Assembly: GCA_016930255.1 (NCBI GenBank) | Contig: JAFGHB010000052.1 | Span: forward strand, 1-41,148 | Direction: 5' to 3' | DNA: 41,148 nt | DNA from: Methanomicrobia archaeon | GTDB taxonomy: Archaea; Halobacteriota; Syntropharchaeia; Alkanophagales; Methanospirareceae | In this document: piece by piece, positions 1-41,148 of the stretch | Layout of the letters: the number at the start of each line of letters is the position of its first letter | Position numbering within the stretch: the stretch's first letter is position 1 | Position numbers and translations under genes: made by a program | Notes under the pieces: generated by a model | Told to the model about the DNA's origin: nothing | What the model saw: the letters and a program-made list of their open reading frames with translations, nothing else | Databases searched by the model: none

Positions 1-105
1 ACGGCGCTCTGTTACCCCATAAACCTGTGCCGCTTTCTTCACGGTGAAAAATCCGGAACTCACACGGATTATGAGCCATTTGATCTCATCATTCGTCTTT
101 ACCAT
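1..105 (-). CDS. N-terminus of a transposase-like HTH protein (partial, runs off the window)
   Basis: An open minus-strand frame begins with ATG at 103-105 and stays open to base 1, giving 35 residues that start MVKTNDEIKW and continue into a helix-turn-helix-like stretch (VKKAAQVYGVTERR). Archaeal IS481-like/integrase-core transposases often begin with a very similar short HTH segment, so this is probably the 5' end of an insertion-sequence transposase. The catalytic domain lies outside the window, so the family cannot be confirmed. It could instead be another small HTH regulator. No clear promoter was identified for it. Confidence 0.45.
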   Translation of the reverse strand, partial: MVKTNDEIKWLIIRVSSGFFTVKKAAQVYGVTERR

Positions 106-169
106 GCCATTCGAAGGCACGGACTGACGAAATAATATCTGGACTCCACAGCTATTTAATTAATGGAAA

Positions 170-181
170 AGTTTTTATAGG
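170..181 (+). promoter_or_regulatory. TATA box of the Yip1-like gene
   Basis: A TTTTTATA element lies about 35-40 bases before the ATG at 214. An archaeal start site some 25 bases downstream would fall near 200, inside the inverted repeat at 194-208. Confidence 0.45.
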
Positions 182-193
182 TATACGTCCCTA

Positions 194-208
194 GTCACTT
201 CTAGTGAC
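194..208. promoter_or_regulatory. 6-bp perfect inverted repeat at the expected transcription start
   Basis: GTCACT-TCT-AGTGAC is a perfect 6-bp inverted repeat with a 3-base spacer. It sits between the TATA element and the start codon of the Yip1-like gene. The position suits an operator or a small 5' hairpin, but no regulator is identifiable. Confidence 0.35.
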
Positions 209-213
209 ACACC

Positions 214-836
214 ATGGTCTTGAGTATAGTGGAACGGATAAAGGGGTTCTTGTTCACTCCTTCGGAAACCTTCGACGCCTCGAGGGAAGATACCCTTGGC
301 GACGCGCTCACGTATTTTGTCATCATTTTGGTGATCTATGCAGTGCTTTCCGCGATCATAGCTGCAGTAGCAATCTCGCTGCTCTCGGGAATGTTAGGAA
401 TGTTCGGTGTACCGGCGATGCCTTTTGGCGCGGCAATGGGGCCGACGCTGGCAGTAGGCGTTTTTATCGGCTTACTCGTTGGTGGCATAGTAGGCGTCTT
501 CATTGGCGGCCTCTGGCTCCACCTATGGGTCTATCTCGTGGGTGGCAGAAACGGCCTCGTACAGACGATAAAGGCGGTAATTTACGGAGATACGCCGAGC
601 CTGCTCCTGGGATGGATTCCAATCATAAACGTCATCACAATGATATGGTGCTCATCGTAGGGATAATCGGCGTACGACAACTTCACGGGCTCTCTACCGG
701 TAAAGCTGCTCTCGCGGTGATCCTTGCAATACTGATACCCGCAGTCATCGTCGTAATACTCTTTGCTGCACTGGGGCCAACGATGCCAGGACCGAGCTAT
801 CCAGGACCCGTAGGACCAGGATTTGGGGGATTTTAA
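214..836 (+). pseudogene. Yip1-like polytopic membrane protein, interrupted by a frameshift
   Basis: The frame from ATG 214 codes a hydrophobic protein with the layout of the Yip1 family: a short amphipathic N-terminus (KGFLFTPSETFDASR) followed by several membrane helices rich in Gly, Ala, Ile and Val. That frame stops at 658-660. The expected last part (LIVGIIGVRQLHGLSTGKAA, one more helix, and a Pro/Gly-rich tail ending GPGFGGF) continues in another frame to the stop at 834-836. The switch lies at about 643-655 and corresponds to the loss of one base or a -1 shift. The joined product would be about 207 residues with around five helices. The remainder is intact on both sides, so a sequencing error, a recent mutation or recoding are all possible. 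Function is unknown beyond membrane location. Confidence 0.6.
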
Positions 837-842
837 TCCCCT

Positions 843-854
843 CATTATTTTTTG
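843..854 (+). terminator. T-rich terminator after the Yip1-like gene
   Basis: A run of six T (848-853) follows the stop codon at 834-836 within 20 bases, as in archaeal oligo-T termination. No strong hairpin accompanies it. Confidence 0.35.
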
Positions 855-1266
855 GTGTTCGGCTTTTCGCTGCTTATTTGAACGGTAAACGCATCGAATA
901 CGTTATCGTCGACTTGAAGAGCCCATCACTCTCCCTTTCGTTCTCTGCTAGCTTCATTCCAGCCATTCGGTACGTGGTGCTCGTCGGCTCGCTCGCGAGT
1001 AATCAATCGTCAGCCACACTTTGCTTTAATGGTGCATCCAAGTCGTGCGGTGCTAGTGGTCAGTGCTCGCAGTGGGCAGGGGGTTCGTAAAATGTCCTTT
1101 GCACCGCCATCAACTGCAAATCAAGAAATACAACGACTTAAGCAGATGTTTACGTATATATAACTATTTGAATACCAAATGTCATTTGAAAACAGAATCA
1201 ATACAACTTTATGAAGCAGAGATATACTAAACCATATCACAGCTATAGAACAAGAAGGGATGAAAG
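855..1266. other. Intergenic region with the atwA promoter
   Basis: No convincing gene was found in about 410 bases. The only open frames are short and have no recognisable composition or motif. The distal part contains the TATA-like element at 1154-1163 that probably drives the next gene. Confidence 0.4.
1154..1163 (+). promoter_or_regulatory. TATA box upstream of atwA
   Basis: GTATATATAA predicts transcription from about 1185, leaving a leader of about 80 bases before ATG 1267. A purine-rich GAAGGGATGA precedes the start codon. Confidence 0.45.
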
Positions 1267-2985
1267 ATGGGGGCATTATTACGTATTCAGGGGCTTTGTA
1301 AGCGATATGAGCTATCAAACATAGGAAAGGAGTTAGTAGCGCTCGATAACGTGTCGTTCGAGATGGAGAAGGGCGAGACTCTGGGGATAATAGGGCGGAG
1401 CGGCGCAGGTAAGACAACGTTGCTTCGTATGCTTCGTGGCTACGAGCTATTTGACGATGGTGTTATCGAGCTCGATGGTGTGAGCGTAACGCGAGACTCA
1501 CCCTATGCAGATTTCCGAATGCTTCGCGAGAAGACCGCGTTTCATCTTCAGCGCTCGTTCTCGCTTTATAGTAGTTCCGTAATTGACAATGTAATAAGAC
1601 GACTGAGAGCGAAACAGGTAGGTTATGAAGAGCTCCCGGAGTTTGAGGACGAATACGAGGAGTTGAAAGAGGAGGCGTTTAAAATCCTTGATCTCGTGGG
1701 ACTGCGAGACAAATGGAATCATCTCTTCCCGATCTTGAGTGGTGGAGACAAGCAGCGGGTTTTGCTCGCCCGTCAGCTTGCGAAAGAGCCCGCATTATTA
1801 CTGCTTGACGAGCCCGGCACGATGTCCGACCCAATCACACGGAAATATCTGCTTGAGAGTTTGAAACGGGTGAAAGAGCGAACGGATTTGAGCATGTTGC
1901 TCGTCTCGCATATGCCGGACGTGCACAGAACTCTTTGCGATCGCGTGCTCATGATGGAGAAGGGACGAATCGTAGAGGGTGGAGATACGGAAAGTATAAT
2001 CGAGAAGTTCTTAGCGCCGCTTGAGCCGGTAAAACCGCTAGCTCCGATAAAAGATGAGAAGCACACGATGGTCTGGATCGACGGTGCCTGGAAGAAATAC
2101 GATCTCATCACCTCCAGCACATTGATGCGAACGATTGAGATGCAAGATATTAATATCAAGATTCCGAAGGGCGACATACTGGGAGTAATAGGTCCTTCTG
2201 CAATGGGTAAGACCGTATTGATGCGGTTACTGGGCGGCTTCGAGAAGCCGGATAATGGCCATATTCTGATAAGGATCGGGACGGTGGACTTTGCTAATAT
2301 CGCGGAATACGGTGAACGGTCGATAGAGGCGCGGAGCAAATTGGGCATTATTCATCAGGAGTTCGCATTACCACCGTACCAGCTCGTTCAGGACCTCTTT
2401 GCGCAGAAGATAGGGCTGAAGAAGTTCGAGCTGGTAAAGCAGGCGATGGAGAAGGCGAAGGAATACGGGATAAGTGACGTCACACTTGACGTGCTGTTAC
2501 GACTCGCGGACATGCCAGAGGACGAGGCGAAGGGCAGATTAAACGAGTTAGGGCTTGATCTGGATATATTGGATGCGTTGTTCCCGCGGTTACCATTGGA
2601 AGAGACGTTAAAAGCGGCCAAGCCGTACCTTAAAGCGGTGAACTTGCCTGAGGACATATTAATGCGGTTCGTTTCGGAAATGAGCATGGGAGAAGAGATA
2701 AGACTAGCAATTGCCGCTCTTTTAGCTTCTAACTGTGAGATTCTGCTCTTAGATGAGCCTTTTGGCGACATTGACCCGATTTCACTGCGTATTGTAACGA
2801 ATGCGCTGAAGGAGTTGAATCGCGAGTTCGACACGACCATACTGGTGGTGAGTCATCAGCTTGACATCATCAGAGAGCTGGCACACGAAGCGATCTTGAT
2901 AGACGAGGGAAACTTGGTGATGCGCGGCGATGCCGATACGGTCTGTGACACATTCATGGATCTAAAGTATAAAGAGCTGGAATGA
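1267..2985 (+). CDS. atwA: Methyl-coenzyme M reductase system, component A2 (tandem ABC ATPase)
   Basis: This soluble protein has two ABC ATPase domains and no membrane segment, as in component A2, which supplies ATP-dependent power for reductive activation of methyl-coenzyme M reductase. Domain 1 has Walker A GRSGAGKT at residues 43-50, an LSGGDKQ signature near 157 and Walker B LLLDEP ending near 182. Domain 2 has Walker A GPSAMGKT at 309-316, an altered signature MSMGE near 472 and Walker B LLLDEPFGD near 496. The second domain carries about 108 residues between its Q-loop (Q364) and the signature, roughly twice a normal ABC domain; this helical insert may belong to the family. The length of 572 residues is near family size. 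It is a marker of Mcr-based metabolism. It stands alone, followed by tRNA-Glu. Confidence 0.88.
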   Translation: MGALLRIQGLCKRYELSNIGKELVALDNVSFEMEKGETLGIIGRSGAGKTTLLRMLRGYELFDDGVIELDGVSVTRDSPYADFRMLREKTAFHLQRSFSLYSSSVIDNVIRRLRAKQVGYEELPEFEDEYEELKEEAFKILDLVGLRDKWNHLFPILSGGDKQRVLLARQLAKEPALLLLDEPGTMSDPITRKYLLESLKRVKERTDLSMLLVSHMPDVHRTLCDRVLMMEKGRIVEGGDTESIIEKFLAPLEPVKPLAPIKDEKHTMVWIDGAWKKYDLITSSTLMRTIEMQDINIKIPKGDILGVIGPSAMGKTVLMRLLGGFEKPDNGHILIRIGTVDFANIAEYGERSIEARSKLGIIHQEFALPPYQLVQDLFAQKIGLKKFELVKQAMEKAKEYGISDVTLDVLLRLADMPEDEAKGRLNELGLDLDILDALFPRLPLEETLKAAKPYLKAVNLPEDILMRFVSEMSMGEEIRLAIAALLASNCEILLLDEPFGDIDPISLRIVTNALKELNREFDTTILVVSHQLDIIRELAHEAILIDEGNLVMRGDADTVCDTFMDLKYKELE

Positions 2986-3074
2986 GTCTAGTCTGTCTTT
3001 CTAAAGAATTTATTAAGCAAGTAAGAAAGAAGAAGAAAGAGAGAAGAGTAAAGGAGAAGGGCAAGGTTACGTAC

Positions 3075-3149
3075 GCTCCGCTGGTGTAGTTCGGCCAAGC
3101 ATTTGGGCCTCTCGAGCCCACGACCGGGGTTCAAATCCCCGGCGGAGCA
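3075..3149 (+). tRNA. tRNA-Glu (anticodon CTC)
   Basis: A 75-base cloverleaf without encoded CCA. The acceptor stem GCTCCGC (3075-3081) pairs with GCGGAGC (3142-3148), with discriminator A at 3149. The anticodon arm is TGGGC-CTCTCGA-GCCCA, giving CTC (Glu). The T arm is CGGGG-TTCAAAT-CCCCG. There is no intron. Confidence 0.93.
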
Positions 3150-3231
3150 TATCTCTTCTGGCGATCTCCTGGATAATTTAAAGATTCGTTATCTAATAGA
3201 ACAGAAGTGGAAAAAGCTGGTTAAGTTCTAT

Positions 3232-3258
3232 TGGAAATGTTTACACGTTGCATTTCCA
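3232..3258 (+). promoter_or_regulatory. 8-bp inverted repeat in the presumed 5' leader of tgt
   Basis: TGGAAATG (3232-3239) and CATTTCCA (3251-3258) form a perfect 8-bp inverted repeat with an 11-base loop, ending 25 bases before the tgt start codon. If transcription starts downstream of the AT-rich element near 3172-3182, the repeat is in the mRNA leader. It could be an operator or an RNA hairpin. Confidence 0.35.
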
Positions 3259-3283
3259 TTATACTAACTAGTGGGTGAGAGGG

Positions 3284-4483
3284 ATGACGGAGCTCGATTT
3301 TACCGTTCTCAAAGAAGATACAACGAGCAGGGCCCGTGTGGGCGTGCTGAAGACACGGCGTGGCTGCATCGAAACGCCGTACTTCGTGCCCGTCGCCACG
3401 CTGGCCTCAGTGCGCGCTCTGGGCTCCGATGACTTAGCTGCCCTGAACGTCCAGTGCGTTTTGGCCAACGCGTATTACCTCCATCTCAAACCGGGCGACG
3501 AGGTCATCAAGAAGCTGGGCGGCTTGCATGAGTTTATGGCCTTCAATCGGCCCATATTCTCAGATTCTGCGGGGTTCCAGGCGTTCTCGCTGGGATTTGG
3601 GCGCGAGCACAACATAGCCAAGATCGGCAGTATCTTTCCGGAGGGTCGAGAGGTCAAGGAAAAGAGGGAGAACCTGACGAAGATAACAGACGAGGGCATC
3701 CATTTCAAGTCCCCGTTCCAGGGCATCTGGCGATTTCTGGACGCCAAGACCTCGATGCAGATCCAGTCAAACCTCGGCTCGGACATCATCATGGCTTTCG
3801 ACGAATGCACCTCGCCCCTTTCTGATTACGAGTATACGCGGACGGCGATGGAGCGGACCCACGACTGGGCTACGCTTTCGTTGCAATACCACGACACGAA
3901 GCAGGCCATCTACGGTATCATCCAGGGCGGCTGGTTTGAGGATTTACGGCACGAAAGCACCGAGTTCATCACATTGCTCCCTTTCGATGGCATTGCAATC
4001 GGCGGCTCACTGGGCAACTGCAAGAGCGACATGCACCAGGTTCTGGAGTGGGTGGTTCCCGATCTGGACGAGCGGCCCCGACACCTATTAGGAATCGGCG
4101 AGATCGATGACGTCTTCGAGTGTGTGGAGCGCGGGATCGACACCTTCGACTGCGTTGCGCCCACGAGACTTGCGCGACGGGGTAACGTGCTCATATCGCC
4201 CGAATCGGGCGGTACGCAGGAGAACAAGTTCAAGATAGGCATCAAGTCACCGCAGTACGCAGAGGACGAGCAGCCGATCGACCCGGGGTGTGAATGCCCC
4301 ACCTGCCAGCGATACTCACGGGCCTATCTGCGGCATTTGTACACGGTCAATGAACTCGCGTATTTCCGGCTGGCGTCGGTGCACAACCTTCATTTCATGC
4401 TCCAGCTCATGGAGCAGATCCGGGCGTCCATCAGTAACGGCACCTTTAGCAGGTTAAAAAGCAAATGGCTGAAAAGAAGTTAA
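3284..4483 (+). CDS. tgt: Bacterial-type (queuine/preQ1) tRNA-guanine transglycosylase
   Basis: The product exchanges a guanine in tRNA for a deazaguanine base. Recognisable landmarks are the general base motif DSAGFQ (Asp94), the substrate-binding DEC (Asp173-Glu174-Cys175), the nucleophile in DTFDC (Asp289), and zinc ligands C336, C338, C341 and H367, with the same 26-residue C-to-H spacing as bacterial TGT. The 399 residues end soon after the zinc site, and no PUA domain is present. That matches the bacterial position-34 enzyme and not the larger archaeal archaeosine enzyme. The base-pocket loop usually reading GGLAVGE is here GGSLGN (from 240), one residue shorter, so the preferred base may be queuine. 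ATG 3284 was chosen over GTG 3275 because GGTGAG lies at a suitable distance. The transporter gene downstream overlaps by 19 bases. Confidence 0.85.
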   Translation: MTELDFTVLKEDTTSRARVGVLKTRRGCIETPYFVPVATLASVRALGSDDLAALNVQCVLANAYYLHLKPGDEVIKKLGGLHEFMAFNRPIFSDSAGFQAFSLGFGREHNIAKIGSIFPEGREVKEKRENLTKITDEGIHFKSPFQGIWRFLDAKTSMQIQSNLGSDIIMAFDECTSPLSDYEYTRTAMERTHDWATLSLQYHDTKQAIYGIIQGGWFEDLRHESTEFITLLPFDGIAIGGSLGNCKSDMHQVLEWVVPDLDERPRHLLGIGEIDDVFECVERGIDTFDCVAPTRLARRGNVLISPESGGTQENKFKIGIKSPQYAEDEQPIDPGCECPTCQRYSRAYLRHLYTVNELAYFRLASVHNLHFMLQLMEQIRASISNGTFSRLKSKWLKRS

Positions 4484-5214
4484 CGTGGAAAGCGGTAACC
4501 AGAAAAATGCGAGAACGGGAGCCGCTGTTACAATTAGACAAGACGCAGGCGATCATCATACTCTGCGGGTTCTACCTGTTCTTCTCCTTTGCCGGCAACG
4601 TCGCGGCCACGAAGGTCACCTATTTCGGCCCGCTCGTGATGGATGCGGGGTTCATCTATGCCCTTACGTTCACCTGGCGAGACCTGATCCACAAGCAGCT
4701 CGGCACGAAGGCTGCCATCACCACCATATGGGTGGCTGCGGCGATCAATCTCATTGCCGCGCTCTATTTCCAGCTCGTTGTGATACTGCCCGCAGAGCCC
4801 AGTTGGGCCGAAGCCGGCGGGCAAGCAGCCTGGCAGTTCCTCTTCGGCATCATCGACACCGCAGAAGGTGGTGCCTGGTGGCAGGCTTTATTCTCGCTCC
4901 AGCTCAGGATCGTGCTCGGCTCTATCATCACCATGGTCATCGCCGAGCTCATCGACACGTACGTCTATCACCTATGGACCACGGGCATCGGCAGGAATCG
5001 GCCGCAGTGGAGCAGGGTCTTCGTCTCCAATTCCATCTCCATTCCCGTTGACAGCATACTCTTCCCTCTGATCGCCTTCTCGGGCATCATCAGCACAACG
5101 GCCATGACTGAGATGTTCTATACCAATATCACGGTCAAAGCGATTGTAACGCTGCTGGCCTTCTGGACGATCTACCTCGTACCGGAGAAGCCGATTTATC
5201 GGGAGGATGAGTGA
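4465..5214 (+). CDS. YhhQ/VUT-family queuosine-precursor transporter
   Basis: This 249-residue protein has about six membrane helices (roughly 30-50, 55-72, 80-106, 148-166, 185-213 and 222-240) and the family-typical polar segment SNSISIPVDSILF followed by IAFSG. YhhQ family members import preQ0, preQ1 or queuine across the cytoplasmic membrane. The start codon lies inside the end of tgt, so the two genes are almost certainly co-transcribed and translationally coupled. Together they suggest uptake and insertion of a queuosine precursor with no de novo synthesis genes nearby. The precise substrate cannot be read from the sequence. Confidence 0.8.
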   Translation: MAEKKLTWKAVTRKMREREPLLQLDKTQAIIILCGFYLFFSFAGNVAATKVTYFGPLVMDAGFIYALTFTWRDLIHKQLGTKAAITTIWVAAAINLIAALYFQLVVILPAEPSWAEAGGQAAWQFLFGIIDTAEGGAWWQALFSLQLRIVLGSIITMVIAELIDTYVYHLWTTGIGRNRPQWSRVFVSNSISIPVDSILFPLIAFSGIISTTAMTEMFYTNITVKAIVTLLAFWTIYLVPEKPIYREDE

Positions 5215-5235
5215 CTCGAAAGATAAGAAGGTCCA

Positions 5236-5248
5236 TTTCGTTTTTTCT
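5236..5248 (+). terminator. Oligo-T terminator after the tgt-transporter pair
   Basis: Six consecutive T (5241-5246) lie about 27 bases after the transporter stop codon, matching archaeal T-run termination. They mark the border to the AT-rich island. Confidence 0.35.
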
Positions 5249-5465
5249 TAGTGTAGATTGCCAAATCCAGAATAAAATACTTTATTAAGAAATAACTCAT
5301 AATATGGTAATATTTTTTACATAAAAAGCAAAATTTGAAGCATCCGACGGAGAGAGAAAAGTTTGCATTTTAAAGCATGCAGGAGTAATTCCAGAATTTT
5401 GACCTCATTGCTAGCAGTTCAATCTAATACATGTAATTATGCTAATTCTTTTCTGAAAAAATAGA

Positions 5466-5480
5466 AAAGCTTATATATTA
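5466..5480 (+). promoter_or_regulatory. TATA box of the tubulin-like operon
   Basis: CTTATATATTA is centred near 5474, about 26-30 bases before ATG 5504, with a purine-rich GAAAAG immediately upstream that could act as BRE. This spacing predicts a leaderless mRNA for the first gene. Confidence 0.55.
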
Positions 5481-5503
5481 GGAATTTTGTAATCGTTTAT
5501 GCG

Positions 5504-6229
5504 ATGAAAAATCTAAAAAACCTCATGCTAGTATTTATTGTCCTTACCGTTATTGCAGCGCTTATTCCAACAACTTTGGCGATCTATGTTTCTGAGCGGG
5601 GAATCTTGGAGGGGATGTGCGAAGGGGATGAAGTTGTAAAGTTTCAAATTGATGTTACAGGTGTACCAAGGCCTTACGGTGTAAAAGTTATGACCGATCT
5701 GAGAAATCCATTGCTACTGCCTGAAAATTTGGAAAGCGAGAGTTATAACGCCGAGGGTAACTCCCTTTTTATAAATCCGCCAGCTACGGAGTTTAGCGTT
5801 ACAATCTCTGGCACGACTCCTCCTTCCTACTACAGGGAGCCCTTCGGGACTCGTAACTTGATAAAACTAAATAATGAAGAATATTTGTATTACCATGTCT
5901 TTATAATTGACGATGAGGGAATAACACAAGAAGATTTCGAGAAACCAAAAAGAGTTTTCAAGCTTGAAAAACCGGAATTTTATAGAGAAGGTGAAACAAA
6001 GATTGAGTCAATAGAAAATGAACAATTAAAGGCAATTGCATTATCCCTACTCGAGGAGGGTCTTTTCACTGATGCTTTAAATTTAACTGAAGTTCCAACA
6101 AACTTTCAACCATTAGAGTGGTATAAAACTTGGTGGTTGTGGTTTATTATTGGATTAGCTATTGGAGTATTAATGTTTTATTGTATTTTAAAAGTGACAA
6201 AAACTGAAGAAGACGAGGAGGGATTATAA
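5504..6229 (+). CDS. Exported single-pass membrane protein, first gene of the tubulin-like operon
   Basis: No known family was recognised. Residues 5-27 form a signal peptide or signal anchor (LMLVFIVLTVIAALIPTTLA). Residues 28 to about 205 look like an external beta-rich domain containing alternating hydrophobic and polar strands and a Pro/Ser/Thr-rich middle. A hydrophobic helix at about 211-231 (WFIIGLAIGVLMFYCI) precedes a short acidic cytoplasmic tail (TEEDEEGL). The likely topology is an outside domain with a small inside tail that could dock a cytoplasmic partner. It starts a transcription unit: the next gene begins 4 bases after its stop. Codon use is strongly AT-rich, like the rest of the island. 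Confidence 0.72.
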   Translation: MKNLKNLMLVFIVLTVIAALIPTTLAIYVSERGILEGMCEGDEVVKFQIDVTGVPRPYGVKVMTDLRNPLLLPENLESESYNAEGNSLFINPPATEFSVTISGTTPPSYYREPFGTRNLIKLNNEEYLYYHVFIIDDEGITQEDFEKPKRVFKLEKPEFYREGETKIESIENEQLKAIALSLLEEGLFTDALNLTEVPTNFQPLEWYKTWWLWFIIGLAIGVLMFYCILKVTKTEEDEEGL

Positions 6230-6233
6230 AAAA

Positions 6234-9098
6234 ATGTATCCTGATGAAGTTATAGGATTGGGCGGCACAGGGAAAACTCTGGTGAAAGAACTTTTAAAAA
6301 GCGAATGGTTTGTGGAAGACGTAATAAGCAAATGGGAGGAGAATATACAGCAAGGTGGTAGATTTGGAGGAACAAAGATAAGATTTATTGATAGTGATAC
6401 CAGTCAGATGCCTAGTGATAGGAAAGAATTGGAAGAAATTAAAAAAACCATAAACGAAGTAGGTAAAAAAGTGCTTGAGAGAAAAGATGATTATGCTGTA
6501 AAGGTTTTCAATCTAAACGAAAATGCATATGTAAATTTGGCACCAGGAATGTCCACTCAGCTTTTGGATCCAAAATTTGAAGCGGCAGTTTTAAAAAATG
6601 AAAAACTCAAAACAGAAGTTTGGTGGGTTGATGATGAAGACCATGGGCTCAAAAACTTTGCTAAAACGGTAGATCCCAACTTCGATAGTGCAAGTTTTGC
6701 TAATGGTGTTGTGAGGAAGAGATTCCTTGCGAAATCTCTTATATATTATTATCTAGCTACGAAAGAAGCAAGGCATCTAGAATTAATGGGGACGGGTCGG
6801 CACATTGCGATTGTAACCGCCTTTGGAGGTGGAACTGGAAGTGGTATATTTCTTGACTTAGCAAAGTGGTTGAAGAACTCTATACCTAACTGTGCTGTAA
6901 CATTATTTGCTGTATTACCAACAGGAGAAGAAAGAGGTTCTGAGGCGGTAAATGCTTATGCTGCTCTGAGTGAGTTAGAACAGGAAAAAGAGGATTATAT
7001 TGACTTGGCAATACTCCTACCGTTAGACCTCTCTGGATATAAAGGTGGAGACATAAGAATTCACCCAGGACTCAAAAGTTTCTCAGAAAATTTCCCATAC
7101 AATTTTTGTGGAATATACGATCGTGTCTTTACAGATGATGAATCCTTGGGTCAAGGTCACATAGAGTTCTCAAAAATACCTTTTAAAAAATTCGTCGTTT
7201 CTTCCGCATATAGCGTAAGATATGCTGCAGACAAGTTGAGAGATAAAGACTTCAAGGTGTCAGAAACTTTAAAAACTTTAAAGGAATATTGTGATACTGA
7301 GGAGAAACTTAGAGGAAAAATTGATAAGGTAATTAAGAGGTTTGAATTGCAGACTTCAAGAACTGAAGAGAAAGGAGAACTAAGCAGTGAAAGACTTAAA
7401 GAATTTAAAGATTGCTTTTATGAAGGTGACTTTCCTGAATTACTGCGTTCAACAAACTATGGTATTGTAAATAAGATGAAGCAATTCATTATCGAAGAAA
7501 AGTTATGGGAAGATGAACTATCAAGGTTGAGAGCTAGTGTACTTAGCATACTCGAAGAAGAGTTGCCCATAAAAGATAAAGACCTTTTAAATATTGCTAA
7601 AAAATGGCTTAAGAATATAGATAACTTCACAGAACAAGCTTTGGCAATTGAATCCATTCCAGATTTGCCAATAAGGGATATATTCATTAAAGTTGTTAAA
7701 TCGATTCCTATAGGGGCGGATAAAATGAAATTAGAGGATAGCATAAAGACGCTTAAAGTAAATCTTACGAAAATAGAAAGTGAACTAAATGAGATTGAAG
7801 GTAAAATACAAAATTTGGAGAAAATTAAGTTTATAAAGGACTTTTTAGAAAAGTGTAAAGAAAGAAAAGAAATCCTGTTTAATATGGATGCGCGAGAAAA
7901 CGAAGACAGATGGAAAAAGGAGATAAATCCTGAAGAAGCAATAATTAGACTTAGAGAATGGGGGGCATCTAGATTAGAGGAGGACATGAAAGGTCTATCG
8001 GAGTATTATAGATTATTGGCTACTGAAAATTATTACAATAAAGAGAAAAGAATTTTGAAAGTCATAAAAAGGAAGAGAAAACCAAAACTCGCAGAAAAGG
8101 CAAATGTACGTAAAGAGGACTTTGCGAGAAGACTAAAATATTTTAGGAAAGACACAGAAACGGATGATATCGAGTTAAGGGAGAACTTATTTGAAATATT
8201 TGCTTCACAAGAAATGGGGGCTATGAACGTTGAAAAAAATCTTGATTTATTAAAAAAGAGAAAGGGCGACCTGATAACGCAAAAGGAATCTAACGAAAAG
8301 TTGCAATCTCTTTCTACTGAGATATGGGACTTACTTGAACCTTCGGAGAAAGTTTATTCCCTACGGCAAAAAACGCATAATAAGATGGAAGATGTAATCA
8401 AAATTTCAGAAGGGGCGAGAAGAGGCGAGTTTGTGCTAGAGCTTATGCCTAAAGATTCAGGGATTATAAAAAACTTAACAGAAAGCTCAGACATCACGCT
8501 ATTTAATGAATTTGAAGGCAGTAGAGATTTTGATGAAATCCAAAGGGCACTAACAGATTCATTCAGGGAATTGGTAACGCCTGGAACGAGGGAAGAGAAT
8601 AAGTTCATGTGTGTCAAGGGGACAGTAACAGGAGAAATTAATGGAAGAAAGCGCAGTGTTGGTCCCAACTTTTTGAAGATTATTACGCTTTCTCGTAACG
8701 AAAATTTGCGACCAGATCTAAACTACGAAAGTATTCGGGATATTTACAGCGTGCCGGCTACTAACATCTCCGAAATACCTTTAAGACAGGGAGGGAATTG
8801 GGATACATCGTTCGTTACAGCGATTATGTTTCTTCCTCTAGAAATGCTTATAAATGTGAGTCGTTACTACGATGCGTACGTTGATAAGCTGAACCGTGAA
8901 GGTTATATAGGTATACTCAAGCATCACTCAGCGAATCTAGAGAGAGGGAAATTTTTTGTTAGAGAGAGATGCCTTACTGATACTGAGGTCATAGAACTTT
9001 CTGATATGCCGGAAGATGCACAAAGAGAGAAATTAGATGGTTTATACAAAGAAATTAGTTTAGGTAATCTAGTAGAAGGGAGTTCAAGAGGACTCTAA
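6234..9098 (+). CDS. Large tubulin/FtsZ-like GTPase (FtsZl/Tubulin_2 type)
   Basis: The N-terminal third shows the tubulin-superfamily nucleotide site. It contains a first strand-loop VIGLGGTGKTLV (residues 6-17), a second strand RFIDSDTSQ near 50-58, and the signature GGGTGSG at 198-204, preceded by IVTAF and followed by a Leu/Ala-rich helix, then VLPTGEERGSEAVNAY as in FtsZ/tubulin loops. At 954 residues it is more than twice FtsZ size. The C-terminal part (after about 450) is highly charged and helical, with coiled-coil-like segments around 510-560 and 660-700. It is neither cell-division FtsZ nor CetZ. The best fit is the FtsZ-like family predicted to remodel membranes. GTP binding and polymerisation are inferred. 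Short spacers of 4 and 2 bases tie it to membrane-protein genes on both sides. Confidence 0.75.
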   Translation: MYPDEVIGLGGTGKTLVKELLKSEWFVEDVISKWEENIQQGGRFGGTKIRFIDSDTSQMPSDRKELEEIKKTINEVGKKVLERKDDYAVKVFNLNENAYVNLAPGMSTQLLDPKFEAAVLKNEKLKTEVWWVDDEDHGLKNFAKTVDPNFDSASFANGVVRKRFLAKSLIYYYLATKEARHLELMGTGRHIAIVTAFGGGTGSGIFLDLAKWLKNSIPNCAVTLFAVLPTGEERGSEAVNAYAALSELEQEKEDYIDLAILLPLDLSGYKGGDIRIHPGLKSFSENFPYNFCGIYDRVFTDDESLGQGHIEFSKIPFKKFVVSSAYSVRYAADKLRDKDFKVSETLKTLKEYCDTEEKLRGKIDKVIKRFELQTSRTEEKGELSSERLKEFKDCFYEGDFPELLRSTNYGIVNKMKQFIIEEKLWEDELSRLRASVLSILEEELPIKDKDLLNIAKKWLKNIDNFTEQALAIESIPDLPIRDIFIKVVKSIPIGADKMKLEDSIKTLKVNLTKIESELNEIEGKIQNLEKIKFIKDFLEKCKERKEILFNMDARENEDRWKKEINPEEAIIRLREWGASRLEEDMKGLSEYYRLLATENYYNKEKRILKVIKRKRKPKLAEKANVRKEDFARRLKYFRKDTETDDIELRENLFEIFASQEMGAMNVEKNLDLLKKRKGDLITQKESNEKLQSLSTEIWDLLEPSEKVYSLRQKTHNKMEDVIKISEGARRGEFVLELMPKDSGIIKNLTESSDITLFNEFEGSRDFDEIQRALTDSFRELVTPGTREENKFMCVKGTVTGEINGRKRSVGPNFLKIITLSRNENLRPDLNYESIRDIYSVPATNISEIPLRQGGNWDTSFVTAIMFLPLEMLINVSRYYDAYVDKLNREGYIGILKHHSANLERGKFFVRERCLTDTEVIELSDMPEDAQREKLDGLYKEISLGNLVEGSSRGL

Positions 9099-9100
9099 TA

Positions 9101-9637
9101 ATGAAGTTCACGAAAAGGGATCTGGTACGAGCGATCGTGCTGGGGCTTCTCGGGGGTCTCTCTATTTTATTTTTCTCCATATTCCATAGCAAATATGGAT
9201 ATATTCCATATCTAAATGTGGATAAATTAAATTATTTGACTCCTATTTTAGGTTTTATAATTGGCTTGAGCGTGGGGAATTATGAAAGTGATGAAATTAG
9301 GTTAAGGATGTTCGGAGTCTTTATATTGGCCATTTCAGTGTTTGCATTAGTGAAGTGGTATCCTTTTTTTTCTGGTTATTTACTTGAATTAGGACTAGGT
9401 TTGTTTTTAGGTCTTGTAACATCTTTCTACGCTATTTACGTACACAATTATATTTTAGTAAAAATATCGAATGGTTTGGTAATGTGTGTCATATCAGTTG
9501 AGTATATATTGTATTTGTTAGTTCTTATAGACGGCAGAGTTCTTGATATTGAGGGGATTATTTGTGGTTTTTCCTCTCTTTTGATATTTCCAATTGTAGG
9601 CTACTTAGTTTTAAAAGGTAAAAGGAGTAAATTATAA
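9101..9637 (+). CDS. Six-helix membrane protein of the tubulin-like operon
   Basis: No family was recognised. The 178 residues are almost entirely hydrophobic, with about six helices near 12-30, 46-61, 70-88, 92-117, 124-142 and 151-171. A basic N-terminus (MKFTKRDLVR) and basic C-terminus (KGKRSK) suggest both ends lie inside the cell. It starts 2 bases after the tubulin-like gene and ends 2 bases before the GTPase gene, so translation is probably coupled. The context suggests a membrane anchor or platform for the cytoplasmic tubulin-like protein and GTPase. A transport role cannot be excluded. Confidence 0.7.
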   Translation: MKFTKRDLVRAIVLGLLGGLSILFFSIFHSKYGYIPYLNVDKLNYLTPILGFIIGLSVGNYESDEIRLRMFGVFILAISVFALVKWYPFFSGYLLELGLGLFLGLVTSFYAIYVHNYILVKISNGLVMCVISVEYILYLLVLIDGRVLDIEGIICGFSSLLIFPIVGYLVLKGKRSKL

Positions 9638-9639
9638 TT

Positions 9640-10593
9640 ATGGGGACAACAGCGCTTCTGGGAAGGAGAAGTGCAGGAAAAACAACATTTACTTGCATGT
9701 GTTATTCGGTTGCAGATACGCTCCCTTGGTCCACTACATTTCAACCTGAAATAACAGATGAAACGGACATCCTAAAGATTTTAGACGATTTTATTAGCGA
9801 AAAATTATTGCCTCCAGAAACGCCTAGACGAATTTGGAATCTTACATCGATACCAGTAGTGAGTCGACTGTATGATGAAGAAATTCTTTATGTAGATTGT
9901 GCTGGAGATATACAAATGGAAGCACTTAAAGAAATTTATGACAACATTGAGAAAAAGGGGAGAAAAGGTTCTTTGAAATTAATTTTATCAAATATTTCTG
10001 CGAGAGAAAAAAATGAGGAGTTGAATGATTTTGTAGATTCCTTTATACTTAAAAAGTCGTTTTCCAGAAGTCAAGCTAAAGAATTGGGAAAAATTAAGGC
10101 TGATATTAAAGTAAAAGTAAAAATTGCTTTCGTAAAATCTATTTTTGACGCTAATCGGTTAATCGTATTAGTTGATGGGTCTGAATTAAGAAATTGGCAA
10201 GAAGGAGGAACAGAAGGCTTGTATGAGAGTCTTAATATTTTTACCAAAATTATTGAAGAGATAAAATTTTCGAAAGTTGCCGTAGTCATTAGTAAAGGGC
10301 ATCTTTTTGGAGTAAATAAAGACAATTACAAAAGTAGGCTAGAATTTATTGAAAGAGAGTATCTTAAGAAGTATCCGGGGACAAAATCCTTGATCAACGC
10401 TAGATTTAATAGAATAAAGGTTTTTTGCGTTGGAGTCCCCTCAGCAGGCTATAAATGCGAGATATGTAAGCGCTTTTATCCGAGAGAGTCGTACTACATA
10501 GAAAGGCCATGGTGCTGTGACATCCCCACTCGGGAAACTTATACAGATATAAACGAGATATTTGGTGTGGAACAAATCATGAATTGGCTTTGA
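9640..10593 (+). CDS. P-loop GTPase-like protein with a C-terminal cysteine cluster
   Basis: The protein begins directly with a strand and a Walker A motif GRRSAGKT at residues 8-15. Residues 82-90 read LYVDCAGDI, matching a G3/Walker B DxxG (Asp86-Gly89). A later strand, VAVVISKGH, sits where the G4 NKxD motif would be but lacks the canonical Asp, so nucleotide specificity is uncertain. Near the C-terminus C273, C276, C292 and C293 (CEIC and WCCD) could bind zinc. It has 317 residues and no membrane segment. It is the fourth gene of the tight operon. A distinct GTPase is a stated partner of FtsZl-1 proteins in published genome-context work, which fits this arrangement. Confidence 0.68.
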   Translation: MGTTALLGRRSAGKTTFTCMCYSVADTLPWSTTFQPEITDETDILKILDDFISEKLLPPETPRRIWNLTSIPVVSRLYDEEILYVDCAGDIQMEALKEIYDNIEKKGRKGSLKLILSNISAREKNEELNDFVDSFILKKSFSRSQAKELGKIKADIKVKVKIAFVKSIFDANRLIVLVDGSELRNWQEGGTEGLYESLNIFTKIIEEIKFSKVAVVISKGHLFGVNKDNYKSRLEFIEREYLKKYPGTKSLINARFNRIKVFCVGVPSAGYKCEICKRFYPRESYYIERPWCCDIPTRETYTDINEIFGVEQIMNWL

Positions 10594-10650
10594 AATGATT
10601 TCTAAAATGACTACATGAAAAACGGTTACCACTAAATGAGGATCGGAGGG

Positions 10651-11061
10651 ATGTTAGATGTACACAAGGATGTGCATAAAGGGAATGGTCGCTACGCGAG
10701 GTGAATGGTAGGAGTTGAATGATGAAGAAGGATCATTTTCCGACGATAGGAAAAATCCGGACGATTTTGTAAAGGCCCTATCGGGGGGGGGGGTAAGATG
10801 GCGATCGAGGCAGCGGCCCGGCATCTGACGGAGTCGGTCTACAGGGTGTTAACGAAATGGGAAGCTTATAAAGAGGTTGATAAGGATGAAAATAAGATAG
10901 GAAGAGCCGCATCTTTCTCCTTATCCCCGCGAGGACCAGTAAAAATAGTTGAAGCAAATATGAAAACGACGATTAACCATGTGCTGCGGAAGGAACGTAA
11001 AGATGAATGTCGACCCGAGAAGTTGATGTATGGAGAAGGGATGAGTGAATATCGGGTTTAA
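10651..11061 (+). pseudogene. Decayed IS110-family transposase remnant
   Basis: Two pieces in the same frame resemble the two ends of an IS110/IS116/IS902 transposase. At 10651 a short frame reads MLDVHKDVH, like the N-terminal DVHK block holding the first DEDD catalytic Asp, and stops at 10702. From about 10771 the frame reads KGPI, a glycine run, then MAIEAAARHLTESVY, like the C-terminal Transposase_20 segment (GPI...G..., then EAA.H). The middle domain is missing. An 11-G tract (10783-10793) sits in this part and could hide an assembly length error. The GC-richer composition differs from the AT-rich island around it. The remnant separates the four-gene operon from the next island gene. Confidence 0.5.
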
Positions 11062-11109
11062 TATAATGCAGCCAAAAAGTAAAATATGGACGGGGGGTGC
11101 TTTTCAGAG

Positions 11110-12504
11110 ATGCAAATCGAGAAATCATTTTCTAGAAATCATGAACTAGATGTTGGGAATACTGAGGCATCTAATGGAAGTAAGGTAAAAAAGTTGCAAA
11201 TTGTACTTTCCGAGGGGGCACATGTATTAAACCCTGAGGGTTATATCGAAAGAGGTAGAAGAGGAATCGAACCAAATACAAAAGAGCTTTTAAGTTCCTT
11301 ATTTGATACCTACGGTTGTTTTCTCATTTTTGATGGAAAACAAATACTTTTTGCCACTCCACTTAAGTGTTCAGAAAGAACGGGTGGTGGAGGTGTTAGA
11401 CCCAGTTATAGAGTGGGTGTATTTAAGGGTTTATTTGGTGGTAACGAAAAAATTGAAAATTGGCTTACTAAAGCGGAATCCAAGATAAGGGAGGAAATAA
11501 ATGATACAACAAACGGGTTCATTGAGTTTTTTGAAAGCGCAAATCTCGTATTTAACTTACCAAATATCTCCAAAAGCGATAGCGATATAGGATATACACT
11601 TATGAATGTGGTCTTTAAGAATAAAAATATCAAAACTAGAATAAGTGGACTTTTAGCAGCTAATATTTTAATGCTTGAAAAGCATCCATTCTCTTTTTAT
11701 ATTTCTAATAGCGACGAAAACGTAGAAAAATGGAATTTTGATGTAATTATATCGAAAAATTGTGTAAAAAAAGAAGATAAATACTCCAATATATATGATT
11801 TTATCATAAAAAATTTCCGATTTTATACACAAGGACATCTGGAAGAAATAATTGAAATTGCTCTTGAACGAGTAGATTTCTATCCGCCAGAATACATTTC
11901 TTTTCTCTGGAAAATAGAGCGTATGGATATAATAAAGGAACTCATATCTCAAAAAAAAGTCTCAAAAAATCAACTTAATCAGTTCAACATAGAGCAGAAG
12001 TTAGAGTTGATAGAAGAGCATTTTGAGCCCTTTATTGCGGTAGAAAACATAAAAACCATGCTATTGAGGAACGGGCGGCCTTCAATATCTCCACCTGCTT
12101 TGAAAGAACCAATTATTAGAGACATTGTTTTAGAAAAAGATAGAATAATGCTCCAAAAAATTCCCCCATCTAAAATCTCGGAGACTTTAAGAAAGTATGG
12201 CTATGAAATAAAAAAATCTAAAGAAGCGGCTGTTCTTCTCAGAGGATATTTGGAACGAAGGGTTGAGAGTGAAAGTCTAAAAGATTTTGATGAGGAAGGG
12301 GGAGTGGACCTATTATCTAAACTTTTAAAATTGGATTTATTAAATGAGAATACACGAGAGAAAATCATCAATAAAATAGATAGTAAAAACGATTTGAAAA
12401 TATTATGTAAAAAGGAAGCTATTTGGAATAAGTGGGAAGGAAAAATTAAGAAAAGATGGAAGGAAATACCTGAAGAGGTAGAAGAAGAGGTATATGAATT
12501 GTAA
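11110..12504 (+). CDS. Unknown 464-residue cytoplasmic protein at the end of the island
   Basis: No family or motif was recognised. The protein is soluble-looking, rich in Lys, Glu, Ile and Asn, with a mixed alpha/beta N-terminal part to about residue 190 and a helical C-terminal part with many charged Leu/Ile-spaced segments ending EEVEEEVYEL. ATG 11110 is preferred because GGGGGGTG lies 10 bases upstream and an AT-rich TATA-like element (about 11057-11068) predicts transcription from near 11090. An in-frame ATG at 11086 would add eight residues. AT-rich codon use matches the tubulin-like operon. It may be a former fifth gene of that operon now cut off by the IS110 remnant, but this is inference. 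Confidence 0.62.
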   Translation: MQIEKSFSRNHELDVGNTEASNGSKVKKLQIVLSEGAHVLNPEGYIERGRRGIEPNTKELLSSLFDTYGCFLIFDGKQILFATPLKCSERTGGGGVRPSYRVGVFKGLFGGNEKIENWLTKAESKIREEINDTTNGFIEFFESANLVFNLPNISKSDSDIGYTLMNVVFKNKNIKTRISGLLAANILMLEKHPFSFYISNSDENVEKWNFDVIISKNCVKKEDKYSNIYDFIIKNFRFYTQGHLEEIIEIALERVDFYPPEYISFLWKIERMDIIKELISQKKVSKNQLNQFNIEQKLELIEEHFEPFIAVENIKTMLLRNGRPSISPPALKEPIIRDIVLEKDRIMLQKIPPSKISETLRKYGYEIKKSKEAAVLLRGYLERRVESESLKDFDEEGGVDLLSKLLKLDLLNENTREKIINKIDSKNDLKILCKKEAIWNKWEGKIKKRWKEIPEEVEEEVYEL

Positions 12505-12920
12505 ATAATTAAACGTATATTTTGTTTGAATTAAATAAAAAATATACAACAATTTCTGCTTAAGCTTTGACTAAATGTTCTTACTTTCTGTTTTGGTCTT
12601 AGTTCATTTGTTGTAGCGTATCTCTGTTTTGAAGCTGTAATTACTTTTTATTTGTTTCATTTGGTTTTGAAAAAGTAAAAAAATGAAGAATCAGAGTAGT
12701 GGAATGTTTTGACGATTTTTTGTTTATAGCGAATTTTAGATAAATGTGTTATTTATCGTGGGCTATCAGATTTGCTCTGCAAAATTCTGGGTAACCCCCA
12801 GCACCTCACCATTTTTCACTCTAACAGAGAAGGTCACGATCGTGCCTGCAGTTCCAAAAACTAGTAGATGTATTTAAATCCATAGCGATACTCTCTTTTT
12901 AACACAACATTTTGAGAAAT
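12505..12920. other. AT-rich intergenic region closing the island
   Basis: No gene is supported in this stretch of about 415 bases between a plus-strand and a minus-strand gene that converge. The first 250 bases are very AT-rich with many T-runs suited to termination. On the minus strand about 12770-12870 reads like a short coding fragment (GTIVTFSVRVKNGEVLGVTQ) ending in a stop. It has no start codon and is preceded by another stop, so it may be a relic. Confidence 0.35.
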
Positions 12921-13391
12921 CTATTCCTTCCCCAAAAACTCATCCAGCTTTCTATCCGCAGTTGTTTCTGTCAGCCCTCTGTGCTCGTAGCTCTTCTTGT
13001 CGTCGACGATGTGAATTACAGTGTGCCCGCGCTGTGTAAGCGCATCGGCGATAAACCGCCGGTGGCACCGGAAGAAGAGCAGCTCCGCGCACATCAATGC
13101 CACCCGCTTTGACGCGGCAAGCTCTTCCACGCACGCCAACCCTCGCTCGAATTCCGGCGATTCCATGTACTTGCGATAGCCGCCTTTCCGGTAGCCGCCG
13201 AGCCGTCCTACATGATAGTATTCAATACCGTGCTGCTCCAGGCATTCTTTGAGGCGATCGCGTGTGAAGTGCCGGTAGCGGGACGTCGGGAACCGTCTGA
13301 CGTCCACGATAACCTCGATCTGGTACGCTCTGAGCACGTGCAAAAACTCCTTCATACTCCTCGTACTCGTCCCAACGGTCCAGAGTTTCAC
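12921..13391 (-). CDS. DUF488 family protein
   Basis: The 156-residue product has the DUF488 hallmarks: an N-terminal WTVGTSTRS, a conserved VDVRRFPTS segment near residue 30, a GGYRKGGY block near 67, and the motif CAE followed by CHRRFIAD around 100-115. The biochemical role of the family is unknown; the conserved cysteine and the Cys-His-Arg suggest a small catalytic or binding site. The likely start is GTG at 13391, because the in-phase frame has no nearby ATG and the family begins here. It is transcribed alone, convergent with the island. Confidence 0.82.
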   Translation of the reverse strand: MKLWTVGTSTRSMKEFLHVLRAYQIEVIVDVRRFPTSRYRHFTRDRLKECLEQHGIEYYHVGRLGGYRKGGYRKYMESPEFERGLACVEELAASKRVALMCAELLFFRCHRRFIADALTQRGHTVIHIVDDKKSYEHRGLTETTADRKLDEFLGKE

Positions 13392-13505
13392 TTTCTCTGT
13401 GCCTCATGAATGTAGTGGTGATTCACAGCAAGCGGCTCGCCGCTTCGTAGGAAGACATGCGAGGGCGTTCATGAAGTTACGCTCTGCTATGCGCAAGCTG
13501 GCTAG

Positions 13506-14786
13506 CTAGATCGAGTGGTGTGGCGCCCTCGTTATGAACGCCAATGCCGCGGCCAGGATACACAATACCCCGCAGATGATGAATGCGACGTCATAGCTGC
13601 CCAGGATATCCTTCGCTTGACCTGCCACGATCGGGCCTAGAATACCTGCGACACCATAGCCTAAAAAGACCATGGCATAGTTGCCGCCATAGTTCTGTAT
13701 ACCAAAGAACTCCCGTGTTGCCGCAGGGAATAAGGCGAAATTACCACCGAACATTAACCCGATCCAGGCCGCGGCTAAGGTCAGCCCTTCCACCGTTGAC
13801 CCGAGCCCCAGAAAAATGAGCGCGAACATCATGCCTGCCTGCAGGAAGAACATGACGCACATCGCTATCGTTCGTCCGATCTTGTCCGAAGCCCAGCCCC
13901 AGAAGATTCGACCTGCACCGTTGAATAACGCGAGGATACCAACTGCAGTGCCTGCCGCAGCAGCCGTGAGACCAGAATCAATACCGTACAATTTCAAGAT
14001 GCCAATGGTCATAAGCCCTGCCGCTGCCGCGAAGATGAACATGGCAAGCAGCATCCAGAACTGTCGCGTTTTCATCATATCGGATCGCTGCCAGTCCTCC
14101 CGCACGGTAGCACTACTCGATTTCGAGGGTGGCGCCCAACCAGCTGGCTTCCAGCCAAGCGGCGGGTTTCTCAAAAGCAAAGCACCCACACCGCCGACCG
14201 CGAGGAAGACAACACCCCAGATCAGGAGTGTGCCACCAAGTCCATAGTTCTCAAGTAATTGGATGAGATCCACCGTTAATCCAGGCATGTCTATACCCTT
14301 TCCCGATAAAACTGATATGAAGAACGCACCCGCGCCAAAACCCGCGACCGCTATGCCCGTTGCCAGTCCGAGCTTGTCCGGGAACCACTTGCCAATAGCC
14401 GCAATCGGGCAGACATACCCTATACCGATTCCAGCTCCTGCAATGATCCCCAGCGATAGTACTACCCAGGGGAAATTGCCCGGATTGAAGCTCGCGAGTA
14501 TGTACCCGAGTCCGAGGACGAGCGCGCCGGCGAGTGCTACCTTTCGAGGCCCGAGCCTATCCTGCCATTTACCGGCCACGACCATGACGAGTGCAAAGGT
14601 CGCGAGTGCTGCTGAGAAAACAATCTGCGTTTCGGTTACGCTCCACCCAAACCCGCCAAGCGCTACTTCCTTCTTCAGCTCGGCGGCGAACACACTCCAG
14701 GCGTAGACAGCACCGAGACACAATTGAAGCATGAGCGCTCCAACCAATATTATCCATCTGTTACCATTCTTATCGTCTGATCTCAT
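13506..14786 (-). CDS. MFS transporter, oxalate/formate antiporter (OFA) family
   Basis: This twelve-helix major-facilitator protein of 426 residues has OFA-type features: the first helix LQLCLGAVYAWSVF, the loop GKWQDRLGPRKVAL between helices 2 and 3, and GWASDKIGRT after helix 8. OFA proteins exchange small carboxylates such as oxalate and formate, but many archaeal members have unknown substrates. ATG 14786 was chosen because GAGGTG lies 6 bases upstream; a GTG at 14795 would fall within that ribosome-binding site. A TATA element at 14820-14830 fits. The gene is unlinked to decarboxylase genes, so its substrate stays open. Confidence 0.83.
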   Translation of the reverse strand: MRSDDKNGNRWIILVGALMLQLCLGAVYAWSVFAAELKKEVALGGFGWSVTETQIVFSAALATFALVMVVAGKWQDRLGPRKVALAGALVLGLGYILASFNPGNFPWVVLSLGIIAGAGIGIGYVCPIAAIGKWFPDKLGLATGIAVAGFGAGAFFISVLSGKGIDMPGLTVDLIQLLENYGLGGTLLIWGVVFLAVGGVGALLLRNPPLGWKPAGWAPPSKSSSATVREDWQRSDMMKTRQFWMLLAMFIFAAAAGLMTIGILKLYGIDSGLTAAAAGTAVGILALFNGAGRIFWGWASDKIGRTIAMCVMFFLQAGMMFALIFLGLGSTVEGLTLAAAWIGLMFGGNFALFPAATREFFGIQNYGGNYAMVFLGYGVAGILGPIVAGQAKDILGSYDVAFIICGVLCILAAALAFITRAPHHSI

Positions 14787-14818
14787 AGTGAACACCTCAG
14801 AAAATGTTGGTTACCTAC

Positions 14819-14832
14819 TATTATATAAATAC
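14819..14832 (-). promoter_or_regulatory. TATA box of the OFA-family transporter gene
   Basis: On the minus strand GTATTTATATAATAG lies about 40 bases before ATG 14786. It predicts a short leader containing the GAGGTG ribosome-binding site. Confidence 0.5.
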
Positions 14833-14990
14833 CGCTTTTTCTCCGCACAGCACCTCTACTCAAAATCCGTGTGAAATCCAAGCCGAGCGTAGCGGCGGCA
14901 GATAGAGAACTCGATTATGCTGAGCTAAAAAGATCGCTTCGTTAAGCTCGTAAATAACCTGAAAGCGCCGCTGAAATCTCGCTCTTCTAC

Positions 14991-16118
14991 CTAAATTAGC
15001 TTATTCAGCGGCCTATAGGCGAGCCCATGTGCCTCAGCTACTCTCTTGTTCGTTATCTGACCGTTATAAACGTTCACACCCTTAGCCAGCGCAGGATCGC
15101 TCTTCACCACCTCGATAAAGCCGAGATTGGCCAGGTCTAATGCGTAAGGCAAGGTCGCGTTCGTTAAGGCTATTGTTGAAGTGCGTGGTACTGCTCCCGG
15201 TATATTGGTAACACAATAGTGGATGACTCCCTCTTCGACGTAGACTGGGTCCTCATGGGTGGTTGGGCGAGCGGTCTCGAAGATGCCGCCTTGATCGATG
15301 TCGATATCCACGATCACGCTGCCTGGCTTCATAGTCCTGATCATCTCTCGACTCACCAGGATTGGAGCCCGTTCACCTGGGCTAAGCACCGCACCAACCA
15401 CGACGTCTGCGTCCTGTAGAGCTTCTTCAAGACTATGCGAGCTTAACGTAACCGTAGTGAGGCTTCCTGCATGTGCGGTTCCCAGCGTCTCGACGAGATG
15501 GCGCAGCCTCGTGATACCGCGGTTGATAACGGTCACATTGGCGCCCATGCCGAGTGCGACCAGCGTAGCATTCCAGCCAACCGTGCCAGCGCCGATGATC
15601 ACCACATTGCCCGGACTAACGCCCGGGACGCCGCTGATCAAAATCCCTCGCCCGCCGTGCTTCTTCTCGAGATAGTGCGCGGCGATCTGCATTGCCATCC
15701 TGCCCGAAACCTCGCTCATCGGCTCGAGCAGTGGAAGCGCCCCATCCGGCAACTGAACCGTCTCGTACGCAAGAGCAGTTACTCCTTTGTCCATGAGCGC
15801 GCGTGTGAGCTTCTCTAACCCTGGGCTGGCGAGATGAAGGTAGGTAAAAAGCAACAAATCAGCATGCAAAAAGTTAAACTCGGGCTCGATGGGCTCCTTT
15901 ATCTTGATCACCAGCTCGGCACTCCATGCATCGGCCGCATTCGGTACCAGCTCCGCCCCGGCAGCTTGATACTCCCCGTCACGGAAGCCACTGCCGTTCC
16001 CAGCGCCGTTCTCAACCAGGACCCTGTGCCCTGCCTCAACCAGCATATCCACACCTGACGGAGTGGCTGCCACCCGATTCTCTCCTATTTTGGTCTCCTT
16101 CGGTATTCCAATGATCAT
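14991..16118 (-). CDS. ald: Alanine dehydrogenase
   Basis: The enzyme interconverts L-alanine and pyruvate plus ammonia with NAD. The sequence follows bacterial-type alanine dehydrogenase along its whole length: MIIGIPKETKIGENRVAATP at the N-terminus with the substrate-binding Arg, VIKIKEP near residue 72, HLAS near 96, the NAD-binding GAGTVGWNA near 176-184, and IDIDQGG near 270. The 375 residues match the family's 360-375. It is bacterial-type and not the archaeal ornithine cyclodeaminase-like alanine dehydrogenase, which may mean transfer. It is a single transcription unit with a TATA element just upstream. Confidence 0.92.
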   Translation of the reverse strand: MIIGIPKETKIGENRVAATPSGVDMLVEAGHRVLVENGAGNGSGFRDGEYQAAGAELVPNAADAWSAELVIKIKEPIEPEFNFLHADLLLFTYLHLASPGLEKLTRALMDKGVTALAYETVQLPDGALPLLEPMSEVSGRMAMQIAAHYLEKKHGGRGILISGVPGVSPGNVVIIGAGTVGWNATLVALGMGANVTVINRGITRLRHLVETLGTAHAGSLTTVTLSSHSLEEALQDADVVVGAVLSPGERAPILVSREMIRTMKPGSVIVDIDIDQGGIFETARPTTHEDPVYVEEGVIHYCVTNIPGAVPRTSTIALTNATLPYALDLANLGFIEVVKSDPALAKGVNVYNGQITNKRVAEAHGLAYRPLNKLI

Positions 16119-16148
16119 AGCAATACAACCAATATGGCGAAGGCTCGT

Positions 16149-16162
16149 GAGCTTTTAAAACT
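16149..16162 (-). promoter_or_regulatory. TATA box of ald
   Basis: The minus-strand AGTTTTAAAAGC lies about 35-40 bases before ATG 16118, at a normal archaeal distance. Confidence 0.45.
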
Positions 16163-16308
16163 TGCGATTTCAAAAAATGTGTAAACCGTTCTGATTCTCG
16201 ATCGCGAAAGGTGGCCGCGACTCTGGAGCGCCAGCTCATACGCTTCCGTTGCTATCCTCTGACATATTTCCCCTAACTTTAAGTGAAACGTCCAACCCAA
16301 AATCGTAG

Positions 16309-17964
16309 CTAAGCGCTTCGTTTTTGCCGCCCGAAAATCTTTTCTACCGTCTCTATCGTATCGATCTCATCGACCGAGAGGTCCCAGCGTATCCGCTTGA
16401 TGCGCGGGAATCGGAGCGCGTAGCCTATCTCATATAACGAGCTCTTCTGTATCTCGTCGAATTTCAACTCGACCACAACCTTCGGCTCGACTGTAAACGT
16501 CCGGCCCTGCTGCTCGCGTGCAATCCCCTTGAAGTACGCTGTCATATCTTCGATCTCCGCATCTTTTAAGCCTCCAAAAGCCTTCGCGATCGGCGTGAGA
16601 GTCCCATCGCGGTCCCGTGTGGCAAAGGTGTAATCCGAGAGCTGATGTGCGCGCTTACCGTGACCGTATTCGACCGCAACAACGACCAGATCCAGCGTCT
16701 CCGCCTCTGGTTTCAGCTTCAACCATTCGTTACCTCGTTTCCCCGGCGTATATCGTGAGTCGGGATTCTTTATCATCAGTCCCTCAAAGCCTTTATCAAG
16801 CGCTTCCTGGAACATGATCCGCGCTTCTGCGCTGCTCTTTGTCAGCATGCAGGTCGCAATTTCTATGCGTTCGGTCGGCGGAATAACTGTCTTCAAAAGC
16901 GTGCGCCGCTCTAGTAACGGCGTATCAATCAGCGCTTCACCGTCGAGATACAGCAGGTCAAAGACGTACAGCTTCACCGGGATCTTCCGTGCAAACTCGT
17001 CAACGCGATATTTCCGCCTGAGCCGCTTTATCAGTTCCTGGAACGCTTTCGGCGAGTGCTCGAACGGAATAATCTCGCAGTCCACGATGAACGAATGCGG
17101 AATCTTCCTGATCTCCGCTACAATCTCAGGAAGCGAGGCACTCACCTCGTCGGCCTCCCTCGTGAAGATATTCACCACCTCGTGGTTCTTGTGAATGCTG
17201 AGCCGTGCGCCATCGTATTTGTATTCGAAGAGCGCTTTATCGAAGCGCTTGAAGCATTCTTCCAGATTGTCCGCAGTTTCCGCGAGCATCGGTCGTAAGG
17301 GTCGGCCGAGTACAATTGAAAGTTCCTTTAAGGTCTCCGGCTGCTCTTTTGCGAGCTGTGCTACCTCGCCGATATCCGATCGAACCATGTACGCCTTTCG
17401 GAGCGTTTCCACATCTACTGAAAATGTCTGTGCGATCGCTTCCTCCAATAAGCCCTGCTTGAAGCCGTAACGCATCTCACCGGTGATGGTCTTCACGATG
17501 AACTTCGCCTCCTCAGGCGAGCTCTGATTCAGTAACCCCCTCAAAATTGCTCGCTTACGACGCGAGGAATCCTTACCGCTGAGCATGGCGATCTTAGCCA
17601 GCGCGTTGTAGCAGTCCTCAACCGTGAGCGGCTCCGTAACTAACGCTACTGAAATCTTCGGGTTCTCCTTGAAGATCAATTCAACTGCGGAGCCGAGATC
17701 GCCGAACAGGTTGTAAGCGGCTTTTAAATCCTCCTCGGATACGTGGGTCACCGATCGAATCGCATCCCAGATGCTCGACCACCCGAGCCTGAGTTCCTGC
17801 GCCGAATAATCCGGGAATAGCCGGCCCCGGAGCATGTAACAGACGTGGGGTAACAGCTCTGAAGGAGTCTTTTCCAATAACCCTGCAACAAGCGCGATCT
17901 TCTCCAGATTCTTCGGCGTGCCCCGAACCGCTTCATAGACCGCTGTAAGTTCGCTGAGCAGCAT
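16309..17964 (-). CDS. lig: ATP-dependent DNA ligase
   Basis: This replicative archaeal-type DNA ligase seals nicks using ATP. An N-terminal DNA-binding helical domain (about 1-215) precedes the nucleotidyltransferase domain with motif I KYDGARLS, whose adenylated lysine is K249. Later motifs are recognisable, including FDLLYLDGE (III), KGFEGLMIKN (IV) and EWLKLKPE (V), and an OB-fold with RFPRIKRIRWD ends the protein. ATG 17964 was chosen over GTG 17994 because LLSELTAVYE is where family members begin, giving 551 residues and a lysine position typical of archaeal ligases. It is a monocistronic minus-strand gene. Confidence 0.93.
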   Translation of the reverse strand: MLLSELTAVYEAVRGTPKNLEKIALVAGLLEKTPSELLPHVCYMLRGRLFPDYSAQELRLGWSSIWDAIRSVTHVSEEDLKAAYNLFGDLGSAVELIFKENPKISVALVTEPLTVEDCYNALAKIAMLSGKDSSRRKRAILRGLLNQSSPEEAKFIVKTITGEMRYGFKQGLLEEAIAQTFSVDVETLRKAYMVRSDIGEVAQLAKEQPETLKELSIVLGRPLRPMLAETADNLEECFKRFDKALFEYKYDGARLSIHKNHEVVNIFTREADEVSASLPEIVAEIRKIPHSFIVDCEIIPFEHSPKAFQELIKRLRRKYRVDEFARKIPVKLYVFDLLYLDGEALIDTPLLERRTLLKTVIPPTERIEIATCMLTKSSAEARIMFQEALDKGFEGLMIKNPDSRYTPGKRGNEWLKLKPEAETLDLVVVAVEYGHGKRAHQLSDYTFATRDRDGTLTPIAKAFGGLKDAEIEDMTAYFKGIAREQQGRTFTVEPKVVVELKFDEIQKSSLYEIGYALRFPRIKRIRWDLSVDEIDTIETVEKIFGRQKRSA

Positions 17965-18098
17965 GATGTAATTAGATAAACATGCAGCCCACACAAAAAG
18001 ATTCGGGATGACCGACGCCTATTTTAATCACACACGATCCGTTCTTTCTTCAGAGATGTATGTACAGATTTACGTACGGAGGTCAGCGTATCTATCCC

Positions 18099-18905
18099 TC
18101 ACAGCGGTCGAGTTCTTTTATAGGGTAAACGACGCTTTTTCTCTTTTTGACGGCGGAGATCTCGTAACCAGGAACTCCCGGAGAAGCTGGAGAATGATTG
18201 GCGCTTTCGCATGAACATGGTATGGCGGAATTTTCTCAAAATCTCCTCTAACCGCTTCTTCAGGTCTCCCATCGAAATTCCCGCCTCATCTTCGCTTTCA
18301 TCAACATCCTGATAGAGCTCTTTCATCCGTATATAGAGGTCCCTCAACTCCTTGTCGTCCACGTAGTAACTCGCAAGATCGCTCAGTTCTTCAGATACTT
18401 CTTTCATCTTCTGCTTGCAGTGCTTGATGTTGTTCCCCGCAAAGATCCCTTCGCACTCGCTAAAAGATCGTTCAAGCCTGTCGAGCGTCCACCCACTTGC
18501 TAACGTGCGCGTCCCCGGATAGAACCGTTTTATATACTCGGGCTTTCGTGTTAAGATGTTTCTCAGAGTTACAATACCAATGAGCACGCCATTTTCAACC
18601 ACCGGCAGCCGTTTAATATTGCTCTTTGCTACGAGATCACACGCTTCCTCTACCGATGCATCCGACTCTATAGTGGTCAATGGGAACGACATGATCTCTT
18701 TGGCCGTTACCTCACTCGCCTTCCTATCCTTTAAGAGAACATGTAATGCGATGTTACGTTCGGTAATGATACCTGTGGGACTGCCCTCCCTCGTTATAAC
18801 GACGCTCCCTATGTTTAACTCTTTCATATCCCTCGCTATTTTAATGACGGGTGCGTCTTCATCTTCGGTGACGATCGGGCGGGTCATTATCTCGCGGACT
18901 TTCAT
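18099..18905 (-). CDS. Tandem CBS-domain protein with a helical C-terminal region
   Basis: Residues 1-55 and 64-118 are two CBS motifs, each beginning with an xxxIMT/xIMS segment and containing GIITERNI or GIVTLRNI. Such pairs (Bateman modules) sense adenine nucleotides. The remaining 150 residues contain charged helices around 150-230 and a strongly basic tail (KKRRLPYKR), which might contact nucleic acid. No catalytic domain is attached, so it is probably a regulator of a partner protein. Its promoter is back-to-back with that of atpK, and the predicted start site coincides with the ATG, suggesting a leaderless mRNA. Confidence 0.78.
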   Translation of the reverse strand: MKVREIMTRPIVTEDEDAPVIKIARDMKELNIGSVVITREGSPTGIITERNIALHVLLKDRKASEVTAKEIMSFPLTTIESDASVEEACDLVAKSNIKRLPVVENGVLIGIVTLRNILTRKPEYIKRFYPGTRTLASGWTLDRLERSFSECEGIFAGNNIKHCKQKMKEVSEELSDLASYYVDDKELRDLYIRMKELYQDVDESEDEAGISMGDLKKRLEEILRKFRHTMFMRKRQSFSSFSGSSWLRDLRRQKEKKRRLPYKRTRPL

Positions 18906-18921
18906 TTTCGCTTAATAACCA

Positions 18922-18954
18922 CTTATTTTATATATCTCCAGCATTTATATTTTT
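18922..18954. promoter_or_regulatory. Divergent promoter pair for the CBS gene and atpK
   Basis: A minus-strand TATA element (TATATAAAATAAG, 18923-18936) is about 25 bases from the CBS start codon. A plus-strand element (ATTTATATTTTT, 18943-18954) is about 35 bases from the atpK start codon. An AGAGGAGAAAGG ribosome-binding site precedes ATG 18983. Confidence 0.5.
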
Positions 18955-18982
18955 TGACATACTACGAAGAGAGGAGAAAGGT

Positions 18983-19312
18983 ATGGCTTCAAAGATAAAC
19001 TACCGGTTTGCATTTATGCTTTGCGTATTTTTGCTACTCACGGGTGTAAGTGTCGGACTTGCAACGGCCCAAGAAGAAGCAGCGGCGGGGGGGATTACAG
19101 ATAAGTCTTGGATAGCACTGGCGTCGGGTATCGCAATGGGTGCCTCGGCGTTAGGTGCGGGATATGCGGTAGCGGCTACCGGTGTAGCGGCTGCCGGAGC
19201 GACGGCGGAAAAACCCGAAATATCTGGGCGGGTACTGATCTTCGTCGCTCTAGCGGAAGCAATTGCGATCTACGGGCTTTTGATTGCGTTCATGCTCTGG
19301 ACAAAGCTATAA
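18983..19312 (+). CDS. atpK: A/V-type ATP synthase proteolipid subunit K (c-ring)
   Basis: This is the membrane rotor subunit that carries ions through the A-type ATP synthase. Residues 1-30 are a cleavable-looking hydrophobic leader ending in AQEEAAAG. Two membrane helices then follow: a Gly/Ala-rich one (ASGIAMGASALGAGYAV) and one with the ion-binding glutamate in LIFVALAEAIAIYGLLIAF, near residue 92. It is a one-hairpin proteolipid of 109 residues. The Glu is not followed by Ser or Thr and no obvious Gln partner is seen, which leans toward protons, but this is tentative. No other ATP synthase gene is within the window, although the subunit usually sits inside the ATP synthase operon. Confidence 0.87.
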   Translation: MASKINYRFAFMLCVFLLLTGVSVGLATAQEEAAAGGITDKSWIALASGIAMGASALGAGYAVAATGVAAAGATAEKPEISGRVLIFVALAEAIAIYGLLIAFMLWTKL

Positions 19313-19410
19313 GCCACAGCACAGAGCGCTCAATGCAACACGCAGACTGCGGAGCTAAATGCAAATAAATCGATCGGGAATTTGGTATTAACTAGCTTAG
19401 GCGAGTACAA

Positions 19411-19438
19411 CTACTGCGTGCGTGCGAGTGCGCAGTAG
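19411..19438. terminator. 8-bp hairpin between convergent atpK and HEAT-repeat gene
   Basis: CTACTGCG (19411-19418) and CGCAGTAG (19431-19438) form a perfect 8-bp stem with a 12-base loop. It lies between two converging genes. It may end transcription from either side or be a small structured RNA; no T-run follows. Confidence 0.3.
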
Positions 19439-19528
19439 GAGAGTGTGCGCTATCCGCAAAACGATTCGGCGGTGAGATTAAGGGTAGGAGATTCACGGAT
19501 GATGAATGAAAGAGGCGCCAAGCCAAAA

Positions 19529-21319
19529 CTACCCTTTCTTCTTGATCGTTTCTAAAGCGTCTTCCATCGCTTCTTGAACCGTGAGCCGGCGGGAAGGACG
19601 CGCTTTTTCATCCTTTAAGGCGCGAACGAGTGGCCCTACCGCTCTTCCATCCCCAATCTTTCCAAGGGCTTCTGCTGCTCCCGCACGAACTTTACTAGCG
19701 CCGTCCTCCAGATGCGGAATGAGGATTGTTACTGCCGGTTCTCCTAATCTCGCCAATTCTTTCCAGTCTCTCCGCGCAATTAAGTAAAGAATCCGTTCGG
19801 TATCGTCGCTGGGTTTCCAGCCGAGTTTGTTAAGCGTCACTGCTGCTCCCTTTCGAACATCACTATCCTTATCCCGCAAAGCCTGAATAAGCGGTTCGAT
19901 CGCTCTTGCATCTCCGATCGTACCAAGAGCTTCCGCTGCTTTCTTTCGAACAAAGCTATCTTTGTCCTTCAAAGCCTGGATGAGCGACTCCACTGCTGCT
20001 TCGCCCAGAGTACCAAGAGCCACTGCTGCTTCGTATCGAACGTCGCTCTCCTCATCCTTCAGAGCCTGAATGAGCGGCTCTACTGCTCTTTTATCGCCTA
20101 TAGCACCAAGAGCTCTTGCGGCTCCCCAACGGACATCCTCGCTTCCATCAATCAATGCCTGAATGAGCAATTCTACCGCGTTTGCATCTCTGATCTTACC
20201 AAGAGCATCTGCTGCGCTTCTATTAACATCCCGGTACTCATCCTTCAGAGCCTGAACGAGCAGCTCTACTGCTCTTTTATCGCCTATAGCACCAAGAGCT
20301 TCTGCTGCGCGCTTCCGAACCTCGCTCTCGTTATCCCGCAGAGCATGAATAAGGGGCTCTACTGCTGGCTCGCCTAATCTCGCCAACCTTTTCCAGTCTC
20401 TCTTTGCGAGTAAGTACTGAACTCGTTCGGTATCATCTGCGGGCTGCCAGTTTAGTTTCTCGAGTGCTTCTGCTGCGCTCGTTCGGACCACGACGTCTTC
20501 GTCACTCAGAACCTGGACGAGAGACGCGAACGCTCGTTTATTTGGTATCCGCCCAAGAGCTTCTGCTGCGCTCGCTCGAACCTTCTTGTCGTCATCCTCC
20601 AAAGCCAGAATGAGCGGTTCAATCGCCGGTTCGCCGATCGTGCAAAGTGTTTTTTCTGCTGCTCTATTAACATTCCAATATTCGTCATGCAAAGCCAGAA
20701 TGAGCGGTTCAACCGCTCTCGCATCTCCAATCGTACCAAGAGCATCTGCTGCGCTCGTTCGAACTTCCCAGTCGTCATCCTCCAAAGCCCGAATGAGGGG
20801 TTCTACTGCTGTTTCGCCCACGGTCGTTAATTCGTTCCAGTCTCTCTTTGCAAGTAAGTACTGGACTCGTTCGGTATCATTCCCGGGCTGCCAGCCAAGT
20901 TTGTCGAGCGCCGCTGCCGCGCCCATTCGAATATCGCTATCGTTAGCTTCCAGAGCCTGGACGAGGTGTTCTTCCGCTGGTTTTCCTATACTTGTAAGAG
21001 CTTCCACTACGCTCGTTCGAACGTCGCGCTCTTCGTCCTTCAGAGCCTGGACGAGGTGTTCTGCGGCATTTGCACTTTTTATCTTTCCAAGAGCCTCTGC
21101 TGCTTCATATCGGACTTCGCTCTCTTCATCCTTTAGAGCCTGAACGAGGGACGTTCCCGCACTTTTATCCCTTAAAGCGCCAAGAGCTCGTGCTGCGCAC
21201 ATCCGAACTCGTGGATCCTTCGCGGATTCCAACGCGTTGATTAAGCCCTTAACATCCCCCTTCTCCTTCATCTCTTCCACATTTGCCACGTTCAGCTTGA
21301 CCAAATAAAATAGCCCCAT
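19529..21319 (-). CDS. HEAT-repeat (PBS-lyase-like) protein with a higher-order repeat
   Basis: Nearly the whole 596 residues consist of about 30-residue HEAT-like units with the pattern [28 protein letters not shown]. They should form a solenoid scaffold for protein binding. No catalytic domain is visible. On top of this, a longer module beginning with W(Q/K)P, then [15 protein letters not shown] and LARLGEPAV, occurs three times, near residues 135-165, 295-325 and 510-540, so blocks of several HEAT units were duplicated together. The partner is unknown. A minus-strand TATA element at 21429-21440 would give a leader of about 85 bases, and GGGGGTATAGG precedes the ATG. Confidence 0.85.
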
Positions 21320-21428
21320 ATTCCTATACCCCCTATCTATGCTATGCGATCATTACGCAGAACTTCAGTCCATCCCAACGCTAATGCTGGATAGTCTTCT
21401 CTTCTGCAATATTATCAAAACCTGAAAA

Positions 21429-21440
21429 GATATATAAAGC
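21429..21440 (-). promoter_or_regulatory. TATA-like element upstream of the HEAT-repeat gene
   Basis: The minus strand reads GCTTTATATATC about 110 bases before ATG 21319. It is the best promoter candidate in the gap between the HEAT-repeat gene and the KaiC-like gene. Confidence 0.35.
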
Positions 21441-21475
21441 ATCAATATTGCGCGGGAGGACGGTCACCTTAGTGG

Positions 21476-22936
21476 TCATACAAATGGCGTGAGCGCTAAC
21501 CTGAGCGTGTCTTCGGTAATGACGTTCTCAAGGCAATGCAGTTTGGTGTCCGGGCGATTGCAATAGAGGACCACACTCCGATCGAGTACGGCCAGCTTAA
21601 AGCGCGTGGTCACCATTTGACCCAGCCCCGAGCTCAGCGCGCTCTCGCTCGGCATGCCAAATACTCCTACGTTTCCCGCCTCCCGCAATTCCATTACCCA
21701 GTACGAGAATAACTCCAACGCTTCCTCGAGGTTACCCAGCGTTTTCAAACGATACTGGAACTCTAACAAGTCCGTTCCGATAATGACCATGACGGGAGGT
21801 TTTAAATGCGTAATGAAATCGGCGAAGAGTGGAAAATCTTCATCCATCGACAGCCCGCCCAGAACCTTCACGTTCGCTCTCGTCTCTTCGCGTTCTGCTG
21901 CCTCAGCGTCCGTGGTGCTCGCAACCTCACCGCCGCACCACATACAGCCCTCGGCCTTTGCCTTTCGTATCTCGAAGACGGTAAGATATTTCAGATAGTC
22001 CTCCTCATTCACAAACGGCACGATACCGCGCCGTAATCGCCGCTCATCCCAGCCACTGCTCGGGATCACCACGCAATGAGTCCCTTGCTGGATGCAGTTG
22101 ATAATCATGTGCGCGATGATCGATTGGTACCCCAGGAGCGATAAATCGTCGCCGTACTCGATAATGGCCGTGCTTCCCTTACTCAAGCCGCCGTCCAGAA
22201 TCGCATCTAATTCCACACACCCGGTCGAGAGATGCGTGGCGGTATTCGGTATCGTCTCCACGCGTCTCGGCTTCTCCACTCGCCGCCGCTCGAATGGCGG
22301 GAAATAGCGGAATCGGCCGTCATCTAACGTAAAGCCGTAGTGGTGCTGGTCTACGCGGACGCCCCGTAGCTTCTCTAACAGCATTTCCCGGCCTCGCCGG
22401 TTATCTACGGCTATGCGGCTCATCTCGATGATGCCGTCAACGAGGTAATCGAGCCGGGTCGTGCCGGTTCGTTCGGATATGAGTATCAAATTCATTTTGT
22501 ATTGCATGGCGTATTGCCGTACCATGCTGGTGATCGCCGCTTCCAGTTCCTCGATCTTCTCCTCCTTCTCTTCCGAGGTTATCGCTTCCCAGCTATCAAT
22601 GACGAGCGTCGCGGTTTTTTCCGCCTCGCCCAATTTCTCGTACAGCACGTCCGAGAAGGACCGTAAGCCAGAAAAGCCTTTCTGTGACGGATACAGCTTC
22701 GTTGCGTCGATCACGCTGATCATGTCTGCACGTGCTTCCAGCCAGGGCAATTGCGTGTACAGCGCGGGCAATGAGACCCGCGTCGAGAGATAAACGGCGT
22801 TCTCGCCGCCGAACTCGTTGAGGATCTCGAAAGCGAGCATCGTCTTCCCCGTGCCAGGCATGCCCTTCAACAGCAGCGAATAGCCCGCACCCGGCGCTAG
22901 CGCCGCCCTCAATTCCGGTGGAATTCTACTAATCAT
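21476..22936 (-). CDS. KaiC/RadA-like ATPase with a degenerate second RecA domain
   Basis: The protein has two RecA-like halves. The first has Walker A GMPGTGKT at residues 25-32 and Walker B TLVIDSWEA near 112-120, with a conserved ISERTGTT-type segment later. The second begins near 235 (STGCVELDAILDGGLSKGS), aligns with a KaiC domain entry, but its P-loop is replaced by EYGDDLSLLG, so it probably does not bind ATP normally. A CMWCGG cysteine pair lies in the second half. Archaeal KaiC-like proteins act in signalling or motility control; the partner here is unknown. ATG 22936 is preferred because a TATA element predicts transcription from about 22948; an ATG at 22957 adds seven residues. Confidence 0.75.
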   Translation of the reverse strand: MISRIPPELRAALAPGAGYSLLLKGMPGTGKTMLAFEILNEFGGENAVYLSTRVSLPALYTQLPWLEARADMISVIDATKLYPSQKGFSGLRSFSDVLYEKLGEAEKTATLVIDSWEAITSEEKEEKIEELEAAITSMVRQYAMQYKMNLILISERTGTTRLDYLVDGIIEMSRIAVDNRRGREMLLEKLRGVRVDQHHYGFTLDDGRFRYFPPFERRRVEKPRRVETIPNTATHLSTGCVELDAILDGGLSKGSTAIIEYGDDLSLLGYQSIIAHMIINCIQQGTHCVVIPSSGWDERRLRRGIVPFVNEEDYLKYLTVFEIRKAKAEGCMWCGGEVASTTDAEAAEREETRANVKVLGGLSMDEDFPLFADFITHLKPPVMVIIGTDLLEFQYRLKTLGNLEEALELFSYWVMELREAGNVGVFGMPSESALSSGLGQMVTTRFKLAVLDRSVVLYCNRPDTKLHCLENVITEDTLRLALTPFV

Positions 22937-22967
22937 CGTACGTGTGTATACATACATGGTTCGGCAC

Positions 22968-22979
22968 TATTATAAAATC
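22968..22979 (-). promoter_or_regulatory. TATA box of the KaiC-like gene
   Basis: The minus-strand ATTTTATAATAG predicts transcription from about 22948, leaving a leader of about 12 bases before ATG 22936 and none for ATG 22957. Confidence 0.45.
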
Positions 22980-23224
22980 TGTCTGTCGGACAAAGTGCGC
23001 TGCACTTCATGCAGAATGATTCCGCATGTATGGCGCTCAAAAGTGGTAGTTTGGACAAGACGAGTTACCTGTCCGGTTTTTTGGTTGAGATGCTTCTTCC
23101 AGCCGTTTCGGGTTCTTAGTTTGGCAGGTTTGGATAGGCGAAGAGAATTTCGATTAATCACAAGCCAACTTGACAAAAATTAGTTAAGTATGGGTAGTGA
23201 TCAGACTGCATTAGCCGAAGGATA

Positions 23225-24358
23225 TTAATAGCCGTGGGGATGTACTTCAACTATTTTGTTACCTTCATATCTCGGAGAGTAATGTGTAATTTTTCCAGTT
23301 CGCTTATTCCCTTGGGAATCAATGAATTCGTATTTTTTGATTTCAAAATCCTTTTTAACTTTAAAAGTCGTCTGAATTCTTTCATCTAAGCTTTCTGTCC
23401 GCTCAACAAACTCTTCGTAAGCTTGTGGATCAACTTTACCTAAAACTTCCTTATCCCACACGAGTACATATACCGAAGTCAATTGCCTATCCATTTTATA
23501 TGCGAAGGCTATTAGATATCGGTTTATATCAGAAAGAATCTTACTTGTCTTTCCAACAAGTATAACCCCTATTTTAATATTCCGGGTTATGTAATCCAAG
23601 GGGGGTTTTTGGCTAGAAGCAGTTGTTATTTTATATAAAAAATTAATCAATCCAGATATCTCAGCGGACATTTCACGAGAATAAGGTTTTCCTGCGGTTT
23701 TTCTCGAATATTCGTCAAGTTCTACAAGTAGCATTCTCGTAAAAAGACCTCTGTCATTAATTTCAACAATTTTTTCGTTCCATTTTTTAATGTCGGTCGA
23801 TTTGGTAATGTTAGGCTGATATTCGTTACGTAAATACCAATCCAGTATCCTTTTATCTCCAATTTCCTCGATTAAGCTTTTAATAAGATTCATGTCAATT
23901 GAACGTTCTAGCGGTTCGTCTAGGATGTGTCTAATCCCAACAAGAGCGGTTTTTTCAACTAAAGCAGTAGTAAGTAGTACCACGTTCCTTTCTTGTAATT
24001 CGGCCGGATCGAGTCGCACAATAATCTCATTATTTTCGATACTTGTTGCTTGTCCAGCCCCCCCTTCAAACCAGTTTATCTTTATAGCTTTAGGTAAGTA
24101 TTCATTCCCAAAAGGCATGGCACGGCGAGCAAGATTGATACGACTGTTAACGTGATTTTCAATAAATTTTTTCTCGGCATCGCTATCTCCGAATAACTTA
24201 TATTTTACCCAATAATATTTTGAACGCCATGTCGAACTACGATCTACATCGATTAGTATCCACATTAACCAGCCAATAACAAGAATAAAAACTACAAAAA
24301 GGCCCCATAGACCGTAATCGAGTATCAAATCAATAAATGTTATTAATTCAGATATCAT
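23225..24358 (-). CDS. Membrane-anchored protein of unknown function (AT-rich cassette)
   Basis: No family was recognised. One hydrophobic segment at about residues 12-35 (GLWGLFVVFILVIGWLMWIL) anchors the N-terminus, followed by a large cytoplasmic alpha/beta domain of about 330 residues. A strand-rich stretch IKIGVILVGKTSKIL near 265 and TSVYVLVWDKEVLG near 300 could belong to a Rossmann-like fold, but no complete nucleotide motif is present. The start codon overlaps the end of the upstream small gene within ATGATATCTGA, so the two are translationally coupled. Base composition is much more AT-rich than the genes around, indicating probable acquisition by transfer. The function cannot be read from the sequence. 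Confidence 0.65.
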   Translation of the reverse strand: MISELITFIDLILDYGLWGLFVVFILVIGWLMWILIDVDRSSTWRSKYYWVKYKLFGDSDAEKKFIENHVNSRINLARRAMPFGNEYLPKAIKINWFEGGAGQATSIENNEIIVRLDPAELQERNVVLLTTALVEKTALVGIRHILDEPLERSIDMNLIKSLIEEIGDKRILDWYLRNEYQPNITKSTDIKKWNEKIVEINDRGLFTRMLLVELDEYSRKTAGKPYSREMSAEISGLINFLYKITTASSQKPPLDYITRNIKIGVILVGKTSKILSDINRYLIAFAYKMDRQLTSVYVLVWDKEVLGKVDPQAYEEFVERTESLDERIQTTFKVKKDFEIKKYEFIDSQGNKRTGKITHYSPRYEGNKIVEVHPHGY

Positions 24359-24608
24359 GTTCAGCGCTCCTTAAATACGCTGCGAGTTCTAGAATACACG
24401 ATTCTCTGTTGCAACAAAACAATAAATTGTCTGATTTGCGGGCGACTGCCCTAAAGTTTTCGAGCGTTATTGTCTCGTCACAAATAATACAGTGAATTTC
24501 TCCTTGCGCTAATTTTTCAGATAACCCTAGTGATTCAAAAAAATCGGGTACATTGTCATGGTGGATAGCCCGGAATATTTCTTCTTCTCTTTTTTCCATT
24601 TTATCCAA
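24348..24608 (-). CDS. Small Cys-rich putative zinc-binding protein, first gene of the AT-rich cassette
   Basis: This 86-residue protein has a charged helical N-terminus and then CIIC near residue 40 and CCNRESC near 65-71, spaced like a treble-clef or zinc-ribbon finger. The last 15 residues are helical. ATG 24608 gives MDKMEKREE; an in-frame ATG nine bases later is possible. It overlaps the following gene by 11 bases, so the pair is a unit. It could bind nucleic acid or act as an adaptor for its membrane-anchored partner; neither is shown. No homolog was recognised. Confidence 0.6.
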   Translation of the reverse strand: MDKMEKREEEIFRAIHHDNVPDFFESLGLSEKLAQGEIHCIICDETITLENFRAVARKSDNLLFCCNRESCILELAAYLRSAEHDI

Positions 24609-24889
24609 TCTTTTATCCTTCTCCCCTATCTGACGAAAGGGTATTTATTGAGCAATTATTAATTTGAGCTTAAAAAATTTTCGGTCTATCAATCTTTTTC
24701 TCACTGCTTATATCTTTGAATAGTCAAATTACCACGCTTTGGTTACAACTTAAATCCCCACACATTCAAACCCTTTATGAGGTGCCCCCTCTGGTTTTGC
24801 GCATAAGTTTTGGGGTGCTGGTGTAGCGCAATCTCTCCCTCTAAATCCTTTGGAACCTTCCGTTTCGTAATCGCAAGCGACGTCAGACG
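24609..24889. other. AT-rich spacer at the edge of the two-gene cassette
   Basis: No gene is supported. The stretch contains T-rich patches and, next to the stop codon of the following gene, the doubled palindrome GACGTCAGACGTC (about 24879-24891). The composition changes from AT-rich to GC-richer here, marking the cassette border. Confidence 0.3.
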
Positions 24890-26842
24890 TCACAGCGGTG
24901 TTCCGTCCAGGAACCCCCGGAGCAGCATTGGCCATAACCCCTTCCAGAACAGCATCTTCAGTTCGTACACGCCTTCCACGCCTCGCTTCTCCGTATAAAA
25001 GCCCGCCTTCTCGAAGACCCGGAGCATCGCCTTGTTATCCATCAGCACGTCCGCAGTGAACCCGAGAAGGCCCTGCTTCTTCGCCAGATACGTGAGATAC
25101 GACAACAGCTCCGTGCCGATCCCCTGGCTATGATAATCGTCACGTACGGCGAAGGCAACATCCGCAGTGTACGCCGTCTCGTTGATCGCATACTGTCCGA
25201 TGCCCACGAGCTCTTCCTTATCCTCCTCCTCCTCCAGCACCGCCAGGATCACCATCTGCTTCGAATAATCAATGATCACAAATTCCTGTAGCCGATCGTG
25301 CGGCATATCTTTCCGCGATGAGATGAACCGGTGATAGAGCGTATCGTCCGAGAGAGAATAGAAGAAATCCTTCAAGAGCGGCTCGTCACTTATCTTCACC
25401 GGTCTCAGCTTGAGCTCAAGGCCGGTCTTGGTGGTTCGGTAGGTCTCCAGGTCTTCCGGGTACTCGCCGCGTGCACCTGATATAAACGCCTGATCGCTGA
25501 AGATAATGTTCAGTTTCTTCGCCTCTTCTATCAGCCACGGTCTGAATTTCGGGTGCGCGATCGCGATCAAGCCCATGGCGCGTTCTCTGATGTTCTTACC
25601 GTGCAGATACGCGATCCCGTACTCGGTCACGACATACTGGATGTCGCCCCTGTTCAGCGTGACACTGGCACCTTCTTTGAGGAAGGGCACGATCCGTGAG
25701 ACGGTGCCGTCCGCTGCGGTTGACCGGAGCGTTAGTATCGTCTTCCCGTTTCGCGCTAAAACCGCGCCGCGCATAAAATTCGCCTGACCGCCGATCCCAC
25801 TGTAAAATACCTTTCCGATGGATTCCGCCGTCGCCTGCCCCGTCAGGTCGATCTCAAGCGCACTGTTGATCGCCGTCATGTTGTTATGCTGCGCGATGAT
25901 CAGCGGATTGTTCGTATAGTCCACCGTTCTGAACTCGATAGCAGGATGATCGTGGAGATACTCGTAGGTCGCCTTTTTGCCCATACAGAACGTTGCCACG
26001 GTCTTTCCCCGGTTGATGCTCTTCTCGCTATTGTCAATAACACCCTGTCTCAGCAACGCGACGAGGCCGTCACTCAGCAGTTCCGTATGCACGCCCAGAT
26101 GCTTCTTCTTGTGGAGATTCGACAGAATCGCATTCGGTATGCTGCCGTAGCCCACCTGAATGGTATCTCCGTCCTGGATGAGACGCGAAACGTACTTCCC
26201 GATCTGCGCGGTGATTCCCCCTTCGACCGCCGCACTGTATTCTAACAACGGTTCATCATAAGGAACGATAAAATCCACATCGTCAATGTGAACAAAGCTG
26301 TCGCCATGCACCCGCGGCATATACGAGTTGACCTGCGCGATAACCACCGCGGCTTTCTCGACCGCAGCCTTCACGATATCCACACTCACGCCCAGGCTCA
26401 TATACCCGTGTTCATCGGGCGGCGAGGTCTGCACGAGCGCGACGTCGATCGGGATAACCCGGCGATAGAACAAATCAGGGATCTCAGACAGGAATATGGG
26501 CGTGTAATCGGCAAAGCCTTTGTTCACCGATTCTCTGGTACTGTCGCCGACGAAGAACGAGTTATGCCGGAAATTATCCCTGAATTTCTCGTCCGTATAG
26601 GGTGCGACACCAAGCGTCCAGACGTGGAATACTTCAGCATCGAAGATCGCCTTCGGATGCGATTCCGCATACTGTATAAGCGCACGGACGAGATACTGCG
26701 GCTCGCCGCAGCCGGTGCCGATAAAAATGTGCGCACCCCGATGCACATGACTGAAGATCTGCTCTTCCGTCACGAACTTTGCGGGATACCTGATCTTCAT
26801 CTCATCCAGTGTGCCGCCACGCTTCTTTTTACCGGGGCTCAT
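24890..26842 (-). CDS. Acetyl-CoA hydrolase/CoA-transferase fused to a GNAT acetyltransferase
   Basis: Residues 15 to about 470 form a family I CoA-transferase of the acetyl-CoA hydrolase or 4-hydroxybutyrate CoA-transferase type. The catalytic glutamate is E254 in GVHTELLSDG, followed by VDYTNNP, DLTGQATAES, YSGIGGQANFMRGA, VTEYGIAYLHGKN and IAHPKFRPWL. Residues about 480-635 form a GNAT domain with the acetyl-CoA loop RDDYHSQGIGTELL. The first half moves CoA between acyl-CoA and a free acid; the second may acetylate a protein or small molecule. ATG 26842 has GGTGAGGTGA directly upstream. The gene follows acetyl-CoA synthetase on the same strand at about 190 bases, so both concern acetyl-CoA/acetate. 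The fusion order is known in other microbes; its role is unclear. Confidence 0.88.
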   Translation of the reverse strand: MSPGKKKRGGTLDEMKIRYPAKFVTEEQIFSHVHRGAHIFIGTGCGEPQYLVRALIQYAESHPKAIFDAEVFHVWTLGVAPYTDEKFRDNFRHNSFFVGDSTRESVNKGFADYTPIFLSEIPDLFYRRVIPIDVALVQTSPPDEHGYMSLGVSVDIVKAAVEKAAVVIAQVNSYMPRVHGDSFVHIDDVDFIVPYDEPLLEYSAAVEGGITAQIGKYVSRLIQDGDTIQVGYGSIPNAILSNLHKKKHLGVHTELLSDGLVALLRQGVIDNSEKSINRGKTVATFCMGKKATYEYLHDHPAIEFRTVDYTNNPLIIAQHNNMTAINSALEIDLTGQATAESIGKVFYSGIGGQANFMRGAVLARNGKTILTLRSTAADGTVSRIVPFLKEGASVTLNRGDIQYVVTEYGIAYLHGKNIRERAMGLIAIAHPKFRPWLIEEAKKLNIIFSDQAFISGARGEYPEDLETYRTTKTGLELKLRPVKISDEPLLKDFFYSLSDDTLYHRFISSRKDMPHDRLQEFVIIDYSKQMVILAVLEEEEDKEELVGIGQYAINETAYTADVAFAVRDDYHSQGIGTELLSYLTYLAKKQGLLGFTADVLMDNKAMLRVFEKAGFYTEKRGVEGVYELKMLFWKGLWPMLLRGFLDGTPL

Positions 26843-26987
26843 TCACCTCACCACCGCGCTCCTCATTATTCCTATTCGACGCACTCGCGCACTCACTCAC
26901 GTAATCTAAGTAAGGTTTTACGGATAAAAAACTTTGCGGATCCACGTACAGGCTACTTACTCGGGATTATCAACTGAGGAATGAAAG

Positions 26988-27021
26988 CAAAACTAAAAGA
27001 AAAAAAAGAAAAAGAAAAGGG
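26988..27021 (-). terminator. Polypyrimidine terminator after acs
   Basis: The minus strand is almost pure T with interspersed C just after the acs stop codon (27035-27037), including a run of eight or nine T. This is a strong archaeal terminator candidate and suggests the fused CoA-transferase gene is transcribed separately. Confidence 0.5.
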
Positions 27022-27034
27022 AAGAAGGGCTTAG

Positions 27035-28993
27035 TTATTGAGCCCTGTCTAGTGCCTCGACTGCCTCGGGGTTTGCGAGCGTTGAGATGTCACCCACTGG
27101 CTCGCCACGCGCCTTTGCCTTGATAACCCTGCGCATGATCTTACCGCTTCTCGTCTTCGGCAGATCCTCCACGAAGCTCATCTCGTCCGGAACCGCAATC
27201 GGACCGATCTCCTTCCGTACCCACTTCCGTAATTCATCCTTCAACTCCGCTGAGGGTGTCTGCCCCTTCTTGAGGATGACGTATACAATGACCGACTCGC
27301 CCTTCAATTCATGCGGTATGCCAACAGCCGCAGCCTCGGCAACTGCTGCATGACTCACCAGAGACGATTCGATCTCCGCTGTCCCTATCCGGTGCCCAGA
27401 GACATTAACGACATCATCTGACCTGCCCTGAATCCAGAAGTAGCCGTCGGTATCCATCCGTGCAACGTCCCCCGCAAGATACACGCCGGGGAACCTGCTC
27501 CAGTACACGTCTTTGTACCGCTCAGGATCACCGTAGAGGGTTCTGAGCATACCAGGCCACGGTTTCTTGATTACCAGGTACCCACCTTTGTTCGTGATCG
27601 ATTCACCATCCTCGTTGAAGATGGCGGCATCAATCCCTGGTAACGGCCGCGTGGCTGATCCCGGCTTCAGTGGCGTGATCGGAAGCGGAGATATCATAAA
27701 AGTCCCCGTCTCGGTCTGCCACCAGGTGTCCATGATCTGACACCGTTCATTGCCAATAAGCTTGTAGTACCACATCCATGCCTCAGGGTTTATCGGTTCA
27801 CCAACGGTCCCGAGTAATCTGAGACTGCTGAGGTTGTTCTTCTTCGGCCATTCATCACCAAGGCGCATATGAGCCCTGATTGCGGTCGGCGCAGTATAGA
27901 GTACCGTTATGCCATGTCGCTCGATCATCTCCCACCATCGGTCACCGCGGGGAAATGCCGGTGCACCTTCGTACATGAACGATGTCACACCCATCATCAA
28001 GGGCGCATAGACGATATAGGAATGCCCGGTAACCCAACCAACGTCAGCCGCACACCACCAGATGTCCTCGTCCTTCAGATCAAAGACATACTTGAGGGTT
28101 CCATAAATGCCAACGGCATAACCGCCATGCACGTGCACGATTCCCTTCGGCTTCCCGGTAGTACCCGAGGTGTAGAGAATATACAGTATATCTTCTGCAT
28201 CCATCTCTTCCGTTTCTGCACTGGTAGATTCACCCTTTATCAGTTCGTCCCAGAAGAGATCGCGATCTTCGGTCATTGGCATATTGCCGTTATGCATTCG
28301 CCTGACCACCACCACGTGCTTTATTGATGACGCATCCAGCAATGCTTCATCTGCGCTCGCTTTTGCATCGATGGTGCTCCCTTTCCTGTAGAACCCGTCG
28401 ACGGTTATCAGCACCTTTGCTTTACAATCGTTTATTCGGTCCCGCAGCGCCTTTGCGCTGAATCCCGAGAAGACCACCGAGTGAACGGCCCCAACCTTCG
28501 CGCAGGCAAGCATCGCCATCGGTAACTCCGGTATCATTGGCAGGTAGATTGCCACCCGATCACCCTTTCCAACGCCGAGGCTCTTTAATCCGTTTGCGAA
28601 TTGGTTCACCTCCATGTAGAGGTCCCGGTACGTTATCTTCCGGACTTCGCCGTCTTCTCCTTCCCAGATAAACGCCACTTTGTTCTTATGCCCCGTATTC
28701 ATGTGCCGGTCAAGGGCGTTGTGGGCTATGTTGAGCTTACCGTCGGTGAACCACTTGAAGAATGGCGCATCACTATCGTCGAGCACTTTGCTCCACGGCT
28801 TGAACCAATCGAGTTCCTTCGCAATTTCGCTCCAGTACCAGTCTATGTTCTGGGCTTTAGCGAGCAATTCATCGTAGCTCGCGATTTTATGCTCCTCCAT
28901 CCATCTCTTTACGTTGCTCTGCTGGACCAACTCCGCAGGGGGTTCGAAAACCCGTTCTTCCTTCATCAACACATCCAATTCTTTCTTTACCAT
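27035..28993 (-). CDS. acs: Acetyl-CoA synthetase, AMP-forming
   Basis: The enzyme activates acetate with ATP and CoA to acetyl-CoA, AMP and pyrophosphate. Clear motifs are the phosphate loop [11 protein letters not shown], the adenylate-binding [11 protein letters not shown], and the hinge/catalytic C-terminal motif [11 protein letters not shown] with catalytic K618. The 652 residues equal the usual 640-660. ATG 28993 is chosen because GGAGGAGG lies five bases upstream; a GTG at 29026 lacks such a site. The lysine motif PKTRSGK is the known reversible acetylation target of Acs enzymes, of interest because a GNAT-containing protein is encoded next door. A distant TATA element (29171-29186) implies a leader of about 160 bases. 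Confidence 0.93.
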
Positions 28994-29026
28994 TTTTACC
29001 TCCTCCGCCGGTAGCTTTTCCACCAC

Positions 29027-29459
29027 TAGGTATTGGGGGTTTTGTCAGTAGCGCCATCGTCGCATCGATATCGACCAGTACAGTACACAAACCGCCTAAA
29101 GCGATGAGCCGTCGATCGATTGCCCATGATGTTAGAGTCCATTGTACTACCGCTCATGACGTTGTTTTCACCATTATATAAAATAGCACGCTTTTCACTC
29201 ACCCAAACTTCTGAAAAAACCGGTGAGATAGAGCCGCACGATTTTCTTCGCACCAATCAAAGGACCTCTGCGCTGCGTTCGAGCACGATCACAAAAGAGG
29301 GTATCGGGTAGTAGTAGAGTCAGCAGGAAAAGGGAATCCGCGGGCAAACGGCGAGTCGAGTTAATGCGTGGACTGAGAACGGGTTGGAACCGGCACGCGA
29401 ACCACTATCCGTACTCGACAGGTCCAAATTTTTTATAACTCTAACTGAAATAGTAAAGC
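29027..29459. other. Divergent promoter region between acs and hsp20
   Basis: No gene is supported. On the minus strand CTATTTTATATAATGG (29171-29186) is the likely acs TATA element with a long leader. On the plus strand AATTTTTTATAAC (29428-29440) is the hsp20 TATA element. The middle (about 29190-29420) shows nothing recognisable. Confidence 0.4.
29428..29440 (+). promoter_or_regulatory. TATA box of hsp20
   Basis: AATTTTTTATAAC is centred about 26 bases before ATG 29460, which predicts a leaderless heat-shock mRNA. Confidence 0.5.
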
Positions 29460-30065
29460 ATGGAAAAAAGAAAGCGTCCCTCTATTTTCGATTTGGTCGA
29501 GTGGTATATGGAGCGAGCTCTTGATGAGATGGGGAAACTGCCAGCGCCATCAGAGGAGGAACTCGCGAGAATGATGAAACGAGGGCCGCACGACTTCGAC
29601 GAGTGGTTGAAAGACCCGTTTGAAGAGATGCTGAAAAAATTAGAAGAGGAAATGCCCGAGGAGTCCAGCAGATACGGGCCGTTCATCTATGGGTTCTCCT
29701 ACACGAAAGAGCCGGGCAAGGAGCCGGAGATAAAGGAATTTGGGAATGTAAAACCCGCTAACAGGAAATTAGAGCCTTCCCCTGGCGGTGAACGTGAACC
29801 TCTAGCAGACGTTATCGAACGGGAGGATACGTACGAAATCGTTGTGGAATTGCCCGGCGTCGAGAAGGAGAATTTACGGTTGCATGCTACTGAGGGCTCG
29901 CTGGAGATTAAAACGGAAGACAGGATTAAGTTCTTTAAGGTAGTCTCATTCGAGACGCCGGTCAAGCCTGAAACGGCAAAGGCAACCTACAAGAATGGCG
30001 TACTCAGTGTGCAGCTACAAAAGAGAGAGAACACGAAGAAGAGAACCGCTATACCTCTGGATTGA
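29460..30065 (+). CDS. Hsp20/alpha-crystallin small heat-shock protein
   Basis: This chaperone holds unfolding proteins in oligomers. The alpha-crystallin domain spans about residues 110-195, with DVIEREDTYEIVVELPGVEKENL at its start (strands 2-4), and the family hallmark YKNGVLSVQL near 180. The C-terminal AIPLD supplies an IxL-like anchor for oligomer assembly. The N-terminal 100 residues are long and acidic, with a helical DEWLKDPFEEMLKKLEEE segment, longer than in most archaeal Hsp20 proteins. It is a single gene, convergent with the ABC importer operon. Confidence 0.88.
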   Translation: MEKRKRPSIFDLVEWYMERALDEMGKLPAPSEEELARMMKRGPHDFDEWLKDPFEEMLKKLEEEMPEESSRYGPFIYGFSYTKEPGKEPEIKEFGNVKPANRKLEPSPGGEREPLADVIEREDTYEIVVELPGVEKENLRLHATEGSLEIKTEDRIKFFKVVSFETPVKPETAKATYKNGVLSVQLQKRENTKKRTAIPLD

Positions 30066-30101
30066 GCAAGCTGACCGCGCGAAGGTCGTTTAATTTTCAC
30101 T

Positions 30102-30866
30102 TTACGTCGTTTTTTGATTATTTGAGCCGAGTAGTCTAAGGAGCTGCTCTCGAACCTCATTCGACTCCACGCTCGTTCTTTTCCGCGGTCTCGCTATTTC
30201 AATATTCATGCATGCGATGATGCGGCCCGGCCGTGCGGACATGACGGCGACGCGATCAGCAAGGAATACTGATTCGTCCACGCTATGGGTTACGAACAGA
30301 ACGGTCTTCTTCGTCCGTTTCCAAATATCCAACAACTCCTTCTGAAGTATATTCCTCGTCTGCGCATCCACCGAGCCAAACGGTTCGTCCATTAAGAGTA
30401 TCGCAGGGTTGGTCGCAAGAGCACGTGCAATCGCCACGCGTTGCTTCATCCCGCCGGAAAGCTCGTAGGGATAACTGTTTTCAAAGCCCTTTAGACCCAC
30501 AAGCTCTATGTAGTGCTCTGCGGTTTTCCTACTATCGCCGTCTTCGGCGCCACGAATCTCTAAGCCAAATTCCACATTCTTGAGCACCGTTTTCCACGGG
30601 AAAAGCGAGTATTCTTGGAATACCATTCCTCTATCGGGGGACGGCCCACTCACCTTTTCGCCATCCAGGATGATATCACCACTACTAGGATAGTCCAAGC
30701 CCGCGATCATCCGCAACAAGCTGGTCTTGCCGCAGCCTGAAGGCCCGACAATGCAGAGAAACTCGTTTGCTTTGACTTCTAGATTAACGTTGTCTAACGC
30801 CTTTATCTCTCCTTCTTCCGACTTGAACGTCTTCGTTACGTTGTGTAGCTTGAGTTTGTGATTCAT
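30102..30866 (-). CDS. ABC importer ATPase, sulfonate/nitrate/taurine type
   Basis: This 254-residue ATPase has Walker A GPSGCGKTS near residue 39-47, a Q-loop in VFQEYSLFPWKTV near 83, the signature LSGGMKQRVAIARAL near 136 and Walker B ILLMDEPFGSVDAQT near 157, followed by the switch VTHSVDE. The Q-loop FPW and the DEPFGSVDA form are typical of SsuB/TauB/NrtD ATPases. It ends a three-gene operon; its start is one base after the permease stop. It powers uptake by the membrane permease. Confidence 0.9.
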   Translation of the reverse strand: MNHKLKLHNVTKTFKSEEGEIKALDNVNLEVKANEFLCIVGPSGCGKTSLLRMIAGLDYPSSGDIILDGEKVSGPSPDRGMVFQEYSLFPWKTVLKNVEFGLEIRGAEDGDSRKTAEHYIELVGLKGFENSYPYELSGGMKQRVAIARALATNPAILLMDEPFGSVDAQTRNILQKELLDIWKRTKKTVLFVTHSVDESVFLADRVAVMSARPGRIIACMNIEIARPRKRTSVESNEVREQLLRLLGSNNQKTT

Positions 30867-30867
30867 T

Positions 30868-31647
30868 CTATTTCACTATGCCCTTCTTCCATCTAAATAG
30901 TTTATCCTCCACAAAATGCCTGAACAGGCGATCTAAAATCAAGGCTAACAGGCCCAAGATGAGCATGTACGCGATAACATAATCCATCTGCTTCCAATAG
31001 TAAAATTCGTTGAACAGCCTGAACCCAAGTCCACTCTTGCTCACGCCAAACATCTCCGCGGCAACCAGAGACATCCAGCCAACACCCATTCCAACACGGG
31101 TGCCGGTTGCAACCGAAGGCAGTGCATAGGGTAAGGCAACGTATCGTATTAACTTTTTATCCCCAATACAGCCTAACACTTTGCCCGTCTCCACCAATAC
31201 GCGTGGGACATCTCGGAATCCGGTATAGCTACCAATCAGGATAGGAAAGAAGGCACCCAGGAATATAATAAATCCTGCGGCATAGTGCGTGAGATGAAAC
31301 CACACAATTGCAAGCGGTATCCAAGCGAGCGGAGGGATAGGTCTTAAAATCTCGATAATCGGGTCTACCGCTTTAAATACGTTTCTGAACCAGCCCATAC
31401 CAATACCAAGAGGAAGTGCAATAGAAAAGGCCAATGCCAGCCCGATGCTAAAATGAAGGAAGCTGGTCAGTATATCAGAGGGTATATTCTTCCGGAGCAA
31501 ATAAAAAGAAAAGACGACCTCTGAAAATCGCGGCAAGAGTGCGGGATTCTTTACCACATATCCAGCCAGAAACTCCCAGAGGACGATCGCTGTGATCAAG
31601 GGCGCTAACCACAGTACTTTCTCTCGTATCGCTGCCGGTGGCCTCAT
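30868..31647 (-). CDS. ABC importer permease, SsuC/TauC type
   Basis: The permease has about six membrane helices in 259 residues, with the EAA-type loop around residue 160-180 (ETGKVLGCIGDKKLIRYVALP) that contacts the ATPase. Segments such as LRPIPPLAWIPLAIVWF are typical of the SsuC/TauC/NrtB family. It begins nine bases after the binding-protein gene and is followed directly by the ATPase gene. The substrate is set by the binding protein. Confidence 0.9.
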   Translation of the reverse strand: MRPPAAIREKVLWLAPLITAIVLWEFLAGYVVKNPALLPRFSEVVFSFYLLRKNIPSDILTSFLHFSIGLALAFSIALPLGIGMGWFRNVFKAVDPIIEILRPIPPLAWIPLAIVWFHLTHYAAGFIIFLGAFFPILIGSYTGFRDVPRVLVETGKVLGCIGDKKLIRYVALPYALPSVATGTRVGMGVGWMSLVAAEMFGVSKSGLGFRLFNEFYYWKQMDYVIAYMLILGLLALILDRLFRHFVEDKLFRWKKGIVK

Positions 31648-31656
31648 CGTCCATCG

Positions 31657-32667
31657 CTATCCTACCAGTTCATCGTAGAAGCTGCTATCAAAGATGTCCG
31701 CTTCACGAAGCGGTTCTATCCCCTTTGCTTCGTATCGCTCTCGATTTATCCCGTAGATCACTTCTGCATAGCCGAGCGAACTCTCTACTTCCAGATGCGG
31801 ATCGTGGATCCACTGCGCATCCGTTATCTCCATGGAATGCTTGATCGTGGACGCATCAGCGCCCTGCCACTTCGCAAAGATCTCCGCCGCTTCATCCGGG
31901 TGTTCGTTGATATATTCGGTAGCATTGATGTGCGTTTGGATGATCTGTGTGACGATCTCCGGATGCTCCCGTATCAGTGTTCCACTGGCAACCAGGCAAC
32001 AACAGGCATGGTTTGGCCATATTTCTCCTGACCATTTAACAATCGTTCCGGTGCCCTCATCCTCAATTATTGCGGGATGCGGGCTGGGTACAAAGACCAC
32101 ATCAACGGACTTCGCTCCAATAGCCGAAGCTGCGTCGCTCGGTGTCATTGCTTTTATATCCACATCGGTTTCAGGGTCTATGCCGTTGTCTGAAAGCCAT
32201 TTTGAAAGGATCGTATGCTGAATTGAACCCGGAGGGTAGGTGGCTATGGTCTTGCCTTTTAAAGAAAGCACGCCGTCACGTTCATAGTCCTCGACGAGTT
32301 CCGGACGGATAACTATTGCGGACCCTTGGGTCTGGACACCGGCGATGATCTTCGCATCCAGACCTTCGTACAGAGCGGAAATGGGCGGTGCGGTCCCTAC
32401 GTACGCGACGTCGAGATCACCGGCAAGCATTGCGGTCATCTCAGGCGGTCCTGACGGGAACAAAAAGAGTTCTACCTCGTCTATACCGAATTTCGCAAGA
32501 TCCTCTTCCCACCATCCTTTCTCGGCTGCTACCATCGCTGCGAGTTGATGTGTGCTTGGCTGATAGCCCAGATTGAGTGTATTCTTCTTTTCTACGCACC
32601 CCGCAAGCAATACAGTCACTGCAATCGCTCCTATAGCTATTAGACTTATAACGGTTCTTCTTTCCAC
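31657..32667 (-). CDS. Lipoprotein substrate-binding protein of a sulfonate-type ABC importer
   Basis: The N-terminus has a signal with lipobox LLAGC at about residue 20-24, so the protein is lipid-anchored outside the cell. The body follows the SsuA/NrtA-like two-lobe fold: LGYQPSTHQLAAMVAAEKGWW near 33-53, GDLDVAYVGTAPPISAL near 88, and FVPSPHPAIIEDEG. A row of three cysteines (HACCCLVASGT, near 222) is odd for a periplasmic-type protein. GTG 32667 has GGTAGGGGA upstream. Neighbouring sulfopyruvate decarboxylase suggests a sulfonate or sulfo-acid substrate, but this is inference. It probably has its own promoter (TATA-like element near 32737-32750). Confidence 0.85.
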   Translation of the reverse strand: MERRTVISLIAIGAIAVTVLLAGCVEKKNTLNLGYQPSTHQLAAMVAAEKGWWEEDLAKFGIDEVELFLFPSGPPEMTAMLAGDLDVAYVGTAPPISALYEGLDAKIIAGVQTQGSAIVIRPELVEDYERDGVLSLKGKTIATYPPGSIQHTILSKWLSDNGIDPETDVDIKAMTPSDAASAIGAKSVDVVFVPSPHPAIIEDEGTGTIVKWSGEIWPNHACCCLVASGTLIREHPEIVTQIIQTHINATEYINEHPDEAAEIFAKWQGADASTIKHSMEITDAQWIHDPHLEVESSLGYAEVIYGINRERYEAKGIEPLREADIFDSSFYDELVG

Positions 32668-32829
32668 GTAAATCCCCTACCTATGTTTTTATCTATGGCT
32701 CCTTGCATTTTTATCATTGGTTGTTATCTGATGATTCGGTATTTAAATCATTAACTATTTTGGGTACTAAATTACCTCTTTGTGGAATACGGCATGCAAC
32801 GATTTATATACGATTGGGTGAGCCTTGTA

Positions 32830-33960
32830 CTAAACGACATGACGCAGTGCCTGCGTGAATCTTCGCTTTAGCTGCGCTGCGCGTAATGGTATGTTTCCCA
32901 CCTCAGCATTGCCTGGTTTGACGATGACATGGAGAAATCGTGGACCCGTTCTTTCGTATAATCGTTCAAAGGCTAATCGCAGCTCGGCTTCTGTACCGAC
33001 CTTCAGCGTGTTCTCGATGCCTGCACTTAGTGCCATCAGTTCCAGATCCACGGCGGGTGTCGGCTGGTCGCCGGTACTACCCCAGGTGCCGTTATCGAGG
33101 CAAATAATAGTAAGATTCCCAAGTTTCTGCTCGGCCACAATCGGTAGAATGTTACTCATCTGCAGACTGCCATCGCCATCGAGCACCATTGTCTCCCGCT
33201 TGGATTTCAAAGAGACGCCAAAGCCTATGGGTGAGGCTTGACCCAAACTGCCGAGCATGTAAAAGTTCAAATCCCGATCTTTAGCGGCATAAAGCTCCTT
33301 GCTCGGCACGCCTATGTTCGCGATGACGGCTTCATCGCTCAAATAGTCGGTTATTGTGCGTATCGCATCGTATCTGCTCAGTTCAGGCTTTTTAGGTCTG
33401 CAGGTATACTCAACTACGCGCGTCTTTCCTTCGTGTGGTACCGGATTATCTCCCACTCGCCCATTGCGTTCACATGTTTCCGGCAAGATAAGCGCGATAT
33501 GCGGGCGTTCGTTAGTGAAGGCGTCTTGAATGACTTCTTCTACTAACGCTATCTGTGAGGAGGACTCGATTATCGTATAGTCCAGTCCCAGCGCATCCAA
33601 AAGTTTGGGCACCGCCTTACCAAACGGGACCTGTGCCTCGATATTCTCCGCGTAAACACCACGCCAGCTCGCTAGTATCGGTAACGGCAGTTTATACGTG
33701 ACGGTAAGCGACATAAGGGCATTTATCATGGTACCTAACCCGGTGCTCTGAATAATCATTAACGGCTTCCCACCTGCGAGATGTGCGCCTGCAGAGATTC
33801 CAACGCCGTTCTCCTCACGGTTCAAGCCGACATGGCAAAATGCGCGATCGCACGCGACAAGCTGTAGCAATGCACTTATCTTCTCACAGGGCAGCGTCGA
33901 GATAACGTCTATGCTGTTTCGCTTCGCTATTTCCAGTACTGCTCGCTCTGGTTCGTACAT
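32830..33960 (-). CDS. comDE: Sulfopyruvate decarboxylase, fused alpha and beta parts (coenzyme M biosynthesis)
   Basis: The enzyme converts sulfopyruvate to sulfoacetaldehyde, a step of coenzyme M synthesis. The N-terminal half has the PYR-type domain with the thiamine-activating glutamate region (HVGLNREENGVGISAGAHLAG). The C-terminal half has the thiamine-diphosphate motif GDGSLQM at about residue 262, ending near LDNGTWGSTGDQ. The 376 residues hold both halves in one chain, while some methanogens encode them separately. ATG 33960 begins the family's own sequence (MYEPERAVLEIAK); the frame remains open for 76 codons upstream, but that extension shows no matching domain. Confidence 0.85.
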   Translation of the reverse strand: MYEPERAVLEIAKRNSIDVISTLPCEKISALLQLVACDRAFCHVGLNREENGVGISAGAHLAGGKPLMIIQSTGLGTMINALMSLTVTYKLPLPILASWRGVYAENIEAQVPFGKAVPKLLDALGLDYTIIESSSQIALVEEVIQDAFTNERPHIALILPETCERNGRVGDNPVPHEGKTRVVEYTCRPKKPELSRYDAIRTITDYLSDEAVIANIGVPSKELYAAKDRDLNFYMLGSLGQASPIGFGVSLKSKRETMVLDGDGSLQMSNILPIVAEQKLGNLTIICLDNGTWGSTGDQPTPAVDLELMALSAGIENTLKVGTEAELRLAFERLYERTGPRFLHVIVKPGNAEVGNIPLRAAQLKRRFTQALRHVV

Positions 33961-34334
33961 TTGGGATCTTCTGGTTACCCTATTCACGTAGTAAGTAATA
34001 ACTATTGCAGCTCTTACATTTATTTTAGAGCGTATTGATAAAACCCCAATTTTAAGAATCCCTAAGACATTCAACTCATGTTGCCGCTTTTGACGCGCCT
34101 TTTTCAGCTTTCTGGCTGATGTCATCCGTAGCCAGCCAGTCAGCTTCTCGAACTCAGGATTGAATAGTCCATGCCACCACTGGAGCACGAACAGCTTGAT
34201 CGATGCTGCTTTTTCTGGTCGTATTCGCGAGGTTCAAAAAAATCTCGAAGAAAGTATTATAACTCTCATTATCCTTCTTGATATTGCACGCAGCTATTGA
34301 GGCTGGCTGGCAACCATAACAACAGAGCAGAAAA
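33961..34334. other. Divergent gap between comDE and metG with promoters
   Basis: No gene is supported; the open minus-strand frame from 34188 is an in-frame extension of comDE without domain matches. The plus-strand TATA element GTATTATAAC (34254-34263) suits metG. On the minus strand CTAAAATAAATG (about 34017-34028) is a weak candidate for comDE. Confidence 0.4.
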
Positions 34335-35963
34335 ATGAAGATCCCTATAGAGAAGCAGGTCTTGGTAACGTCGGCATTGCCCTACGTTAATGGTGAGTGT
34401 CATATCGGGCATCTCAGGACGTATGTTCCCGCGGATATCTACGTGCGAATGCTTCGGAAGATGGGCTACGAGGTCTCGTTTGTGAGCGGTTCGGATACGC
34501 ATGGAACGCCGATTGTGCTGAGTGCAGAAGCGCAGGGCATCACGCCTGAAGAGGTCATTGAGAAGTACCATGCACATTTCAAGCAGGTTTTCAAAGAGAT
34601 TCATGTGGATTTCGACTATTATGGGCAGACCGATACCCCAACCAATCATAAGAGGACGAATGACATCGTAACGAAGCTAATAGAGAACGGCTATGTTTAC
34701 AAGCAGAGTATGAAGCAGGCGTTTTGCACGACTTGCGGGCGATTCTTACCCGATCGATACGTGGAAGGGACGTGTCCGTACTGCGGCGAAAGCGCGCGCG
34801 GTGATGAGTGTGACCAAGGCTGCGGTAAGCATCTCGAGCCCGGGGAGATCATGGACCCGCACTGCAAAATCTGCGGCTGCGATGCGGATTTCAAGGATCA
34901 GGAGCATTTCTTCTTTAAGCTGTCCAATTTTACCGGTTTCCTGCTCGATTATTTAGATACGCTGGGCGGGACGTTGAATGCCCGGAACTACGCGCGGGAA
35001 TGGGTGAAGAAGGAGCTGCTGGATTGGTGCATCACGAGGAACCTGGAATGGGGCGTGAAATTCCCGGGACGAGACGATCTCGTCGTTTACGTCTGGGTTG
35101 ACGCGCCGATTGGCTATATTGCATTCACCGAAGAGCTGCTCGAAGCCCGGGGCGAGGATGAACATGCATGGGAGCGGTACTGGAAGGATGATTCGGCGGC
35201 CATTGTACACTTCATCGGCACGGACATTATTTATCATCACTGCATATTCTGGCCTGCGATGCTTGAGGGTGCGGGATATTCGCTGCCTTCTGCCGTCGTC
35301 GCCTCTGGCATGGTGAAAATTGACGGGAAGACGTTCTCGAAGACGCGAGGGAACGTAGTCTGGGTAAAGGAGTTCCTGGAGCGATACCATCCCGATACGT
35401 TACGGTACTATTTAATCGCGCAATCGAGCCACACGAAGGAGCTGGATTTCTCCTGGGAGTCTTTCGCACTGCGGGTGAACAAGGAATTGGTGGCGATTTT
35501 AGGAAACCTCGTCTATCGTGTACTCGCATTTGCCCATAAGAATTTCGGTGTCGTGCCCGAAGGCGATATAGAGGATGAGATCCGTGCGGAGATTGGGAAG
35601 GCAAAGGATGAGGTGCTCAGCGCGATAGAGGAGTACGAATTCAAGAAGCTCGTTGACGCCGTAATGAAGCTTGCGGACTTTGGGAACAGCTATTTCCAGC
35701 GCGAGGAGCCGTGGCACTTGATAAAGCAGGGCGAAGAAGGTAGAGCACGATGCGGAGCGATAATAAAGAACGTCCTGCAGCTCATAAAAGCGATCTGCAT
35801 CTTACTGGAAGCGGTGATGCCGGTGAAGATGGAAGAGGTGTGGCAGCAGCTTGGCATGGAAAGTGACGTGCATTCGGTGCAGCTTGACGAGTTACTGGTG
35901 CCACTAGAGAGTGGCAAGGCGTTTAAAAAGCCGACTCGATTGTTCGAGAAGGTGGAATTGTGA
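34335..35963 (+). CDS. metG: Methionyl-tRNA synthetase
   Basis: This class I synthetase charges tRNA-Met. The N-terminal HIGHLRT follows ALPYVNGE; the zinc-binding insert has two knuckles (CTTC...CPYC and CDQGC...CKIC). The loop usually KMSKS reads KTFSKTRG, an archaeal-like variant. The C-terminal helical anticodon-binding domain contains the W and N residues around [13 protein letters not shown]. The 542 residues lack the dimerisation domain that many archaeal MetRS carry, which may be encoded separately elsewhere. It is monocistronic on the plus strand. Confidence 0.95.
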
Positions 35964-36121
35964 CCGGTGAGGCTATCGGCCTTGAGTCCGATGCATGCGT
36001 TTGAGAAATGGCCGTTCCTCTGCTTCGATCAGTAAAGTAAGTACTGGTCGATTCAATCATATCGTTACCCTTTTATTATTCCCCCGTCCTTATCATTACC
36101 ATAAACAGGGGTGGCATCGTC

Positions 36122-36613
36122 ATGAAAATATCCATGGACATCGAGCTGAAGGACATTCCGGGTCAGTTAGTGCTCGCGTTGGAGCCCGTGTCGGGGCTTG
36201 GGGGGAACATTCTCAGCGTTTTGCACCAGAGGGATAAGAAGACGCCCGCAGGGAGAATTCCGGTCGAACTGGTGATTGAGATAGAGGAAAAGAGATTGGA
36301 ACGATTGGTAGAACAATTAGAGGAACGAGGCGTGAGCGTGGTGAGGACCGGCGAGGTGTCCCTCAGGGAGTCGATGGTCGTGCTACTCATTGGACATATC
36401 GTGCATTCCGATTTAGGAGAGACGATCGATAGCATAGACCGCACGGGATTTGCAGAGATCGTGGGACTCTCTCTTTCCATGCCTGGCGTGGATAAGGAAT
36501 CCTCGGCTTTGGTTACGCTCAGTGCACTAGGCACAAAGGAACTGGACGAAGCGTTGAAGATCCTGAAGCGTACGGCAAGCAAAAAGAACATCACAATTAT
36601 CCCGCCGATCTGA
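36122..36613 (+). CDS. ACT-domain regulatory protein next to homoserine dehydrogenase
   Basis: The 163-residue protein begins with an ACT-like fold (MDIELKDIPGQLVLALEPVSGLGGNIL), followed by a second ligand-binding-like half (ESMVVLLIGHIVHSDLGETI). In many euryarchaea a protein of this type precedes homoserine dehydrogenase and is thought to be an amino-acid-sensing subunit. The start of hom lies 27 bases downstream, and both genes look co-transcribed. A GGGGTGG lies nine bases before ATG 36122. Ligand identity, probably threonine or methionine, is an inference from the pathway. Confidence 0.8.
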   Translation: MKISMDIELKDIPGQLVLALEPVSGLGGNILSVLHQRDKKTPAGRIPVELVIEIEEKRLERLVEQLEERGVSVVRTGEVSLRESMVVLLIGHIVHSDLGETIDSIDRTGFAEIVGLSLSMPGVDKESSALVTLSALGTKELDEALKILKRTASKKNITIIPPI

Positions 36614-36640
36614 TGTGGCAGGTATGAATGCGAGGGTGAT

Positions 36641-37660
36641 ATGAAAATGAAACGAAACATAAAGACGGTAAAGATTTCGATCATCGGGTTTGGCTATGTC
36701 GGAGCCGGCGTAGCGGAAGTGATACGAAGGAAGCGGGAGGATATAGCGCACAAATACGGCATGGAAATAAAGATCGTAGGTATAGCGGACTTGGGCGGTA
36801 TTTTTATTGATGAGAGCGGTCTGGACGAAGCGGAACTCTTGAAGCTCAAGACAGGCGAGAAGAAGTGGGAAAGGCAGGATAATATGACAACGCTCGATCT
36901 CATACGAGATGTCGAGCACGATGTTATGGTCGAGACAACGCCGACGAACGTCATTACCGGCGAGCCGGGTTTGACGCATATAGTTACCGCTTTAGAGTCC
37001 GGCAGGCACGTGGTCACGTCGAATAAAGGCCCGCTTGCATTAGAGTATTCACACTTGGTGAACCTCGCAGCGAAGCAGAACACGGAACTGAAATTCGAGG
37101 CGTCGGTCGGCGGAGCTATGCCGATAATCTCATTGGTGCGCAGTAATCTCGCGGGTAACGGCGTGCTCTCGATACAGGGCATTTTGAATGGCACGTGCAA
37201 TTATATCCTCACGCGAATGGCAGAGGAAGGACTGCCCTACGAGCACGTGCTGAAAGAGGCGCAGGAGCTCGGCTTGGCAGAGGCAGACCCGTCGAAAGAC
37301 GTTGAAGGGGTAGATACCGCAGTAAAGCTCGTTATACTTGCCAATGCCGTCTTCGGGATGAACGCAACGTACAAGGACGTGGAAATGGCAGGGATTACCA
37401 ATATAACCTCGGACGCGTTGCAATTGGCGGAAGAGGCTGGGTACGTGATAAAATTAATCGGTGAGGTGAACATGGAGGGCGGTTTGAAGGTGAGGCCACG
37501 GTTGGTGCCAAAACACGATCCGCTGAACGTCAGCGGCACACTGAACGTAGCAACGATAAAAACGGATCTGGCGGGCGATATAACGGTCATTGGAAAGGGC
37601 GCGGGGCCGATCGAGGCAGCAAGCGCGATACTCGCGGATATAATAAGCATCTACTCGTAG
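36641..37660 (+). CDS. hom: Homoserine dehydrogenase
   Basis: The enzyme reduces aspartate semialdehyde to homoserine for threonine and methionine synthesis. The N-terminal NAD(P) loop is IIGFGYVGAGVAEV (about 14-27). The catalytic lysine region reads VVTSNKGPLA and the substrate-binding block is EASVGGAMPI...LNGTCNYILTRM. The end contains the strand VIGKGAGPIEAASAIL. The 339 residues correspond to the short archaeal type without its own ACT domain, which is supplied by the gene before it. An ATG six bases downstream is an alternative start. Confidence 0.95.
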   Translation: MKMKRNIKTVKISIIGFGYVGAGVAEVIRRKREDIAHKYGMEIKIVGIADLGGIFIDESGLDEAELLKLKTGEKKWERQDNMTTLDLIRDVEHDVMVETTPTNVITGEPGLTHIVTALESGRHVVTSNKGPLALEYSHLVNLAAKQNTELKFEASVGGAMPIISLVRSNLAGNGVLSIQGILNGTCNYILTRMAEEGLPYEHVLKEAQELGLAEADPSKDVEGVDTAVKLVILANAVFGMNATYKDVEMAGITNITSDALQLAEEAGYVIKLIGEVNMEGGLKVRPRLVPKHDPLNVSGTLNVATIKTDLAGDITVIGKGAGPIEAASAILADIISIYS

Positions 37661-37792
37661 CGTAACGTAGCGTAAAAGCCGTGGATGACTGATGCCAAAC
37701 TTCCATCATGATGCAAAGTGCTCACGGTATTTATTGCATGTAAATCGTGAGCGTGCGTACGGTAGGTACAGATAAAAGGTGCTGATAGAACG

Positions 37793-38593
37793 ATGGGAGA
37801 AGAGAAGGAAAAAATTGTAGTCTCACTCATGCCTTCGGAATCGAAGCGGCTGATTGCGAAGGGCGTAAAGAATCTGGAAGAAGTGCAGCGCGCTTTGAAG
37901 CAGGGAACCATTATAATATCGCTGGGGACGACAAACGCGTACGTAGCCGAGGAGATTTTGCGTGACGTGCCCGGAGTAGCGGATAAAATAGAGAAGCAGC
38001 GATACGCAGCAGGCGTCATAACCGCTCGTGGCTTGTGCATCGTTCCAAAAGAAGATCGGATCACTGAGGTGATTGTAAGGGACGGAAAGCTGAGCGATGA
38101 GAGCCTGGGAGAAGCGATAGAGACTTTATCGGCGGATGACGTGTTCATAAAGGGTGCAAATGCGCTGGATGCTGCGGGAACCGCGGGGATACTCATGGCG
38201 AATCGCGTGGGCGGTACGATCGGCTCGGCGCTCGGGACCGTTATGGCGCGCGGCGTGCACTTCATCGTTCCCGTCGGCATTGAGAAAGCCGTGCCTTATT
38301 CCATCACCGAAGCTGCCAAGCGAGTGGGAATCGAGCGAAGCTACAAAACGCTTGGCTGGCCGGTGGGATTGATGCCTGTGCACGGCACGGTAATCACGGA
38401 ATTGGAGGCGTTGAAGATCCTGGGCGCCGACGATGCGTTTCCCATAGGTGCGGGCGGCATTGACGGGGGCGAAGGTTCGGTCGTTATCTGCGTTGAAGGG
38501 AACGTTGCGAAGCTGGACGAGTTGATGACACTGGTGACGCAAATAAAGGGCGAGGCACCGCTGAAACTGGTAAGAGCAGATTGCGTTGGATAA
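37793..38593 (+). CDS. Conserved protein of unknown function, possibly ISOCOT-fold
   Basis: No characterised family was recognised with confidence. The 266-residue soluble protein has a strand-loop IISLGTTNAYVAEEIL near residue 41-56 that resembles the phosphosugar/CoA-binding loop of ISOCOT-like (DeoR-C/RpiA) folds. Glycine-rich stretches follow: KGANALDAAGTAGILMANRVGGTIG, and a late PIGAGGIDGGEGS. The glycine-rich loops look like ligand-binding sites. It is on the same strand as hom, with a gap of 132 bases, and converges with tpiA. It appears well composed and GC-typical, so it is likely a core gene. Confidence 0.65.
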   Translation: MGEEKEKIVVSLMPSESKRLIAKGVKNLEEVQRALKQGTIIISLGTTNAYVAEEILRDVPGVADKIEKQRYAAGVITARGLCIVPKEDRITEVIVRDGKLSDESLGEAIETLSADDVFIKGANALDAAGTAGILMANRVGGTIGSALGTVMARGVHFIVPVGIEKAVPYSITEAAKRVGIERSYKTLGWPVGLMPVHGTVITELEALKILGADDAFPIGAGGIDGGEGSVVICVEGNVAKLDELMTLVTQIKGEAPLKLVRADCVG

Positions 38594-38647
38594 CTTTGGA
38601 CGGACGTAACGCAACGCAAAACGAGCGCTTTGCGTCAGCTCTACGGC

Positions 38648-39337
38648 TTACTGCAATCCTGCTGCCAAATCGATCAATACCGTTTTTGGATCTTTCGCCT
38701 TGACGACGCCGGAAGCCAGCAGCACACCATCAGCACCCAAATCGAGCGCAGCTCGTACGTCCTCGCCGTTGGTCACACCAGCACCACAGAGCACCACGCA
38801 CTTCTCATCAATGCGTTTCACCGCCTTTACCGTGTCCTCCACGATCGCGGGATCAACCTTCGAGACCGACCGCCCGGTCCCAATCAGTTCGGGCGGTTCC
38901 ACGGCGACTGCATACGGCTTCAATTCCGCAACTGCCGTGCTCACGGCGATATTGTTCGTGCAGACAATCGTGAGCAGATTTAAGCTCGCGGCTTTGTTTA
39001 TGATAAAATCGATATCAGCGATCTTCAGCCGGTGCTCCGAATGATTCACCAGTGTCCCCATTGCGCCCGCTTCCTTTACGGATTCCAGCGTTACGAAGCC
39101 GGTATGACTGCCGGGCTCCACCGCCTCAGCGTGCTGTGCGAAACACGGTATGCTCACCGACGACGCGATCTTCGCAAGGTCAACCTGCTGCGGACAGATG
39201 ACGATACTTACCTCCTGCTCGGTGGCAACCTCCTCACAGATCTGCGCGAGTTCGAAGCCTTTAGTGCCCGCGGATTCCACGTACGCCTTCTCGTTCAGTA
39301 CGATTACCGGTGTTTTGATTTCCAACCAAGTTCCCAT
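38648..39337 (-). CDS. tpiA: Triosephosphate isomerase (archaeal short type)
   Basis: The enzyme interconverts glyceraldehyde 3-phosphate and dihydroxyacetone phosphate in gluconeogenesis/glycolysis. The 229 residues match the short archaeal form. The catalytic His is in LVNHSEHRL near 100 and the catalytic glutamate in VAVEPPELIGTG near 145, with phosphate-binding GAGVTNGEDV near 190 and LLASGVVKAKDP near 210. The ATG 39337 matches the family start. It is monocistronic and convergent with the unknown gene before it. Confidence 0.94.
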   Translation of the reverse strand: MGTWLEIKTPVIVLNEKAYVESAGTKGFELAQICEEVATEQEVSIVICPQQVDLAKIASSVSIPCFAQHAEAVEPGSHTGFVTLESVKEAGAMGTLVNHSEHRLKIADIDFIINKAASLNLLTIVCTNNIAVSTAVAELKPYAVAVEPPELIGTGRSVSKVDPAIVEDTVKAVKRIDEKCVVLCGAGVTNGEDVRAALDLGADGVLLASGVVKAKDPKTVLIDLAAGLQ

Positions 39338-39389
39338 CTCTTTTACCCCTTCATATAAAGAAAGTTAAAGAAAGTTATCAAATAACTAC

Positions 39390-40130
39390 CTATCTATTAG
39401 CACTCACCGCTTTTCTTTTTCTTTTATATAACACCTTCCGCAACTCGTTGATACTCTCGACGATAAACGTCGGTTCGGATTCGCATTGTGCCTTTATCCT
39501 CTCGTTCTGACAGATGAGCACGGAATCTATACCAGCGTTTTTGGCCGCTAGTACGCCGACCGGGCTGTCATCAGCCAGTATTGCTTTCTTTCGCGGGACG
39601 TTCAATTCACCCAGTATTCGATTGATGTAAAACGGATTGGGCTTCCGCTTGACCAGACTTTCCAAGTCGCTCTTTCGCCCGTACCAGATCGTGAAGTACC
39701 GTTTCAAATTGAAGTAATCTAGCGCATAATCCACACATGCTTGCTGCGAATCACTCATGACTGCAAGATAGCATTTCTCGCTCAGGTATTGGATTCTCTC
39801 CTCTGAGCCAGCACAGGGTTTTATTACTCCACTTCGCATCGCTTCGATCTTTGATTCGATAACGTCCTTCTCACGTCGTGCCCAGAACTCTTCGCTGTCC
39901 AATCCGAAACGGTTACAAAATTGCCGCACCCCTTCTGCACCCTCGCGACGCAACGGAGCAAGGAACAACCTGTTGATTTCATCGATAGTGAGTGTTATGC
40001 TGTACTGCCTCAACGTTTTCTTGAATGCGTTATAGGCCCATTCGTTTGGTATCTTTCCTTTTCCTCGCGAATCGAGGAACGTCCCGTCCATGTCGAGAAG
40101 GACAAGTTGATATGTCGTTTGCGTCGTCAT
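39390..40130 (-). CDS. HAD-superfamily phosphatase (phosphoglycolate phosphatase-like)
   Basis: The 246-residue enzyme has HAD motif I LLDMDGTFLD near residues 11-20, motif II VMSDSQQ near 120, motif III lysine in KRKPNPFYI near 160, and motif IV ILADDSPVGV near 180. A helical cap lies between motifs I and II. The substrate is not determined; phosphoglycolate-type or nucleotide phosphatases share this layout. ATG 40130 was chosen because motif I should lie close to the N-terminus; the open frame continues upstream without homology. It is divergent from the YjbQ gene. Confidence 0.85.
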   Translation of the reverse strand: MTTQTTYQLVLLDMDGTFLDSRGKGKIPNEWAYNAFKKTLRQYSITLTIDEINRLFLAPLRREGAEGVRQFCNRFGLDSEEFWARREKDVIESKIEAMRSGVIKPCAGSEERIQYLSEKCYLAVMSDSQQACVDYALDYFNLKRYFTIWYGRKSDLESLVKRKPNPFYINRILGELNVPRKKAILADDSPVGVLAAKNAGIDSVLICQNERIKAQCESEPTFIVESINELRKVLYKRKRKAVSANR

Positions 40131-40242
40131 AGCTCTATAAGTGCACAAAGATGTATGTAGTATGAAACGAAACGTAATAAATAGCCCCTTTTTCTTGCTG
40201 TACCGTGGATAAACGGGAAGATGGGAGACGAGGTAAAGGAAA

Positions 40243-40662
40243 ATGAGTGTGGTAACGAAAGAGCTGCAGTTTAGCACTCGCGGCGAAGTGGAAATTGTAG
40301 ATATCACGGAGAAAGTGAACGGCGCGTTACGGGACTCAGCGATCACGGACGGCATTGTAACGATCTTTGTGCCCGGTGCGACCGGTGCGGTAACGACGAT
40401 CGAGTACGAGCCGGGACTGTTGAGCGATTTGCCAACTGCGCTGGAGCGGTTGTTCCCGAAGGGGATCGAATACGAGCACGAATACCGATGGCACGACGGA
40501 AACGGGCATTCGCACATTCGCGCATCGTTTCTCGGGCCCTCGTTGACCGTGCCGTTCAAAGATCAGACGATGATGCTGGGCACGTGGCAGCAGGTCGTAT
40601 TTGTCGAGCTGGACAATAAGCGACGATCACGGCGGATAATCCTTCAGATACTGGGCTCGTGA
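40243..40662 (+). CDS. YjbQ/UPF0047 family protein
   Basis: The 139-residue protein carries the YjbQ signature: IVTIFVPGATGAVTTIEYEP near residue 40, RWHDGNGHSHIRASFLGPS near 88-105, and LGTWQQVVFVELDNKRR near the end. In bacteria members have thiamine-phosphate-synthase-like side activity, but the true role is uncertain. A GAGGTAAAGGA lies before ATG 40243. It stands alone on the plus strand. Confidence 0.88.
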   Translation: MSVVTKELQFSTRGEVEIVDITEKVNGALRDSAITDGIVTIFVPGATGAVTTIEYEPGLLSDLPTALERLFPKGIEYEHEYRWHDGNGHSHIRASFLGPSLTVPFKDQTMMLGTWQQVVFVELDNKRRSRRIILQILGS

Positions 40663-40781
40663 GTGACGAGTTTCTGATGGTCCGCACTAAGAAGACAGAG
40701 AAAAATGCACGATACACGCACGGTAGCGAAGAAAACGCAACAAAAATAGAATATCAAAAAGTGACTTATCACAAACGCGAA

Positions 40782-40803
40782 AGTGGCGGTTCGAATCCAC
40801 GCG
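40782..40803 (+). other. tRNA T-arm-like remnant
   Basis: GTGG-CGGTTCGAAT-CCAC resembles a tRNA T-arm with the GGTTCGAATC core, but the stem pairs only four bases and no acceptor, D or anticodon arm is recognisable upstream. It may be a decayed tRNA or an integration scar; a full tRNA gene is not supported. Confidence 0.25.
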
Positions 40804-40822
40804 TATAGTGGCGTACTTTCAG

Positions 40823-41011
40823 CTAATATTCTCTTCCGTATCTGTCCCAGAGATTGAGCATGAGTTTACGGCTTCGAATAAAATTCTCATCATGCCCCTC
40901 GGTTTCGGGATCTGCGTGCAACTGAGTTCTTGTACGCTGACTTCTATTACGATTCCCGGAACTAGTGACAGCACAGCCCAATCCCCGGTATTTTTCTTCT
41001 TCTTCTGACAT
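40823..41011 (-). CDS. Possible small protein of 62 residues
   Basis: A minus-strand frame from ATG 41011 reads MSEEEEKYRGLG and ends WDRYGREY. The plausible TATA box CTTTAAATAG (about 41046-41056) lies 35 bases upstream, supporting transcription. The composition is hydrophilic and no family was recognised. Other frames are open across the same bases, so coding is uncertain. Confidence 0.25.
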   Translation of the reverse strand: MSEEEEKYRGLGCAVTSSGNRNRSQRTRTQLHADPETEGHDENFIRSRKLMLNLWDRYGREY

Positions 41012-41136
41012 AATCCATCGTGCATTCAAATTTAGCTAAGCTCCTATTTAAAGCTTACCCTACTGTTAAGTAAACCAAAAAAGGTTACACATCGATGTAT
41101 TCGTTTTTATGAGTCCTCTTTTCTTTCTTTTTCTGT

Positions 41137-41145
41137 AAAGGAGGA
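41137..41145 (+). promoter_or_regulatory. Ribosome-binding site of a gene starting past the window
   Basis: AAAGGAGGA lies at the very end of the window with no start codon yet in view. A plus-strand gene probably begins within about ten bases outside. Confidence 0.4.
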
Positions 41146-41148
41146 TTA

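Follow-up and report, generated by a model that had tools for sequence, protein, structure and literature searches.

A gene for a bacterial-type tRNA-guanine transglycosylase (TGT) and an overlapping gene for a YhhQ-family transporter are part of a variable island in an archaeal chromosome, contained in a window (the whole stretch of DNA analyzed) of 41,148 nucleotides (Table 1). In our judgement there is about an even chance that the TGT-YhhQ pair is a salvage unit, which would import a 7-deazaguanine and exchange it for G34 of tRNAs with GUN anticodons, the imported base most likely being queuine. We infer transport, inserted base and tRNA position 34 alike from sequence, the position from the enzyme family.

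Table 1 Features of the window that bear on the TGT-YhhQ pair and its surroundings.
Feature	Positions	Strand	Details
Tandem ABC ATPase, conserved left flank of the island	1267..2985	+	Distantly like TIGR03269 (277 bits, below the cut-off of 517)
tRNA-Glu (CTC), behind which the TGT-YhhQ island sits	3075..3149	+	ARAGORN, Rfam RF00005
Class A bacterial-type tRNA-guanine transglycosylase	3284..4483	+	399 aa; TIGR00430, Pfam TGT, tree, AF2 model, PDB match
Class A insertion after the FSLG motif	3602..3658	+	Residues 107-125; low model confidence; coordinates computed from residue numbers
Substrate-pocket loop GGSLGN	4001..4018	+	Residues 240-245; has one residue fewer than bacterial GGL[AS]VGE; coordinates computed from residue numbers
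YhhQ/QPTR-family transporter, TGT-linked subtype Y_T1	4465..5214	+	249 aa; start overlaps the TGT gene by 19 nt
DUF488 gene, conserved right flank of the island	12921..13391	-	Pfam DUF488, 86 bits

The window TGT scored 456.1 bits against TIGR00430 (bacterial Tgt, tRNA-guanosine(34) transglycosylase; curated cut-off 306.75) and only 110.2 bits against the archaeosine model TIGR00432, below its cut-off of 350. The Pfam TGT domain covered residues 16-397 of 399 (403.7 bits) and was the only domain returned by the Pfam search, with no PUA-type C-terminal domain. The preliminary description had claimed a 399-residue bacterial-type TGT without a PUA domain in an archaeon, and the bacterial type and the lack of a PUA domain are confirmed by these scores. 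This length corresponds to the ATG start, and an alternative GTG at 3275 gives an open reading frame of 402 residues (3275-4483); the start previously placed at 3232 lies upstream of both codons. The zinc ligands C336, C338, C341 and H367 (CxCxxC...H) and the aspartates D94 and D289, assigned as catalytic, are conserved in an alignment of 36 rows (the window TGT and 35 relatives), and we take D94 and D289 to be D102 and D280 of the Zymomonas mobilis enzyme. The bacterial motifs noted earlier were thus kept at the zinc site and the catalytic aspartates, but the substrate pocket is not plainly bacterial. The AlphaFold model (pLDDT 89, pTM 0.88) had low confidence only at residues 40-43 and 107-125, and it matched Z. 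mobilis TGT over the whole length (Z 50.7, 363 residues, rmsd 1.6) and human QTRT1 (7nq4_A, Z 49.6).

Among 392 genomes drawn from the window's phylum, TIGR00430 matched in 57 at a threshold of 1e-60, with 56 of the 57 over the curated cut-off. The pocket loop splits these genomes into class A (n = 49, the window genome included), which have GGSLG followed by K/N/Q and then S/C, and class B (n = 8), which have the bacterial pocket GGLSIGEPK. Three named class A loci come from a Methanothrix bin, a Woesearchaeota genome and a Pacearchaeota genome. GGSLG occurred in none of the bacterial rows with a readable loop (nine rows were unread). In a DPANN phylum, 121 of 279 genomes had a bacterial-type TGT over the cut-off; the best 30 loci of the 125 genomes matched included 14 with GGSLG, 6 with the IFGD form, 7 with bacterial-like loops and 3 with close variants of GGSLG (GGALG, GGSFG and GGFFG). 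The unit was earlier presented as that of an archaeon; archaeal it is, but given these counts in the phylum and in DPANN it is no one-off. The Woesearchaeota genome carried two bacterial-type TGTs: a class A enzyme with a YhhQ next to it, and another one (loci L025 and G060:C20:401586-402683).

In a 120-row TGT tree (quick search with SH-aLRT supports, no bootstrap), class A formed a single clade (100) within the bacterial TGTs, nearest to candidate-phyla-radiation (CPR) bacteria (96), and class B formed a separate clade (87). The tree was built without 3 of the 49 class A genomes (two with partial genes, and G298, removed by a script filter), and its bacterial rows above L075 were thinned to every third. 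In line with the preliminary description, the window enzyme groups with bacterial TGTs and apart from archaeosine enzymes, so that one refutation named there, clustering with the latter, fails; a divergent archaeosine enzyme is ruled out by this tree and the TIGR00430 and TIGR00432 scores. Near class A in the tree are four CPR TGTs (L027, L028, L034 and L046), three of which show an unusual pocket loop, GGESIGY/GGETIGY; their genomes have QueA.

In reference numbering, the class A pocket has residue 231 deleted, Leu at 233 and Glu235 lost; the shortened loop and the loss of Glu235 were seen in all class A sequences read, and the alignment has two class-specific insertions. C175 of the window TGT, the Cys158 equivalent, is kept as in preQ1 enzymes. 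The last Gly of GGSLG was considered to be the Gly that replaces Val233 in queuine enzymes, and this assignment was dropped because the shortened DPANN loops and the CPR sister group show position 234; the related loops GGIFGDPSKE, GSIFGDPKEE and CPR GGESIGY and two alignments put it there. Val233-to-Gly is described as giving space for the queuine cyclopentenediol, yet as not sufficient (PMC3660597), and human Gly232 and Gly233 are described as accommodating this group (PMC6165067). The loop given for bacterial queuine TGTs is GG[LS][AS]G (PMC11570991); the GGSLG of the window TGT resembles it letter by letter but does not have this form with Gly at 233. With one residue fewer, Leu at 233 and no Glu235, base specificity cannot be read from the class A pocket, which by its sequence corresponds neither to the bacterial form nor to that of eukaryotes and Chlamydia. 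The window TGT thus shares the fold, zinc site, catalytic residues and PTRxxR segment of Z. mobilis Tgt (preQ1, position 34), but differs in the shortened loop 231-235, the lost Glu235 and the insertion after FSLG. It likewise has the fold of eukaryotic QTRT1, but lacks Gly at the 233 equivalent and has Cys where QTRT1 has Val161. ArcTGT (TgtA) belongs to the same superfamily, but the window TGT falls short of its model TIGR00432 and has no PUA domain, and the genome encodes a separate ArcTGT, which lies on a different contig and scores 592.9 bits against TIGR00432 (cut-off 350). The third protein with a TGT domain in this genome (607 aa) is a putative ArcS.

The transporter noted earlier next to the TGT was confirmed by both models, with 104.1 bits on Pfam Vut_1 (PF02592; cut-off 27.2) and 61.5 bits on TIGR00697 'queuosine precursor transporter', only slightly over the cut-off of 50.95. 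Its ATG sits within the TGT gene, 19 nt upstream of the end of the TGT stop codon, an overlap on which the previously suggested translational coupling is reasonable. A tree of 79 YhhQ rows places it in the Y_T1 clade, all 16 members of which adjoin a class A TGT; another clade, Y_T2, numbers 34 rows, and for 11 of these a TGT lies no more than 2.3 kb away. Each of 48 class A genomes had exactly one YhhQ of the TGT type, belonging to Y_T1 or Y_T2, at a distance from the TGT of ≤200 bp in 21/49 class A genomes and ≤2.3 kb in 25/49. Y_T1 and Y_T2 are not neighbors in the tree, where their relation is uncertain owing to long inner branches; should the two be separate, the TGT-YhhQ partnership would have formed twice.

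The two TGT classes differ in the genes that accompany them. QueA was found in 0/49 class A and 8/8 class B genomes (Fisher 6e-10, taking genomes as independent and ignoring shared ancestry), and also in none of the three named class A genomes and in all four CPR genomes tested. A TGT-type YhhQ was present in 48/49 class A genomes, no YhhQ in any of the eight class B genomes, and YhhQs of another clade in 2/20 TGT-negative genomes, which were picked mostly for completeness from about 55 relatives (class A vs TGT-negative, Fisher 2e-13, again with genomes taken as independent and shared ancestry ignored). The sole class A genome without YhhQ (G303) is 73% complete; the named Methanothrix, Woesearchaeota and Pacearchaeota genomes have one, two and no copies, respectively. 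YhhQ without QueA in class A, and QueA without YhhQ in class B, point to salvage as the likely role of class A. In the class B genomes (G212, G256, G342, G348, G369, G372, G391 and G394), Tgt adjoins QueA and QueC is present; searches found neither QueF (0/8) nor YhhQ in them, and hence no source of preQ1.

QueF was found in 5/49 class A, 0/8 class B and 1/20 TGT-negative genomes. The searches for queuosine-related enzymes covered QueA, QueF and QueC. Full QueC matches (E < 1e-50) were found in 34 of the 49 class A genomes and partial ones in 2 more, and in 20 of these 36 QueC-bearing genomes the TGT-type YhhQ is the sole YhhQ and may therefore carry a base other than preQ0. In the window's family, none of the 4 class A genomes had QueC, compared with 7 of the 9 TGT-negative genomes tested. 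No true QueC was found in the window genome (G000), G003, G004 and G215; the three of these that are at least 75% complete have a second, ordinary YhhQ, and G003 (56% complete) has one YhhQ only. The preQ0 for archaeosine may thus be salvaged in these four genomes. Over all class A genomes, an ordinary second YhhQ was found in 10/13 without QueC vs 15/36 with it, a weak difference (p 0.05). The window genome (2.23 Mb in 87 contigs, 95.5% complete, 0.9% contamination) yielded no QueA, QueF or true QueC. The salvage unit proposed earlier is supported to this extent, by the transporter beside the TGT, by the absence of these three genes and by the class A/class B split.

In the proposed mechanism, the archaeal cell would take up an already finished 7-deazaguanine base from its environment through the YhhQ-type carrier, and the bacterial-type TGT would swap it for guanine 34 of tRNAs with GUN anticodons (Asp, Asn, His and presumably Tyr). 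U33-G34-U35 is present in tRNA-Asn, tRNA-Asp and tRNA-His, and tRNA-Tyr was not found among the 42 tRNA matches. The unit would run in parallel with the usual archaeosine pathway, in which a separate TGT acts at position 15 and the second YhhQ of the genome probably supplies preQ0. Queuine is favored as the imported base because no enzyme making preQ1 (QueF) or finishing it (QueA) was found. Analogy with Chlamydia, where direct queuine salvage is ascribed to TGT and QPTR without other queuosine genes (PMC11570991), supports this reading: the window genome has TGT and QPTR without QueA, QueF and a true QueC. Like the window unit, the Chlamydia trachomatis system combines bTGT and QPTR and lacks QueA and QueF; the putative window unit differs in its archaeal host with an archaeosine pathway and in a pocket without GG[LS][AS]G. 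The pocket, without Val233-to-Gly and with Glu235 lost, speaks against queuine.

The same pocket bears on the other bases that might be inserted. The unit could import preQ1 and insert it at position 34, to be left unfinished as may happen in Bartonella henselae, an explanation we regard as having a limited chance. B. henselae is described as having bTGT and QPTR without QueA and enzymes that prefer preQ1, with traces that suggest unfinished preQ1 in its tRNA (PMC11570991), and both the retained C175 and the lack of Gly at 233 would suit such an enzyme. However, the shortened loop and lost Glu235 of all class A sequences read do not form a preQ1 pocket, and the class A pocket is kept across the whole archaeal clade, DPANN included, unlike a decaying remnant. 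Slightly less probable still is that the enzyme inserts preQ0 or targets another tRNA position or another RNA, a third deazaguanine modification special to these archaea. Such a role would agree with a single clade that has its own pocket loop, two class-specific insertions and no Glu235, and with the QueC matches in many class A genomes; but a user of endogenous preQ0 would not need the dedicated YhhQ present in 48/49 genomes, and the overall fold of the model matches position-34 enzymes. Returning to salvage at position 34, a broader proposal is tentative: class A might be a third branch of position-34-type TGTs, common to the phylum and DPANN, that uses a pocket distinct from those of preQ1, preQ0 and eukaryotic queuine enzymes to write a salvaged 7-deazaguanine, possibly a base not yet named in archaea, into archaeal anticodons.

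The remaining explanations concern the locus itself. Bacterial contamination of the metagenome bin, named in the preliminary description as a possible refutation, might be suspected from the bacterial TGT family and the assembly in 87 contigs, but its probability is negligible. The order ABC, tRNA-Glu, TGT and YhhQ is identical in an independent assembly of the same genus (G003, TGT 85% identical), where the contig then ends, and in another genus (G215) the TGT-YhhQ pair is located between tRNA-Glu and DUF488. The same tRNA-Glu marks the site in G002, G003, G005, G006, G007 and G215. In the sister species G002, G005 and G007, the DUF488 gene lies at most about 70 bp behind tRNA-Glu and the pair is absent (blastn); G006 has other genes at this site, and no bacterial-type TGT above the cut-off was found in any of these four genomes. 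Class A is also present in several single-contig genomes of the phylum. The shared flanks thus refute contamination, unless the same misassembly arose in several assemblies, and the pair is placed in a variable archaeal island because its flanks are common to relatives and sister sites lack it. It is improbable, though less so than contamination, that the pair travels as a passenger on a mobile island and does little itself. The island spans about 9.8 kb behind tRNA-Glu, alongside an AT-rich tubulin-like cluster, and the pair is patchy in the window's family f1 (4 genomes in the sweep); however, the reading frames are intact, the catalytic and zinc residues are conserved, and the pair recurs in other families. 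No exact att-like direct repeat of at least 12 nt inside the tRNA-Glu was found elsewhere in the window, a short-word blastn search of 5201-13500 with this tRNA and its flanks returned no match longer than 13 nt, and PHROGs and PADLOC gave the island neighbors no mobile-element or defense assignment.

Two further observations were made in the window. The AT-rich cluster of the island (5504-12504; GC 33-37%) has a GC3 of 0.28-0.34, compared with 0.42-0.76 in 13/14 other genes measured, and encodes a 954-aa Tubulin_2-like protein and four neighbors without any Pfam match. Outside the island, a gene at 24890-26842 fuses an acetyl-CoA hydrolase/transferase with a GNAT acetyltransferase domain and adjoins an acetyl-CoA synthetase-like gene (27035-29026).

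In the literature sampled, queuosine is a modification of bacteria and eukaryotes, and archaeosine one of archaea. That archaea can have bacterial queuosine genes is already reported: according to a 2021 study, 34 archaeal genomes, including 12 from DPANN, have the queuosine pathway in full or in part, with QueA and QueH occurring alongside Tgt (PMC8204110). These DPANN/Methanosarcinales genes share with the present ones a bacterial Tgt in archaea; Tgt with QueA and QueH resembles class B (QueA, no YhhQ), and class A is the reverse. YhhQ homologues are stated to occur in archaea, with preQ0 salvage proposed (PMC5372724). In a literature represented mostly by titles and abstract openings, with few subscription journals, we found no report of queuosine in archaeal tRNA; likewise, titles and abstract openings gave no description of archaeal TGT-YhhQ units, and the split between salvage (class A) and synthesis (class B) did not appear in the literature searched. 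Surveys of tRNA nucleosides in A. fulgidus and M. burtonii reportedly list Q in neither.

Should the prediction for class A hold, some archaea would carry both queuosine and archaeosine, at different tRNA positions, and would depend on neighbors for the wobble base, as animals do. As the pair recurs in many archaea, these can be examined directly for a tRNA change that has until now been attributed to bacteria and eukaryotes.

Follow-up and report, generated by a model that had tools for sequence, protein, structure and literature searches.

An AT-rich operon of a Methanomicrobia archaeon as a divergent variant of the archaeal FtsZl1 gene set, with the GTPase detached from its membrane part

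The FtsZl1 proteins have been described as some of the most structurally diverged members of the tubulin/FtsZ superfamily, and membrane remodelling was predicted for the operons that encode them (Makarova and Koonin, 2010; PMC2875224). According to the same work, a vWA gene is present in the majority, not all, of FtsZl1 operons, and the GTPases of the archaeal operons were implied to be membrane-associated. A second study linked DO-GTPases, some of them with four N-terminal transmembrane (TM) helices, to tubulins, and predicted that bacterial gene neighbourhoods with related GTPases and tubulins are conflict systems (Kaur et al., 2020; PMC7159879). Here we describe an operon found in the window, by which we mean the whole stretch of 41,148 nucleotides analysed, from a Methanomicrobia archaeon. 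Our findings identify it as a divergent, fast-evolving variant of a known archaeal gene set in which the GTPase is detached from the membrane part, and no new kind of system; on sequence comparison, we consider it very probable that the locus is a divergent member of the archaeal FtsZl1 membrane operon type.

The operon lies in an AT-rich island that extends from about 5.2 to 12.9 kb of the window, with a GC content of 0.31-0.41 against mostly 0.48-0.58 in the flanks. Its four genes, all on the plus strand, have GC of 0.33-0.37 and GC3 of 0.30-0.34, whereas the flanking genes show GC of 0.53-0.57 and GC3 of 0.62-0.76, a contrast in agreement with the original prediction of an AT-rich operon. 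They encode, in this order, an exported single-pass protein, a 954-aa tubulin-like protein, a polytopic membrane protein and a P-loop GTPase, and the ORF coordinates, with gaps of 4, 2 and 2 bases, reproduce the spacing of 2-4 bases that had been claimed. Genes 2, 3 and 4 are each preceded by a purine-rich Shine-Dalgarno-like stretch, and ahead of the operon (5465-5503, plus strand) a putative archaeal promoter-like TATA element (AAAAGCTTATATATTAGG) can be read, with TTATATA at 5471-5477, 27 bases 5' of the ATG at 5504. The interval first assigned to the locus, 5504-12504, did hold these four genes as described; two further ORFs within it, at 10798-11061 and 11086-12504, had been left undescribed. 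No vWA-domain gene was found among the island proteins by Pfam search, and neither convincing flanking repeats, nor a tRNA at the island border, nor an Rfam match was detected.

The assignment of the 954-aa protein (6234-9098, plus strand) to the tubulin/FtsZ superfamily is secure on profile evidence but not on structural evidence. The protein matches Pfam Tubulin_2 (PF13809) at 3.4e-12 and 46.7 bits (cut-off 27) and stays just below the cut-off of the general Pfam Tubulin model. Against the FtsZl1 profile it gives an E-value of 3.6e-81 over the N-terminal 530 aa, with a second match at 527-944 (E-values of window proteins against operon-family profiles refer to a search set of 15 proteins). 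In the PDB, TubZ was the best match of the single sequence, insignificant at 0.019, while a 14-sequence family profile of its relatives reached TubZ and FtsZ structures at 3e-5, and stretches 418-631 of that profile matched coiled-coil chains. The FtsZ-like family named in the original prediction, FtsZl1, is upheld by the Tubulin_2 match above cut-off and by the TubZ and FtsZ matches, and both motifs that it had pointed out were located, a T1-like GLGGTGKT intact at residue 8 and the T4 loop GGGTGSG intact at residues 198-204. Among 62 columns nearly invariant in 13 relatives, 45 are retained, including GGxGK and GGGTGSG. The architecture comprises an N-terminal GTP-binding domain, a coiled-coil middle and a C-terminal domain; the Pfam and PDB searches matched only the N-terminal region and detected neither FtsZ_C nor a tubulin C-terminal domain. 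An AF2 model built from two sequences was not usable (mean pLDDT 33.8; the strand-helix order agrees, but confidence is too low), and for this reason the fold rests on profiles. The protein is 18-27% identical to all its relatives found and, in a tree that does not resolve its place, sits on the longest branch (2.43).

Upstream of it, gene 1 (5504-6229, plus strand) encodes an exported single-pass protein of 241 aa, with a signal-like N-terminus, an outer domain of about 170 aa, a juxtamembrane helix, a C-terminal TM helix at about residue 211 and a short acidic cytosolic tail, TEEDEEGL. It matches the profile of the gene found upstream of FtsZl1 in 13 archaeal loci (E 4.3e-19, 58.5 bits, positions 12-233 of 248) and the exported-anchor family by hhalign with a probability of 97.7.

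The same gene order recurs in many archaea, which answers the earlier question of whether the four genes occur together elsewhere. We compared 20 neighbourhoods, four more from plasmids and that of G021; the counts refer to 23 loci besides the window and take in neither G021, which is truncated within the tubulin gene, nor a duplicate of pMETEV01. The usual order is an exported protein of about 245 aa with a C-terminal TM helix, an FtsZl1 of about 1050 aa, a TM-GTPase fusion of about 480 aa (a P-loop GTPase at the C-terminus, preceded by five or six TM helices at the N-terminus) and gene 4, made of a soluble N-terminal part, a TM helix and an outer part. The TM-GTPase is encoded in all 23 loci, nine of them outside the training set of the profile; it lies downstream on the same strand in 22 and upstream in one (L072). 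The exported-anchor gene is present in 14 of the 23, and also in the G021 locus, and gene 4 likewise in 14 (L055_11, probably a wrong-frame ORF, was removed from the gene-4 set). In one case (G383, L060:13030-15492) gene 4 seems to have a duplicated N-terminal domain. For the large tubulin-like protein, strong matches among 394 phylum genomes came from G021 and G310, of the same family as the host, and from many others, including the family to which the Methanohalobium evestigatum plasmid pMETEV01 belongs. More distant relatives are carried on haloarchaeal plasmids, in the neighbourhood of Hsp70, vWA and GrpE genes; two of these (L019, L020) have FtsZl1 and TM-GTPase near Hsp70 and vWA, with GrpE in L020. 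The original prediction of a GTPase partner and membrane partners in an archaeal host holds; gene 1 and the GTPase match operon families by profile. Its proposal that two unknown membrane proteins, in place of vWA or OmpA, set the locus apart does not, since an exported anchor and membrane helices are common beside FtsZl1 in Methanosarcinales-type genomes, and the six-helix protein and the GTPase are one fused protein elsewhere.

What sets the window apart is that this fusion is split, that the GTPase has an altered motif and a Cys cluster, that gene 4 is missing and that there is an extra 472-aa gene. Gene 3 (9101-9637, plus strand) encodes a polytopic membrane protein of 178 aa, recognised by hydropathy, position in the operon and a weak profile match. 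Of the six helices first described, the hydropathy scan gave five clear ones, and a sixth is plausible. It matches the archaeal TM-GTPase profile weakly but collinearly (8.0 bits; hhalign P 1.4e-4, probability 52, positions 7-148 of 508), and probably is the counterpart of the N-terminal membrane half. Gene 4 of the window (9640-10593, plus strand) encodes a separate P-loop GTPase of 317 aa, which by its profile match (E 3.1e-9, 25.7 bits; hhalign probability 96.9, positions 202-449) is the counterpart of the C-terminal half. Here the fusion is parted between membrane part and P-loop: a stop lies in the linker, the two genes are read in different frames, and 12 bases ahead of the ATG of the GTPase stands a Shine-Dalgarno-like AGGAG of its own (9623-9627). 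Of the motifs of a TRAFAC P-loop GTPase, Walker A (GRRSAGKT) and Walker B with DxxG (DCAG) are present. In the G4 motif, SKGH replaces TKxD, of which T and D occur in 11 of 11 aligned relatives, and guanine specificity is doubtful because the Asp is absent. The C-terminal Cys cluster (C273-x2-C276 and C292-C293) occurs, among the aligned sequences, only in that of the window; the separate GTPase with a Cys cluster is as it had been described. Gene content, the homology of genes 1, 2 and 4, the collinearity of genes 3 and 4 with the fused TM-GTPase and the intact T1-like and T4 loops are all directly supported by these comparisons.

A slightly GC-richer spacer (0.46) of 492 bases, at 10594-11085, separates the GTPase from the 472-aa gene. 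It is no genome repeat, with only a 49-base match of 78% elsewhere in the genome, and holds a run of eleven G at about 10783-10794 as well as an 87-aa ORF of doubtful reality (10798-11061, plus strand), without a family match. The canonical gene 4 is not detectable in the window, and its place is taken by the ORF of an orphan 472-aa protein (11086-12504, plus strand), a candidate member of the system. No relatives of this protein were found in Pfam, NCBIfam, PADLOC, PHROGs, the 394 phylum genomes, plasmids, phages or viral contigs, and AF2 gave a mean pLDDT of 46.7. We considered whether it is a divergent gene 4 and do not claim this: the strand/helix order looks similar by eye, but hhalign did no better than with shuffled sequences and hmmsearch found nothing.

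The window-type operon occurs in 3 of the 51 family genomes (the host, G000, and G021 and G310). DNA similarity to G209 and G004 ends at window positions 5212-5230 and restarts at about 12925-12977, and G209 has two unrelated genes between the same neighbours. The shift in GC and GC3, the sporadic distribution in the family and the break of similarity at the island borders suggest that the operon was probably acquired horizontally. This is most simply read as acquisition at a variable site; no clean empty site was found for the island. A viral link was rejected, as searches of viral contigs (FtsZl1 with two profiles, the GTPase and the 472-aa protein) and of phages (FtsZl1 and the 472-aa protein) came up empty. 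The host genome also has two ordinary FtsZ genes, a tubulin-like frame of 314 aa and, on contig C15, another FtsZl1 gene, and for this reason it is improbable that the window operon serves as division machinery. Five tubulin-superfamily genes were found in all, the two FtsZ genes and the 314-aa frame lying at G000:C60:1801, C10:5089 and C22:3985. The second FtsZl1 gene of the host has a GC3 of 0.66 and represents an operon type found in about 30 of the 51 family genomes, with a membrane protein of 145-148 aa, an FtsZl1 of about 900 aa and an exported single-pass protein of about 350 aa. Upstream, several operons of this type also encode a tubulin-like protein of 308 aa (Pfam Tubulin 2.8e-6) and a coiled-coil membrane protein of 425 aa; an operon with two members of the tubulin superfamily may merit a study of its own. 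No MCR alpha subunit was found in the host genome, rated 95% complete; this bears on the metabolism of the host lineage, and a methanogen or methane-oxidiser physiology is not claimed.

Our literature search found no experiment on any FtsZl1 operon, and therefore the functional part of our reading, namely GTP binding, polymerisation, membrane tethering, the switch role and the biological output, is inferred. We hypothesize that the exported protein would sit in the membrane with its outer domain outside and its short acidic tail inside. The 954-aa protein would bind GTP through its N-terminal domain and assemble via the coiled coil and C-terminal domain, not by a standard FtsZ C-terminal half, and the resulting scaffold would be held at the membrane by the tail of the gene 1 protein or by the polytopic protein. 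The free GTPase would presumably dock on the six-helix membrane protein in place of the fusion and would switch assembly on or off upon an envelope signal, the outcome being envelope remodelling or an envelope-stress response. Overall, we lean slightly towards envelope remodelling or envelope response as the function of the operon.

It is possible, if rather unlikely, that the operon instead serves biological conflict (defence) as Kaur et al. (2020) understand it, in which case the GTPase would be a DO-GTPase-like threshold switch, the tubulin an assembling effector and the 472-aa protein a variable sensor or effector. The published link of DO-GTPases, some with TM helices, to tubulins (PMC7159879) favours this idea, together with the sporadic, AT-rich nature of the island, the relatives on archaeal plasmids with Hsp70, vWA and GrpE, and the canonical archaeal TM-GTPase, which reaches Pfam DO-GTPase2 at 4e-6 and 27.1 bits, just at the cut-off of 27. 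The window GTPase itself, however, meets DO-GTPase2 (PF19993) only at the P-loop, with 18.7 bits, below the same cut-off, and an ABC ATPase encoded in the window does at least as well. No GAP1 model was found in the window proteins, the 472-aa protein included (E 1), or in 13 gene-4 relatives (E 10), no PADLOC model matches, the operon is widespread on archaeal chromosomes, and the defence role of the systems of Kaur et al. is itself predicted. Remodelling or envelope response is favoured over a conflict system because GAP1 was not found and the DO-GTPase2 match is no better than that of the ABC ATPase.

The unusual features might also be signs of decay, if a once-canonical operon had its TM-GTPase broken by mutation, lost the guanine-specificity Asp and gene 4, and is now non-functional. 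Although the split fusion, SKGH, the missing gene 4 and the very long branch would fit, we judge decay improbable: each of the four ORFs is intact and of good length, genes 2-4 are preceded by Shine-Dalgarno-like sites, the break falls at a domain boundary and leaves a GTPase with its own start and site, and the nearly invariant FtsZl1 columns are largely retained (45 of 62, with GGxGK and GGGTGSG). Equally little weight is given to a mobile, rebuilt FtsZl1 module, in which a freed GTPase with changed or lost guanine specificity would sense metal or redox through its Cys cluster and control the polymer together with a 472-aa sensor or effector. A sequencing or assembly error in one fused gene is improbable as well, since, even with the halves fused in other loci with complete genes and a draft genome of 87 contigs, both a stop and a change of frame would have to fall precisely in the linker, and AGGAG lies 12 bases before the GTPase ATG, matching the other operon genes.

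The comparison narrows the archaeal system to a short core of exported anchor, FtsZl1, membrane-anchored GTPase and, often, a TM gene 4. The natural split in the window indicates that membrane part and GTPase are separable, which makes it testable which half binds the tubulin-like protein. The value of the locus lies in this useful handle on a class that appears to be without experimental work, and not in a new system.

Compared with the DO-GTPase/GAP1-N2 tubulin systems (PMC7159879), the window shares a GTPase and a coiled-coil tubulin near the membrane, whereas GAP1, vWA and an FNIII protein were not detected and those systems are bacterial; the Hsp70 and vWA themes of the bacterial systems are similar to those of the haloarchaeal plasmid loci L019 and L020. 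The second FtsZl1 operon of the same family (C15/L009; L011, L013) resembles the window in a Tubulin_2 FtsZl1 (899 aa), an exported single-pass protein and a small polytopic membrane protein, but its partners fail the window profiles, no GTPase gene is seen beside FtsZl1 and its GC is genome-like. In relation to the FtsZl1 operons of Makarova and Koonin (PMC2875224), the window differs by its free-standing GTPase with SKGH and Cys cluster, the orphan 472-aa gene and the very long branch, and is without a vWA, kinase or OmpA gene and without gene 4. It agrees with that family in the FtsZ/tubulin N-terminal motifs, GGGTG(S/T)G, the extended coiled coil and the helical C-terminal part, and with its operons in the partner P-loop GTPase (implied to be membrane-associated in archaea), the lineage-specific membrane genes and an ordinary FtsZ also in the host. 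The Methanosarcinales-type and pMETEV01 operons (L054-L069, L018), unlike the window, have a fused TM-GTPase, after which there is usually a TM gene 4 that includes an outer domain, and a tubulin of about 1039-1086 aa against 954; with them the window shares the order of anchor (not detected on pMETEV01), FtsZl1, six-helix part and GTPase.
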